DNA of 44,702 nucleotides from Myxococcales bacterium (GTDB lineage: Bacteria > Myxococcota_A > Polyangia > Nannocystales > Nannocystaceae). The position numbers and the translations under genes were made by a program. The stretch is from NCBI GenBank assembly GCA_014240065.1, contig JAAZXR010000033.1, positions 295-44,996 on the forward strand, given 5' to 3'. The notes under the pieces are model-generated. The model made no database searches. It saw only the letters and a program-made list of their open reading frames with translations, and was not told the origin of the DNA. This document shows, piece by piece, positions 1 to 44,702 of this stretch; position 1 is the first letter of the stretch; the number at the start of each line of letters is the position of its first letter.

Positions 1-375
1 GTCCTCGGGAGGTGGGGGGAGGCCGGCGGCTAGCCTCGTCGCCGTGTCGTTGGGATGCAACGTGAGCTCGAGCTTCGACACCGCTCGCAAATCAAGCTCC
101 TCCAGGACGCGGGGGTTGCTGACTGTGAGCGCGCGAGCCGCGACATTGGATCGTCGCGGCTCTGCTGGGCCTGGCTCGCCTGTGGAGTCCGCGGTGGCCG
201 TCGGCGCCTCGGGCTGCGGTCCGCGCGAATGATCTGTCGCTGGGGAGGTCGCGGGGCCAGCCGTGTTGCGCGCGTCATCGCCGGTGGGGCTGGTCGGGGC
301 GCCGCACGCACACAGGGACCACAGCGTGACGCCGTAGGCCATGCGGAGCGCAGACGTTGCCAGAGTGTGGTTCAT
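1..375 (-). CDS. Predicted lipoprotein, N-terminal part (runs off left edge)
   Basis: The frame stays open from an ATG at 375 to the window edge, giving 125 codons with no stop. The N-terminus has a short hydrophobic stretch ending in a lipobox-like LCAC-G sequence (Cys about residue 22 or 24), followed by a Pro/Ala/Thr/Gly-rich linker typical of exported lipoproteins. The start overlaps the stop of the tatD-family gene in an ATGA arrangement, so the two are probably translated together. I recognise no domain in the visible part; the C-terminus lies outside the window. An alternative start is the in-frame Met at about residue 12, closer to the signal sequence. Confidence 0.6.
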   Translation of the reverse strand, partial: MNHTLATSALRMAYGVTLWSLCACGAPTSPTGDDARNTAGPATSPATDHSRGPQPEAPTATADSTGEPGPAEPRRSNVAARALTVSNPRVLEELDLRAVSKLELTLHPNDTATRLAAGLPPPPED

Positions 376-1178
376 GCGACGGGACCGAAGATCCTCTCTG
401 CGTTGTGCCATGAGGTGCTGGCGATGTCTTCCACGGCACAATCGCGAATGGTCGCGAGCCCCGCGACCACGTCCGGCAAGTAGGCTGGCTCGTTGAGCGA
501 TGGACGCCGCGCGAACGGGGTCTGATCCGGCGCGTCCGTTTCGATCAGGAGGTGTGTGTCGGGAATCTCGCGTGCCGCCGCGAGCACACGACGCGCCCGC
601 GGATGGGTCACCAGGCCTCCAAATCCGATCATATGACCCGCGCGAACCCATCGCGCCGCGGTCTCCGCGGATCCGGAGAAGCCGTGGACCACGCTCGGGG
701 GCGCGCCGTGGCGTGTGAGCAGGTCGAGGAGGTCGTCGTGGGCGCGTACACAATGCAAGATGAGTGGGAGTTTAAACGTCGCGGCGAGTTGGATTTGGGA
801 GATGAGGACCGCCTTCTGGCGCTCGCGATCCACCTCGAGGGTGTAATCAAGACCGCATTCACCGACGGCTCTGACGGCTGCGCTCCGGCCTGCGAGTCGG
901 CGCTCAAGGTCCTGAAACAGCCGTTCATCCGCGGATGGATCCAGTCTTGGCACGGCGAAGGGGTGGACCCCGAGGCCGAAATACAGTTGGACGCCGAGAT
1001 CTTTTTCTTCACATTCACTGATATGCATATTTAGTGCATCCCATTCCTGCGGGTTCACCGCAGGAATGAGGGCGGCCTCGACGTTCGCGAAACGCGCCCT
1101 GCGTAGGGCTTCCGAGCGGATCGCGCTCGTTCCAAACCGCGGGTCTTGGAGGTGCAAATGGGTGTCGAACAGACGCAC
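372..1178 (-). CDS. TatD-family metal-dependent hydrolase
   Basis: TIM-barrel metal hydrolase of the TatD DNase family; members are Mg-dependent 3'-5' exonucleases or related phosphoesterases acting in the cytoplasm. All family metal ligands are visible when read from the GTG at 1178 (268 residues, the usual family length): FDTHLH (His7, His9), GECGLDY (Glu107), LHC (His142), VHGFSGS (His165) and ETDAP (Asp215). The frame stays open upstream to 1553, but that extension is antisense to the neighbouring plus-strand gene and its promoter, and the family starts just before FDTHLH. No good ribosome binding site is visible, so the exact start is uncertain (GTG at 1181 is also possible). Its stop overlaps the downstream lipoprotein start. 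Confidence 0.88.
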   Translation of the reverse strand: MRLFDTHLHLQDPRFGTSAIRSEALRRARFANVEAALIPAVNPQEWDALNMHISECEEKDLGVQLYFGLGVHPFAVPRLDPSADERLFQDLERRLAGRSAAVRAVGECGLDYTLEVDRERQKAVLISQIQLAATFKLPLILHCVRAHDDLLDLLTRHGAPPSVVHGFSGSAETAARWVRAGHMIGFGGLVTHPRARRVLAAAREIPDTHLLIETDAPDQTPFARRPSLNEPAYLPDVVAGLATIRDCAVEDIASTSWHNAERIFGPVA

Positions 1179-1197
1179 CACTGCATCATACGCGCAT

Positions 1198-1226
1198 TTG
1201 ACGCGATGAGGGGTATCGAGTACATA
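1198..1226 (+). promoter_or_regulatory. Sigma-70-type promoter for the Roadblock-like gene
   Basis: TTGACG (1198-1203) and TACATA (1221-1226) are separated by exactly 17 bases, and the gene start at 1257 follows with an AGGA ribosome site in between. It lies within the divergent region between the tatD-family gene and the Roadblock-like gene. Predicted by eye only. Confidence 0.5.
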
Positions 1227-1256
1227 ACCCATCTGAAGCGGCAGGAACAACCTCAT

Positions 1257-1709
1257 ATGGCAACTCTCAGCAGAATTGAACGCGTACTTCGACACGACGG
1301 AATCGTGGCGGTCCTCGACCTCACGGCGGAACAAGCTTCGGCGGGTATGGAGCCCTCGTGGGTGGGGGACGACAAGTGGCGTCCGATCGTCCTCGAGTCC
1401 GTGCGACTCCGTCAGATCGCCAATGAACCGCAGGTTCGCGTGCTTGTCGGGGAGCACGCGGTGCTCGTCTCCGGCGATGAGAAGCACGTTGTGGGCGTGG
1501 TGTTCATTAAGGGGCACCCCGTGGTGAAGTCTGTGGTTCGAATGGTGCGTCAACTCCTTCGCCAGCCGAACACATCCTCGTCGCGTCGCGCTGCAGCGGC
1601 GCCTGCGCCGGCGGCCGCCCCCGCACCGATGCCAGCACCCTCAGCGCCCGCAGGCGCGCCCAACGCACCATCCAACGGTTCGTCGGGCGACCCCTCAAGT
1701 AGCTTCTAG
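1257..1709 (+). CDS. Small protein with a possible Roadblock/LC7-like domain and Pro/Ala tail
   Basis: A 150-residue protein from the ATG at 1257, preceded by AGGA about ten bases upstream. Residues 1-105 form a compact alpha/beta domain: a helix with RIERVL, then HDGIVAVLDLT, and a beta-rich half with VRVLVGEHAVLVSG and HVVGVVFIKGHPVVKSVVRMVRQLLR. This order recalls Roadblock/LC7 proteins, which are common in myxobacteria and often regulate small GTPases. The match is by overall pattern only and no diagnostic motif is present. The last 45 residues are Ala/Pro/Ser-rich and probably disordered. It is transcribed away from tatD. The frame is open further upstream, but the promoter and ribosome site favour this start. 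Confidence 0.6.
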   Translation: MATLSRIERVLRHDGIVAVLDLTAEQASAGMEPSWVGDDKWRPIVLESVRLRQIANEPQVRVLVGEHAVLVSGDEKHVVGVVFIKGHPVVKSVVRMVRQLLRQPNTSSSRRAAAAPAPAAAPAPMPAPSAPAGAPNAPSNGSSGDPSSSF

Positions 1710-2032
1710 CGCCGAGTGAGTGCCCTCCGTGAGCGAGCTCCGACGCGGTCGAAGCCACCCCTCGCGGGGTTCATCCGGCGGTCGCGTCACACAGTGACGC
1801 AGCGGCGATCGAAGACGCGCGGATCCTGTACGAGCGAGGACCGCGCGCGGGGCCGGCTTCGTGGTCGTTCGAGCAGGCGGCGTCGCTCTCCTCCCTCGCT
1901 CGCGGTCGCGCCCACGGGGCCGCACAAGGATGCGCTCGGCTGTGCAGTGGGGTATTCGGTTCGAGAGGCGATCGCGCACGCGGAGGTCCGACGACGTCAA
2001 AGCCCCACACCATGCGCGCAGGCAATGAACAG
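1710..2032 (+). other. Intergenic region with one hairpin
   Basis: No supportable gene: all open frames here are Arg/Pro-rich and overlap one another. The only clear structure is a perfect 7-bp inverted repeat with a 3-base loop (GCGTCAC aca GTGACGC, 1784-1800), 75 bases past the Roadblock-like gene. It has no T-tract, so it is not a convincing intrinsic terminator. Confidence 0.4.
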
Positions 2033-3502
2033 ATGAGCGATCTTGAGGCGACGGCGTTGATCGAGGAGCTGACCGCCGCGGTCGGTGCAGACGCAGTGAG
2101 CGTCAGCGTCGAGGATCGCGCGTATTACGGGACCGATCGGTGCAAGGGGGGCTGGACCGTTGACGCGCGGGCTGTGGTTCGACCCGCCGACGTGGAGGGG
2201 GTGCAGCGGGTCGTGCGCATCTGCGCCGCGCGCGGTATTGCCATCGTGCCGTCGGGCGGTCGCACTGGGCTCACCGGCGCGGCCACGGCGAGCCGCGGTG
2301 AAGTCGTGCTGTCGCTCGAGCGGATGCGGAGGATTTTGAACGTCGATGTTGAAGCGCGCACCATCCGCTGCGATCCGGGAGCGACCGTCGAAGATGTTCA
2401 ACGGGCGGCGGCCAGCGAGGGGTTGATGTACCCGGTGGACTTCGCCGCCAAAGGGACCGCCCACATTGGCGGCTCCATCGCGACCAACGCCGGCGGCGTC
2501 CGCGTGCTGCGCTACGGGTCGACCCGCGCGTGGGTCCGTGAGTTGAAGGTCGTCCTCGCCTCTGGCGAGGTCGTCAAGACGGGTGGGGCGCTCGTCAAAG
2601 ACAACACGGGGTACGAGCTTCGCCAGCTCTTCATCGGTAGCGAGGGTACGTTGGGCATCATCGTGGAGGCGACGCTCGCGCTGTGCGTGCCTCCGTTGGG
2701 CACGGTCGTCGCGTTGACGGCGCTCGAAGACGGGGCGAGCATCGGCGCGCTGTTTCGGCGCATGCAGGATTCGGGGCTCCACCTGTCCGCGTTCGAGTGC
2801 TTCGACCAAGGGTGCGTGCGGCGCGTATGTGACCACCGCGGTGACGCCCAGGCGCCGGGTCCGTTCGCCCAACCCGCACCCCACCACGTACTAATTGAGG
2901 TGGAGGTGCCCCCGATCCTGCGCGCGAGCCACGAGGGTGCGCAAGCGCGGATAGAGGCGGTGCTCGACGATTTGGCGATATGCCTCGCCGACGCGCAAGA
3001 GGCGGGCGAGCTCCTCGACGCGGTCGTGGCGACGACACCACGACAGACTCAAGAACTCTGGGCGTGGCGCGAAGACATCAGCGAGTCGCTCCATGTCGCC
3101 ACGCCTCACAAGGCCGACGTCTCGGTCCCTGTGTCCGAGGTGGTGCGATTCATGGAGGCGTGGCGCGACGCGGTGCACGCCGCGCTCCCCACCATCCCAG
3201 CGGTGTGCTTTGGCCACGTCGGAGATGGCAACCTCCATCTCAACCTTTTGTGCCCCGAGGGGATGGACCACGGCGTGTTCTTGAGCTGCGCCAAGTCGTT
3301 TGATGCGGAGATGTACGCCCTCGTGGAGTCATTCGCGGGGAGCATCTCGGCAGAGCATGGTGTCGGGCTGCTGAAACGCGCGCACCTGCATCACACGAAG
3401 AGCCCCGGCGAAATCGCGCTCATGCGAGAGATCAAGCGAAGCATCGATCCCGGCGGGATCATGAACCCTGGCAAGATCTTCGAGATGAAGATCCCCGTGT
3501 AG
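2033..3502 (+). CDS. FAD-linked oxidase, GlcD / D-2-hydroxyacid dehydrogenase family
   Basis: A cytoplasmic flavoprotein of the GlcD/D-lactate/D-2-hydroxyglutarate dehydrogenase family, oxidising a D-2-hydroxyacid to the 2-oxoacid. The N-terminal half carries the FAD-binding PCMH fold with VVRPADVEGVQ, the FAD motif PSGGRTGLTGAA and the GGSIATNAGGVRVLRYG segment. The C-terminal half has the substrate domain signatures GHVGDGNLHLN and SAEHGVGLLKR, and ends in the family tail DPGGIMNPGKIF. The length (489 residues) is normal. I chose the ATG at 2033 because homologues begin close to it; an in-frame ATG at 2012 adds seven residues. No glcE or glcF partner lies beside it, so it may act alone or with a distant iron-sulfur partner. 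The exact substrate cannot be read from the sequence. Confidence 0.9.
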   Translation: MSDLEATALIEELTAAVGADAVSVSVEDRAYYGTDRCKGGWTVDARAVVRPADVEGVQRVVRICAARGIAIVPSGGRTGLTGAATASRGEVVLSLERMRRILNVDVEARTIRCDPGATVEDVQRAAASEGLMYPVDFAAKGTAHIGGSIATNAGGVRVLRYGSTRAWVRELKVVLASGEVVKTGGALVKDNTGYELRQLFIGSEGTLGIIVEATLALCVPPLGTVVALTALEDGASIGALFRRMQDSGLHLSAFECFDQGCVRRVCDHRGDAQAPGPFAQPAPHHVLIEVEVPPILRASHEGAQARIEAVLDDLAICLADAQEAGELLDAVVATTPRQTQELWAWREDISESLHVATPHKADVSVPVSEVVRFMEAWRDAVHAALPTIPAVCFGHVGDGNLHLNLLCPEGMDHGVFLSCAKSFDAEMYALVESFAGSISAEHGVGLLKRAHLHHTKSPGEIALMREIKRSIDPGGIMNPGKIFEMKIPV

Positions 3503-3516
3503 CGGCGAGGGCGGCG

Positions 3517-4245
3517 CTATTTCAGCTTCATCTGCGGGGCGCGGTTGTCCTCCGCTGCGGGTGCGGCCCCGGCTTTGTGGGCTTTCGTGCGCGCTTTTTC
3601 TTCGTCGGACAGTGGCCCATTAAAGATCACCTCGAGTTTCGTCTTCGCCCAATCGCGGTCCACCGTCGACAAGCGCATCAAAAACTGGTCCTTGGCCACG
3701 AGCAGCTGGGCCTCATGATTGAACCACACGAACACCTCGGCGCCCTCGGCGGACTGTGGACGTGGGGGACGCGCGGCCTTGATACCCGCGGCCTTGGTCG
3801 CCGCGTCGATCGAGAAGTCGCCCGCTGCGCCCTTGAATCCGACCAGGGAGACGGCGGCGGCGCGGCCGTCCTCAAAATCGACGGTCACCTTCTCGAACGC
3901 GGGGTGCGCGTAGTCTCGCGCTACATGCGTGCATGCAAAATGTACCCGCTTTGGCAGGAAGCGGACGCAGGAGATGCGACCACCACCTTCGCGGGTGTGG
4001 TCCCCAAGAACCGCAGCCACAGCCTCCGGCGTCGCCCGCAAAATGTCGCTCCACTTGACCGGCGCGTCGGCCAAGAATTGACCGCCTTTGCTGATCTTGG
4101 TCGGCTTGGGTTGGGCCTTCAGGTCCGTGGACTCGGTCGCCGTAGAGGCTCTCCCCTCCTTCGAGGCCGTCTCGTTGGCACCGGAGCACGACGCCGTGAC
4201 GGTGAGGAACGCCGCGCACACTAATGTTCGGTTCAACGTGTTCAT
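3517..4245 (-). CDS. Predicted lipoprotein of unknown function
   Basis: A 242-residue protein starting MNTLNRTLVCAAF with a signal sequence and lipobox TASC (Cys about residue 19), then a Ser/Thr/Lys-rich linker. The mature domain contains two cysteines (ISCVRFLP and HFACTHVA) that could form a disulfide, and a C-terminal charged tail. The segment WSDILRATPEAVAAVLGDHTREGG followed by FEKVTVDFEDGRAAAVSLVGFKG resembles small periplasmic beta-sandwich proteins but I cannot name a family. The frame continues upstream to 4338, but the signal peptide sets the start. It is convergent with the FAD oxidase (14 bases between stops) and divergent from the next gene. Confidence 0.75.
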   Translation of the reverse strand: MNTLNRTLVCAAFLTVTASCSGANETASKEGRASTATESTDLKAQPKPTKISKGGQFLADAPVKWSDILRATPEAVAAVLGDHTREGGGRISCVRFLPKRVHFACTHVARDYAHPAFEKVTVDFEDGRAAAVSLVGFKGAAGDFSIDAATKAAGIKAARPPRPQSAEGAEVFVWFNHEAQLLVAKDQFLMRLSTVDRDWAKTKLEVIFNGPLSDEEKARTKAHKAGAAPAAEDNRAPQMKLK

Positions 4246-4378
4246 GAGGCGAGGATGATACTCGCTTCGCGGTCGATCGGGGAGAGGCCCGCTGAGCGGA
4301 GGTCGCGCAATCGCGCTCGATGGGGCGGCGCCCCCCACGGCAGCGCGGCCAACGATCTTGGGGTTGCGTCCGCCTAGG

Positions 4379-5098
4379 ATGAAAATTTATCCCCGCGCGG
4401 CGCTTGTGGCAGTGTCAAAGGTGATGACGGGACGCGGAAGACGGTGGGGCGGGCGAGCGATCGGCTGGGGGGAGCTTCGTCGCTACGCCGGCGAGCACTC
4501 GTGGCTCGTGTTGGTGGTCGGCGCCGGGTTGATCTTCGCGGGGGCGGTGGATTTTCGACCCCCGCAGCAAGTGCGGTCTTCGGGTGGGCTTGTGTCGGAG
4601 GTGGTTGGCGACGCGCCGAAGCAGAGCTTCGCGACCGAGGTGGGGCACGCGCAGGCGGTGCAACTGCGGGCGACGCTCCAGCGCTATCTCGATCCGACCA
4701 TGGATGTCTTGCGACCTTCCCCGGAGGTGGAGGCGTCCGCGCAGATTTTGTCATCCCCGGTGGTGACCACCATCTACGGGATGCAGGCGACGATCGAGCA
4801 GACGATCAAGCTCCCGGGAGCGCGCAACGAGCTCGATGTGTCGGTGAAGGCCACGCCCCGAAAGCATGGGCGCGCGCGGGGGGGCAAGCCGGCGGAAGTG
4901 GTCGTAGATCACGAGCTCTCTGTTCGGAGCCGCAAGATTCCGCGGTGGTTTGGGACGGTCGAGCATCGACAGCACGTGCGCGAGTTGGGCAAGATCTTCG
5001 ACATCGAGGCGCGCCCGTATCGAATCGTCTTCGCCGTGGACGATGAACTTTTCTCTCTCGACCTCGATCTCAAACGCGCGGACCACGAGTCACGATGA
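4379..5098 (+). CDS. One-span membrane protein of unknown function
   Basis: A 239-residue protein with an Arg-rich N-terminus, a single hydrophobic segment at about residues 42-58 (SWLVLVVGAGLIFAGAV), and a C-terminal domain of about 170 residues without cysteine. By the positive-inside rule the N-terminus should be cytoplasmic and the C-terminal domain periplasmic. The latter contains a mixed alpha/beta pattern ending in PYRIVFAVDDELFSLDLDLKR. I recognise no family. The ATG at 4379 was chosen over an upstream in-frame TTG at 4358; neither has a strong ribosome site. Divergent from the lipoprotein at 3517-4245. Confidence 0.65.
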   Translation: MKIYPRAALVAVSKVMTGRGRRWGGRAIGWGELRRYAGEHSWLVLVVGAGLIFAGAVDFRPPQQVRSSGGLVSEVVGDAPKQSFATEVGHAQAVQLRATLQRYLDPTMDVLRPSPEVEASAQILSSPVVTTIYGMQATIEQTIKLPGARNELDVSVKATPRKHGRARGGKPAEVVVDHELSVRSRKIPRWFGTVEHRQHVRELGKIFDIEARPYRIVFAVDDELFSLDLDLKRADHESR

Positions 5099-5102
5099 CC
5101 CT

Positions 5103-5158
5103 GTGACGGCGGGTGTCGAGTGGCCGGCGGGTGACGGCGGGTGTCGAGTGGCCGGCGG
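5103..5158. repeat. Perfect 28-bp tandem duplication
   Basis: Two adjacent identical 28-base units (5103-5130 and 5131-5158), starting GTGACGGCGGGTGTCGAGTG, fill almost the whole gap between two convergent genes. No hairpin with a T-tract is present, so it is not an obvious terminator. A recent slippage or replication duplication is the simplest explanation. Confidence 0.9.
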
Positions 5159-5168
5159 GTCGCCGCGG

Positions 5169-5798
5169 CTAGCCGAAGCGGAGGAAGTAGGCGGCGACAC
5201 CGAACGCGACGCTCACATTGAGCGAACCCTTGATCCCTCGCATCGGGAGTCGAACCGTGCGCTCACAATGTCCCATGATTCGCGGGTCGACGCCGCTCAC
5301 CTCGTGACCGAGGACGAGGATGATCGGCTCACTCCCGCGGTCGCGTAGGCAGGAGGTGAGCGGGACCGCGCTCGGTCCGCCTTCGAGCACCCACAGTCGC
5401 GCGCCGTTGTCCGCGAGCCTCTCGATCTCCTCGAGTCCGTTGACGTGCCGGCTCCAATTGACCGAGGCTTCCGCGCCGAGCGAGGTCTTCGCCATCTTCG
5501 GATGGTCCGGCGTCGGGGTGAATCCGCCGAGGTACACGTGGCGAACTCCGGCGCCGTCCGCCGTTCGAAACACCGCGCCGACGTTGCGCAAGGAGCGGAC
5601 GTTGTCGAGAAACACCTCGAGTGGCGGGCCCGTCACCTCGTCGTCACCTCGCGCTTCGAAGGTCGGGTAGGGCGCGTCGTCGAGCGTGGTTGGACCCTCG
5701 CAGTGCGGGCAGCGCTCTCCAAGCTCAGAATCTTCGGGTACCGGGAATCGAAGTCGGCAGCTGTCGCGTTGGCACACGCGGGTCTGGTGCTTCGCCAT
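5169..5798 (-). CDS. SpoU/TrmH-family RNA 2'-O-methyltransferase with N-terminal zinc ribbon
   Basis: A 209-residue protein from the ATG at 5798. Residues 60-209 form a SPOUT methyltransferase with the three TrmH motifs: NVRSLRNVGAVFRTADGAG (motif 1, residues 66-84), LVLGHEVSGVD (motif 2, residues 161-171) and PMRGIKGSLNVSVAFGVAAY (motif 3, residues 185-204). It should methylate the ribose 2'-OH of a tRNA or rRNA nucleotide using S-adenosylmethionine, as a knotted dimer. The first 40 residues carry four cysteines (Cys9, Cys14, Cys30, Cys33) spaced like a zinc ribbon, not part of standard TrmH, which may bind the RNA target. The frame is open upstream to 6185, but that part is antisense to the divergent gene. 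Confidence 0.88.
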   Translation of the reverse strand: MAKHQTRVCQRDSCRLRFPVPEDSELGERCPHCEGPTTLDDAPYPTFEARGDDEVTGPPLEVFLDNVRSLRNVGAVFRTADGAGVRHVYLGGFTPTPDHPKMAKTSLGAEASVNWSRHVNGLEEIERLADNGARLWVLEGGPSAVPLTSCLRDRGSEPIILVLGHEVSGVDPRIMGHCERTVRLPMRGIKGSLNVSVAFGVAAYFLRFG

Positions 5799-5903
5799 GG
5801 AGAGCAACCTAACTGGCGAGGGGAGCACGCACCACCCAAAGCCTGCGGGGCGGGGCCTCTCCCGGGGTCGCCACCGTCGCAGATTCAGTGAGGAGCGCGA
5901 GGC

Positions 5904-6290
5904 ATGAGCTATCGAAGCCACTACAAAGCCATCTACGTCCAGAACATCGCCCTGCGGGCGGAGAATGCGCGTCTGCGGGCCGAGGTGAGCGAGAACCAGT
6001 CCGCCTACCATCAGGCGCGACAGCGCCAAGACGACACCGAACGCCGGCGCGCGCGGGCCAGCTGCTTGAGTTGCGGCGGAGTGATTCTCCCGGTCGCGGT
6101 ATTCGCGGGCCATCGCTCGGGCGATCCGCTCCCGCTGCGGTTGAGCACCGCTCGATTTTTGGATCGCGCCGGCGGCTACACGCACGCGTCATTGGTGCGT
6201 GCGCGCGCCTGCGCCAGCTGTGGTTTGATTCATCACTTCTTGGGGCTTGATGCCGAGCGCGGTCCGGCCGCTGACGAGGACGACCCCTAG
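5904..6290 (+). CDS. Coiled-coil plus zinc-ribbon protein, unknown function
   Basis: A 128-residue soluble protein with a good ribosome site (AGGAG) before its ATG. Residues 13-50 are a charged heptad-like helix (LRAENARLRAEVSEN and following), predicted coiled coil. The rest holds two CxxC pairs, Cys54/Cys57 (CLSC) and Cys103/Cys106 (CASC), which would jointly bind one zinc ion across a Val/Leu/Arg-rich core. It ends in an acidic tail. Not a family I can name. It is divergent from the zinc-ribbon methyltransferase, so the two zinc-ribbon proteins share an upstream region of about 105 bases. Confidence 0.8.
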   Translation: MSYRSHYKAIYVQNIALRAENARLRAEVSENQSAYHQARQRQDDTERRRARASCLSCGGVILPVAVFAGHRSGDPLPLRLSTARFLDRAGGYTHASLVRARACASCGLIHHFLGLDAERGPAADEDDP

Positions 6291-6335
6291 GACGTCACCG
6301 CGGGTCGCGGCCCACGTGACCGCGAAGGGCGGCCA

Positions 6336-7598
6336 TCATCGCCGCGAGAGGGCTTCACCTGCCACGAAGACCTCATCGATCAGCGGAGAGCCGGCGTGAT
6401 AGACGAGGTCACGATAGTCATCGGTCTCTAGCAGCAAAAGGTCGGCGGCGAGGCCTCGATCGATGCGGCCGACCTGCTCGGAGACTCCCAAGCTCGCGGC
6501 GGCGTTGTGGGTGACTGCGCACACGGCCTCCGCGGGGGAGAGCTTGCAGCCGTAGCAGGCGATGGCCAAGACCATGGAGAGGTTCTCAAACGCGCACGAG
6601 CCGGGGTTGCAGTCGGAAGCGACCGCGACCGCGAGGCCCCCGTCCACGAGCGCGCGCCCGTCGGCGAAGGGTTTCCCGAGCACCAGTGACGTGCCCGGAA
6701 GCAGCGTCGCGACGACTCCAGTCTCCCGCAGCAGCTCGGTCTCGTGAGCGTCGAGGTGCAAGAGATGATCTGCGCTCCGCGCCCCCATCTCGGCGGCGAG
6801 CACGGCGCCGCCGGTGTGGCCGAACTCGTTGGCGTGGACTCGCAAGTCGAGCCCGAGCGCGGAGGCGGCGGTGAGCACCTCGCGAGCCTCGCTGATCGTG
6901 AACGCCCCGCGATCACAAAAGACGTCACAAAAGTCGGCCAGCCCTTCCTCGGTGATCGCGGGCAGAATCCGCTCGCAGATCTCTTGGACGAACGCCGCGC
7001 GGGCAGCTTGCGAGCCCTTTGATTCCTCAGGGACCGCGTGCGCCGCGAGGCAGGTCGTCTTGATCCGAAACCCCTCTGCGCCGAGCCTCCTCGCCACGCG
7101 CAGCTGCTTTCGCTCGGTCTCGAGGTCGAGTCCGTATCCGCTCTTGATCTCGAATGTTGTCGTCCCACAGCGGCGCATCCGTTGGATCCGTCGAAGGCTC
7201 TGCTCGTAGAGGGCGTCGTCGGAGGCTCCGCGCGTGGATCGGACGCTTGAGAGGATCCCTCCGCCGGCGGCGAAGATGGCCTCGTAGTCGGCTCCGGCGA
7301 GGCGGAGTTCAAGCTCGTCGCGGCGATGGCCGGCCCACACGAGGTGGGTGTGACTGTCGACGAGCCCAGGCATGAGGACCTTCGAGCGACAGTCGATCAC
7401 GTCCGCGTCGGCGAGTTCGTCTTGGACCTCGCCGAGGTCGTCGCCGACCCATTGGATCTTGCCGTCGCGAACGAGGATGCTCGCGCCTTCAAGAATACCA
7501 AGATCGTTCATCGCGAGGCCACGACGCGGCGCGGCGTCCCCACGGAGGGTGAGGACTTGCGCGGCGTTCTCAAACAAGATGTCTCCCGATCCGCGCAT
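6336..7598 (-). CDS. hutI: Imidazolonepropionase
   Basis: Third enzyme of histidine degradation: hydrolyses 4-imidazolone-5-propionate to N-formimino-L-glutamate in the cytoplasm. Amidohydrolase fold with metal motif DSHTHLVWAGHR, the substrate-binding segment EIKSGYGLDLETE, the HANEFGHTGG motif and the late metal Asp in ASDCNPGSC. About 420 residues, as expected. The ATG at 7598 overlaps the hutU stop by one base (TGATG); a GTG at 7601 is an alternative start with a 4-base overlap. It is therefore the second gene of a hutU-hutI operon. hutH and the formiminoglutamate hydrolase are not in the window. Confidence 0.95.
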   Translation of the reverse strand: MRGSGDILFENAAQVLTLRGDAAPRRGLAMNDLGILEGASILVRDGKIQWVGDDLGEVQDELADADVIDCRSKVLMPGLVDSHTHLVWAGHRRDELELRLAGADYEAIFAAGGGILSSVRSTRGASDDALYEQSLRRIQRMRRCGTTTFEIKSGYGLDLETERKQLRVARRLGAEGFRIKTTCLAAHAVPEESKGSQAARAAFVQEICERILPAITEEGLADFCDVFCDRGAFTISEAREVLTAASALGLDLRVHANEFGHTGGAVLAAEMGARSADHLLHLDAHETELLRETGVVATLLPGTSLVLGKPFADGRALVDGGLAVAVASDCNPGSCAFENLSMVLAIACYGCKLSPAEAVCAVTHNAAASLGVSEQVGRIDRGLAADLLLLETDDYRDLVYHAGSPLIDEVFVAGEALSRR

Positions 7599-9262
7599 CA
7601 CTTGAGATCGCTCGTTCGTCCGGGGATGTCTACACGATGTGCGTTGGCGAACGCGATGGCCTCGTCGTAGCCAGCGTCCACATGCCGCACGACGCCCATG
7701 CCGGGGTCACTCCTCAGCACTCGCTCCATTCGACGGGCGGCACCGTCGGTTCCATCGGCGACCACGACCATCCCGGCGTGGAGGCTGTAGCCGATGCCGA
7801 CGCCGCCGCCATGGTGCACCGAGACCCAGGTCGCCCCGGCGGCGGTGTTGATCAGCGCGTTGAGGATGGGCCAGTCGGCGATGGCGTCCGAGCCGTCCTT
7901 CATCGCCTCGGTCTCGCGATTGGGCGAGGCGACCGAGCCGCAGTCGAGGTGGTCGCGACCGATGACGATGGGGGCCTTGACCTTGCCGTCGCGAACGAGC
8001 TCGTTGAACAGGCGCCCCGCCTTGTCGCGCTCGTCGTAGCCGAGCCAGCAGATGCGACAGGGGAGGCCCTGGAACGCGACCTGCTCGCGCGCCAGTTCAA
8101 TCCATCGGCGCAGTGGTTTGTTGTCCGGGAACAACTCCAAGATCGCCGCGTCAGTGACCGCGATGTCCTCGGGATCTCCCGACAGCGCAGCCCATCGGAA
8201 CGGCCCCTTGCCCTCACAAAACAGCGGACGAATATATTCGGGGATGAACCCGCGAATTTCGAAGGCGTCCTCGACGCCGGCTTTCACCGCCTGCGCCCGG
8301 ATGTTGTTGCCGTAGTCGAACGCGACAGCGCCGCGGCGCTTCATCTCTAGCATCGCGGCCACGTGCCGTCCCATGGCGTCGATGCTGAGCTGTATGTAGC
8401 GCTCTGGATCGTCTGTGCGCAGCTGGGTCGCCGCGTCGAGGCTCATCCCGTCGGGGACGTAGCCTTGGAGCTCATCGTGCGCGGAGGTCTGATCTGTGAC
8501 GATGTCGGGGATTCGTCCGCGCTCGATCAACTCCGGCAGGATCTCCGCGCAGTTGCCGACCAAGCCGACAGAGAGGGGCGCGCGAGCGGCGACCGCCTCG
8601 TCGATCATCGTCAGCGCCTCATCGAGGGTGCTCGCGCGCTTCATGAGGTAGCGATGTTCGATGCGCCGCTCGAGGCGCTCGGGATCTACCTCCACGCACA
8701 GGCAGGCGGCGCCGTTCATCGTCGCCGCGAGCGGTTGCGCACCCCCCATGCCGCCGAGTCCACCGGTCAGGACGAATTGACCGTGTAAGTCGCCGCCAAA
8801 ATGCTGGCGCGCGCACGCGGCGAAGGTCTCGTAGGTCCCCTGCAAAATTCCTTGCGTGCCAATGTAGATCCAGCTGCCGGCGGTCATCTGCCCGTACATC
8901 GTGAGACCGAGCGCTTCGAGCCGGTTGAACTCGTCCCAGGTGCCCCACTTGGGCACGAGGTTGCTGTTGGCGATCAGGACGCGCGGGGCGTCTTCGTGGG
9001 TTTTGAACACCGCCTGCGGGCGGCCACTTTGAACCAGCAGCGTCTCATCACCTTCAAGGCGCTGTAGCGCGGCGATGATGCGGTGGTAGTCCTCCCATGT
9101 GCGAGCGGCTTTGCCAGTGCCTCCGTAGACGACGAGATCCTCGGGTCGCTCCGCGACCTCAGGGTCCAAGTTGTTCATCAGCATGCGGAGCGCGGCCTCT
9201 TGGGGCCAGCCCTTGCAGCTTCGTTCAGAGCCTCTCGGGGCTCGAATAGTCGGCGCACTCAT
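7598..9262 (-). CDS. hutU: Urocanate hydratase
   Basis: Converts urocanate to 4-imidazolone-5-propionate, the second step of histidine degradation, using tightly bound NAD+ as an electrophile. The 554-residue length matches the family. Visible signatures are the N-terminal [20 protein letters not shown], the NAD-binding stretch [23 protein letters not shown], and the catalytic-Cys segment [18 protein letters not shown] followed by [18 protein letters not shown], and the C-terminal [14 protein letters not shown]. First gene of the hutU-hutI pair. I see no clear HutC/HutP operator or convincing promoter in the 105 bases upstream. Confidence 0.97.
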
Positions 9263-9367
9263 GGGCGAGAAAATAGCACCCGCGGGGGCGCGCGGGCATC
9301 CGTGGATATTCGCCGCGGTGGGATTTCTCTCTCGTCGAGCGGTGAGCGGTGGGCGGGGCTCGCCGCG

Positions 9368-10780
9368 CTACCACTGGGGCTCAAACATCGGGCGGGCTTG
9401 GGCGGGGCTCATGGTCACGCCGAAGATGACGTCGCCTCCGTTGGGCGCGAGCGCCACGTCCATCTGTTCGAGCCACACGGGTCGATCAGAATCCTCCGCG
9501 TCTTCTTGTCCTCCACCTTCGAGAATCTTCCGAGCCAGCCATACCAAGGCGGAGGCTTTGAAGCGCTCAGGTGTGTGCAAACGCACGAATAAGCCGGTGT
9601 GCTCGTAGGTCGCGGCGGCGGCCACCAGGCCTTGGGGTTTCGGGAGCAAGGCCGCGAGCGCGCCGGCGTTGTCCATGCCCCACCGCAGGACCTCTTCGTC
9701 GGCGATGAAGAAAAAACAACTGTCGGAGGGAACCGTCATGGAGAGTTTCTTCAGGTCCTTGGACCAGGTCTCGCGCCCGGACTCTCGCGCCTGCTCGATC
9801 TCGGTCGCGATGGCGGATCGCGCGACGACGAGCTCATCCGAATCGACCTGCACGAGCGCGATCGCGTCTTCATCTACGCGCACGTCATCGAGCGTCCACC
9901 GACGCTCCGAGTTTTGTGTCACGACGCCGCGAGACGCCGCCGCGGCGAGGAGGGCGTCCATGTCCCGCGACTCCAAGCTCACGAGAGTGCGCGCGCCGTC
10001 GTTGTGACGCCCAGCGAAGGTGACTCGCTCAAGCTCGGCGAAGGAGGTCAGCCCGAGGGCCGCCATGACGTCGCAGAGCGCTGAGGTGATCGGCGCCGCG
10101 CGATCGGGCGCGTCCTCTCCCCGCTCGCGGCTCCCCCGCTCACGTCGCCGCTCCTCCCGTCGTTTCTCCCGCGCCGATTCAAACGCCTCCAAGAGCGCCT
10201 CTTCGCTGAGCCCTTGCACCGCTGGATCTCCCGCGGTGGCTTGGACCCACGCTTCATACTCCAGGGCGTCTCTGCGCTCTTCATCGCAGGTGAGGCGGTA
10301 TTCCAGCACCTCCTCACCGAGGATCGAGACCATGCGACTTCGCTGGAGGCGATCGATGTCGAACACCGCCAAGGTCGTGAGGTCACTTGGGAACGAGCGC
10401 ACGCCGTAGGAGAGGACGGACGCGTCGTTGCGCTTCTTCCCAAGCTCCCAGTACTTGCGAATCAGCTGCGTGAGGCGATCTTGTTCCCCTGATCGCTTGT
10501 AGAGCTTGATGAGCCGAAAGATAGCGTCTCCGGTCAGGGCGCGTTCGCTGGGGTTGAGGCTGACCACCTGCTCGAGGTTCTCGAGCGCGCAGTCTGGACG
10601 ATCAAACTCGTCCATGCAGTCCACACCTCGTCGATAGTACCGCTCGGCCTGCGATTCTCCGCTGCGTCCGGAGACCCTCGCGACCGCGTCGCGCTCCGTG
10701 GGGGTCGGGGAAGCGCAGGCGACGAGGACGGCCGGGAGGAGACTGGTTAAGGTACCGGCGAGGCGAGCTGTAGATCCCAT
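9368..10780 (-). CDS. Large predicted lipoprotein, unknown function
   Basis: A 470-residue protein from the ATG at 10780, with signal sequence and lipobox LVAC (Cys about residue 22). The N-terminal part after the linker looks TPR-like: AERYYRRGVDCMDEFDRPDCALENLEQVVSLNPSER. A very charged Arg/Glu-rich helix follows (KRREERRRERGSRERG). The C-terminal half is an alpha/beta domain with repeated segments about residues on a membrane-exposed or periplasmic protein surface, including SDSCFFFIADEEVLRWGMDNAG. Its general style matches the 613-residue lipoprotein at 18811-20652, but I see no clear sequence identity. Location is probably an outer or inner membrane leaflet facing the periplasm. Function unknown. 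Confidence 0.75.
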   Translation of the reverse strand: MGSTARLAGTLTSLLPAVLVACASPTPTERDAVARVSGRSGESQAERYYRRGVDCMDEFDRPDCALENLEQVVSLNPSERALTGDAIFRLIKLYKRSGEQDRLTQLIRKYWELGKKRNDASVLSYGVRSFPSDLTTLAVFDIDRLQRSRMVSILGEEVLEYRLTCDEERRDALEYEAWVQATAGDPAVQGLSEEALLEAFESAREKRREERRRERGSRERGEDAPDRAAPITSALCDVMAALGLTSFAELERVTFAGRHNDGARTLVSLESRDMDALLAAAASRGVVTQNSERRWTLDDVRVDEDAIALVQVDSDELVVARSAIATEIEQARESGRETWSKDLKKLSMTVPSDSCFFFIADEEVLRWGMDNAGALAALLPKPQGLVAAAATYEHTGLFVRLHTPERFKASALVWLARKILEGGGQEDAEDSDRPVWLEQMDVALAPNGGDVIFGVTMSPAQARPMFEPQW

Positions 10781-10838
10781 GCGACCGCAGTGTGCCACAT
10801 CATCAGGATCGACACGCACGGCGGAGTTGGCGTCGCGA

Positions 10839-11450
10839 TCACAGCAAGCCGGCTTGTCTCAGCAGCCTCGCCGTCGCGAGGAGTGGCAGCCCTATAATCC
10901 CCGTGAAATCGTCGCCTCGGACCGACTCGAACAGCTTGATCCCCGCGTCCTCGATGCGATAGGAGCCGGCGCAGTTGAGCGGCTGGTAGCGGCGGATATA
11001 TTCGGACGCTTCTTCGCGCGAGAAGGAGCGCATCGTCAGTCGATGGACATCGAGGGCCTCGAAGCGGCGATCCGAGTCGGCGTCGATGAGGACCACGCCG
11101 GTCACGAGGAGGTGGGAGCGACCGCGAAGGCGCATCAGCGTCTCCAACGCTCGCTCCTCGGTGCCCGGCTTGTGCAGCACCTCCGGGGGATCTTCAGAGA
11201 CGACAGCGAGCTGATCAGCGCCGAGGATCCAGCGTCCGGGATAACGGGCGGCGAGCGAGCGGGCCTTCTCGCCAGCGAGGAGGCAGGCAAATTTACGGAC
11301 CCCGAGCTGGGCGAGCCTTGAGTCCATGGTTCGCTCGTCGAACGCGGGGGGGGCCGCGTCGAAGGAGACCTCGAGGCGGCGAAGCAATTCGCCGCGGTAC
11401 GGCGACGTGGAGGCGAGCACGAGCTTGGGTGATGAGTGCTGCTGAGTCAC
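10839..11450 (-). CDS. Maf-family nucleotide pyrophosphatase (YceF type)
   Basis: A 203-residue nucleoside-triphosphate pyrophosphatase of the Maf superfamily. Begins with KLVLASTSPYRGELLRRL, the family's phosphate-binding signature (SxSPxR). Then come the PAFDE acidic motif, EKARSLAARYP, the substrate-site GADQLAVV, and LNCAGSYRIEDAGIKLFE with the late GLPLL. The LNCAGSY...IKLFE pattern matches E. coli YceF (acting on m7GTP) better than YhdE (acting on dTTP/UTP), so a house-cleaning role on methylated or modified nucleotides is likely. Ends 58 bases from the neighbouring lipoprotein start and starts 27 bases after the kinase stop, so it may be co-transcribed with both. Confidence 0.92.
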   Translation of the reverse strand: MTQQHSSPKLVLASTSPYRGELLRRLEVSFDAAPPAFDERTMDSRLAQLGVRKFACLLAGEKARSLAARYPGRWILGADQLAVVSEDPPEVLHKPGTEERALETLMRLRGRSHLLVTGVVLIDADSDRRFEALDVHRLTMRSFSREEASEYIRRYQPLNCAGSYRIEDAGIKLFESVRGDDFTGIIGLPLLATARLLRQAGLL

Positions 11451-11477
11451 GGCAGGTCCTAGGCGAGCCTCAGTCGG

Positions 11478-13370
11478 TCATTTCTTCGCGACGTTCGCCT
11501 TCTCGGCGTTGTCGGCGGTCTCAAATTCCTTGGAGAGCCCATCCCGGGTGACTTCAAGGCGCTTGGAAGCAGCGTCGCAGATCTCTGGGGGCTCCGCGTC
11601 GCCGTTCTTGACGCGTTTTAGCCGCTTGAGGCGCTCGTAGACCTTCTTTGAGGGATGCTGCGAGATACTGTCGAGGACCAGGAGGAGCGTCTCACACGCG
11701 GTGTCGAGTCGGCGAAATTGGGTCAGATCTTGGACCAGGTTGAGCTCCCAATCAATGAGCGCTTCGTTGCCTTCGGATGTCGCGAGGGCGTCGAGGATCC
11801 GGTGGCGATCAATATAGCTCAGGCTCCGACTTGATTTTGGTGTGTTGATTTGTTCGAGCAAGAAGGGGTGCCCCGAGGAGTCGAGGCGCTGGAGCGCGAG
11901 ATTCACAGCTTCGGCGCGGACGTAGCGCCCACGCATCAACTCGTCGAGCTCCGCGAAGAACTCAGGCACATCGAGCAGCTCCGGGCGGCGCACGATCGCG
12001 TCTTCGTACCGTGCGAGCGCGCGGGAGCTGTTAGTTCGCGATGGCTTGATCGAGAGGGCGCTGCCCGATTTCCACATCAGGATCGGGTCCTCAGGGAATT
12101 CGTCGCGCAGGGGTTGGATGATCTGCAGCGCGGTGGTGCTGTCGTTCGCCAGGAGAGCGCGATCGATCTCTGTGAGTGACGCGGGAGCGATCGAGCTCGC
12201 GAAGACCTCGTCCCCTTCGAGTCGATGGGGTCGTTGATTCCAGGTGACCAGGGCGGCGACGAGCAGCACGGCGGCGGCGGCGGCGGCGGCCATGACAATT
12301 CCTCTCCCTCGTGGAGCGCGGGGCTCGATCCGCCGATTTTCTCCGTTCCAGTGGATCCTGTCCCTTGAGGAGGCGGCGGGGTGCGGCTCGACAGGGGTGA
12401 CGATGTCAGGGCGGGAGGCAGGATCGGGGGCGTCAGCCTCGCGAGTCCGGCTGCGATGAAGGGCGCTGTCTCCCGACAGCAGCGCCAGTCGCATCTTCTC
12501 GAGGCAGCTTCGCGCCTCGCTGGCAGACGAGACACGCTCGTCCCGGTCCTTCTTGAGCATGTGGGTGACGAAGGCGCGCAGCTCAGCTGGGATCGCGTCG
12601 GAGAGCGGGGGCGGCTCGACTGTGACTTGCATGCGCGCGACCGCCCCTAGGTCATCACCGTCAAAGGGCGGCGCGCCGGAGAGCATGGTGTAGAGCATGA
12701 GGCCGGCGGAGTACAGGTCGGACCGCGCGTCGATCTCCATGCCAGAGGCCTGCTCGGGGCTCATGTATTGGGGCGTCCCGAAGATCATGCCGATCTGTGT
12801 GACGGGGGAGTTGTCTCCGTCTCCACGCTCGCTACTGTCCATGATCTTCGCGATTCCGAAGTCGAGCAATTTAAGATTTTCGGCGCCGCTGTCGTCCTTC
12901 GTGACGAAGATATTGTCGGGCTTGAGGTCTCGATGCACGATGCCTTGCCGGTGGGCGTGCTCAAGGGCCCGGAGGATCTGCAGGGCAAATTCGATAGCGC
13001 GGAGCGGGGCGATCGGCCCCGTGATGTAGTCGGACAGATCCTCCCCGTCGAGTCTCTGCATCACGATGAACATCAGGCCACGCTCGGTCATTCCAAGTTC
13101 GAGGACTTGAACGATGTTGGGATGCTCAAGCCGGGCGGTGCTTCGAGCTTCACGCTCAAATCTCCCGCGGAGATTTGCATCCTCGCTCAGCTCGGGGCTG
13201 AGCACTTTGATCGCGACGGGACGATGCAGCGAGATCTGCTCGCCCCCGTAGACGACGCCCATGCCTCCTTCTCCGACGACCTCGTCGATTCGGTATCGCT
13301 CCGCGAGCACCTCGCCTCGGAGGTCAAACGCCTGGTACGGCGCCGACAGTTCATGGTTGGATCCCGACAT
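11478..13370 (-). CDS. Transmembrane Ser/Thr protein kinase (PknB-like)
   Basis: A 630-residue eukaryote-type protein kinase starting at the ATG at 13370. The kinase domain (residues 27-295) has the glycine loop GEGGMGVV, Lys55 in VAIK, HRDLKPDN with catalytic Asp148, DFG at 170-172, and GTPQYMSPEQ. All catalytic residues are intact. An acidic/Pro-rich juxtamembrane linker leads to one membrane span (about residues 357-377) whose poly-Ala core is coded by a GCC/GCG trinucleotide run near 12271-12292. The C-terminal 250 residues would be periplasmic, helical and possibly TPR-like (ALLANDSTTALQIIQPLRDEFPEDP). It follows the larger kinase gene in the same direction about 100 bases downstream, so joint expression and cross-phosphorylation are possible. 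Confidence 0.93.
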   Translation of the reverse strand: MSGSNHELSAPYQAFDLRGEVLAERYRIDEVVGEGGMGVVYGGEQISLHRPVAIKVLSPELSEDANLRGRFEREARSTARLEHPNIVQVLELGMTERGLMFIVMQRLDGEDLSDYITGPIAPLRAIEFALQILRALEHAHRQGIVHRDLKPDNIFVTKDDSGAENLKLLDFGIAKIMDSSERGDGDNSPVTQIGMIFGTPQYMSPEQASGMEIDARSDLYSAGLMLYTMLSGAPPFDGDDLGAVARMQVTVEPPPLSDAIPAELRAFVTHMLKKDRDERVSSASEARSCLEKMRLALLSGDSALHRSRTREADAPDPASRPDIVTPVEPHPAASSRDRIHWNGENRRIEPRAPRGRGIVMAAAAAAAVLLVAALVTWNQRPHRLEGDEVFASSIAPASLTEIDRALLANDSTTALQIIQPLRDEFPEDPILMWKSGSALSIKPSRTNSSRALARYEDAIVRRPELLDVPEFFAELDELMRGRYVRAEAVNLALQRLDSSGHPFLLEQINTPKSSRSLSYIDRHRILDALATSEGNEALIDWELNLVQDLTQFRRLDTACETLLLVLDSISQHPSKKVYERLKRLKRVKNGDAEPPEICDAASKRLEVTRDGLSKEFETADNAEKANVAKK

Positions 13371-13474
13371 GGTCGCGCGAGCATAGCAACCGCGGCTGAG
13401 ATCCATCGAACCTTGAGCGGAACTATGTCCTCGGTGTGCGGGAGGCCCGCGCATCTACATCTAGGGACACGGGC

Positions 13475-16400
13475 TCAGCGCTTGGCTGCCGCGGTCCGGA
13501 CGGTTTCCTGGTCAGGATTGGCGTCGGGCGTCTGCGGGAGGTCGATGGGACGGACGAAGCCATGCCCGAGATCTTGTTCGATCCGGGCCAACGCGTCCTG
13601 CGCCCACTGGCACAGGGCGATTTCATTGGATGAGTGAAAGTCGTCGAGCATCTCCTCGAGCTCTCGCCGCGCCCGCGCGCTCTGCTTCAGCATGTGAGCG
13701 ACCTCGGCGTCGAGCAGTCGAATCTGTTGCAAAGAAACGTGGAAGGCGGGTGACTGCGACAGCCCCTCGCGGGCGACGGCCAGCAGCTCGGCGCCGCCCT
13801 CGGGATCGCCCATGCGCGCGCGGGTGTAGCCCAAAAAGCCGGTGTTAATGTACAGGTCATCCTCGTTCCCGTACAGGGTCGAGAGCCTCCGGGCTTCGTC
13901 GAATACTTCGATCGCGCGGTCGTAGTCACCGGCGCGGAGGCTCAGATCCCCGAGGTTGTGGAGGGGGTTGAGGAGCATACGGAATAGATTTACGGAGCGG
14001 AGCTCCTTGACCGCCTCCTCCATCTCTGGGATGGCGCGCTCGGGATCGCCGGAGAGGACCGCCAAGAACGCGATGCCGGAGAGGTAGCTGTTCCGCTTCG
14101 CCACCGGCACGTTCTTAGCGAAGGACTTGCCGGTGTCGTGCAGCGCGCGGGCCTCTCCAAGCTGCCCGGACAATGAGAGGCAGCGCAGGCGGACGCCGAG
14201 GACATGACACACGTGACTGTCGCTCGGCGATTCGCTGTCCATGATCCCCATGGACTGACGCGAGAACGCGCCCGCTTGTTCGATATCACCGGCCGCGATG
14301 AGCGCCTCGGCCCGGCGGCTCGCAATTCGAAATTCGAGGATCGCTTCGTTGGCGATTTTCGCGGTTTCAGCCGCGCGCTCGAGCCGCGTCAGGATGGTGT
14401 GGATCTCACCACTTTGCGGGGACAGCCGGTCCGTAAGACCGAGCCATAACAGGGCTTGAGCGCGGAAGTCTTGCAAGATCTCCGCGATCAGCACCCCACC
14501 TTCCAGCATGGCGGTTTCTTCACGGGCGTCGTCGAGTGTCCCTTGCCCTTCTCGCAGGAAGAGCAGGGTCGCGTCCAAGATCTTTTGCATGCTCTTGGGC
14601 CCGCCGTAGCGGCGCAGGCGCGAGATCAGGCGCGAGAGCACCTGCGCGCCAAGTCGCGGCTGCTTATTCTCGAAGAGCTGCCGCGCGGCGCTCTCGAGGG
14701 CGGGGACGACGTCGAGCCCCGCGGAGGCTTGGTCGAGGAGCTGGGCCCGCACGAAGGTAAAATTCGGGTCGAGGAGATTGAGCTCCTCAATTCGTACGGT
14801 GAGCTCGATGCGCGTCTCGTCGAGCGATTCGGAGTAGCGATCGACCACCGCTTGGCGGACCGACTGATGCGCGAGCGACAGCATGTGACCACAAGCATCG
14901 ACCCAGCGATTGATCAACCCTTCGCCGGCCAGTCGATCGAGGGTGCGTTCGTAGCGATCGCGTCGTAGATCTGTGAGGTCGAAGAGCTGATCCTTGGAGA
15001 TCGGTGCGTCGAGGAGAAACAGCACGCTCACGAGCTCCCACGCGCTCACGCCGAGGGTGTTCAGGCGAGATTCAGCGCGTTCCGACAGGGTCTTTTGCAG
15101 CTCATCGGTGGCGGAGGACGTGTCGCGTAGCGTCCACCCCTTCCCATCGCGAATGAGGATCTGCTCTTCGATGAGGACCCTGAGCGTCTCACGGAAGCTG
15201 AGCGGGTGGCCGCCAGTGAGCTTGTCGAGCATGAGGGTCAGGTTTTGGAGGGTGCCTTCATTCACGCCGAGCGTCGTCTTCAACAAAGAGTTCATCTCTT
15301 TGACGGAGAAGGGGCGAAGATGCCAAAGCTCCGCGAGCTGGTCGCGCGACAGCATCTTCAAGAGCGAGGTGATGCGGGCGTGGGGCACCGTAGTCGCGCA
15401 GAGCAGAATATTCGCGGAGTTGTGGTCGATGGCATGGACGAGCTGTTCGAACCGACCGAGGTGCTCGCGACCACGCACGAGCTCGCTGAGGTGAAGCACG
15501 AAGGGGCGCTCTCTTGAGACTCGGACGAGGAACTCGACGACAGAGCTCGCCGCGCTCTGGTCTGTGGATTTCCTTCGGGCCAGCTGGACGAGCGGCTCGA
15601 AGTCTCTGACGACGGGGGATTGTTCTCCGAGCGCTGTCGCGATTTGTGCGACGACCGAGGCGAATGGACCGAGCGCCGAGCGCTCATTGTTCCAGTAGTT
15701 TCCCTCGACGAACAGGCCCCCGCCGAGCTGCACCTCCCGTCGCAGCTCGCCCATGAGGCGCTGCTTGCCCATGCCCTCTGGGCTCTCCACGATGATCGTC
15801 CTCGTGATTTGGGGGGTCCGAATCCCGCTCCCGGAGCTGTCCGGGGCAGGATCCGCGACGTCGCCGTCGCCGTCCTCGGACAGACCCACGAGCACCTCGG
15901 AGGCGCGCGTGAGCAAGATGTCGAGGTAACCAGCGCGGTCTTCAAACGGGAGATGCTCCACCAGCACTCTCGCGAATTGGGCCCGGTCGACGCGAGACTC
16001 GTTGCGGTCGGGGAGGCTCCGCGATTCCCTGCGCATGAGCTCCAATACGATGGCGCGCGCGCTCTGAGGCCGGTTGTCAGGATCGGCGTGAAGCATGCGG
16101 CCGACGAGCTCGGCGACGACGGGTCCGCAGCGCTCCACCAGCGCGCCAGCGAGCTCAGGTGTCCAGTCGAGTTGGAGTTTTAGCGCCTCTCGAAAGTCGC
16201 GCTTAGGAAAGGGCTTGACGCCGAGCACCGCGGAGTAGAGCGTCGCAGCGAGGGCGTAGATGTCAGAGCGGTGATCCGTAGAGCGCCCCTGGATTTTTTC
16301 TGGAGCGCAAAACCCGGGGGTGCCGAGGAGCGTCAACCCAGAATTGTCTTGATCGGACGCGGAGCCGGCGGAGAGGTTGCCGCGGAGCATTCGCGCCAGA

Positions 16401-17041
16401 CCAAAGTCGATCAGCTTCGCCTGTGGTCGACCTGCGACCTGCGCGACCATGACGTTCGACGGCTTGATGTCTTCGTGAATGAGGCCAAGCGCGTGGATGT
16501 AGTCGAGCGCGCGCGCGAGCTGCAAGAAAATATCAACGATGACCTCTCGCGGTGCGTCCACACAAAAGTCGACGAGGTGCGGACCTTGCACGAGCTCTTG
16601 CGTGAAAAACGACCCCTCGATCTCCGCGCACGCGCCGAAGTCGATCACCTTCGCGAGGTTGGGATGGTGCAGGTGGGTGAGGAGCCGGAACTCGTCCTTG
16701 AATTGCTCGGTGACCCCGTCCGAGGGGGTGTTGGTGTCGGTGGAGAAGCGACGAGTTGGCGGGCGTTGGCTTTCACGTTGGAAGCGATTGTTGGTTGAGA
16801 GGCTGCCGTCGGTGCCGGTGTTTCTTGTATTGCCGGCGCGAGTGTCCGTCGGTGAGCGCTCTCGGATGACCTTGAGCGCGACCGTGCGATCTGCGATCTC
16901 GTCGAACGCCTCGTAGACAGCGCCGAATCCACCCGAGCCGATCATGCGCTGAATGCGATAGCGGCCAGCGATCCGCTCTGGATGCTGGTTCACGGGGTCG
17001 CCGTCGCTGCGCTGTGGCGCTTTTGTGGTCCGCTGGTTCAC
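13475..17041 (-). CDS. Giant Ser/Thr kinase with ATPase-like and TPR regions
   Basis: A 1188-residue soluble protein starting at a GTG at 17041. Kinase domain: GSGGFG loop, Lys57 in VALK, catalytic loop HEDIKPSN (189-196), DFG 212-214 and GTPGFCAPEKIQ. Glu190 replaces the usual Arg of HRD, so it is a non-RD kinase. A Ser/Thr/Arg-rich insert of about 50 residues sits between the lysine and helix C. From residue 410 there is a PknK-like STAND/AAA-like region with a degenerate P-loop (SPEGMGKQRL: Gln where Ser/Thr is normal), followed by helical repeats to the end resembling TPRs (EVFDEARRLSTLYGNEDDLYINTGF). Myxobacteria carry many such fusions that act as signalling scaffolds. Kinase activity is likely; ATPase activity is doubtful. 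Confidence 0.9.
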   Translation of the reverse strand: MNQRTTKAPQRSDGDPVNQHPERIAGRYRIQRMIGSGGFGAVYEAFDEIADRTVALKVIRERSPTDTRAGNTRNTGTDGSLSTNNRFQRESQRPPTRRFSTDTNTPSDGVTEQFKDEFRLLTHLHHPNLAKVIDFGACAEIEGSFFTQELVQGPHLVDFCVDAPREVIVDIFLQLARALDYIHALGLIHEDIKPSNVMVAQVAGRPQAKLIDFGLARMLRGNLSAGSASDQDNSGLTLLGTPGFCAPEKIQGRSTDHRSDIYALAATLYSAVLGVKPFPKRDFREALKLQLDWTPELAGALVERCGPVVAELVGRMLHADPDNRPQSARAIVLELMRRESRSLPDRNESRVDRAQFARVLVEHLPFEDRAGYLDILLTRASEVLVGLSEDGDGDVADPAPDSSGSGIRTPQITRTIIVESPEGMGKQRLMGELRREVQLGGGLFVEGNYWNNERSALGPFASVVAQIATALGEQSPVVRDFEPLVQLARRKSTDQSAASSVVEFLVRVSRERPFVLHLSELVRGREHLGRFEQLVHAIDHNSANILLCATTVPHARITSLLKMLSRDQLAELWHLRPFSVKEMNSLLKTTLGVNEGTLQNLTLMLDKLTGGHPLSFRETLRVLIEEQILIRDGKGWTLRDTSSATDELQKTLSERAESRLNTLGVSAWELVSVLFLLDAPISKDQLFDLTDLRRDRYERTLDRLAGEGLINRWVDACGHMLSLAHQSVRQAVVDRYSESLDETRIELTVRIEELNLLDPNFTFVRAQLLDQASAGLDVVPALESAARQLFENKQPRLGAQVLSRLISRLRRYGGPKSMQKILDATLLFLREGQGTLDDAREETAMLEGGVLIAEILQDFRAQALLWLGLTDRLSPQSGEIHTILTRLERAAETAKIANEAILEFRIASRRAEALIAAGDIEQAGAFSRQSMGIMDSESPSDSHVCHVLGVRLRCLSLSGQLGEARALHDTGKSFAKNVPVAKRNSYLSGIAFLAVLSGDPERAIPEMEEAVKELRSVNLFRMLLNPLHNLGDLSLRAGDYDRAIEVFDEARRLSTLYGNEDDLYINTGFLGYTRARMGDPEGGAELLAVAREGLSQSPAFHVSLQQIRLLDAEVAHMLKQSARARRELEEMLDDFHSSNEIALCQWAQDALARIEQDLGHGFVRPIDLPQTPDANPDQETVRTAAAKR

Positions 17042-17089
17042 GTATGCGTCGTATCTTCGCGCGTTTATGCCCCACCTTGCAGATGGAGC

Positions 17090-17275
17090 GCTGGATCCAG
17101 TTCAATTCTACAATTTACATTAGTTTATCTAGGTGGTCTTTGACACAATAAAAATGGAACTCAATCGAGAAGCCGTCCGAATTAAGTCCGCTTTTCACAC
17201 CGTCTCAGACTGATTCATCTTCTAATGAGGTCTATGAGGTGAACACGTACGCAGCGACCGGTCGAGCCATAGATT
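17090..17275 (-). promoter_or_regulatory. AT-rich upstream region of the giant kinase gene
   Basis: This stretch is far richer in A+T than the genes around it (for example 17101-17130 and 17140-17160). It lies just upstream of the minus-strand kinase gene and past the end of the enoyl-CoA hydratase gene. Minus-strand -10-like sequences (TAGAAT, TAAACT) occur at about 17105-17130, but no matching -35 box at normal spacing is seen. It probably holds the kinase promoter. The plus-strand TTGACA at 17140 leads nowhere useful. Confidence 0.3.
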
Positions 17276-17310
17276 AGATTCGACAGGTATGAGCGATGGC
17301 CGCAACTTCG

Positions 17311-18171
17311 TTATTTAGCGGGCCGCCCGGATGAACCGTGCTGGCCCACGCGACGGGGGCCCCACACCGGGCGTTCGCCGGCACGAATCTTCGCGAAAGC
17401 CTCGCGCCCGAGCGTCGCTTCTCCAGCGTCCACGCACAGCTCGTAGCCCTCGGCCTCGCGCTGGATTCGAACGGACTCTGGTTCTCCGAGGGAGCCGAGC
17501 AGCGCCGTCTTGAACGCTGCCACAGCCGTGGGTGAGCGGGTGGCGACGTGGTCGGCGAGCACCCGCACGCGCGCGAGCGCGGCGTCGACGTCGTCGTGGA
17601 GCCCGTGCGCCAGCCCCACGGCGAGCGCCTCATCGGCGCTGAGCCGCACGCCCGTACAGCCGAGGAGCAGCGCCGCTGCGGGGCCAACCGCGGCCGCGAG
17701 CTCCGCGGAGCCGCGCGCGCCGGGGATGATCCCGAGGCCGGTCTCGGGCAGCGCGAACGATGCGGAGGGGGTGGCGAGGACGAGATCCGCCGTGAGCAAG
17801 TACTCCGTGCCCCATCCGAGCGTGACACCGTGGGTGACGGCGACGTTGTACACGGGCAGCTTCCGCAGTCGGCACATGAGCGCGCGCTGTCGGTGCACGT
17901 GGGCCTTCACCTTCGCGTCGTCCCAGTCGGTGCGCTCCGTGACGTTGGCGCCCGCGATGAACAGGGGGGTACCCTTTTTCGAGCGCCGCCGACTCGTTGT
18001 ACACAGCGTCCGAACCGCGTCGTTCGTATCGATGAGATCGCACAGGGCCTCGAAGGCGTCGAGCTCGGCGGTCCCAACCTCGTTCGCTTTGCCGTGCTCA
18101 AGCTCGAGGATCAAGAGGCCGTTGGTCGCTTCAAAGCTCGGATGAAGGGCGTCGATCGAGGAGAGGTCCAT
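17311..18171 (-). CDS. Enoyl-CoA hydratase/isomerase-family protein
   Basis: A 286-residue crotonase-fold protein. The core reads LPVYNVAVTHGVTLGWGTEYLLTADLVLA, then SASFALPETGLGIIPGARGSAEL. The two catalytic glutamates of enoyl-CoA hydratases fall at Glu123 and Glu143, so hydration of a 2-enoyl-CoA is chemically possible. The oxyanion-hole loop is unusual (GWGT where GGGC is typical), and the N-terminal NALN-type motif is changed to KANEV, so the substrate may be atypical. Ends a tight minus-strand run with the nucleotidyltransferase gene 12 bases upstream. A dehydratase or decarboxylase role in the same superfamily cannot be excluded. Confidence 0.85.
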   Translation of the reverse strand: MDLSSIDALHPSFEATNGLLILELEHGKANEVGTAELDAFEALCDLIDTNDAVRTLCTTSRRRSKKGTPLFIAGANVTERTDWDDAKVKAHVHRQRALMCRLRKLPVYNVAVTHGVTLGWGTEYLLTADLVLATPSASFALPETGLGIIPGARGSAELAAAVGPAAALLLGCTGVRLSADEALAVGLAHGLHDDVDAALARVRVLADHVATRSPTAVAAFKTALLGSLGEPESVRIQREAEGYELCVDAGEATLGREAFAKIRAGERPVWGPRRVGQHGSSGRPAK

Positions 18172-18183
18172 GCGCGCAACCTA

Positions 18184-18801
18184 TCAAAGGTCGAAGTGCG
18201 CTTCAGGATCTCGTTGGAGGAGGGCTCGATAGGCCTCTGGGCGGTCGATGTTGTCGAGCACGGCGGGGTCGTCTACGGGCGCGCGCGCGCGCGTTGGCGC
18301 CAATTGCGTGGCGAGGAAGCTGCGTGGCGACTCCGTGGGTGGGAGCGCGAGGAGGGGGTCTACGGCGGCGCGCGGCCACACGACGGGGTGACCGGAGCTG
18401 CCGTCGTACACGGGTTGAACGAAGGCGTCTGGGGAGGCGGCGTGCGCCGCGAGCAAGGTGGCGATGGTCGCCGCTTTGACGTGCGGGCGATCGACGGTCA
18501 CGACGAGCACGCCACAAAGCTCCGGCGCGCTCGCGAGCGCGCGGCGAAGACCGCATTGCAGGCTCGAGAGCGGGCCATCCGACCACCCCGGATGATGCTC
18601 CAATACGATGGCGCGCTCGAAGCGGTGAGCGTCGAGCGGGGTCGCGCCGTCGACCACCACCGTCGTCGCGCAGGCGCTGGTGAGGCCGACGCAGTGATCC
18701 ACGAACGCGCGTCCTCGCCATCGCAAGGTCGCCTTGGGGGATCCCATCCGCGCGGACGCGCCGGCGGCGAGGACGATGGCAGCGACCGTGGGAGCCTCCA
18801 T
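18184..18801 (-). CDS. MobA/MocA-like nucleotidyltransferase
   Basis: A 205-residue NTP-transferase-fold protein. It opens with the family signature LAAGASARMGSPKATLRWRG, which binds the nucleotide, and later has GPLSSLQCGL and the metal-binding acidic motif TVDRPHV in place of the usual DMP/DQP. The general layout fits molybdenum-cofactor cytidylyl/guanylyltransferases (MocA/MobA), which attach CMP or GMP to molybdopterin for certain hydroxylases. No molybdoenzyme lies nearby, so a different nucleotidyl acceptor is possible. Located 9 bases after the large lipoprotein gene and 12 bases before the enoyl-CoA hydratase gene; the three are probably one operon. Confidence 0.82.
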   Translation of the reverse strand: MEAPTVAAIVLAAGASARMGSPKATLRWRGRAFVDHCVGLTSACATTVVVDGATPLDAHRFERAIVLEHHPGWSDGPLSSLQCGLRRALASAPELCGVLVVTVDRPHVKAATIATLLAAHAASPDAFVQPVYDGSSGHPVVWPRAAVDPLLALPPTESPRSFLATQLAPTRARAPVDDPAVLDNIDRPEAYRALLQRDPEAHFDL

Positions 18802-18810
18802 GTGGGCGCC

Positions 18811-20652
18811 CTAATTCGCTCCCTCGTAGGCGTTGCCCTTGAGGCTCTCTTCTTCTTGGACCTCGTGCTCATCGTCGGAGGCGAGCAATTCTAGGGTCAA
18901 TCGGATGACCTCATCGGAGGGGGCGACGAGCGCGCCAGGCAAAGAGATCCCGAGCGCGGCGTGCTGGGGGGAGAGCGTGGCGCCGAGCGAGATCTCCGCG
19001 TCCAGCGCCCGCCGCTTGACGATCTCGTGGAGCGGCACCAGGCGCTTCGCAGGGCGCGGTTGGAGCTTGTCAATAACCGTGAAGAGCTTCGCGATTTCAT
19101 GGGGATTGATGGTGACGCAGAGTTGGCAGCCGCCGGTGAGGTCCCGGGCGACACCCAGCCCGCCGAGCGACTCAAGACTCGAAGCGCGCGCGCGCTGGAG
19201 CCCGCGGAGGTAGTCGGACATGATCGTCCGTGCTCCAGGCCCGAAGGCGATCAGCGACGCGTCGCCCTCGACGTACGACAAAAACTCCACGCGGTTCCGT
19301 TTCTTCCCCAGCACAATGGTCGAGGACCTACCGAAGTCCTCGGTCATGGCCTTCGAGAGATCGATCGCGAGGATGTCCGCGCGCGCCTTGGAGAAGCCGA
19401 GCCCATCGGGCTTGAACGACGCGGAGTAGCGTTCATTGGGGTCATCGCCGACGAGGGCGATGTGGGTCTTGAGCACCCGCTCCACCTCCAGCATGAGCGC
19501 CCGAACCGCGTCGCGGGAGGCGTCCACGTCGGGCGTCTGGGCGGCGAGGATGACGGCGATCTCTCGCTTCTTGGTGAGATATACGGAGAACGCCACCTCG
19601 CCTCTGATGGCGCGCAAGATGCGGCGGAGGGCGTCCACCGCCCCTTCGACGGCTTCATCGAAGGGGGGAGGCACGTCCTCGAGCTCTCGAACAATGGCGT
19701 TGAGCTCTTGGATCGCGGGCGTGGCGTTCGACAGCGACAGGACTCCTCCGACGATGGCGTTGGCGGGGAGTTTTGTAGCGAGAGCGCTCGGTGCAGTCAG
19801 CGAGGGTCCAAGCGGAGAGAGCCCGAGGGACTCATAGGGCGCGCTGGCTCGCCCGACGAATCGAACGGTGTTGTCGCGCTCGCTGCTGTCTCGCTGAACA
19901 CCGAGCTGGAGCCGCAGCCCCGTGAGTTCTTGGACGATCTTCGACACCGTCTTGAGGTCTCTCAAGTCGCCGAAGTTGAGCAGGGCGCTCGGGTCGATGG
20001 AGTCTCGCGGAAAATTCGTGACCTCAACTTGGAGTTGAAAGCGGGGGTCGAGCACCTCGGGGTTGTTGTGCTCGGAGAGCGCTCGGTCGAGCCCAGGGAG
20101 GTCGGTCGCGACCGTCACGCCCTGGGCCTCCTCGCGAACGAGCATCGAGAATTCCTCGTCGACTTGGAGCCGCCATAAGCCGTCGCCCAGCGGCTGCATC
20201 GCGCCGCCCGCCTCGATGAGCGCGCGCGGGTTGTTGGACGGCGTGAAACTGCGAAACTCAAGGTCTTCGGGTCGCGACTGTTGACCGGGTTGGGGATAGG
20301 CAGCGTCCACGGAGATGAGGCCGCCAAAGTCGATCTCATCGGGTGAAGCTTCGCCGTTGATCATCGCTACCGCCATGCGGTCGAGTCGTAGGGACATCCC
20401 CGTCCATCGCTTCGATTGTCGCTGGATCGTCTCAAGCAGCAGATCAAGATGGTAGGCGCGTACAGCGATTTGGATCTTCTCGATCGCGTCCATCAACGGA
20501 GGTTCATCGTCCAAGCCGCCGTCTCCGGCGACCTGGTTCGAGGCTTCAGCGGTCTCGGTCGGCTCCACCGCGGCGGATTCACTGGTCTTCGAAGCGCATC
20601 CAGTCGCGAAGGTGATGCAAGCGAGGCACAAGGAGATCGAAGCGCGCTTCAT
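18811..20652 (-). CDS. Large predicted lipoprotein, unknown function
   Basis: A 613-residue protein with a clear signal peptide and lipobox (ATGC, Cys about residue 19), followed by a Glu/Ala/Thr linker. The mature part is a long alpha/beta protein without transmembrane segments, with repeated patterns of hydrophobic strand, then helix, such as NAIVGGVLSLSNATPAIQELN and GGCQLCVTINPHEIAKLFTVID. This resembles periplasmic DUF3352-type repeat proteins in style, though I cannot confirm the family. First gene of a probable three-gene operon with the nucleotidyltransferase and enoyl-CoA hydratase genes. Divergent from the plus-strand lipoprotein gene, 158 bases away. Function unknown. Confidence 0.78.
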   Translation of the reverse strand: MKRASISLCLACITFATGCASKTSESAAVEPTETAEASNQVAGDGGLDDEPPLMDAIEKIQIAVRAYHLDLLLETIQRQSKRWTGMSLRLDRMAVAMINGEASPDEIDFGGLISVDAAYPQPGQQSRPEDLEFRSFTPSNNPRALIEAGGAMQPLGDGLWRLQVDEEFSMLVREEAQGVTVATDLPGLDRALSEHNNPEVLDPRFQLQVEVTNFPRDSIDPSALLNFGDLRDLKTVSKIVQELTGLRLQLGVQRDSSERDNTVRFVGRASAPYESLGLSPLGPSLTAPSALATKLPANAIVGGVLSLSNATPAIQELNAIVRELEDVPPPFDEAVEGAVDALRRILRAIRGEVAFSVYLTKKREIAVILAAQTPDVDASRDAVRALMLEVERVLKTHIALVGDDPNERYSASFKPDGLGFSKARADILAIDLSKAMTEDFGRSSTIVLGKKRNRVEFLSYVEGDASLIAFGPGARTIMSDYLRGLQRARASSLESLGGLGVARDLTGGCQLCVTINPHEIAKLFTVIDKLQPRPAKRLVPLHEIVKRRALDAEISLGATLSPQHAALGISLPGALVAPSDEVIRLTLELLASDDEHEVQEEESLKGNAYEGAN

Positions 20653-20810
20653 GCCGCGGAGTGTACATCAGCGGGCGTTGGCCTCATGAACTTTGTTCGC
20701 CTTTCACGTGCCGCCGTCGTCTCACGGACGATGCATCGGCGTCACGCGCGACCAACCGACGAAAGACCTAGCCGGCATGATGAGCGCGCGCGCGTGGGAG
20801 GTGATAGCCT

Positions 20811-21527
20811 GTGCTCGTGGAGAAGCGAAGCGCGCCGCAGAGGACACGCCGTCGGTCGTCCGGCTCGCGACACAACGCGACGCGGTGCGACTCTTGGCGA
20901 GGTCGTGTCCAGGCGTGTGTCCTCATCGGGATCTGTGCGTCGGGCTGCGGGAACTCGCCGGTCGAGGGGGCGCCGTCCGCTGGCGGAGAGGTGCGCGTGC
21001 GCTCTGCGGGAGGAGGCCCGAGCGCAGACGCGTCCATGACCGCCGTGGAGCTTCGAGAGGCGCGTGCGCAGGCCGGCTTCAAGACCTCGGAGCAGCGTTC
21101 TCGCGAGGAGGCGGCGAGGGTCGAGTTGCTGGCGCGTCGGGTGGTGCTCGACGAGCTTGGCGTGTACCGCCGATTTGTTCGTCAGTTCGAGGGGATCTTG
21201 GGGCGGCTGCAGACCGCGGTGCCGCGGTGGAAGTCCCGCGGCGACTACGACCGCTTTATGCGAGGGTACGATCGGCGGGTGCGAGGGCTGGAGTCACAGT
21301 TTCAGAAACTGGAGGCGCATCCGGGGTTGAAGGGATCGACGTTTGATCGCGCGGCGAGGGTCTTCCGCTCATGGGAAGATCTCAACACCGGCCTCGGTTC
21401 GATGGAGGCACCCACGGAACGCTTCGAATTGATCCTGACGACGCTGCGCGCGGATCTCGCCGCGCTGGCGGCGGAGCTCGATGAGATCGAGAAAGATGAG
21501 CGGCTGCTGCTGCTGCCGGGACCTTGA
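20811..21527 (+). CDS. Predicted lipoprotein with helical domain
   Basis: A 238-residue protein with a good ribosome site (GGGAGGTG, 20797-20804) before a GTG start. The first 30 residues are very Arg/Ser-rich, then a short hydrophobic stretch leads to a lipobox (ASGC, Cys about residue 46); an n-region this long is unusual, so the true start could be a later GTG. The mature domain is almost all helical and rich in Arg, Glu and Leu, with heptad-like patterns (FVRQFEGILGRLQTAV, LTTLRADLAALAAELDEIEKDE). Neighbour of the ABC exporter genes, but 230 bases separate them, so a functional link is not shown. No family recognised. Confidence 0.65.
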   Translation: MLVEKRSAPQRTRRRSSGSRHNATRCDSWRGRVQACVLIGICASGCGNSPVEGAPSAGGEVRVRSAGGGPSADASMTAVELREARAQAGFKTSEQRSREEAARVELLARRVVLDELGVYRRFVRQFEGILGRLQTAVPRWKSRGDYDRFMRGYDRRVRGLESQFQKLEAHPGLKGSTFDRAARVFRSWEDLNTGLGSMEAPTERFELILTTLRADLAALAAELDEIEKDERLLLLPGP

Positions 21528-21649
21528 GTGGGCCCCCATCGCCGCCCGCTCCCCTCGCAGCGCTGTGGGGTCGTGACCGCGGGTGCTCGCGTGGGGGCCG
21601 CCGCTCGTAGGATCGAAGGTGGCGTCGCGTCAAGGGTGAAGGAGGCCTC

Positions 21650-21727
21650 GTGATCGCGCGCCGACGCCGAGGCCAAGATCAAAGGCGCCGTTGCGTCCGC
21701 TCGGAGGACGGTGGGCACGGACGGTAG
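21650..21727 (+). CDS. Possible 25-codon leader ORF upstream of the exporter genes
   Basis: A GTG at 21650 follows a strong Shine-Dalgarno sequence (AAGGAGG, 21639-21645) at ideal spacing, and the frame stops at 21727, just 29 bases before the exporter start. The peptide is very Arg-rich (six to eight Arg), with no membrane or binding motif. It may be a regulatory upstream ORF or merely a chance SD sequence. No protein evidence can be seen. Confidence 0.25.
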   Translation: MIARRRRGQDQRRRCVRSEDGGHGR

Positions 21728-21756
21728 AGTTTCCGAGGAGGATCGGTCACACTGCG

Positions 21757-23697
21757 ATGGCCCGCAGCGACAGCCGCCGCATCTTCGACCAGAGCCCCCT
21801 CCGCCGTATTACGCCTGTGCGCGCCCTCATCCAACTCCTCTCGACGTACGCGGTCCGGTTTTTGCCGCTCTACGCGCTGGGGTTTGTCGCGCTCGCGATC
21901 ACCAACTGGGCGACCGTTCACATCCCCACGCTGATCGGTGAGGTGGTCAACGCCCTCGACGGCGATCTTGGGCTCGCGGACCGGAGCGCGCAGGCGCGGT
22001 CGCTCACCGTGCAGGTCGCGTTTTGGTCGGTGTTGTTGGTGGTGGTGCGCACGTTGTCGAGGACGTTGTTTTTCAACCCTGGTCGGGATATTGAATACCG
22101 GCTCGGCAACGATTTGTTTCGCGTCATGCTGGGGCTCCAGCGCAGTTTCTTCGCGACCCGGAAGGTCGGAGAGCTCGTCAGCATCGCCACCAACGACATG
22201 CAGTCGGTGCGGCTGCTGGTGGGGTTCGCTGGCCTCCAGATTTTTAACGTGGCGGTGGCGGTGCCGCTGCACATCTGGCAGATGTACGCGCTCGATCCGC
22301 TGCTCACGGCCTGGTGTGCGATCCCGGTCCTCGGCGGTGGCGCGTTCATGGCCTGGACAGTGCGGCGGTTCTATCTGCGCGTACGAATCTCACTGGAGCT
22401 GTTGGCCGCGCTGTCAGAGTGCACCCTCGAGAGTTACGCGGGCGTGGGCACGCTGCGCTCCAACTGCGCCGAGACGGTCGCGGAGGGGCGTTTCCGCCGG
22501 CGCAACAAGACCTACCTCGCCTTGCAGCTTGAGATATCGAGCATCCGCGCGTTCGCCATGCCAGTGCTGGGGTTTTCGGGGATCTTCGCCACAGGGATCG
22601 TGCTGTGGATCGGCGGGGAGCGAGTCATCGCTGGACAGCTGCAGGTGGGAGACCTCACCGCCTTCTCGGTGCTGTTGACGAATATGGCGATGCTGTTGCT
22701 GTCTCTGGCCTGGGTGCTCACGGCGATCTCGCGGGGAGTCGTGGCGCTCAAGCGAATTCGCGACATCCAAGACGTGGACGCTGGGGTGCCAGCAGCGGAG
22801 CACGCCGGGGGGTTCGAGTCGCCTCCACGCATCGATATCCGCTCCCTCACCTTCGCGTACCCGGACGGGGATTCCCCAGCGCTTGAGGACCTGAGCGTGA
22901 CGGTCGAGCCGGGGGCGACGCTCGGAATCTTTGGGAAGACAGGCTCGGGGAAGACGACGTTGATCGAGCTGATCGCTCGCGTGCACGACCTCCCGTCGGG
23001 CGCCATTGAGTTCGACGGGCTCGACGCGAGGAGCTTCGAGTTGTCGGCGATGCGCCGGAAGATGGCGGTCGTCCCGCAGACGCCATTTTTGTTCTCTACG
23101 ACGTTGCGCGACAATATCCGGCTGCGGGGAGAGATCAGCGGTCATCGACTCACGAGCGACGCGCGCGAGGATCATGTCGGGCGAGCGCAGGCCGCGGAGC
23201 CCACAGAGGAGGAGGTCTTTTTGCGAGAGGCCGAGGCGGTCGGGGTCGATCACGATCTCGTCCGCGTCCTCGATCAAGCGAGCCTGGGTGACGACATCGC
23301 CTTGCTGCCCGAGGGGCTCAACACCATCGTGGGTGAGCGAGGCGTGATGCTGTCTGGAGGGCAACGGCAGCGGGCGGCGCTCGCGCGCGCGCTCTATCGA
23401 AGCCCGAGTCTCCTCCTCCTCGACGACGTGTTGAGCGCGGTCGATCAGCGCACGGAGGCGAAGCTCGTCGCAGCGATTCGAACGCTCGGCACGACGGGGC
23501 AACGCCCGACGACGTTGATCGTGTCACATCGGACATCCGCGCTCGAGCACGCCGATGAGATCTTGGTGCTCGCGGGTGGTCGCGTCATCGAGCGAGGCAC
23601 GCACGAGGCGTTGGTGCGCGTGGGGGGTGAGTACGCTCAGGCGGTCGCGCATCAGTCCAAGGCGCGCGGTGGGGCTTCGCCAAAGGAGGGCGCGTGA
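21757..23697 (+). CDS. ABC exporter half-transporter A (MdlA-like)
   Basis: A 646-residue half-transporter: an N-terminal type-IV ABC transmembrane domain of about six spans, then an ATPase domain with Walker A GKTGSGKTT, Q-loop VVPQTPFLFS, signature LSGGQRQR and Walker B LLLLDDVLSAVD. The catalytic Glu after Walker B is Asp here, as in the non-catalytic site of heterodimeric exporters. A charged insert of about 40 residues (EPTEEEVFLREAEAVG) lies between the Q-loop and the signature. The start is the ATG at 21757 with AGGAGG about 15 bases upstream. Its stop overlaps the GTG of the partner gene (GTGA), so both are made together. Likely efflux of lipids, drugs or peptides; the substrate is unknown. 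Confidence 0.9.
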   Translation: MARSDSRRIFDQSPLRRITPVRALIQLLSTYAVRFLPLYALGFVALAITNWATVHIPTLIGEVVNALDGDLGLADRSAQARSLTVQVAFWSVLLVVVRTLSRTLFFNPGRDIEYRLGNDLFRVMLGLQRSFFATRKVGELVSIATNDMQSVRLLVGFAGLQIFNVAVAVPLHIWQMYALDPLLTAWCAIPVLGGGAFMAWTVRRFYLRVRISLELLAALSECTLESYAGVGTLRSNCAETVAEGRFRRRNKTYLALQLEISSIRAFAMPVLGFSGIFATGIVLWIGGERVIAGQLQVGDLTAFSVLLTNMAMLLLSLAWVLTAISRGVVALKRIRDIQDVDAGVPAAEHAGGFESPPRIDIRSLTFAYPDGDSPALEDLSVTVEPGATLGIFGKTGSGKTTLIELIARVHDLPSGAIEFDGLDARSFELSAMRRKMAVVPQTPFLFSTTLRDNIRLRGEISGHRLTSDAREDHVGRAQAAEPTEEEVFLREAEAVGVDHDLVRVLDQASLGDDIALLPEGLNTIVGERGVMLSGGQRQRAALARALYRSPSLLLLDDVLSAVDQRTEAKLVAAIRTLGTTGQRPTTLIVSHRTSALEHADEILVLAGGRVIERGTHEALVRVGGEYAQAVAHQSKARGGASPKEGA

Positions 23698-25490
23698 GCG
23701 AGGCGAAGTCAAACACTGCCCCGGTGCTCCCGATGCTCCGTCGATTTTGGCCGTTTTCGACGGACGTGCGCGGGTGGTTGGCGCTGGGGATGTCCATGAT
23801 CCCACTCCTCGCGGCCGCCACGGCCGCGCGCCCCTTGCTCCTCGAGCGGGCGGTGGACAAGCACCTGGCGGTCTCGGATCTCGTCGGCTTGCACCAGGTG
23901 GCGAGCGTGTTCTTCGCTGTTTTGATCGTTGAGTTCGTCGCGACGGGAATTCAGACCTACGGCCTGCAGCGGGCAGGTCACGTCACCATCGCAGGATTTC
24001 GTGCTCAAATTTTTGAGCACGTGCTGCGCTTACCGATGCGATTTTACGACAAGAACCCCATCGGGGCGCTCTTGTCGCGGACCACGAGCGACGTCGAGGC
24101 GCTCAGCGAGACGCTCAGTTTCGGGGTGTTTACGATCATCACTGATGTGGTGAAGGTGCTCGTGATCCTGGCCGCGATGCTCATGCTCGATCTGCGCCTC
24201 ACCTTGATCTCCTTGTCGATCGCGCCGTTCTTGTTCCTGATCGTCCGAGTGTTCTCGTCGATCCTCCGGCGCCTCCAGCTAGAGATCCGCAAGGCCATGA
24301 GCATCCGCAGCGGGTTCTTGGCCGAGCAGCTCGCGGGCATCACGGTGGTGCAGCTGTTCGGGAACGAGGACGCCGCGCACCGGGAGTACGAGGATCTCGG
24401 CGCGCGGTATCTGAGCGCGACGAAGCGCGCGAACGTCTTCGACGCGCTGCTGTATTCGATCATGGACGGGACCGCCGGGTTCTCCATCGCCATGCTGCTG
24501 TGGTTCGCGATCCCTGCGGAGCACCTCGGTGTCGCCGCCAGCAGCCCGGTGGTCGGCGCGGGCCTGCTCTGGGCGTTCATTGAGTACCTCCGCCAGATCT
24601 TCGTGCCGATTCGCGAGTTCTCGGGGAAAATCGCGACGATCCAACGGGCCGCGGCGTCGCTGGAGCGGGTCTTTGATCTGCTCGACGAGGAGATCGAGCC
24701 GCAGCCCGCCGAGGGCGATGCCGACGACCTCAGAGGGTGGACCGGGAGCTTGATGGTGGAGGATCTCCACTTCGCCTACGACGCAGAGGCGAGCGATGTG
24801 CTGAACGGGTTAAATTTTCACATCAACGCGGGGGAGGTCGTCGCCGTGGTCGGGCGCACGGGCTCCGGGAAGAGCAGCCTCGGGCGCGTCTTGACGAGCT
24901 TGTACGATGGCTATCGCGGCTCGATCCGACTCGCGGCGGATGGTGGGGAGGTGGAGCTTCGCGACGTCGCGCCGGCGACGCTGCGCTCCTCGATCTTGAT
25001 GGTCCCGCAGGACGTGTTCTTGTTCGATGAAGACGTCGGGTTCAACGCGGCGCTGGGCGCCTCGGGCGCGGACGAAGCGGCGGTGCTCAGCGCGCTAGAG
25101 ACCGTCCAGATTCGAGAGGCCATCGACGCGCGAGGTGGCCTCTCGCTCCCTGTCGGTGAGCGGGGTGGGCAGTTGAGTGTGGGGGAGAGGCAGCTCGTGG
25201 CGTTCGCCCGCGTCGCCCTCCGGCGACCCAAGCTGCTGATCCTCGATGAGGCGACCGCCAACGTGGACAGCGAGACCGAGCAGAAAGTCCAGGCGGCCAT
25301 CGAGCACTTGTTCGAGGGACAGACGGTGCTCGTCGTCGCCCATCGCCTGAGCACGATTCGCCACGCGGACCGGATCTTGGTGATGGATGAGGGGCAGATC
25401 GTCGAGGTGGGATCGCACGACGAGCTGATGGCGCGCGACGCCGTCTACGCGGAGCTCATCCGACATGGCCTGCGCGATGAGGCGCCGTGA
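23694..25490 (+). CDS. ABC exporter half-transporter B (MdlB-like)
   Basis: A 598-residue half-transporter pairing with the preceding one. The transmembrane domain (residues 1-330) is followed by an ATPase with Walker A GRTGSGKSS, Q-loop MVPQDVFLFD, signature LSVGERQLV and Walker B LLILDEATANVD with the catalytic Glu intact. The signature is altered (LSVGE against LSGGQ), while the partner has a canonical signature and lost its Glu. This complementary loss gives one working and one degenerate ATP site, as in E. coli MdlA/MdlB, TM287/288 and BmrCD. Translation is coupled by the 4-base overlap. Confidence 0.92.
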   Translation: MSEAKSNTAPVLPMLRRFWPFSTDVRGWLALGMSMIPLLAAATAARPLLLERAVDKHLAVSDLVGLHQVASVFFAVLIVEFVATGIQTYGLQRAGHVTIAGFRAQIFEHVLRLPMRFYDKNPIGALLSRTTSDVEALSETLSFGVFTIITDVVKVLVILAAMLMLDLRLTLISLSIAPFLFLIVRVFSSILRRLQLEIRKAMSIRSGFLAEQLAGITVVQLFGNEDAAHREYEDLGARYLSATKRANVFDALLYSIMDGTAGFSIAMLLWFAIPAEHLGVAASSPVVGAGLLWAFIEYLRQIFVPIREFSGKIATIQRAAASLERVFDLLDEEIEPQPAEGDADDLRGWTGSLMVEDLHFAYDAEASDVLNGLNFHINAGEVVAVVGRTGSGKSSLGRVLTSLYDGYRGSIRLAADGGEVELRDVAPATLRSSILMVPQDVFLFDEDVGFNAALGASGADEAAVLSALETVQIREAIDARGGLSLPVGERGGQLSVGERQLVAFARVALRRPKLLILDEATANVDSETEQKVQAAIEHLFEGQTVLVVAHRLSTIRHADRILVMDEGQIVEVGSHDELMARDAVYAELIRHGLRDEAP

Positions 25491-25648
25491 AGCGCGATGA
25501 AGCGCGATGAAGCGCCATAATTCCTCCGGACAGGTGGGTGGAGGCGGCGGCCTCAGCAGGGCGTGGACGAGGATGCGCACAGCCCGCGCCTTCGGGTCTT
25601 TTCTCGCATTTTTGGAAATGAACAGGGTCTCCAGCGAGTTGAGGAGAC

Positions 25649-27073
25649 ATGCCTTCGAGACGCAGCGAGAAGATCAGACAACTCTCCAAACCGACCTTCG
25701 CGAAGCGGCTCGCGATATTGGGCGTTGGGGCGGGCGCGTTGGCGTTGGGTGCGGGGGCCGGGCTGAATGTGGCCCGCGCGGACGTGGACACCGCCGCTGT
25801 CGACGCACCGGCCGCGATGGTCGCCCGCGACCGCAAGGTGGGATCGATGCCGAGTCTCGCGCCGGTGATCGAGAAGGTGCAGCCGGCGGTGGTGTCGATC
25901 CACGCCTTCGGCGGCTCCGGCCCGACGAGCGCAGGCTTCCCGCGGGGCATGGGCTCAGGGTTTATCGTGAGCAAGGACGGCGTCGTCGTCACCAATCACC
26001 ATGTCGTCGTGGGCGCGACGGCGTTGGAGGTCAAGCTCGCGGACGGTCGCAGGTTCAAGGCGACGCTGCTCGGTTCGGACCAGTTCACGGATCTCGCGGT
26101 GCTGAAGATCGACGGCGCCAAGAAACTCCCGACGCTCTCTTTTGGTGACTCGTCGAAGCTTCGAGTCGGAGACTACGTCATCGCCATCGGCTCGCCGCTC
26201 GGGCTGGAGTCCACCGTGACCACCGGCATCGTGTCCGCCAAGGGGCGCGGAGACTTGGGTCTGTATCGAGACAGCTACCTCGATTTCGTCCAGACGGACG
26301 CGGCGATCTCCCCAGGGAGCAGCGGCGGTCCCTTGGTCGATCTCGACGGGCGCGTGGTGGCGGTGAACACCGCCGTGGCCGGTCCCGGAAACGGCCTCGG
26401 CTTCTCGATTCCGGTGGATCAGGCCAAGATCATCATCCCACAGCTGCGAGACAACGGGCGCGTCGCTCGCGGTTGGCTCGGCGTCATGGGGCGCGACCTT
26501 CGTCCGGCGTTGGGTGGTGCCGAGCCGACCACCGGGGCCGCGGTGGGCGAAGTGATGGCGGACTCCCCGGCGGCGGATGCCGGGCTGCGATCAGGGGACG
26601 TGGTGTTGTCGGTGAATGGCCACGACGTGGACAGCTTCGCGGACCTGCGCGGTCACATCGCGATGATGACGCCGAACTCAAAGCTCTCGCTCAAGGTTCG
26701 CCGTGGGAACGAGTCGAAGAAAATCCGGGTGGTGCTCGGGGATCTCGAGAAGGGTCGCTTGAACGCGAGGAGCTCTCGTCCTTCGCGCCGCGGCGAGAGA
26801 TCCAAGGGACAAAGCTTGTACGACGGCCCGCCGAGCCTCGGGATCGGGGTACAGGAGACGCCCCAAGGCTTGATCGTTCGGGCGGTTGAATCTGGCGGGA
26901 TCGGGAGCCGCCTCGACCTTCGGGATGGCGACGTGCTCCGGGAGATCAACGGGCGAGAGATTCGCGAGGTCGCCGACGTTCGGCGGGCGCTCGCCAAGGT
27001 CCATGATCGTGTACAGGTGAAGGTGACGCGCGATGGGGCGACCCACGTGTCGATGCTCGAGATCCGGCGCTGA
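25649..27073 (+). CDS. HtrA/DegP-type serine protease with two PDZ domains
   Basis: A 474-residue envelope protease for misfolded proteins. An N-terminal hydrophobic signal (residues 19-44, ending VARA) sends it to the periplasm or anchors it. The trypsin-like domain (70-260) shows the triad His118 (TNHHV), Asp148 (TDLAVLKI) and Ser225 (PGSSGGPL), where the usual GNSGG is GSSGG. Two PDZ domains follow: one after RGWLGVMGRDL with VMADSPAADAGLRSGDVVLSVNG, and a second with GIGVQETPQGLIVRAVESGG and LDLRDGDVLREINGREI. An Arg/Ser-rich linker joins them. The region just upstream holds small repeats of GAAGCGCGAT around 25490-25515. Confidence 0.94.
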   Translation: MPSRRSEKIRQLSKPTFAKRLAILGVGAGALALGAGAGLNVARADVDTAAVDAPAAMVARDRKVGSMPSLAPVIEKVQPAVVSIHAFGGSGPTSAGFPRGMGSGFIVSKDGVVVTNHHVVVGATALEVKLADGRRFKATLLGSDQFTDLAVLKIDGAKKLPTLSFGDSSKLRVGDYVIAIGSPLGLESTVTTGIVSAKGRGDLGLYRDSYLDFVQTDAAISPGSSGGPLVDLDGRVVAVNTAVAGPGNGLGFSIPVDQAKIIIPQLRDNGRVARGWLGVMGRDLRPALGGAEPTTGAAVGEVMADSPAADAGLRSGDVVLSVNGHDVDSFADLRGHIAMMTPNSKLSLKVRRGNESKKIRVVLGDLEKGRLNARSSRPSRRGERSKGQSLYDGPPSLGIGVQETPQGLIVRAVESGGIGSRLDLRDGDVLREINGREIREVADVRRALAKVHDRVQVKVTRDGATHVSMLEIRR

Positions 27074-27146
27074 GCGCGTTCATGCGCGGCGTGGTCGCGG
27101 CGCCCCTCCGCCTTCGCAGACCCGTTCGCGCTTGTTGTCACCCGCA

Positions 27147-27199
27147 AAGACCCACCCCCTCATTCAGTCGGGGGGTCGGTCCCAAAACAGGACCTTTGT
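27147..27199 (+). terminator. Possible terminator after the HtrA gene
   Basis: Two inverted repeats lie 75-120 bases past the protease stop: CCCACCCCC pairing with GGGGGGTCGG (about 27150-27179, one mismatch) and GGTCC (27178-27182) pairing with GGACC (27190-27194) around an A-rich loop, followed by TTTGT. The stems overlap, so only one can form at a time, and the T-tract is short. Confidence 0.35.
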
Positions 27200-27228
27200 C
27201 GGGCACGATTATTGCTCTTAGGGAGGGG

Positions 27229-28002
27229 GTGCATCGGTTGCTCGCCCTCTGCGCCGGATTCCTGGCGTTCGCCTGGACGCCAAGCGTCCTCGCCGCGCCG
27301 CCCAAGCTGCGCGTTTCCGTAGCCCCCGCGGCGGTCGTTTCGGGTCAGGTGGGTCCGAAACTGAGCGTGTCCGGCAGCCTGGGCCTCTCGGTGTTCACCA
27401 AGGATCCCGCGCCGCTTGGATCCCCCGTGGGGCTGTTCGCGTCGGTCGGGCCGCGTTGGTCCATCAACCGCGTCCTCGGGATCTTCGGGTCCTACGGGTA
27501 CGGGTGGGGACGGGTGCCGCTGGAAGGGTCCTGGGATCAAGAACACCGGGGCACCGCGGGAATCTACGTCGGGACCCCGTCGGACGGGGCCCTCGTGGGA
27601 GTCTCCAATCGCACGCGCCTGGATCTTCGCGGAGTCCAACGGGACGAGGCCTGGCGGTTTCGAGTCCGCGCTCGCAACGAGACGGCGCTGGTGCTCAATT
27701 TCAAACAGTGGATGCAGCTGTCCATGCCGGTCGAGCTCTTGATTTCACCTCAGCTCTCCTCCGCCGACATGATGCAGCTTCGGGCTGGTGTCGGGCTCGG
27801 TGGAAGCGCGGCGTTGGGCGACGCGGAGCGGGCGGCGGCGAGAGGTCGCCCCGTGGCGCGAATCCGCTGGCTCGCGGCGGCGCGCGCCGGGTTTTGGCCT
27901 GTCGCGCTGTTCCATGGTCGCGACCTCCCTCGAGCAGATCTCTCTTCGACCCAGGGGTGGATCGATTTGGTGATCACGACGGGTGTGGGCGTGTCCTTCT
28001 AG
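27229..28002 (+). CDS. Putative outer-membrane beta-barrel-type protein
   Basis: A 257-residue exported protein: an N-terminal signal peptide ending SVLAAPP (cleavage after about residue 24) and then alternating hydrophobic/polar beta strands with many Gly and aromatic residues, such as GIFGSYGYGWGRVPLEG. It ends in Gly-Val-Ser-Phe; a C-terminal Phe is a hallmark of outer-membrane barrels recognised by BamA. I cannot name the family. The start is a GTG directly after GGGAGGGG, which is close; a TTG at 27238 would have better spacing. The frame is open to 27082, but that stretch includes the terminator-like region. Confidence 0.65.
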   Translation: MHRLLALCAGFLAFAWTPSVLAAPPKLRVSVAPAAVVSGQVGPKLSVSGSLGLSVFTKDPAPLGSPVGLFASVGPRWSINRVLGIFGSYGYGWGRVPLEGSWDQEHRGTAGIYVGTPSDGALVGVSNRTRLDLRGVQRDEAWRFRVRARNETALVLNFKQWMQLSMPVELLISPQLSSADMMQLRAGVGLGGSAALGDAERAAARGRPVARIRWLAAARAGFWPVALFHGRDLPRADLSSTQGWIDLVITTGVGVSF

Positions 28003-28143
28003 GCGACCGTGGACGGTCGGTTGCGGGGGGTGTGCGGCTTGCGACCGCTGGCTGCGGCGGGCTCGGCCCGCTGGCGCCATGTTGTGGCGCACAGCGCGTG
28101 ACGTCTTGTCGGGGTCGCCTGCAATGGCTAACCTCCCGGCTCC

Positions 28144-29085
28144 ATGACCGATCGGCAAGAGCGACACACTCGAATTCTGATTTTGGGGGCGGGCCCCGCC
28201 GGGTACACCGCCGCCATCTATGCGGCGCGCGCGAGCCTCACGCCGGTGATGGTCGCGGGGCCGCAGCCGGGCGGGCAGCTGACGATCACCACGGACGTGG
28301 AGAACTACCCCGGCTACCCGGATGGCGTCGAGGGCCCGGCCATGATGGAGGACCTGCGCAAGCAGGCTGAGCGCTTCGGCACCGAGGTGATCTACGACCT
28401 CGCGACCGAGGTCGATTTTGGCGCTCGACCTTTCAAGGTGACGACCGAGGACACGGACTTCACCTGCGACGCGCTCATCGTCGCCACCGGCGCGAGCGCG
28501 AAGTACTTGGGGATCGAGAGCGAGTCGCGCCTGATGAACAAAGGCGTGAGCGCCTGCGCGACCTGCGATGGGGCGTTCTTTCGCGAGCAAGTCGTGGGGG
28601 TTGTGGGGGGCGGCGACACGGCCATGGAGGAGGCCCAGTACCTCACTCGCATGTGCGAGCACGTCCACTTGTTTCATCGTCGCGACGAGTTTCGAGCGAG
28701 CCAGATCATGCAAAAACGCACCCTGGAGAACCCCAAGATCACGGTCCATTGGAACACCGTGGTGTCGGAGGTGCTGGGGGACGAGAAAGTGAGCGCGGTG
28801 AAGTTGCAAGACACCCAGAGCGACGAACACCGAGAGCTCGCGCTGACCGGCTTGTTCATCGCCATCGGGCACAAGCCCAACACGGACGTCTTCGCCGACG
28901 GGCTCGCCAAAGACGAGGCCGGCTACCTGGTGGTCCAGCCGGGCTCGACGAATACCAGCGTGGAGGGTGTCTTCGCCTGTGGAGATGTGGCCGACAAGAC
29001 CTACCGTCAGGCGGTCACCGCCGCAGGAACCGGCTGCATGGCTGCAATCGACGCTGAACGCTGGCTCGCCGAGCAAGAGGATTAA
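28144..29085 (+). CDS. trxB: Thioredoxin reductase
   Basis: NADPH-dependent flavoprotein reducing thioredoxin in the cytoplasm. The 313-residue sequence has the FAD motif GAGPAGYTAAIYAARA, the redox-active CATC (Cys138 and Cys141), the NADPH motif GGGDTAMEEA with HRRDEFRAS (Arg residues contacting the 2'-phosphate), and the late FAD motif GVFACGDVADKTYRQAVTAAGTGCMAA. The length is normal for low-molecular-weight bacterial enzymes. A 6-bp inverted repeat (GCGCCA, TGGCGC, 28074-28090) lies 54 bases upstream, possibly regulatory or the end of the previous transcript. Confidence 0.96.
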   Translation: MTDRQERHTRILILGAGPAGYTAAIYAARASLTPVMVAGPQPGGQLTITTDVENYPGYPDGVEGPAMMEDLRKQAERFGTEVIYDLATEVDFGARPFKVTTEDTDFTCDALIVATGASAKYLGIESESRLMNKGVSACATCDGAFFREQVVGVVGGGDTAMEEAQYLTRMCEHVHLFHRRDEFRASQIMQKRTLENPKITVHWNTVVSEVLGDEKVSAVKLQDTQSDEHRELALTGLFIAIGHKPNTDVFADGLAKDEAGYLVVQPGSTNTSVEGVFACGDVADKTYRQAVTAAGTGCMAAIDAERWLAEQED

Positions 29086-29090
29086 GAACT

Positions 29091-29119
29091 TTGCGCGAGC
29101 GTCGTCGTGACGATAGGAT
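29091..29119 (+). promoter_or_regulatory. Sigma-70-type promoter for the 54-residue membrane protein
   Basis: TTGCGC (29091-29096) and TAGGAT (29114-29119) lie exactly 17 bases apart, starting just after the trxB stop, with the small gene's ATG 42 bases past the -10 box. Predicted by eye only. Confidence 0.45.
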
Positions 29120-29161
29120 ACAAGTCGAGGGGGCCGTGGGGATCATGGCGCGTGTTTGTCT

Positions 29162-29326
29162 ATGCAAATTGTTGAAGACTTAAAGGAACTGTTCGGGGCT
29201 TTTTCCCTGGCGGACATCACGAATCCGTCCACGCCAGAGCAGTGGATATCGAGCATGCTCATGCTCGGGCTCGCCGTGTTCGTCGGATGGGCGCTCCTCA
29301 AGCTGGTCACCGGCGGTTTTGGCTAG
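29162..29326 (+). CDS. Small single-span membrane protein (54 residues)
   Basis: A short gene between trxB and a convergent lipoprotein gene. The translation is a 30-residue amphipathic N-terminus (MQIVEDLKELFGAFSLADIT and following), then one hydrophobic span (SSMLMLGLAVFVGWALLKLV, residues 30-49) and a Gly-rich end. A matching promoter sits at 29091-29119, and its codon use includes balanced third positions unlike the noncoding frames. No clear ribosome site is visible. No family recognised; a small regulator or subunit of a membrane complex is possible. Confidence 0.5.
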   Translation: MQIVEDLKELFGAFSLADITNPSTPEQWISSMLMLGLAVFVGWALLKLVTGGFG

Positions 29327-29348
29327 CTTCGTTGCCGAGCACCGAGCG

Positions 29349-30083
<735 letters not shown>

Positions 30084-30153
30084 CGTGTGGGTGCTTGGTC
30101 AGGTTTAACGCTCACGGTCGGGTGGACACGTCAGATGGTGCGCGCTGCCGCGC

Positions 30154-30729
30154 TCAGAATCGCGAGGACGCGCTGAGCATCATCAGGCGATCGTTGGAAT
30201 CGCGCAGGCGCCCAGAGAGCGTCCGAACGAACCGCCACAGCAGCTCGTAGGCCAACTCTCGATCCACGAACATGAGATCTCGTAGATCGTTTTTGGGGAG
30301 CTTGAGCAGCTCGGCGCGCTCGTGACAGATGGCGTCGGCGGAGCGGGTGGCGTCATCCTCGATGAGCGACATCTCACCGAAGTGCTGGCCCTCTCGGAGC
30401 ACCGCGAGGGCCTCTTCGCCGATGCCTGCGACGTTCCGTGAGATGCGCACAGAGCCGGTGACGACGAGGTAGAGCCCATCGGATTGCTCGCCGTGGCTGA
30501 ACACGTGCTCGTTGCGCCCGTAGGTTTTGACTTGAGCGAGCTTCGCGATGCGATGGAGGTGGACTGGGAGCAGGCCCGTAAACAGCGACACCTGCTCGAG
30601 GATCTTCGACGACGGCACAGAGCGCATGGGTGGTGGCGACGTGGACACCGACTGGCCCGACACCATCGGCAAGTCCTCCGAAGATTCGGCGTCGTCTGTA
30701 ATCCCGAATTCTTCTAGCCCTGAGTTCAT
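30154..30729 (-). CDS. Cyclic-nucleotide-binding-domain protein
   Basis: A 191-residue protein with a Ser/Pro-rich acidic N-terminal 40 residues and a cNMP-binding beta-barrel at about 45-170. The phosphate-binding cassette reads FGEMSLIEDDATRSADAI, with the key Gly-Glu and the Arg-Ser pair of cAMP-type sites intact; the preceding GLYLVVTGSVRI is the standard strand pair. It lacks a helix-turn-helix, so it is not a CRP-type regulator as such. The final 20 residues form a helix after LLWRFVRTLSGRLRDSNDRL. Probably a cAMP or c-di-GMP sensor acting on a partner. No partner gene is obvious nearby. Confidence 0.85.
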   Translation of the reverse strand: MNSGLEEFGITDDAESSEDLPMVSGQSVSTSPPPMRSVPSSKILEQVSLFTGLLPVHLHRIAKLAQVKTYGRNEHVFSHGEQSDGLYLVVTGSVRISRNVAGIGEEALAVLREGQHFGEMSLIEDDATRSADAICHERAELLKLPKNDLRDLMFVDRELAYELLWRFVRTLSGRLRDSNDRLMMLSASSRF

Positions 30730-30890
30730 CTCGCATACGATAGCCCATCGAGGGGCTGCGACGAAGTGACGCCCACAAACGGCGGTAGCCGCCCCAGCGA
30801 GGGGAATTGGAAGAGATGGGGCGGCGCGCCTCGGCGCCTCAGGAGCGCCGACCTCTTAGGCCCGTCGCGCACACCGCAGCCGGCGCAGGT

Positions 30891-30938
30891 GACAAAAAAC
30901 CACAAACAAAGTCGCCCGTGCTGCAGCAGGGGCGACTT
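30891..30938 (-). terminator. Intrinsic terminator of the atp run
   Basis: A long hairpin with a 9-bp lower stem (30909-30917 with 30930-30938, AAGTCGCCC/GGGCGACTT), a G-G mismatch and a self-complementary top (TGCTGCAGCA). On the minus strand a T-rich tract (GTTTTTTGTC) follows. It lies about 90 bases past atpE, so the minus-strand transcript from atpE should end here. Confidence 0.75.
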
Positions 30939-30985
30939 GATGTGTGCGCCGTTGCATCGCGGCGCGTGGGGTGTCATCGGCGGCG

Positions 30986-31011
30986 GGTGTCGCCAGCACG
31001 CTGGCGCCACC
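30986..31011 (-). other. Stem-loop just after atpE
   Basis: GGTG-t-CGCCAGC (30986-30997) pairs with GCTGGCG-c-CACC (31000-31011) around a 2-base loop, 17 bases past the atpE stop. It has no T-tract; a 3'-end stabilising hairpin or a second termination element is possible. Confidence 0.5.
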
Positions 31012-31027
31012 GATCCGACGGGAGGGC

Positions 31028-31351
31028 CTACATGCCTTGGATGATGAAGGCGATGACGAGCGCGAAGATGACGAGGGACTCGATGAACGCGAGGCCGAGG
31101 AGCATGGGCACGAAGACCTGGTCCTTGGCGTTCGGGTTGCGGCAGATGCCCTCAAGCGCGCTGGCGACCGCGCGACCCTGGCCGAGTCCGCCGCCCATGG
31201 CTGCGAGACCGATGGCGACGGCCATGGCGACAGCGAGGATGGAGGGGTTGGAGCCGGAAGCGGAACCAGCCGCCTCTTGCGCGCTGGCGATGGCGGGAGC
31301 CGCGAAAGCCGCGACGAACACAAACAGGGGAGCGATGATCTTGTTGAACAT
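31028..31351 (-). CDS. atpE: F0 ATP synthase subunit c
   Basis: A 107-residue c-ring subunit. After an N-terminal signal-peptide-like segment (residues 1-24, ending IASA), helix 1 (about 37-66) has the Gly-rich GGGLGQGRA, the polar loop is RNPNA (71-75), and helix 2 carries the ion-binding Glu91 in FIESLVIF. Gln58 and Ser92 match the Na+-coordinating positions of Na+-type rings, but the Thr and Tyr of those sites are Leu and Phe here, so coupling to H+ or Na+ is not clear. The signal peptide suggests a cleaved precursor, as seen in some Myxococcota. Third gene after atpI-like and atpB, 34 bases from atpB. Confidence 0.93.
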   Translation of the reverse strand: MFNKIIAPLFVFVAAFAAPAIASAQEAAGSASGSNPSILAVAMAVAIGLAAMGGGLGQGRAVASALEGICRNPNAKDQVFVPMLLGLAFIESLVIFALVIAFIIQGM

Positions 31352-31385
31352 GGTGTTTTTTCTTTCAGTCAGTGATTCGTTGGGC

Positions 31386-32186
31386 TCAGTGCCCGTCAGC
31401 GTGAGCCGCAGCTTCGCCGATGTAAATCATGGTGAGGAGGGTAAAGACGACAGTTTGAACGATGGCGACGAGCACGCCGAGCATCAGGAACGGGACCGGC
31501 AACAGCACCGGGAAGAGCACGAGGATGACGCCGACCACCTTGTGGTCCGCGAGGATGTTGCCCATGAGTCGGAAGGCGAGGGAGACGGGGCGCGCGAGGT
31601 GACTCGCGATCTCGATGGGGAACATCAACGGCGCGATCCAGCGCGCGTTGATCCCACCGAGCTCAAACTTGGGGCCCCCGAAGTGGGCGAAGTAGTGGAT
31701 GGGGCCCTGCTTGACGATGCCGATGACGTTGTAGACCACGAACACCAGCAGCGAGAGCGCCAGGTTGGTCTTCAGAGAATCGGTGCCTGGGAGGAAGCCG
31801 GGGACCAGGCCTTGGAGGTTGTGGCAGAAGATGAACAGCGCCAGCGTGCCCACGAAGGGGAGGTAGGTGCGCGCGTTCTTCTCGCCCATGATGTCGCGAG
31901 AGAAGTTGTAGACGGCGCCCACGAAGCCGTCGAGCATGGCGGACAGCCCCCAGTTTTTGGTGGGGACGATGCCCTCGCCCTCGCCCTTGAGCGAGCGGCG
32001 CCAGGCGAAGACCGCGGCGAGGATCACGAGGACCGCCACGGCGGACGAGCCGACGTGGAGCATGGTGAAGTGGCTGCTTTGGAAGGCCAGCCACTGCCAG
32101 TCGCGCTCGAGGCCTGATTTGGCGGCGATCTCAAGGTCGGCCCAGAAGGGGAGCAGTGTCGAGAACCAGGTGTCGTGGTCGCCCAT
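31386..32186 (-). CDS. atpB: F0 ATP synthase subunit a
   Basis: A 266-residue membrane subunit forming the ion half-channels next to the c-ring. Five or six hydrophobic helices are visible, with the conserved stator Arg206 in SLAFRLMGN and the supporting AHFGGPKFELGG. The helix-5 region LMGNILADHK has the Gly-Asn and His of bacterial enzymes. Sits between the atpI-like and atpE genes. No subunit b (atpF), delta or F1 genes follow: the transcript ends after atpE, so the remainder of the enzyme is coded elsewhere. Confidence 0.95.
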   Translation of the reverse strand: MGDHDTWFSTLLPFWADLEIAAKSGLERDWQWLAFQSSHFTMLHVGSSAVAVLVILAAVFAWRRSLKGEGEGIVPTKNWGLSAMLDGFVGAVYNFSRDIMGEKNARTYLPFVGTLALFIFCHNLQGLVPGFLPGTDSLKTNLALSLLVFVVYNVIGIVKQGPIHYFAHFGGPKFELGGINARWIAPLMFPIEIASHLARPVSLAFRLMGNILADHKVVGVILVLFPVLLPVPFLMLGVLVAIVQTVVFTLLTMIYIGEAAAHADGH

Positions 32187-32210
32187 GGTGCGTCGTGAAA
32201 AGTTTGGGGT

Positions 32211-32717
32211 CTAAGGAGAGCGCCGGTCGTGGCGCGAGGCTTGGATGGCGGCGCCAACGGCCGCGAGAAGCGAGAGGACCAGACCGAGGAGAAATCCCTC
32301 CGGTCGCGCGGGCATGTACCAAAGGATCAAGATCATGGCAAGCGCGAGGAGCGGGAGGCGGATGAGGTTCCCGCGACGTAGTTCCGGCGCCTCATTTTCC
32401 CCCATTACGGGCTCATGGGGCGGTGTAGGGCCGGGTTGAGAGAAATCGAGGATGTCCTCAGGATCGGGCGCGACCGTCGAAGTGCCGCGCGCGGAGGCAC
32501 CCGAGCCGGACATGGAGAGCATGCCGAGGACAGATCGCCCGAGCAAGCGGAGGTTCGCGTAGCCAAAAAGCGCTCCGAGCGCGATTCCGAGCGCGAGGTC
32601 GGCGCCCGACAGCAGCAGGGCCAAGACCCCGGCGAGGCTTGCGAGCCCGGCGAGCCACGGCGCGAGGTGGCGAAAGAACCGTCGCCCCTCTTCGCCCGGC
32701 GCGACCTGGTGGCTCAC
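32211..32717 (-). CDS. AtpI-like ATP-synthase assembly membrane protein
   Basis: A 168-residue protein with four hydrophobic helices in two pairs (about 18-40, 43-58, 118-134, 138-156), separated by a Pro/Ser/Glu-rich cytoplasmic loop of 60 residues. AtpI proteins have four spans and assist c-ring assembly and Mg2+/ion handling. The arrangement before atpB fits, though the central loop is longer than in E. coli AtpI and the motifs are weak, so this is mostly by position and topology. The GTG start (32717) overlaps the stop of the atpZ-like gene by 4 bases (GTGA). Confidence 0.7.
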   Translation of the reverse strand: MSHQVAPGEEGRRFFRHLAPWLAGLASLAGVLALLLSGADLALGIALGALFGYANLRLLGRSVLGMLSMSGSGASARGTSTVAPDPEDILDFSQPGPTPPHEPVMGENEAPELRRGNLIRLPLLALAMILILWYMPARPEGFLLGLVLSLLAAVGAAIQASRHDRRSP

Positions 32718-33154
32718 CGCTGCTCCTCGCTTGGCGGCCCGTCTGCTCCGCCATCATCGCTCGCGGGGGTCGAGGTGGGGGACGGGTCCAGGGTCGAGGT
32801 TCGGATCTCCACCTTGGCTGGGGGCGGAGCCGCATCGGGCTCGGCGCGGTGGGCCACGACCTCATCGGCCGGCGTCACTCGGGCCTGTCGTTGGGCCTCG
32901 GCCTTGTGCTCCATGGCCGCGGCGTGTTCGTTGACCACCCGGAGGATCGCGAGCGCGGCGGCACCGATCCCGATCATGAGGCCGATCAACATGGTCCACG
33001 GCTTCCAATGCGTCCAGTGATCTTGCACATACTTGCCGCCGAAGGCGCCGATGCAGATGGCGACGGCCATCTCAATGCCGACCGAGGCCGCCGAAGTTTT
33101 CTCGTACCAGTCGGCGCGCTCTCGGGGTGGGGGCGTTGGGCTTGACGACGACAC
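32714..33154 (-). CDS. AtpZ-like membrane protein
   Basis: A protein of about 146 residues with a Pro/Ser-rich N-terminus and a hairpin of two hydrophobic helices (MAVAICIGAFGGKYVQDHW and MLIGLMIGIGAAALAILRVV), the pattern of AtpZ, a small subunit of F-type ATPase gene clusters. The Gly-rich GAFGGK motif after the first helix and a long charged C-terminal tail follow. I chose the GTG at 33154 because the region before it lies within hemL; the frame itself is open to 33385. An internal Met start is possible. Located between hemL and the atpI-like gene. Confidence 0.65.
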   Translation of the reverse strand: MSSSSPTPPPRERADWYEKTSAASVGIEMAVAICIGAFGGKYVQDHWTHWKPWTMLIGLMIGIGAAALAILRVVNEHAAAMEHKAEAQRQARVTPADEVVAHRAEPDAAPPPAKVEIRTSTLDPSPTSTPASDDGGADGPPSEEQR

Positions 33155-33170
33155 TGGAAGGGCGAGGCGC

Positions 33171-34479
<1,309 letters not shown>

Positions 34480-34487
<8 letters not shown>

Positions 34488-37194
34488 CTTCGCCTCCGCC
34501 CGGGGAGCCGGGGGGGGCGTCGGCGGGCGCCTCGCTTGAGGGGATGGCGGCGGTCTCGTCAGGGCTTCGCTCGGTCCTTGACGCGTCTCCGTCGCCGCTC
34601 CGGCCCTCCTCGCTCGTGGCCTCAGCGATCTGAGTCTCGCTGTCTCCGATGATGCGCTCGAGGGCCACGACCTGCTCTTCGTCCCGCATGCGGATGACTC
34701 GCACGCCCTGTGTGTTACGACCTTGTTGGGAGATGCCGTCGGCGGGGGTGCGGATGACTTTGCCGCGATCCGTGACCAGCAGCACCTCATCGTCCGGGGC
34801 GACGATGGACGTGCTCACCACCGCGCCGTTCCTGCTGTTGCACTTGATGGTGATGATGCCCTTGCCGCCGCGGCTTTGGGGGCGATACTCGGTGGCCTCT
34901 GTGCGCTTCCCGTAGCCGTTGGCGCAGATCGTCAGCAACGATCGCTGGCTGTCTTCATCGATCACGATGACCGAGACGACCTCATCGGACGAGCGCAGCG
35001 AGATGCCCTTAACCCCGCGCGCCGTCCGCCCCATGGGTCGAATGTCGGCTTCAGAGAACCGGATGGACATGCCGCCGGCGGTCGCCATGACGATGTGCCG
35101 TTGACCGTCGGTCAGGTGGACGCCCACGAGCTGGTCGTCGTCTTCGACGCGCACCGCGATCAGCCCCGTGGTGCGGATATTCTCGAACTCACGCAAGGAC
35201 GTGCGTTTGACGAACCCTTGCTGGGAGGCGAGCAAAACGAAGTGGTCGTCGTCGATGTCCGCCTCGCGGTAGGGGAGCATGTGGTGGATGGTCTCGCCCT
35301 CTTTGAGTTCGAGGAAGTTGGCCCATGCCTTCGGCTTGTTCCCGCGTTGAACGAGCGGTAACTCGAACACCCGCTTGCGGAAGACCCGGCCAGTGTTGGT
35401 GAAGATCAACACCCAGGCCTTGGCCGAGGCCTCAAACATCTCGACCACGAAATCGTCGTCGTCCCGTCCGCCGCCGCCCTTGATGCCCACGCCGCCGCGC
35501 GCCTGCACGCGGTATTCTGAGGTCGGCAGCCGCTTCACGTAGCCGTGGTGCGTCGCCATGACGATCATGGACTCATCCGCGACCAGGTCGATGGCTTGGA
35601 TCTCGTGCTCCACGTCTACGATTTCAGTCTTGCGAGAGCCGGTGGAGTCCGGCCCGCCGCCGCCGGCGTTGACGCCCTCTGGATCTCCGTAGCCGTAGCG
35701 GATCTCCAAGAGCTCGTCTCGCACGAGGGCGTTGAGGCGAGCGGTGTCGCTCAAGATGCCCTCGAGATAGGTGATCTCTTCGCACAGCGCCTTGAACTCC
35801 GTCTCGATCTTCTCCTGCTCAAGCCCCGTGAGCCGCTGCAGGCGCATGTCGAGGATGGCCTTGGCCTGGCGTTCGCTGAGGTGATATGGCGCCTCGCGCG
35901 CCGCCAGCACCTCGTGTTCGGGTCGATCGCAGCGCTCAAGGAATCCCGCGCAGCCGTGTAGGGGCTCGGCGATCAGGCCAGCGCGCGCGGTCTCGGGGTC
36001 CTTCGAGCCGCGGATGATGGCGATGATTCGATCGATGGCGTCGATGGCGACACCGAGACCTTGCACGATCTCGCGCCGCGCGATGGCCTTGTCGAGCTCA
36101 TAGCGGCTGCGTCGCGTCACCACCTGGCGCCGGTGGTCGAGGAAGGCGCGCAGCGCGTCGATCAAGGTGATCTTTTGCGGGCGCCCGTCGACGATGGCGA
36201 TCATGTTGATGCTGACCGAGGTCTGCAGGTCCGTCATTTTGTAGAGCTGGTTCAGCACCACCTGCGCGGCGGCGTCGCGCTTGGCTTGAATCCAGATTCG
36301 CATGCCCGTGCGGTCGGAATAGTCTTGGATGTCCGAGATGCCCTCAAGTCGTTTTTCACGGACGAGCTGCGCGACGCGCTCGATGAGCCGCGTTTTGTTG
36401 ACCTGGTAGGGAATCTCCGTGACCACGATGGCCTCGCGCCCCTTGGCGTCCTCTTCGATCTCGCAGCGGGCACGCACCGTGACGCTGCCGCGGCTGGTCA
36501 GATAGGCCTGGTGAATTCCTGCGCGACCGAGGATGAGCCCGCGGGTGGGAAAATCGGGCCCCTTGACGAATTGCAGCACGCCGCGCGCGTCGAGGTCGGG
36601 GTCGTCGAGGAGCGCGACGCAGGCGTCCACGACCTCGGTGAGGTTGTGGGGCGGGATATTGGTGGCCATGCCGACCGCAATTCCGACCGCCCCGTTGAGC
36701 AGGAGGTTGGGGACCCGCGTGGGCAAGACGGCGGGTTCTGTCTGCGAGTCGTCGTAGTTGGGGGTGAAGTCGACGGTATTTTTCTCGAGGTCCGCGAGGA
36801 GCTCGCCGGCCATCTTTTGCATGCGCACCTCGGTGTAACGCATGGCGGCGGGGGGATCTCCGTCGATGCTGCCGAAGTTCCCTTGACCGTCCACCAGGGT
36901 GTAGCGCATGGAGAAATCTTGAGCGAGTCGGACGAGCGCGTCGTAGACCGCGGAGTCGCCGTGGGGGTGATACTTGCCGATCACATCACCCACGACACGC
37001 GCAGATTTCTTGTACGCTTGCGTGTGTGTGTTCTTGAGCACGTGCATCGCGTAGAGGATTCTGCGATGCACTGGTTTGAGCCCGTCGCGCACGTCTGGCA
37101 GGGCGCGTGAGATGATGACGCTCATGGCGTAATCCAAGAACGAGTTGCGAAGTTCGTCTTCGATATTGAGGGGGAGTTTGTTGGAATCGACCAT
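34480..37194 (-). CDS. gyrA: DNA gyrase subunit A
   Basis: A 904-residue type-IIA topoisomerase A subunit. Catalytic Tyr120 is in [10 protein letters not shown], and the quinolone-determining region reads [17 protein letters not shown] with Ser81 and Asp85 (the E. coli Ser83 and Asp87 positions), the wild-type residues, so no target-based fluoroquinolone resistance is expected. The GyrA box in the C-terminal barrel is QSRGGKG, a variant of QRRGGKG, which separates it from ParC. An insertion of Gly/Ser residues ([14 protein letters not shown]) and a long acidic tail are present. First gene of the run to hemL, though its start has no strong upstream promoter consensus. Confidence 0.97.
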
Positions 37195-37529
37195 GGACCG
37201 AGCGGCGCTCTGCGCGGGCGAAATATACGCGCATGTTCCCCCGAATTCTACGGTTTCTCGCCGTGTTTTCGGGGAAATTTGGGTTTTTGGAGATCTCGGA
37301 AATTGTGGCGTTTCGTCGGCTCACGACGACCCTATTTCCCTGGAAATATGGGCCCGTGTATGGGCCCTGGCGCGGGCGTGTCGCGGCTCGCTCGTGGGCG
37401 CCCTACGTGCCGCGCAGCGCCTTGTGTTCGGGTGTGAGTTTTCACGGTGAGGGAGGAGGGGCGCGACAGGTCGTGGCCGCGCTGATTCGCGAAAAGCGAG
37501 TTGATTTGCTATGGTGGAGCGAGGTCCAC
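37195..37529. promoter_or_regulatory. Divergent regulatory region between gyrA and HEAT-repeat gene
   Basis: No supported gene lies in this 335-base stretch. Minus-strand -10-like sequences TATATT (37222-37227) and TAGAAT (37245-37250) sit 28 and 51 bases before gyrA, without good -35 boxes. A near-perfect dyad TATTTCC-ct-GGAAATA (37333-37348, flanked by CCC and GGG) could be an operator or hairpin. For the plus-strand gene an extended -10-like TGCTATGGT occurs at 37507-37515. Confidence 0.35.
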
Positions 37530-39080
37530 ATGCGTGCAAAGTCACTGTTCATGAGTTGCGCGCTTGCGCTGTGGAACCTGGGGTGTGGAGGTCTTGGAGA
37601 CAAGACGCACGGGCAGGCAGCCGGGGCCTCGGAGACCTCCGGAGCGCACGCCACGGGAGGCGCCATGTCCTCCGATGACGGGCGCGGTACGGGGGAGGCT
37701 GCGGGCGCGACGGAGGCCGGGTCTGGCGCTGGTGACGAGCACGAATCGCACCGCGAGGGGGCAGGTGGGGCGCTTGCACAAGCGGCGGGTCCGGGCCCGA
37801 TCCCCGCCGACGGCGTGTTGGAAGAGCTGCCCGAAAAGCGTCTCGTCTTGAGGCTTCACCCGGCGGTTCAGCGGAGATTGGCCGGGATGTTGCGGACGCA
37901 ACGGGAGGGAAAATTCCCGCCTGCGGTCCGTGAGGACTCGGAGAACGCGCGCTTGTTTCTCGTGGCGGCGATGAACGAGGAGGCGTCCGACATGTTGCGT
38001 TTGGCGGCCCTCGACGGCATGAGCCGCACGTGGAGCGCGAGCACGTCCTCAGGATCCAAAATGATCCCGGACGAGAATTTCGTCTATGTGGTGCGGCATC
38101 ATCTGCGCGGCGAGAACCCGCGTGTGCTCGCTGCGGCCATCGAGGCCGCCGCCCGGGCGCTGCCCCTCACGCCGATCGACAGGCCCTTGCTGCGAGATCT
38201 CCTCATCCTGGGCTATCGACCCGATCCCGCCACACAGTTCGCTATTTTGGATGCGCTCCCCAACCTCAGTGACTTCATGTCTCAAGACGGAGTGGAGCCG
38301 CTCGTGGTGCGGATGCTCAGCTCGCGTGAGCCGTTTGTGGCCTCCAAGGCCCTGGCGCAGCTCGGCTCCACCGGCAGCGGCATCCAGGATTTGCCCGCGC
38401 TCCAAGAGGCGCTCGCGCGCGCGGTGCGAACGGAGGACCCAGGTGTTCGAGGTCGCGCGATCCGGTTGCTAGCGGGGGTCGCGAATGACCCACATTCGCG
38501 GCAGGCTGCGCGCGATTTGTGCGTCAAGGCGCTCGACGATCCGAGCGGGTTTGTGCGCTCGAGCGCGGCGGTCGGCCTCGGGAATTTGCAGGCCGTCGAC
38601 GCGATTCCCATCCTCGGGAAGCACCTCGATGATGCGTCGTCCGATGTCTACGACCTACGCGGCTGGATGCAGCTCGATGGGACGCCCGGGTTTGTGCATC
38701 ATGACGGATCGATGCTCTCTCGGGTTGATGACGCGGTGCTCGACGCCATGATGCAAGCCTCGTTGCCCTTGGGAGAGGCGGCGTTCAAGCGGCGTAGCCT
38801 GGGTCGAATCACCGGGGTCGAGCTGCTCGATCGACAACGAGCGGACGCCAAGATGTGGATCAAGGAGAGCGCCCCCGCCATCACAGCGTGGGCCGAGCGA
38901 CGCGCCGCGGAAGCGGAGGCGCGCGCGGCGACGGAGGCCCGGGCGGCGACAGAGGCCCCTTCGGGTTCGGCGTCGCCGTCGGGCGCTGCTCCGGCGCATG
39001 GAGCAGGGGCTGCGAAGACGGCGGACGCCAAGGGGCACAAAGGTCCCGACCCGAAGGCGCACGGCGCTCCGAAGCACTAG
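37530..39080 (+). CDS. HEAT-repeat lipoprotein
   Basis: A 516-residue exported protein: signal sequence with lipobox-like NLGC (Cys about residue 19), a low-complexity Gly/Ala/Thr linker, then about 350 residues of paired helices in HEAT-like repeats (for example DPGVRGRAIRLLAGVANDP and DPSGFVRSSAAVGLGNLQAVDAIPILGKHLDD). The C-terminus is an Ala/Glu/His-rich low-complexity tail with (A-A-T-E-A-R)-type repeats. It probably binds another protein or cell-wall component at the periplasmic face. The ATG at 37530 is preceded by GAGG; the frame extends upstream to 37233 but that is AT-rich regulatory sequence. Confidence 0.78.
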   Translation: MRAKSLFMSCALALWNLGCGGLGDKTHGQAAGASETSGAHATGGAMSSDDGRGTGEAAGATEAGSGAGDEHESHREGAGGALAQAAGPGPIPADGVLEELPEKRLVLRLHPAVQRRLAGMLRTQREGKFPPAVREDSENARLFLVAAMNEEASDMLRLAALDGMSRTWSASTSSGSKMIPDENFVYVVRHHLRGENPRVLAAAIEAAARALPLTPIDRPLLRDLLILGYRPDPATQFAILDALPNLSDFMSQDGVEPLVVRMLSSREPFVASKALAQLGSTGSGIQDLPALQEALARAVRTEDPGVRGRAIRLLAGVANDPHSRQAARDLCVKALDDPSGFVRSSAAVGLGNLQAVDAIPILGKHLDDASSDVYDLRGWMQLDGTPGFVHHDGSMLSRVDDAVLDAMMQASLPLGEAAFKRRSLGRITGVELLDRQRADAKMWIKESAPAITAWAERRAAEAEARAATEARAATEAPSGSASPSGAAPAHGAGAAKTADAKGHKGPDPKAHGAPKH

Positions 39081-39087
39081 GCGCAGG

Positions 39088-39936
39088 TCATGTCGGGCTC
39101 GACGCCTGCAACGCGGGGGGCACGGGCGCTCCCACGAGCGCGCAGGCGCCCATGTCGGTCGGGAAGATCTGCTCCACGAGGCGCGCGGCCGCCACTTGGA
39201 TGAGCGGGAAGAACAAGGGCCCGAGCAGCGGCACGGACATGATCACCACGGCGGGCGCGCCGAATCCGATGAGGTGACGGCGGTAGGCCTTGGCCACCGC
39301 CCGCTGCTGGTGGATCGGGAGCGAGAGGCGCGACAGGTAGGGGTCGAGCATCTCCCAGCCCACGATCCAACCCGAGCCGCCGATGCTGATGAGCGGCCCC
39401 AGCACGATCCCGACGCCCGGGATGAACGACAGGCAAAACCCCAGCACCTGGTAGGCCAAGACGCGGGCGAAGCGTCGACCGCCGAGGGCGAGGGAGCGGA
39501 CGAGGCCGTCGCTTGGCGCGGGCTTGAGCAGGTCTGCGCGCGCCGGGTGCATGTGGCGAAGCCCCGCGTAAAACAGACGCTCGCCGAGCAAGGGGAAGGC
39601 CGCGCCCACCACGAACAGACCGGTGACCGGCGCGAGCACCAAGGCCAGCAAGGTGGCGATCACGATGGCGAGCACGTCGAGCACGTGGCGGAGCGACTCG
39701 TCGTCGGGGAGGTGGGTCGCGTAGCGGTTCGACAGCCACTCCACGCCGTGCTGCGCCCCCAGGACAAAGAGCGCCCCGAGGACCAGGCTCACGACCACGA
39801 GGGCCAACGCATAGTGTCCGTAGGCGCCTTTGAGCCCGGGGGTGCCTCGCGCGTGGCGCAATCCTTGGACCAAGCAGCGAAACCCGCGAATGATGGAGGG
39901 CTTGGGAGCGTGGGGGCGTGCGGCGGGCAGGTTCAT
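39088..39936 (-). CDS. EI24/CysZ-like integral membrane protein
   Basis: A 282-residue protein with about six hydrophobic helices, including ALALVVVSLVLGALFVLG, VLAIVIATLLALVLAPVTGLFVVG and LGFCLSFIPGVGIVLGPLISIGG. The pattern LSFIPGVG..GWEMLDPYLSR followed by HLIGFGAPAVVIMSVPLLGPLFFPLIQVAAARLVEQ is the EI24 signature, shared with the sulfate channel CysZ. The C-terminus has a hydrophilic tail. The ATG at 39936 overlaps the stop of the metallo-beta-lactamase gene (ATGA), so translation is coupled. Whether it carries sulfate or has a different function is unknown, as no cys genes are nearby. Confidence 0.82.
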   Translation of the reverse strand: MNLPAARPHAPKPSIIRGFRCLVQGLRHARGTPGLKGAYGHYALALVVVSLVLGALFVLGAQHGVEWLSNRYATHLPDDESLRHVLDVLAIVIATLLALVLAPVTGLFVVGAAFPLLGERLFYAGLRHMHPARADLLKPAPSDGLVRSLALGGRRFARVLAYQVLGFCLSFIPGVGIVLGPLISIGGSGWIVGWEMLDPYLSRLSLPIHQQRAVAKAYRRHLIGFGAPAVVIMSVPLLGPLFFPLIQVAAARLVEQIFPTDMGACALVGAPVPPALQASSPT

Positions 39937-40760
39937 GGGGCGGCTTCGCCCGGTGCGGACGAGGGAGGCACGACGAGGGTATCGCCTGCGGCCGGGCTCG
40001 TCAGCGAAAATGAACGAGCGCCGGCGAGGTCGGTGACGCGCGCGCGGATCGTCTCGCGCAGCCGGGCCTCGTGGTGCAGCACGCACAGCTGGCGGACTTG
40101 GGCGCGCTCGGCGAGCGCGAGCACCTCGTCGAGGCTCACGTGGGCCGGGGGCGTACCTGCCTCGGTGTCTCCGAAGCACTCGTGGACCAAAAGGTCTGCG
40201 CCGCGTGCGAGGGCCTCGGTGCCCGCCGTGGGACGACCGTCGCCGGAGTACATGGCGGACACCCCGTGCCGCGTGATCTTGACGGCGCTGTTCGGCATGC
40301 GGGCGTGATCGGAGGCGGCCACCTCAAGCGTGCCCCCACCCCAGGCGTGGGGCGTCCCCTCGGTGAGCGACACCACCTCGAGTGGGTAGCACTTGCTGGC
40401 CTCGAAGCTCCCCGGGTAGCCGCGCTCGGCGATCTTGAGGGCGCCCGCGGCGGTGGTGCCCGCACCAAAGATTTGCAGCGGCCGTGTGCGCCCCGACAGC
40501 CGCATCCACAACAAAAGCGCGGGCAGCCCGAAGGCGTGGTCGGCGTGCAGGTGCGAGAGGTAGACCCCGTCGAGCAGGTCGGGATCGCGGGTGAGGGCCC
40601 ACAGCGCGTGGGGGACGGCGTAGCCGCAGTCGAGCAGGAGCGTGCGAGCCCCTTGCACCAGCAGGCTCGTGTTGGCCAGGTCCGGGTCGAGCGCCTCGCC
40701 CGTGCCCACGAAGGTCACGCGCAGGCCGGCGTCGGGGCAGGTGAGGTTGGGGGCGGGCAT
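39933..40760 (-). CDS. Metallo-beta-lactamase-fold hydrolase, RNase Z-like
   Basis: A 275-residue zinc hydrolase starting MPAPNLTC. The metal motif is SHLHADHAFGLPALL (His70, His72, Asp74, His75), with further ligands at His152 (SDHARM), Asp174 (YSGDGR) and His229 or His230 (VLHHEAR), a complete two-zinc set. The order matches tRNase Z, but the family's exosite and the HTxxS-type residues are altered, so it may instead be an arylsulfatase- or phosphodiesterase-type relative. Coupled to the EI24 gene by overlap. The frame is open to 41204, but that extension is antisense to the next plus-strand gene. Confidence 0.85.
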   Translation of the reverse strand: MPAPNLTCPDAGLRVTFVGTGEALDPDLANTSLLVQGARTLLLDCGYAVPHALWALTRDPDLLDGVYLSHLHADHAFGLPALLLWMRLSGRTRPLQIFGAGTTAAGALKIAERGYPGSFEASKCYPLEVVSLTEGTPHAWGGGTLEVAASDHARMPNSAVKITRHGVSAMYSGDGRPTAGTEALARGADLLVHECFGDTEAGTPPAHVSLDEVLALAERAQVRQLCVLHHEARLRETIRARVTDLAGARSFSLTSPAAGDTLVVPPSSAPGEAAP

Positions 40761-40902
40761 GGGCTGCGGGTGGTGCGGCGATGCGGCGACACCAAGGCGC
40801 GGCGTTCCGTGAGCGAACCCGGCCGCCGCGCAAGCATACATTGGACCTGGTGACGGTGCGCGCTCGGGAGTACGTGCCGCGCGCCATGGTACGGTCGAAC
40901 AG

Positions 40903-41073
40903 GTGGATGACCCCTCAACGGATCTCGCACGCACAAATACATCAAGTATCAATCTTGCGGTGCGCGATGTGACACGAGAGCCGCTGCCGCGCCATCTGGT
41001 GGGGTTTATCACGAGTGGGTCTGGAATCGTCTCCATCATATTGATGTACCGGTTCTTTAAGCACTTCTTTTGA
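40903..41073 (+). CDS. Paralog A, 5' half: membrane span, ends at TTT TGA C
   Basis: A 56-codon frame from a GTG: an acidic/Thr-rich N-terminus (VDDPSTDLARTNTSSINLAV) then one hydrophobic span HLVGFITSGSGIVSIILMY and a basic/aromatic end RFFKHFF. It stops at TGA (41071-41073). The next frame reads on as paralog A without a gap of more than a codon, and a +1 shift at TTTT (41068-41071) gives the complete two-span topology seen in paralog B. The start is uncertain, as no ribosome site is seen. It may be part of a frameshifted gene or a programmed product. Confidence 0.45.
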   Translation: MDDPSTDLARTNTSSINLAVRDVTREPLPRHLVGFITSGSGIVSIILMYRFFKHFF

Positions 41074-41113
41074 CGCGGGTGCGCACCCGTTCGATCTCGC
41101 GCTCCATGCGACG

Positions 41114-41662
41114 GTGTGCGCGCTCGTGGTTGCCATGCTCTACCGGCGTTTTTCCTTCTTGCGCAGGATGGCGCTGCCTCCCAGATCGCAGGCGGCGCTG
41201 GCATCCCAGGACGGCGGCGCCGAAGAGACGCTGCCGCACGCGCTGCGACCGCTGGCGGCGGACCTGCGTGTGCTCACCGCGAGCTTCGAGTCGCTGCACA
41301 CCACAGGCATCACTAGCTTCGGATCCGCTGTAGATGTGTCTGCGATGCAGTCTGCGGAGCTGGACCTCTGGCAGTGGATGTCGGCGATGGATTCCCTTGA
41401 GGCGCCGGCGAACGCGGTGGCCCTCGATCGCGGAGCCTCGTTGGACACCCTGCGGAGCCTGCTTGCGAAGCACGTTCCCCCCGGAAGCATGACGCAGACC
41501 GCTGGCCTTGCGTTATCGCCGTCCGCGCGTCCAAGCGTTTTTGATCGGTTGCGACCGAATCGTGCAGCCCGCCTCCAGATTGTCCACGTGCGCGCGGTGA
41601 TCATGGAGTTGCGCCGCATCGACGACGCCCTGCACACCGACACCGGTCAGCCCTACCGGTAG
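41114..41662 (+). CDS. Paralog A, 3' half: second span and helical domain
   Basis: A 182-residue frame from a GTG at 41114, following from 41074 if read in the +1 frame. The N-terminus is a hydrophobic span (VCALVVAMLY) with a basic FSFLRRM, like the second span of paralog B. The soluble part matches paralog B over its length: LPHALRPLAADLRVL against LPTALRPIARELTSI, AELDLWQWMSAMDSLEA against LHEFGAWLSRWDALDE, and the end VRAVIMELRRIDDALHTDTGQPYR against LRAVIMELRRLDDALHTGASQLYR. The frame by itself could start at GTG 41114, but has no ribosome site, so it is best read with the 5' half. Confidence 0.6.
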   Translation: MCALVVAMLYRRFSFLRRMALPPRSQAALASQDGGAEETLPHALRPLAADLRVLTASFESLHTTGITSFGSAVDVSAMQSAELDLWQWMSAMDSLEAPANAVALDRGASLDTLRSLLAKHVPPGSMTQTAGLALSPSARPSVFDRLRPNRAARLQIVHVRAVIMELRRIDDALHTDTGQPYR

Positions 41663-41701
41663 CCGGGGGAGCACACATATGGGCGGGCGGCCTTGCCGAG
41701 C

Positions 41702-41711
41702 GGGGGGGGGG
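41702..41711. repeat. G10 homopolymer upstream of paralog B
   Basis: Ten consecutive G bases 124 bases before paralog B. Such tracts slip during replication and also in sequencing; either a phase-variable promoter spacing or a read error is possible. Confidence 0.8.
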
Positions 41712-41760
41712 CGCCCAACGAAGTGTGGCCGAAGCACGTCGGCGACCCCGAGAGGAGGCA

Positions 41761-41808
41761 ATGAACGTCGATTTTGTGTGCGCGGCGCGCACTTGTCTCC
41801 CGGAATAG
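41761..41808 (+). CDS. Possible 15-codon upstream ORF of paralog B
   Basis: AGGAGG (41753-41758) is followed at short distance by ATG (41761) and a 15-codon frame with three Cys or Ala residues (MNVDFVCAARTCLPE), stopping at 41808, 27 bases before paralog B. It has the strongest Shine-Dalgarno sequence nearby. It may be a leader peptide or chance. Confidence 0.25.
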   Translation: MNVDFVCAARTCLPE

Positions 41809-41835
41809 TTCGCGCGAGGTGATGGTAGTAGGGTC

Positions 41836-42660
41836 ATGGTCATGGTCGTGGACGCGCCGGTGCCAACATCCCAATCAACGGGCCTTCGTGCGGCGATGGA
41901 GCCCAAGCCCCGAAAGCCAGAGCTCTCCGTGGCGCTGGTCCAGCGATACCTCCGTACGCGGGCTGGGAAACAGTCGGCTGGCTTGGCCGTGACGCTCGGC
42001 GTGTCGACGGTGGTCACGATGTCTGCATCGAGCTGGGGGTTGGCGGTGGCGATGGGCTGGTCGATGGTCGTCGCCATCGTCGGTACGTCCTTCGAGAATT
42101 ATCGTCGGTTTTTCGCGCTGGACCTACCGGCGCGGAGTCCCGCGGCGCTCGTCGCACCCTCGGACCCGGTGGTGGAGGAGCTCCCCACGGCGCTGCGGCC
42201 GATCGCGCGCGAGCTCACTTCGATCCTCTCGGGGTTGGAGTCGATCTTTGAGGAGACGTTCGCGCTGTTTGTGAGCGAGGAGTCCGGGTCTCCGATGGAC
42301 GAGGTGAACCTGCACGAATTCGGGGCGTGGCTGTCCCGGTGGGACGCGCTCGACGAGGAGGCGCTCGCGGTGGCCCACGCGCGGGGCTTTCGCCTCGACG
42401 AGCTGCGGGGGCTGCTGTCGAGGCAGCTCGCGCTGGAGCCCACGGCGGGCGACGGCATGCGCCTCGCGACGGGGCTTGCGGTCGCGAAGGCCCCGCCCAC
42501 ACAACGCGCGCCCAGGTGGTGGCGACGGGGCGGCTCCGCCGCTCGCAAAGCGAAGCAACAGACGCTCAAGGCCCAGGTCGAGCACCTGCGCGCCGTGATC
42601 ATGGAGCTTCGCCGTCTCGACGATGCGCTCCACACGGGCGCCAGCCAGCTCTACCGATAG
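41836..42660 (+). CDS. Paralog B: two-span membrane protein, unknown family
   Basis: A 274-residue protein with two hydrophobic spans at about residues 48-64 and 66-84, joined by a tight turn, then a soluble cytoplasmic helical domain. It has a Pro/Thr/Ser N-terminus. Characteristic motifs are ELPTALRPIARELTSILSGLES (116-135), GAWLSRWDAL (163-172), FRLDELRGLLSRQLAL (185-200), a basic Arg/Lys-rich loop (QRAPRWWRRGGSAARK), and the C-terminal VEHLRAVIMELRRLDDALHTG ending Tyr-Arg. These recur in paralogs A and D. No enzyme motif is visible; the Trp/Asp motif and basic segment suggest binding of lipid, nucleic acid or protein. The start is ATG with weak AGGG upstream. Confidence 0.7.
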   Translation: MVMVVDAPVPTSQSTGLRAAMEPKPRKPELSVALVQRYLRTRAGKQSAGLAVTLGVSTVVTMSASSWGLAVAMGWSMVVAIVGTSFENYRRFFALDLPARSPAALVAPSDPVVEELPTALRPIARELTSILSGLESIFEETFALFVSEESGSPMDEVNLHEFGAWLSRWDALDEEALAVAHARGFRLDELRGLLSRQLALEPTAGDGMRLATGLAVAKAPPTQRAPRWWRRGGSAARKAKQQTLKAQVEHLRAVIMELRRLDDALHTGASQLYR

Positions 42661-42822
42661 CGAGGTGAGATGCTGGCACGTGGGCTGGGGCTGGGCGGTC
42701 CTGGCGAGGTCCGTGGGCGCGGTGCGCGGGACTCGGATCCCGCCGCGTGCCGCCTCGACGGGTTGAGCGGGGTGGTCGCGGGGTGGCTTGCGCGAGGACC
42801 CTCGGGCTCGCACAATGGGACC

Positions 42823-43485
42823 ATGGGACGACGCGCAGGACCAACTGGAATTTCGACGGGGGTGCTCGGTGGACGCGGCTGGCGCTGGAAGCTGGCCGCC
42901 GTCATCGCGGGGGTGACGCTCACGTGGACCGCCTTTTGCCCTCAGGACTCGCCCGAGGAAGGGGACGCGGTCGAGGCGACCAAGGACCTGGTGAATCGCC
43001 CGTGGCTCAACCGCATGCCGACTGACGAGCGCGACACGATCTTTCATCTCGCGCTGCTCAAACACCCCAAGGGGCGGGTGGGCGCCGCCGGACATTCTTC
43101 GCAGTGGAGGCATCGCATCGAGGTGATGCGCTGGCGGCTCAAGGAGGGCAGGCTCGGCGTTCGGTTCCCCCAAGACGGCGCGAAAGGTGAGCTTGGTGTG
43201 AAGACGTGGAAGTGTGGGGGAGAGGCGCCCGCGCCGTTCGATTTGTGCCTTGAGATCTCCAACGACGATCGCGCCATGACCTTGTACAGCCGCGAGGACT
43301 GGGAGATTCGCGTGGATCCCAAGTCCGGTGCGCTCGCAGCCCCTGCATCGCCCGCGTTGCTTCCTGCCCACGCGGCGTTCGACATGGCGGACGTGGTGCC
43401 CCTGCTCGGCGCGCCGATTTCCGCAGCATCCCGGCAGGCCTCCGCGCCCGATGCGTTGGTACGACTGCTCGACGGCGCTCGATGA
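42823..43485 (+). CDS. Membrane-anchored beta-rich protein C in the paralog cluster
   Basis: A 220-residue protein from the ATG at 42823: a basic Gly/Arg N-terminus, one hydrophobic span (LAAVIAGVTLTWTAFC, about residues 24-39, possibly a signal anchor or lipobox-like AFC), and a soluble domain of beta pattern (HRIEVMRWRLKEGRLGVRFPQ, WKCGGEAPAPFDLCLEIS, MTLYSREDWEIRVDP) with a likely Cys pair. It has no clear similarity to the paralogs, but its stop overlaps the start of paralog D (ATGA), so it belongs to the same transcript. A calycin-like fold is possible. The frame is open from 42670, but the extra stretch is Gly/Arg-rich and unlikely. Confidence 0.65.
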   Translation: MGRRAGPTGISTGVLGGRGWRWKLAAVIAGVTLTWTAFCPQDSPEEGDAVEATKDLVNRPWLNRMPTDERDTIFHLALLKHPKGRVGAAGHSSQWRHRIEVMRWRLKEGRLGVRFPQDGAKGELGVKTWKCGGEAPAPFDLCLEISNDDRAMTLYSREDWEIRVDPKSGALAAPASPALLPAHAAFDMADVVPLLGAPISAASRQASAPDALVRLLDGAR

Positions 43486-44120
43486 TCGCGGTAGGCCCGG
43501 TGACGATCCTGGGGGTCGGGGTCGCCCTCGCGTGCGGCGTGGGCTCGCTCCTGGCCAACCGACGCTTGCAGGCGGGGGCGCGCTACGTCGCCGCGCACCG
43601 AGAGCACGGCGCGCTCTCCTTGGATCACCTCCCGGACCACATGGCGGCGCTGGGTCGTGAAGGGCGCCTGATTCGGGTGGCCTTGGAGGGCGTACAGTGG
43701 CAGCTGTCCTCGGCGGCCCGCGCCCGCGGACCCGACGAAACCTCGCCGCCGGGGCTGCTGCTCGCGGGTCTGCAGGTGCAGCTCGGGGAGTGGATGTGCG
43801 CGTGGGATCGCCTCAACACGCACGACCGGGACACGCTCCGGCAGCTCGGCGCGGACGTCGGGGGCCTCAAGGCGGTCCTGCGAGAAGAGGTGGGGCGGGG
43901 GCTGGATGGCGAAGACGCCATGGCGCTCGGCGCGGGGCTCCTCGTGCGCGAGAGTCACAGCGCGGCGACGCGCCTGCTCGCCCGCCGCGGCTCACCTGGA
44001 TGGCTCACCCGCAGTCGCCAACGGGACGCACGCCGGCAAGACAAGCACCTGGGACGCGTGCTCCATTGCCTCGTCGAGATCGAGGTCGCGATGCAGCGGA
44101 CGCCGCGGGCCTACCGATGA
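43482..44120 (+). CDS. Paralog D: one-span membrane protein of the same family
   Basis: A 212-residue protein with one N-terminal span (about residues 4-25, VGPVTILGVGVALACGVGSLL), then a helical domain sharing motifs with paralogs A and B: an LIRVALEGVQWQLSSA-type helix, LGEWMCAWDRLNTH in the place of the W-x3-WD motif, GGLKAVLREEV in the place of LDELRGLLSRQL, DAMALGAGLLVRES like DGMRLATGLAVAKA, a basic loop, and a C-terminal RVLHCLVEIEVAMQRTPRAYR also ending Tyr-Arg. The gene starts at ATG within the stop of gene C (4-base overlap). Convergent with the kbl-like gene, only 16 bases from its end. Confidence 0.7.
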   Translation: MIAVGPVTILGVGVALACGVGSLLANRRLQAGARYVAAHREHGALSLDHLPDHMAALGREGRLIRVALEGVQWQLSSAARARGPDETSPPGLLLAGLQVQLGEWMCAWDRLNTHDRDTLRQLGADVGGLKAVLREEVGRGLDGEDAMALGAGLLVRESHSAATRLLARRGSPGWLTRSRQRDARRQDKHLGRVLHCLVEIEVAMQRTPRAYR

Positions 44121-44136
44121 CGGCGCAGCGCGGGGC

Positions 44137-44702
44137 TTAGGCCGACAGGATGCCGAGCTCGCGGCCGCGCGCGGTGAAGGCTTGGATGGCGTGATCGATC
44201 TGGGCGTCCGTGTGGGCCGCCGAGAGCTGCACGCGGATGCGCGCTTGGCCCTTGGGCACCACGGGGTAGCTGAATCCGATCACATAGATCTTGTCTTTCA
44301 ACAGCGCGTCGGCGAGCGCGGTGGCGAGGCGGGCGTCGCCCAACATGATCGGGACGATGGGCGTGTCGCCGGGCTTGACCGTGAAGCCAGCGCCTTCGAT
44401 GCCGGCTCGGAACCGTTTGGTGTTGTGCTCGAGGGTGTCGCGCAGCGCCGTTGAATCGGAGATCATGCGCATCACCGAGAGGCTCGCCGCGACGATCATG
44501 GGCGCCAGCGAGTTGGAGAAGAGGTACGGCCGCGAGCGGTTACGCAGCAGGTCCACGATCTCTTGACGCGCGCTGGTGAAGCCGCCGGACGCGCCGCCGA
44601 GGGCCTTGCCGAGGGTCGAGGTGATGATGTCCACGCGGCCCATGGCGTCGCGGCCGCGCGCGGTGAAGGCTTGGATGGCGTGATCGATCTGGGCGTCCGT
44701 GT
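44137..44702 (-). CDS. kbl: Glycine C-acetyltransferase (partial, unreliable end)
   Basis: PLP enzyme Kbl (2-amino-3-ketobutyrate CoA ligase) of threonine degradation. Visible is the C-terminal half: [21 protein letters not shown], whose Lys forms the Schiff base, [13 protein letters not shown], and the C-terminal [21 protein letters not shown]. About 170 residues are clear; the rest lies beyond the window. The upstream reading (44648-44702) is a copy of the gene's own C-terminal codons, read in frame as [11 protein letters not shown] then joined to the MGRVDII segment, so the last 55 bases do not represent the true N-terminal half. Tdh, its usual partner, is not seen. Confidence 0.8.
44159..44213. 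repeat. 55-bp direct repeat, copy 1 (in kbl)
   Basis: Identical to 44648-44702 for exactly 55 bases; the match starts two bases before GCGGCCGCGC and ends at GTCCGTGT. The sequences before the copies differ at once. Offset between copies is 489 bases (163 codons). Confidence 0.95.
44648..44702. repeat. 55-bp direct repeat, copy 2 (window end)
   Basis: Same orientation as 44159-44213 and ends exactly at the last base of the window. A repeat of exactly k-mer size at a contig end is typical of a de Bruijn-graph assembly loop. Confidence 0.95.

Follow-up and report, generated by a model that had tools for sequence, protein, structure and literature searches.

A YR-domain family of membrane-anchored helical proteins in Nannocystaceae genomes, with fusions to ECF sigma factors in relatives

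Genes at the contig end

The window, i.e., the whole stretch of 44,702 nucleotides that was analysed, reaches the end of its contig in a draft genome of 4.7 Mb that comprises 235 contigs. Its terminal part contains the following features, designated here as genes A to D and kbl:

40903..41073, + strand: possible 5' part of gene A (frame 1, by translation), with a membrane span by hydropathy
41068..41074, + strand: frame break of gene A, TTTTGAC; dropping one T (+1) fuses both parts
41072..41662, + strand: main part of gene A, with a second membrane span and a helical YR domain predicted to be cytoplasmic; ends ...TGQPYR
41836..42660, + strand: gene B, an ATG ORF of 274 aa with a hydrophobic hairpin region and a YR domain; ends ...ASQLYR
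42823..43485, + strand: gene C, of a separate family, with one N-terminal span and a conserved globular part with W/C/P/F motifs
43482..44120, + strand: gene D, 212 aa, with one membrane span and a YR domain; ends ...RAYR
44137..44648, - strand: 3' part of kbl, an aminotransferase class I/II of the 2-amino-3-ketobutyrate CoA ligase type, truncated by the contig end

Genes B, C and D are intact frames, and, with the hydropathy threshold applied, the hairpin region of B counts as a single span. Gene C had been considered unrelated to its neighbours in a sequence-only reading of this DNA, and it does form a family of its own that is devoid of the YR domain and has no match in Pfam or the PDB. Since the relatives of C align from 42823, the ATG at this position is a more likely start than 42670. 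The overlap of its stop codon with D, noticed in the same reading, is found as ATGA at 43482-43485. C is present in 27 of the 28 other Nannocystaceae genomes, the sole absence being from a genome that is 54% complete. The kbl gene is convergent with D, and this adjacency is conserved in relatives.

The coordinates of gene A had to be revisited. The single frame proposed earlier, from 40903 to 41662 (760 nt), is split by an in-frame TGA at 41071-41073. Upstream of this stop, frame 1 translates as VDDPSTDL...FFKHFF; this N-terminal segment (40903..41073) contains a membrane span by hydropathy, LVGFITSGSGIVSIILMYRFF, and its GC content by codon position (0.52/0.43/0.61) is weakly coding-like. From 41072, the conserved part of A resumes in the following frame, and omitting one T of the TTTT run connects both parts. 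A called ORF in this second frame (41114-41662, GTG start, 182 aa) makes a frameshift unnecessary, so that A is either a frameshifted gene or a shorter ORF starting at about 41114. The frame break may correspond to a sequencing or assembly error, to a pseudogene, or to a programmed frameshift at TTTTGAC. A four-letter decoding of A, with TTTT read as F, was rejected because later TTTT words would shift the frame as well. As a side observation, the TTTTGAC sequence of A is similar to a shift site.

Relationship of A, B and D and the YR-domain family

Sequence comparisons within the cluster indicate that A and B are clearly paralogs (38% identity over 201 positions, BLASTP 5e-26), with D being more distant, as had been proposed: in BLASTP analyses with D, A is invisible (0.46) and B weak (4e-4), and the homology of D to the pair is seen at the profile level only. 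This was assessed with an independent profile built from 14 D orthologs, D itself being excluded. The A/B profile aligned with that of the D relatives over 129 collinear columns ending YR on YR (hhalign P 7.6e-5), a value that improves to 2e-7 once D is added, and the score of 37.1 exceeds those of 300 column-shuffled controls (at most 22.2) and of the reversed control (16.6). The grouping of A, B and D thus survives a proper alignment, and the motifs on which it had been founded (WQWMSAMDSL, GAWLSRWDAL and GEWMCAWDRL, the LRPLA/LRPIA helix, and the terminal YR) were all recovered in the translations of the three genes. Judged from these profile comparisons, A, B and D belong to one real family, referred to here as the YR-domain family.

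The YR domain comprises about 130 residues, is helical, and follows one N-terminal span or a two-span hairpin. Members were collected from ORFs predicted by a simple longest-frame script, with the N-terminal starts of some relatives placed by hand. Tyr-Arg occurs near the end of all 63 stand-alone members, as the exact C-terminus in 43 of them and within 3 residues of it in 61; in A, B and D, it is the exact C-terminus. In a 37-member alignment, these two residues are the sole invariant columns. The family-wide profile retains the motifs described above, the C-terminal YR foremost, and is matched collinearly by A, B and D through the HL...LE, W...L...G and C-terminal helix blocks.

Searches with the A/B/D profile revealed the family in 28 of 29 Nannocystaceae genomes, with 1-7 copies each, the only genome devoid of a member (G001) being 54% complete. 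In the own genome of the cluster, a wider profile added a fourth member (G000:C121:54112-54675). No member was detected at 1e-4 in the 261 other genomes of the class, an absence that holds at limited sensitivity because scoring outside Nannocystaceae covered no more than 8-11 candidates per genome, and a sample of the phylum gave one weak, partial match to the YR profile (G356, 2.7e-5). At the search sensitivity applied, the profiles thus delimit a family restricted to Nannocystaceae. The motifs are not peculiar to the cluster, as relatives carry 1-7 scattered members each. A and B have no direct orthologs. B alone had no match outside its own genome among 58 relatives, a contig search being likewise empty, and the profile of the A/B pair found nothing in 14 genomes, in a search run without a positive control. 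The best reading is that D represents the conserved, family-wide copy located beside kbl, with A and B as lineage-specific local extras. Placing A and B in a subfamily by tree was ruled out, as the branches are too long.

Based on the distribution of basic residues, the orientation of these proteins in the membrane can be predicted. K/R residues are more frequent after the span than before it in 49 of 52 single-span members (mean 3.7 vs 0.5), and the segment preceding the first span is K/R-rich in most two-span members. Both D and A have an N-terminal span by hydropathy with basic residues toward the domain. At the hydropathy threshold, 15 of 75 members scored without a span, mostly with a shorter hydrophobic start. 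By the positive-inside rule, and because the sigma factor fused to this domain in some relatives (see below) must be in the cytoplasm, we infer that the YR domain is cytoplasmic.

Database searches with these sequences support the view of three divergent paralogs from an unrecognised membrane-anchored family. No fitting model was found in Pfam or NCBIfam, and the profile and Foldseek searches suggested earlier as a check returned neither a known family nor a PDB fold (Foldseek vs PDB: best E 0.43, none at or below 0.001). Searches of the PDB by sequence profile and fold gave only chance-level matches or designed helical proteins; a 56-residue match to GntR (0.0016) was also obtained with the sequence profile. 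The AlphaFold model of D is all-helical (pLDDT 80). PADLOC does not recognise the family, the match of D to RmrT being marginal (0.0041). Pfam matches to MRP-L28 (B, 0.013), TMP_3 and DUF4381 occurred in one or two members and were judged to be due to chance. Proteins of the DUF948 and DUF4381 types resemble YR proteins in combining an N-terminal span with a soluble part that is helical, but the matches to them (DUF4381, 0.0033; DUF948, 0.03; one or two of 37 members) are weak and isolated, and not common to the family. The YR domain was not described in the literature searched, although it could have been mentioned earlier in the main ECF classification. The family appears to be previously uncatalogued. 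Being multi-copy, characteristic of an entire family of predatory myxobacteria and absent from Pfam and NCBIfam, it would make a clean, testable unknown.

Fusions with ECF sigma factors

Scanning with the 37-member YR profile revealed proteins that continue beyond the YR domain with a linker and then an ECF sigma factor (E down to 2.1e-20). This architecture was found in 12 intact proteins from 11 relatives; two further fusions are truncated at a contig end and interrupted by a broken frame, respectively. Both Sigma70_r2 and Sigma70_r4_2 were identified by Pfam in the five fusions scanned (L126, L127, L128, L131 and L132), and YR is retained at the end of the domain in 12 of 12 fusions. Once the membrane part was removed, the fused domains still matched D orthologs (E 3.3e-16). 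Their score of 95.3 is to be compared with at most 20.3 for 150 shuffles and 17.1 for the reversed control. In the AlphaFold model of one fusion, the order of helices is as in D, and residues 187-227, which form the linker, have very low confidence, as would be expected of a disordered region. With a pTM of 0.38, the model does not predict the placement of the domain relative to the sigma factor.

These fusions point to a likely regulatory role in this branch of the family. They also provide a concrete hypothesis for what had been just a membrane protein without known function: the tethering of a transcription factor to the membrane. The own genome of A, B and D shows ordinary ECF genes, and no fused sigma factor was detected there, so that the three proteins are unlikely to be accessories of such a factor in this genome.

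Several known ECF sigma factors have membrane-bound regulatory extensions, including ECF36, ECF48/52/53 and ECF243 IutY, and ECF36 carries 3-4 N-terminal spans together with DUF2275 (PMC8999054). The YR fusions resemble this group in outline, in that an additional domain of the same chain, here also N-terminal, links the ECF sigma factor to the membrane. They differ from it by having one span, a YR domain and a linker, and by the lack of a DUF2275 or zinc anti-sigma match. Unlike these ECF sigma factors with extensions, most YR members have no sigma factor; A, B and D fall outside the group, since neither Sigma70 region 2 nor region 4 was identified in them by Pfam.

Possible functions of A, B and D

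The genes found next to stand-alone members are diverse, including formate dehydrogenase, a PBP1-type enzyme, rubrerythrin, a tRNA synthetase and dnaG-rpoD-terC, and no common functional theme was found among them. D lies near kbl in several relatives; in two branches, it is preceded by genes for formate dehydrogenase or by DUF1592/DUF1501 genes. No ECF gene was found beside stand-alone members in the regions scanned, one extra match adjoining a fused member. With such diverse neighbours and no ECF gene beside stand-alone members, it is only the fusions that argue for regulation.

Taken with the predicted topology, these data tilt, by a modest margin, toward A/B/D-type proteins being a membrane-tethered, non-enzymatic, cytoplasmic helical module with a regulatory or adaptor role, which sometimes tethers a sigma factor. 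Anchored in the cytoplasmic membrane and exposed on its inner side, the YR module would associate with itself or with partner proteins; when fused to a sigma factor, it would retain the latter at the membrane, to be freed by a signal, a binding event or proteolysis. A broader extrapolation from the sequences, and a rather improbable one, is that of a private signalling network of Nannocystaceae, formed by YR proteins on the inner side of the membrane. One branch would tether ECF sigma factors so that their release is controlled, and the C-terminal YR, common to stand-alone proteins and fusions, would serve as a recognition or cleavage mark. The near-universal Tyr-Arg end provides a two-residue handle for mutagenesis.

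Class I anti-sigma factors are membrane-anchored proteins in which the sigma-binding domain usually precedes the span. YR proteins are similarly anchored and have a cytoplasmic helical domain by prediction, but this domain comes after the span, matches no anti-sigma domain in Pfam or NCBIfam scans, and, in the regions scanned, is encoded by stand-alone genes with no adjoining sigma gene. This likeness, together with the occurrence of the same domain in fusion with ECF sigma factors, raises the alternative of an anti-sigma-like inhibitor. It would act in cis on the sigma factor of the same chain in the fusions, and stand-alone proteins such as A, B and D would act in trans, capturing free ECF sigma factors at the membrane. 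Among known ECF groups, ECF36, ECF48, ECF52 and ECF53 include fused anti-sigma domains that have membrane spans (PMC8999054). However, anti-sigma genes usually adjoin the sigma gene, which is not the arrangement seen around stand-alone members in the regions scanned; zinc anti-sigma and DUF2275 matches were not found, and the AlphaFold model of the fusion, with its low-confidence linker, predicts no contact between the domain and the sigma factor. An anti-sigma function is considered unlikely.

Less probable still is the view of A and B as decaying or selfish duplicates of a D-like gene that have no present function, A being already a pseudogene. The frame break of A at 41071, the lack of A and B orthologs, and their strong divergence from D would be consistent with such a decay. 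Yet B is a long intact frame with a GC3 of 0.85, the main part of A has a GC3 of 0.79, and both retain the motifs of the family and end exactly in YR; moreover, the draft assembly (235 contigs) may contain a wrong base at the break, or the true start of A may be downstream, at 41114.

Finally, the dedicated membrane complex initially put forward, made of the duplicated subunits A, B and D plus C and encoded by the cluster, is not supported and is the least probable of these readings: the four genes are consecutive on one strand, with C and D overlapping by ATGA, but C and D are on separate contigs or distant in most relatives that keep both, A and B have no orthologs, and YR members are dispersed elsewhere. 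The survey of neighbourhoods that had been proposed for the co-occurrence of C with the paralogs accordingly gave no general linkage, C being far from D in most relatives. If A, B and D do form a joint complex, it would be a local elaboration, since the A/B pair, unlike the family-wide D beside it, is lineage-specific. C and D are also close in the small-genome genus g11 (G019), where C was found upstream of DUF1592, DUF1501 and D, the only such case seen.

YR domains fused to sigma factors and in other settings

ECF sigma factors fused to the YR domain, the helical, predicted cytoplasmic domain of this membrane-anchored family, were found in 11 Nannocystaceae genomes, with N. exedens carrying two such fusions (loci L126 and L150).

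YR-ECF fusion loci: L126, L127, L128, L131, L132, L149, L150, L152-L155, L159

The window's own genome (G000) encodes a fourth YR-domain member, in which the YR lies 12 residues ahead of the protein end, and it has its adjoining gene in common with a relative in G007 (L134).

G000:C121:54112-54675 (L125:5077-5682, minus strand): fourth YR-domain member

In Nannocystis, one YR subfamily, ending in HPYRAVG (L094, L097, L101), is flanked by dnaG-rpoD on one side and a terC gene on the other. In several genomes (L024, L027, L028, L102), a formate dehydrogenase alpha subunit gene lies directly upstream of orthologs of gene D.

Gene C family and the window end

42823-43485: gene C, upstream of gene D

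Gene C falls, together with L040-L055, into a family that is conserved in Nannocystaceae, shows invariant W, C, P, and F positions, and has no known match in Pfam or PDB. In some relatives, its homologue is followed by genes for a ThiS-like protein and an aldehyde ferredoxin oxidoreductase.

44648-44702: final 55 bases of the window and contig end, an exact copy of 44159-44213

This duplicate is an assembly-end artefact, which distorts the kbl ORF on its 5' side.
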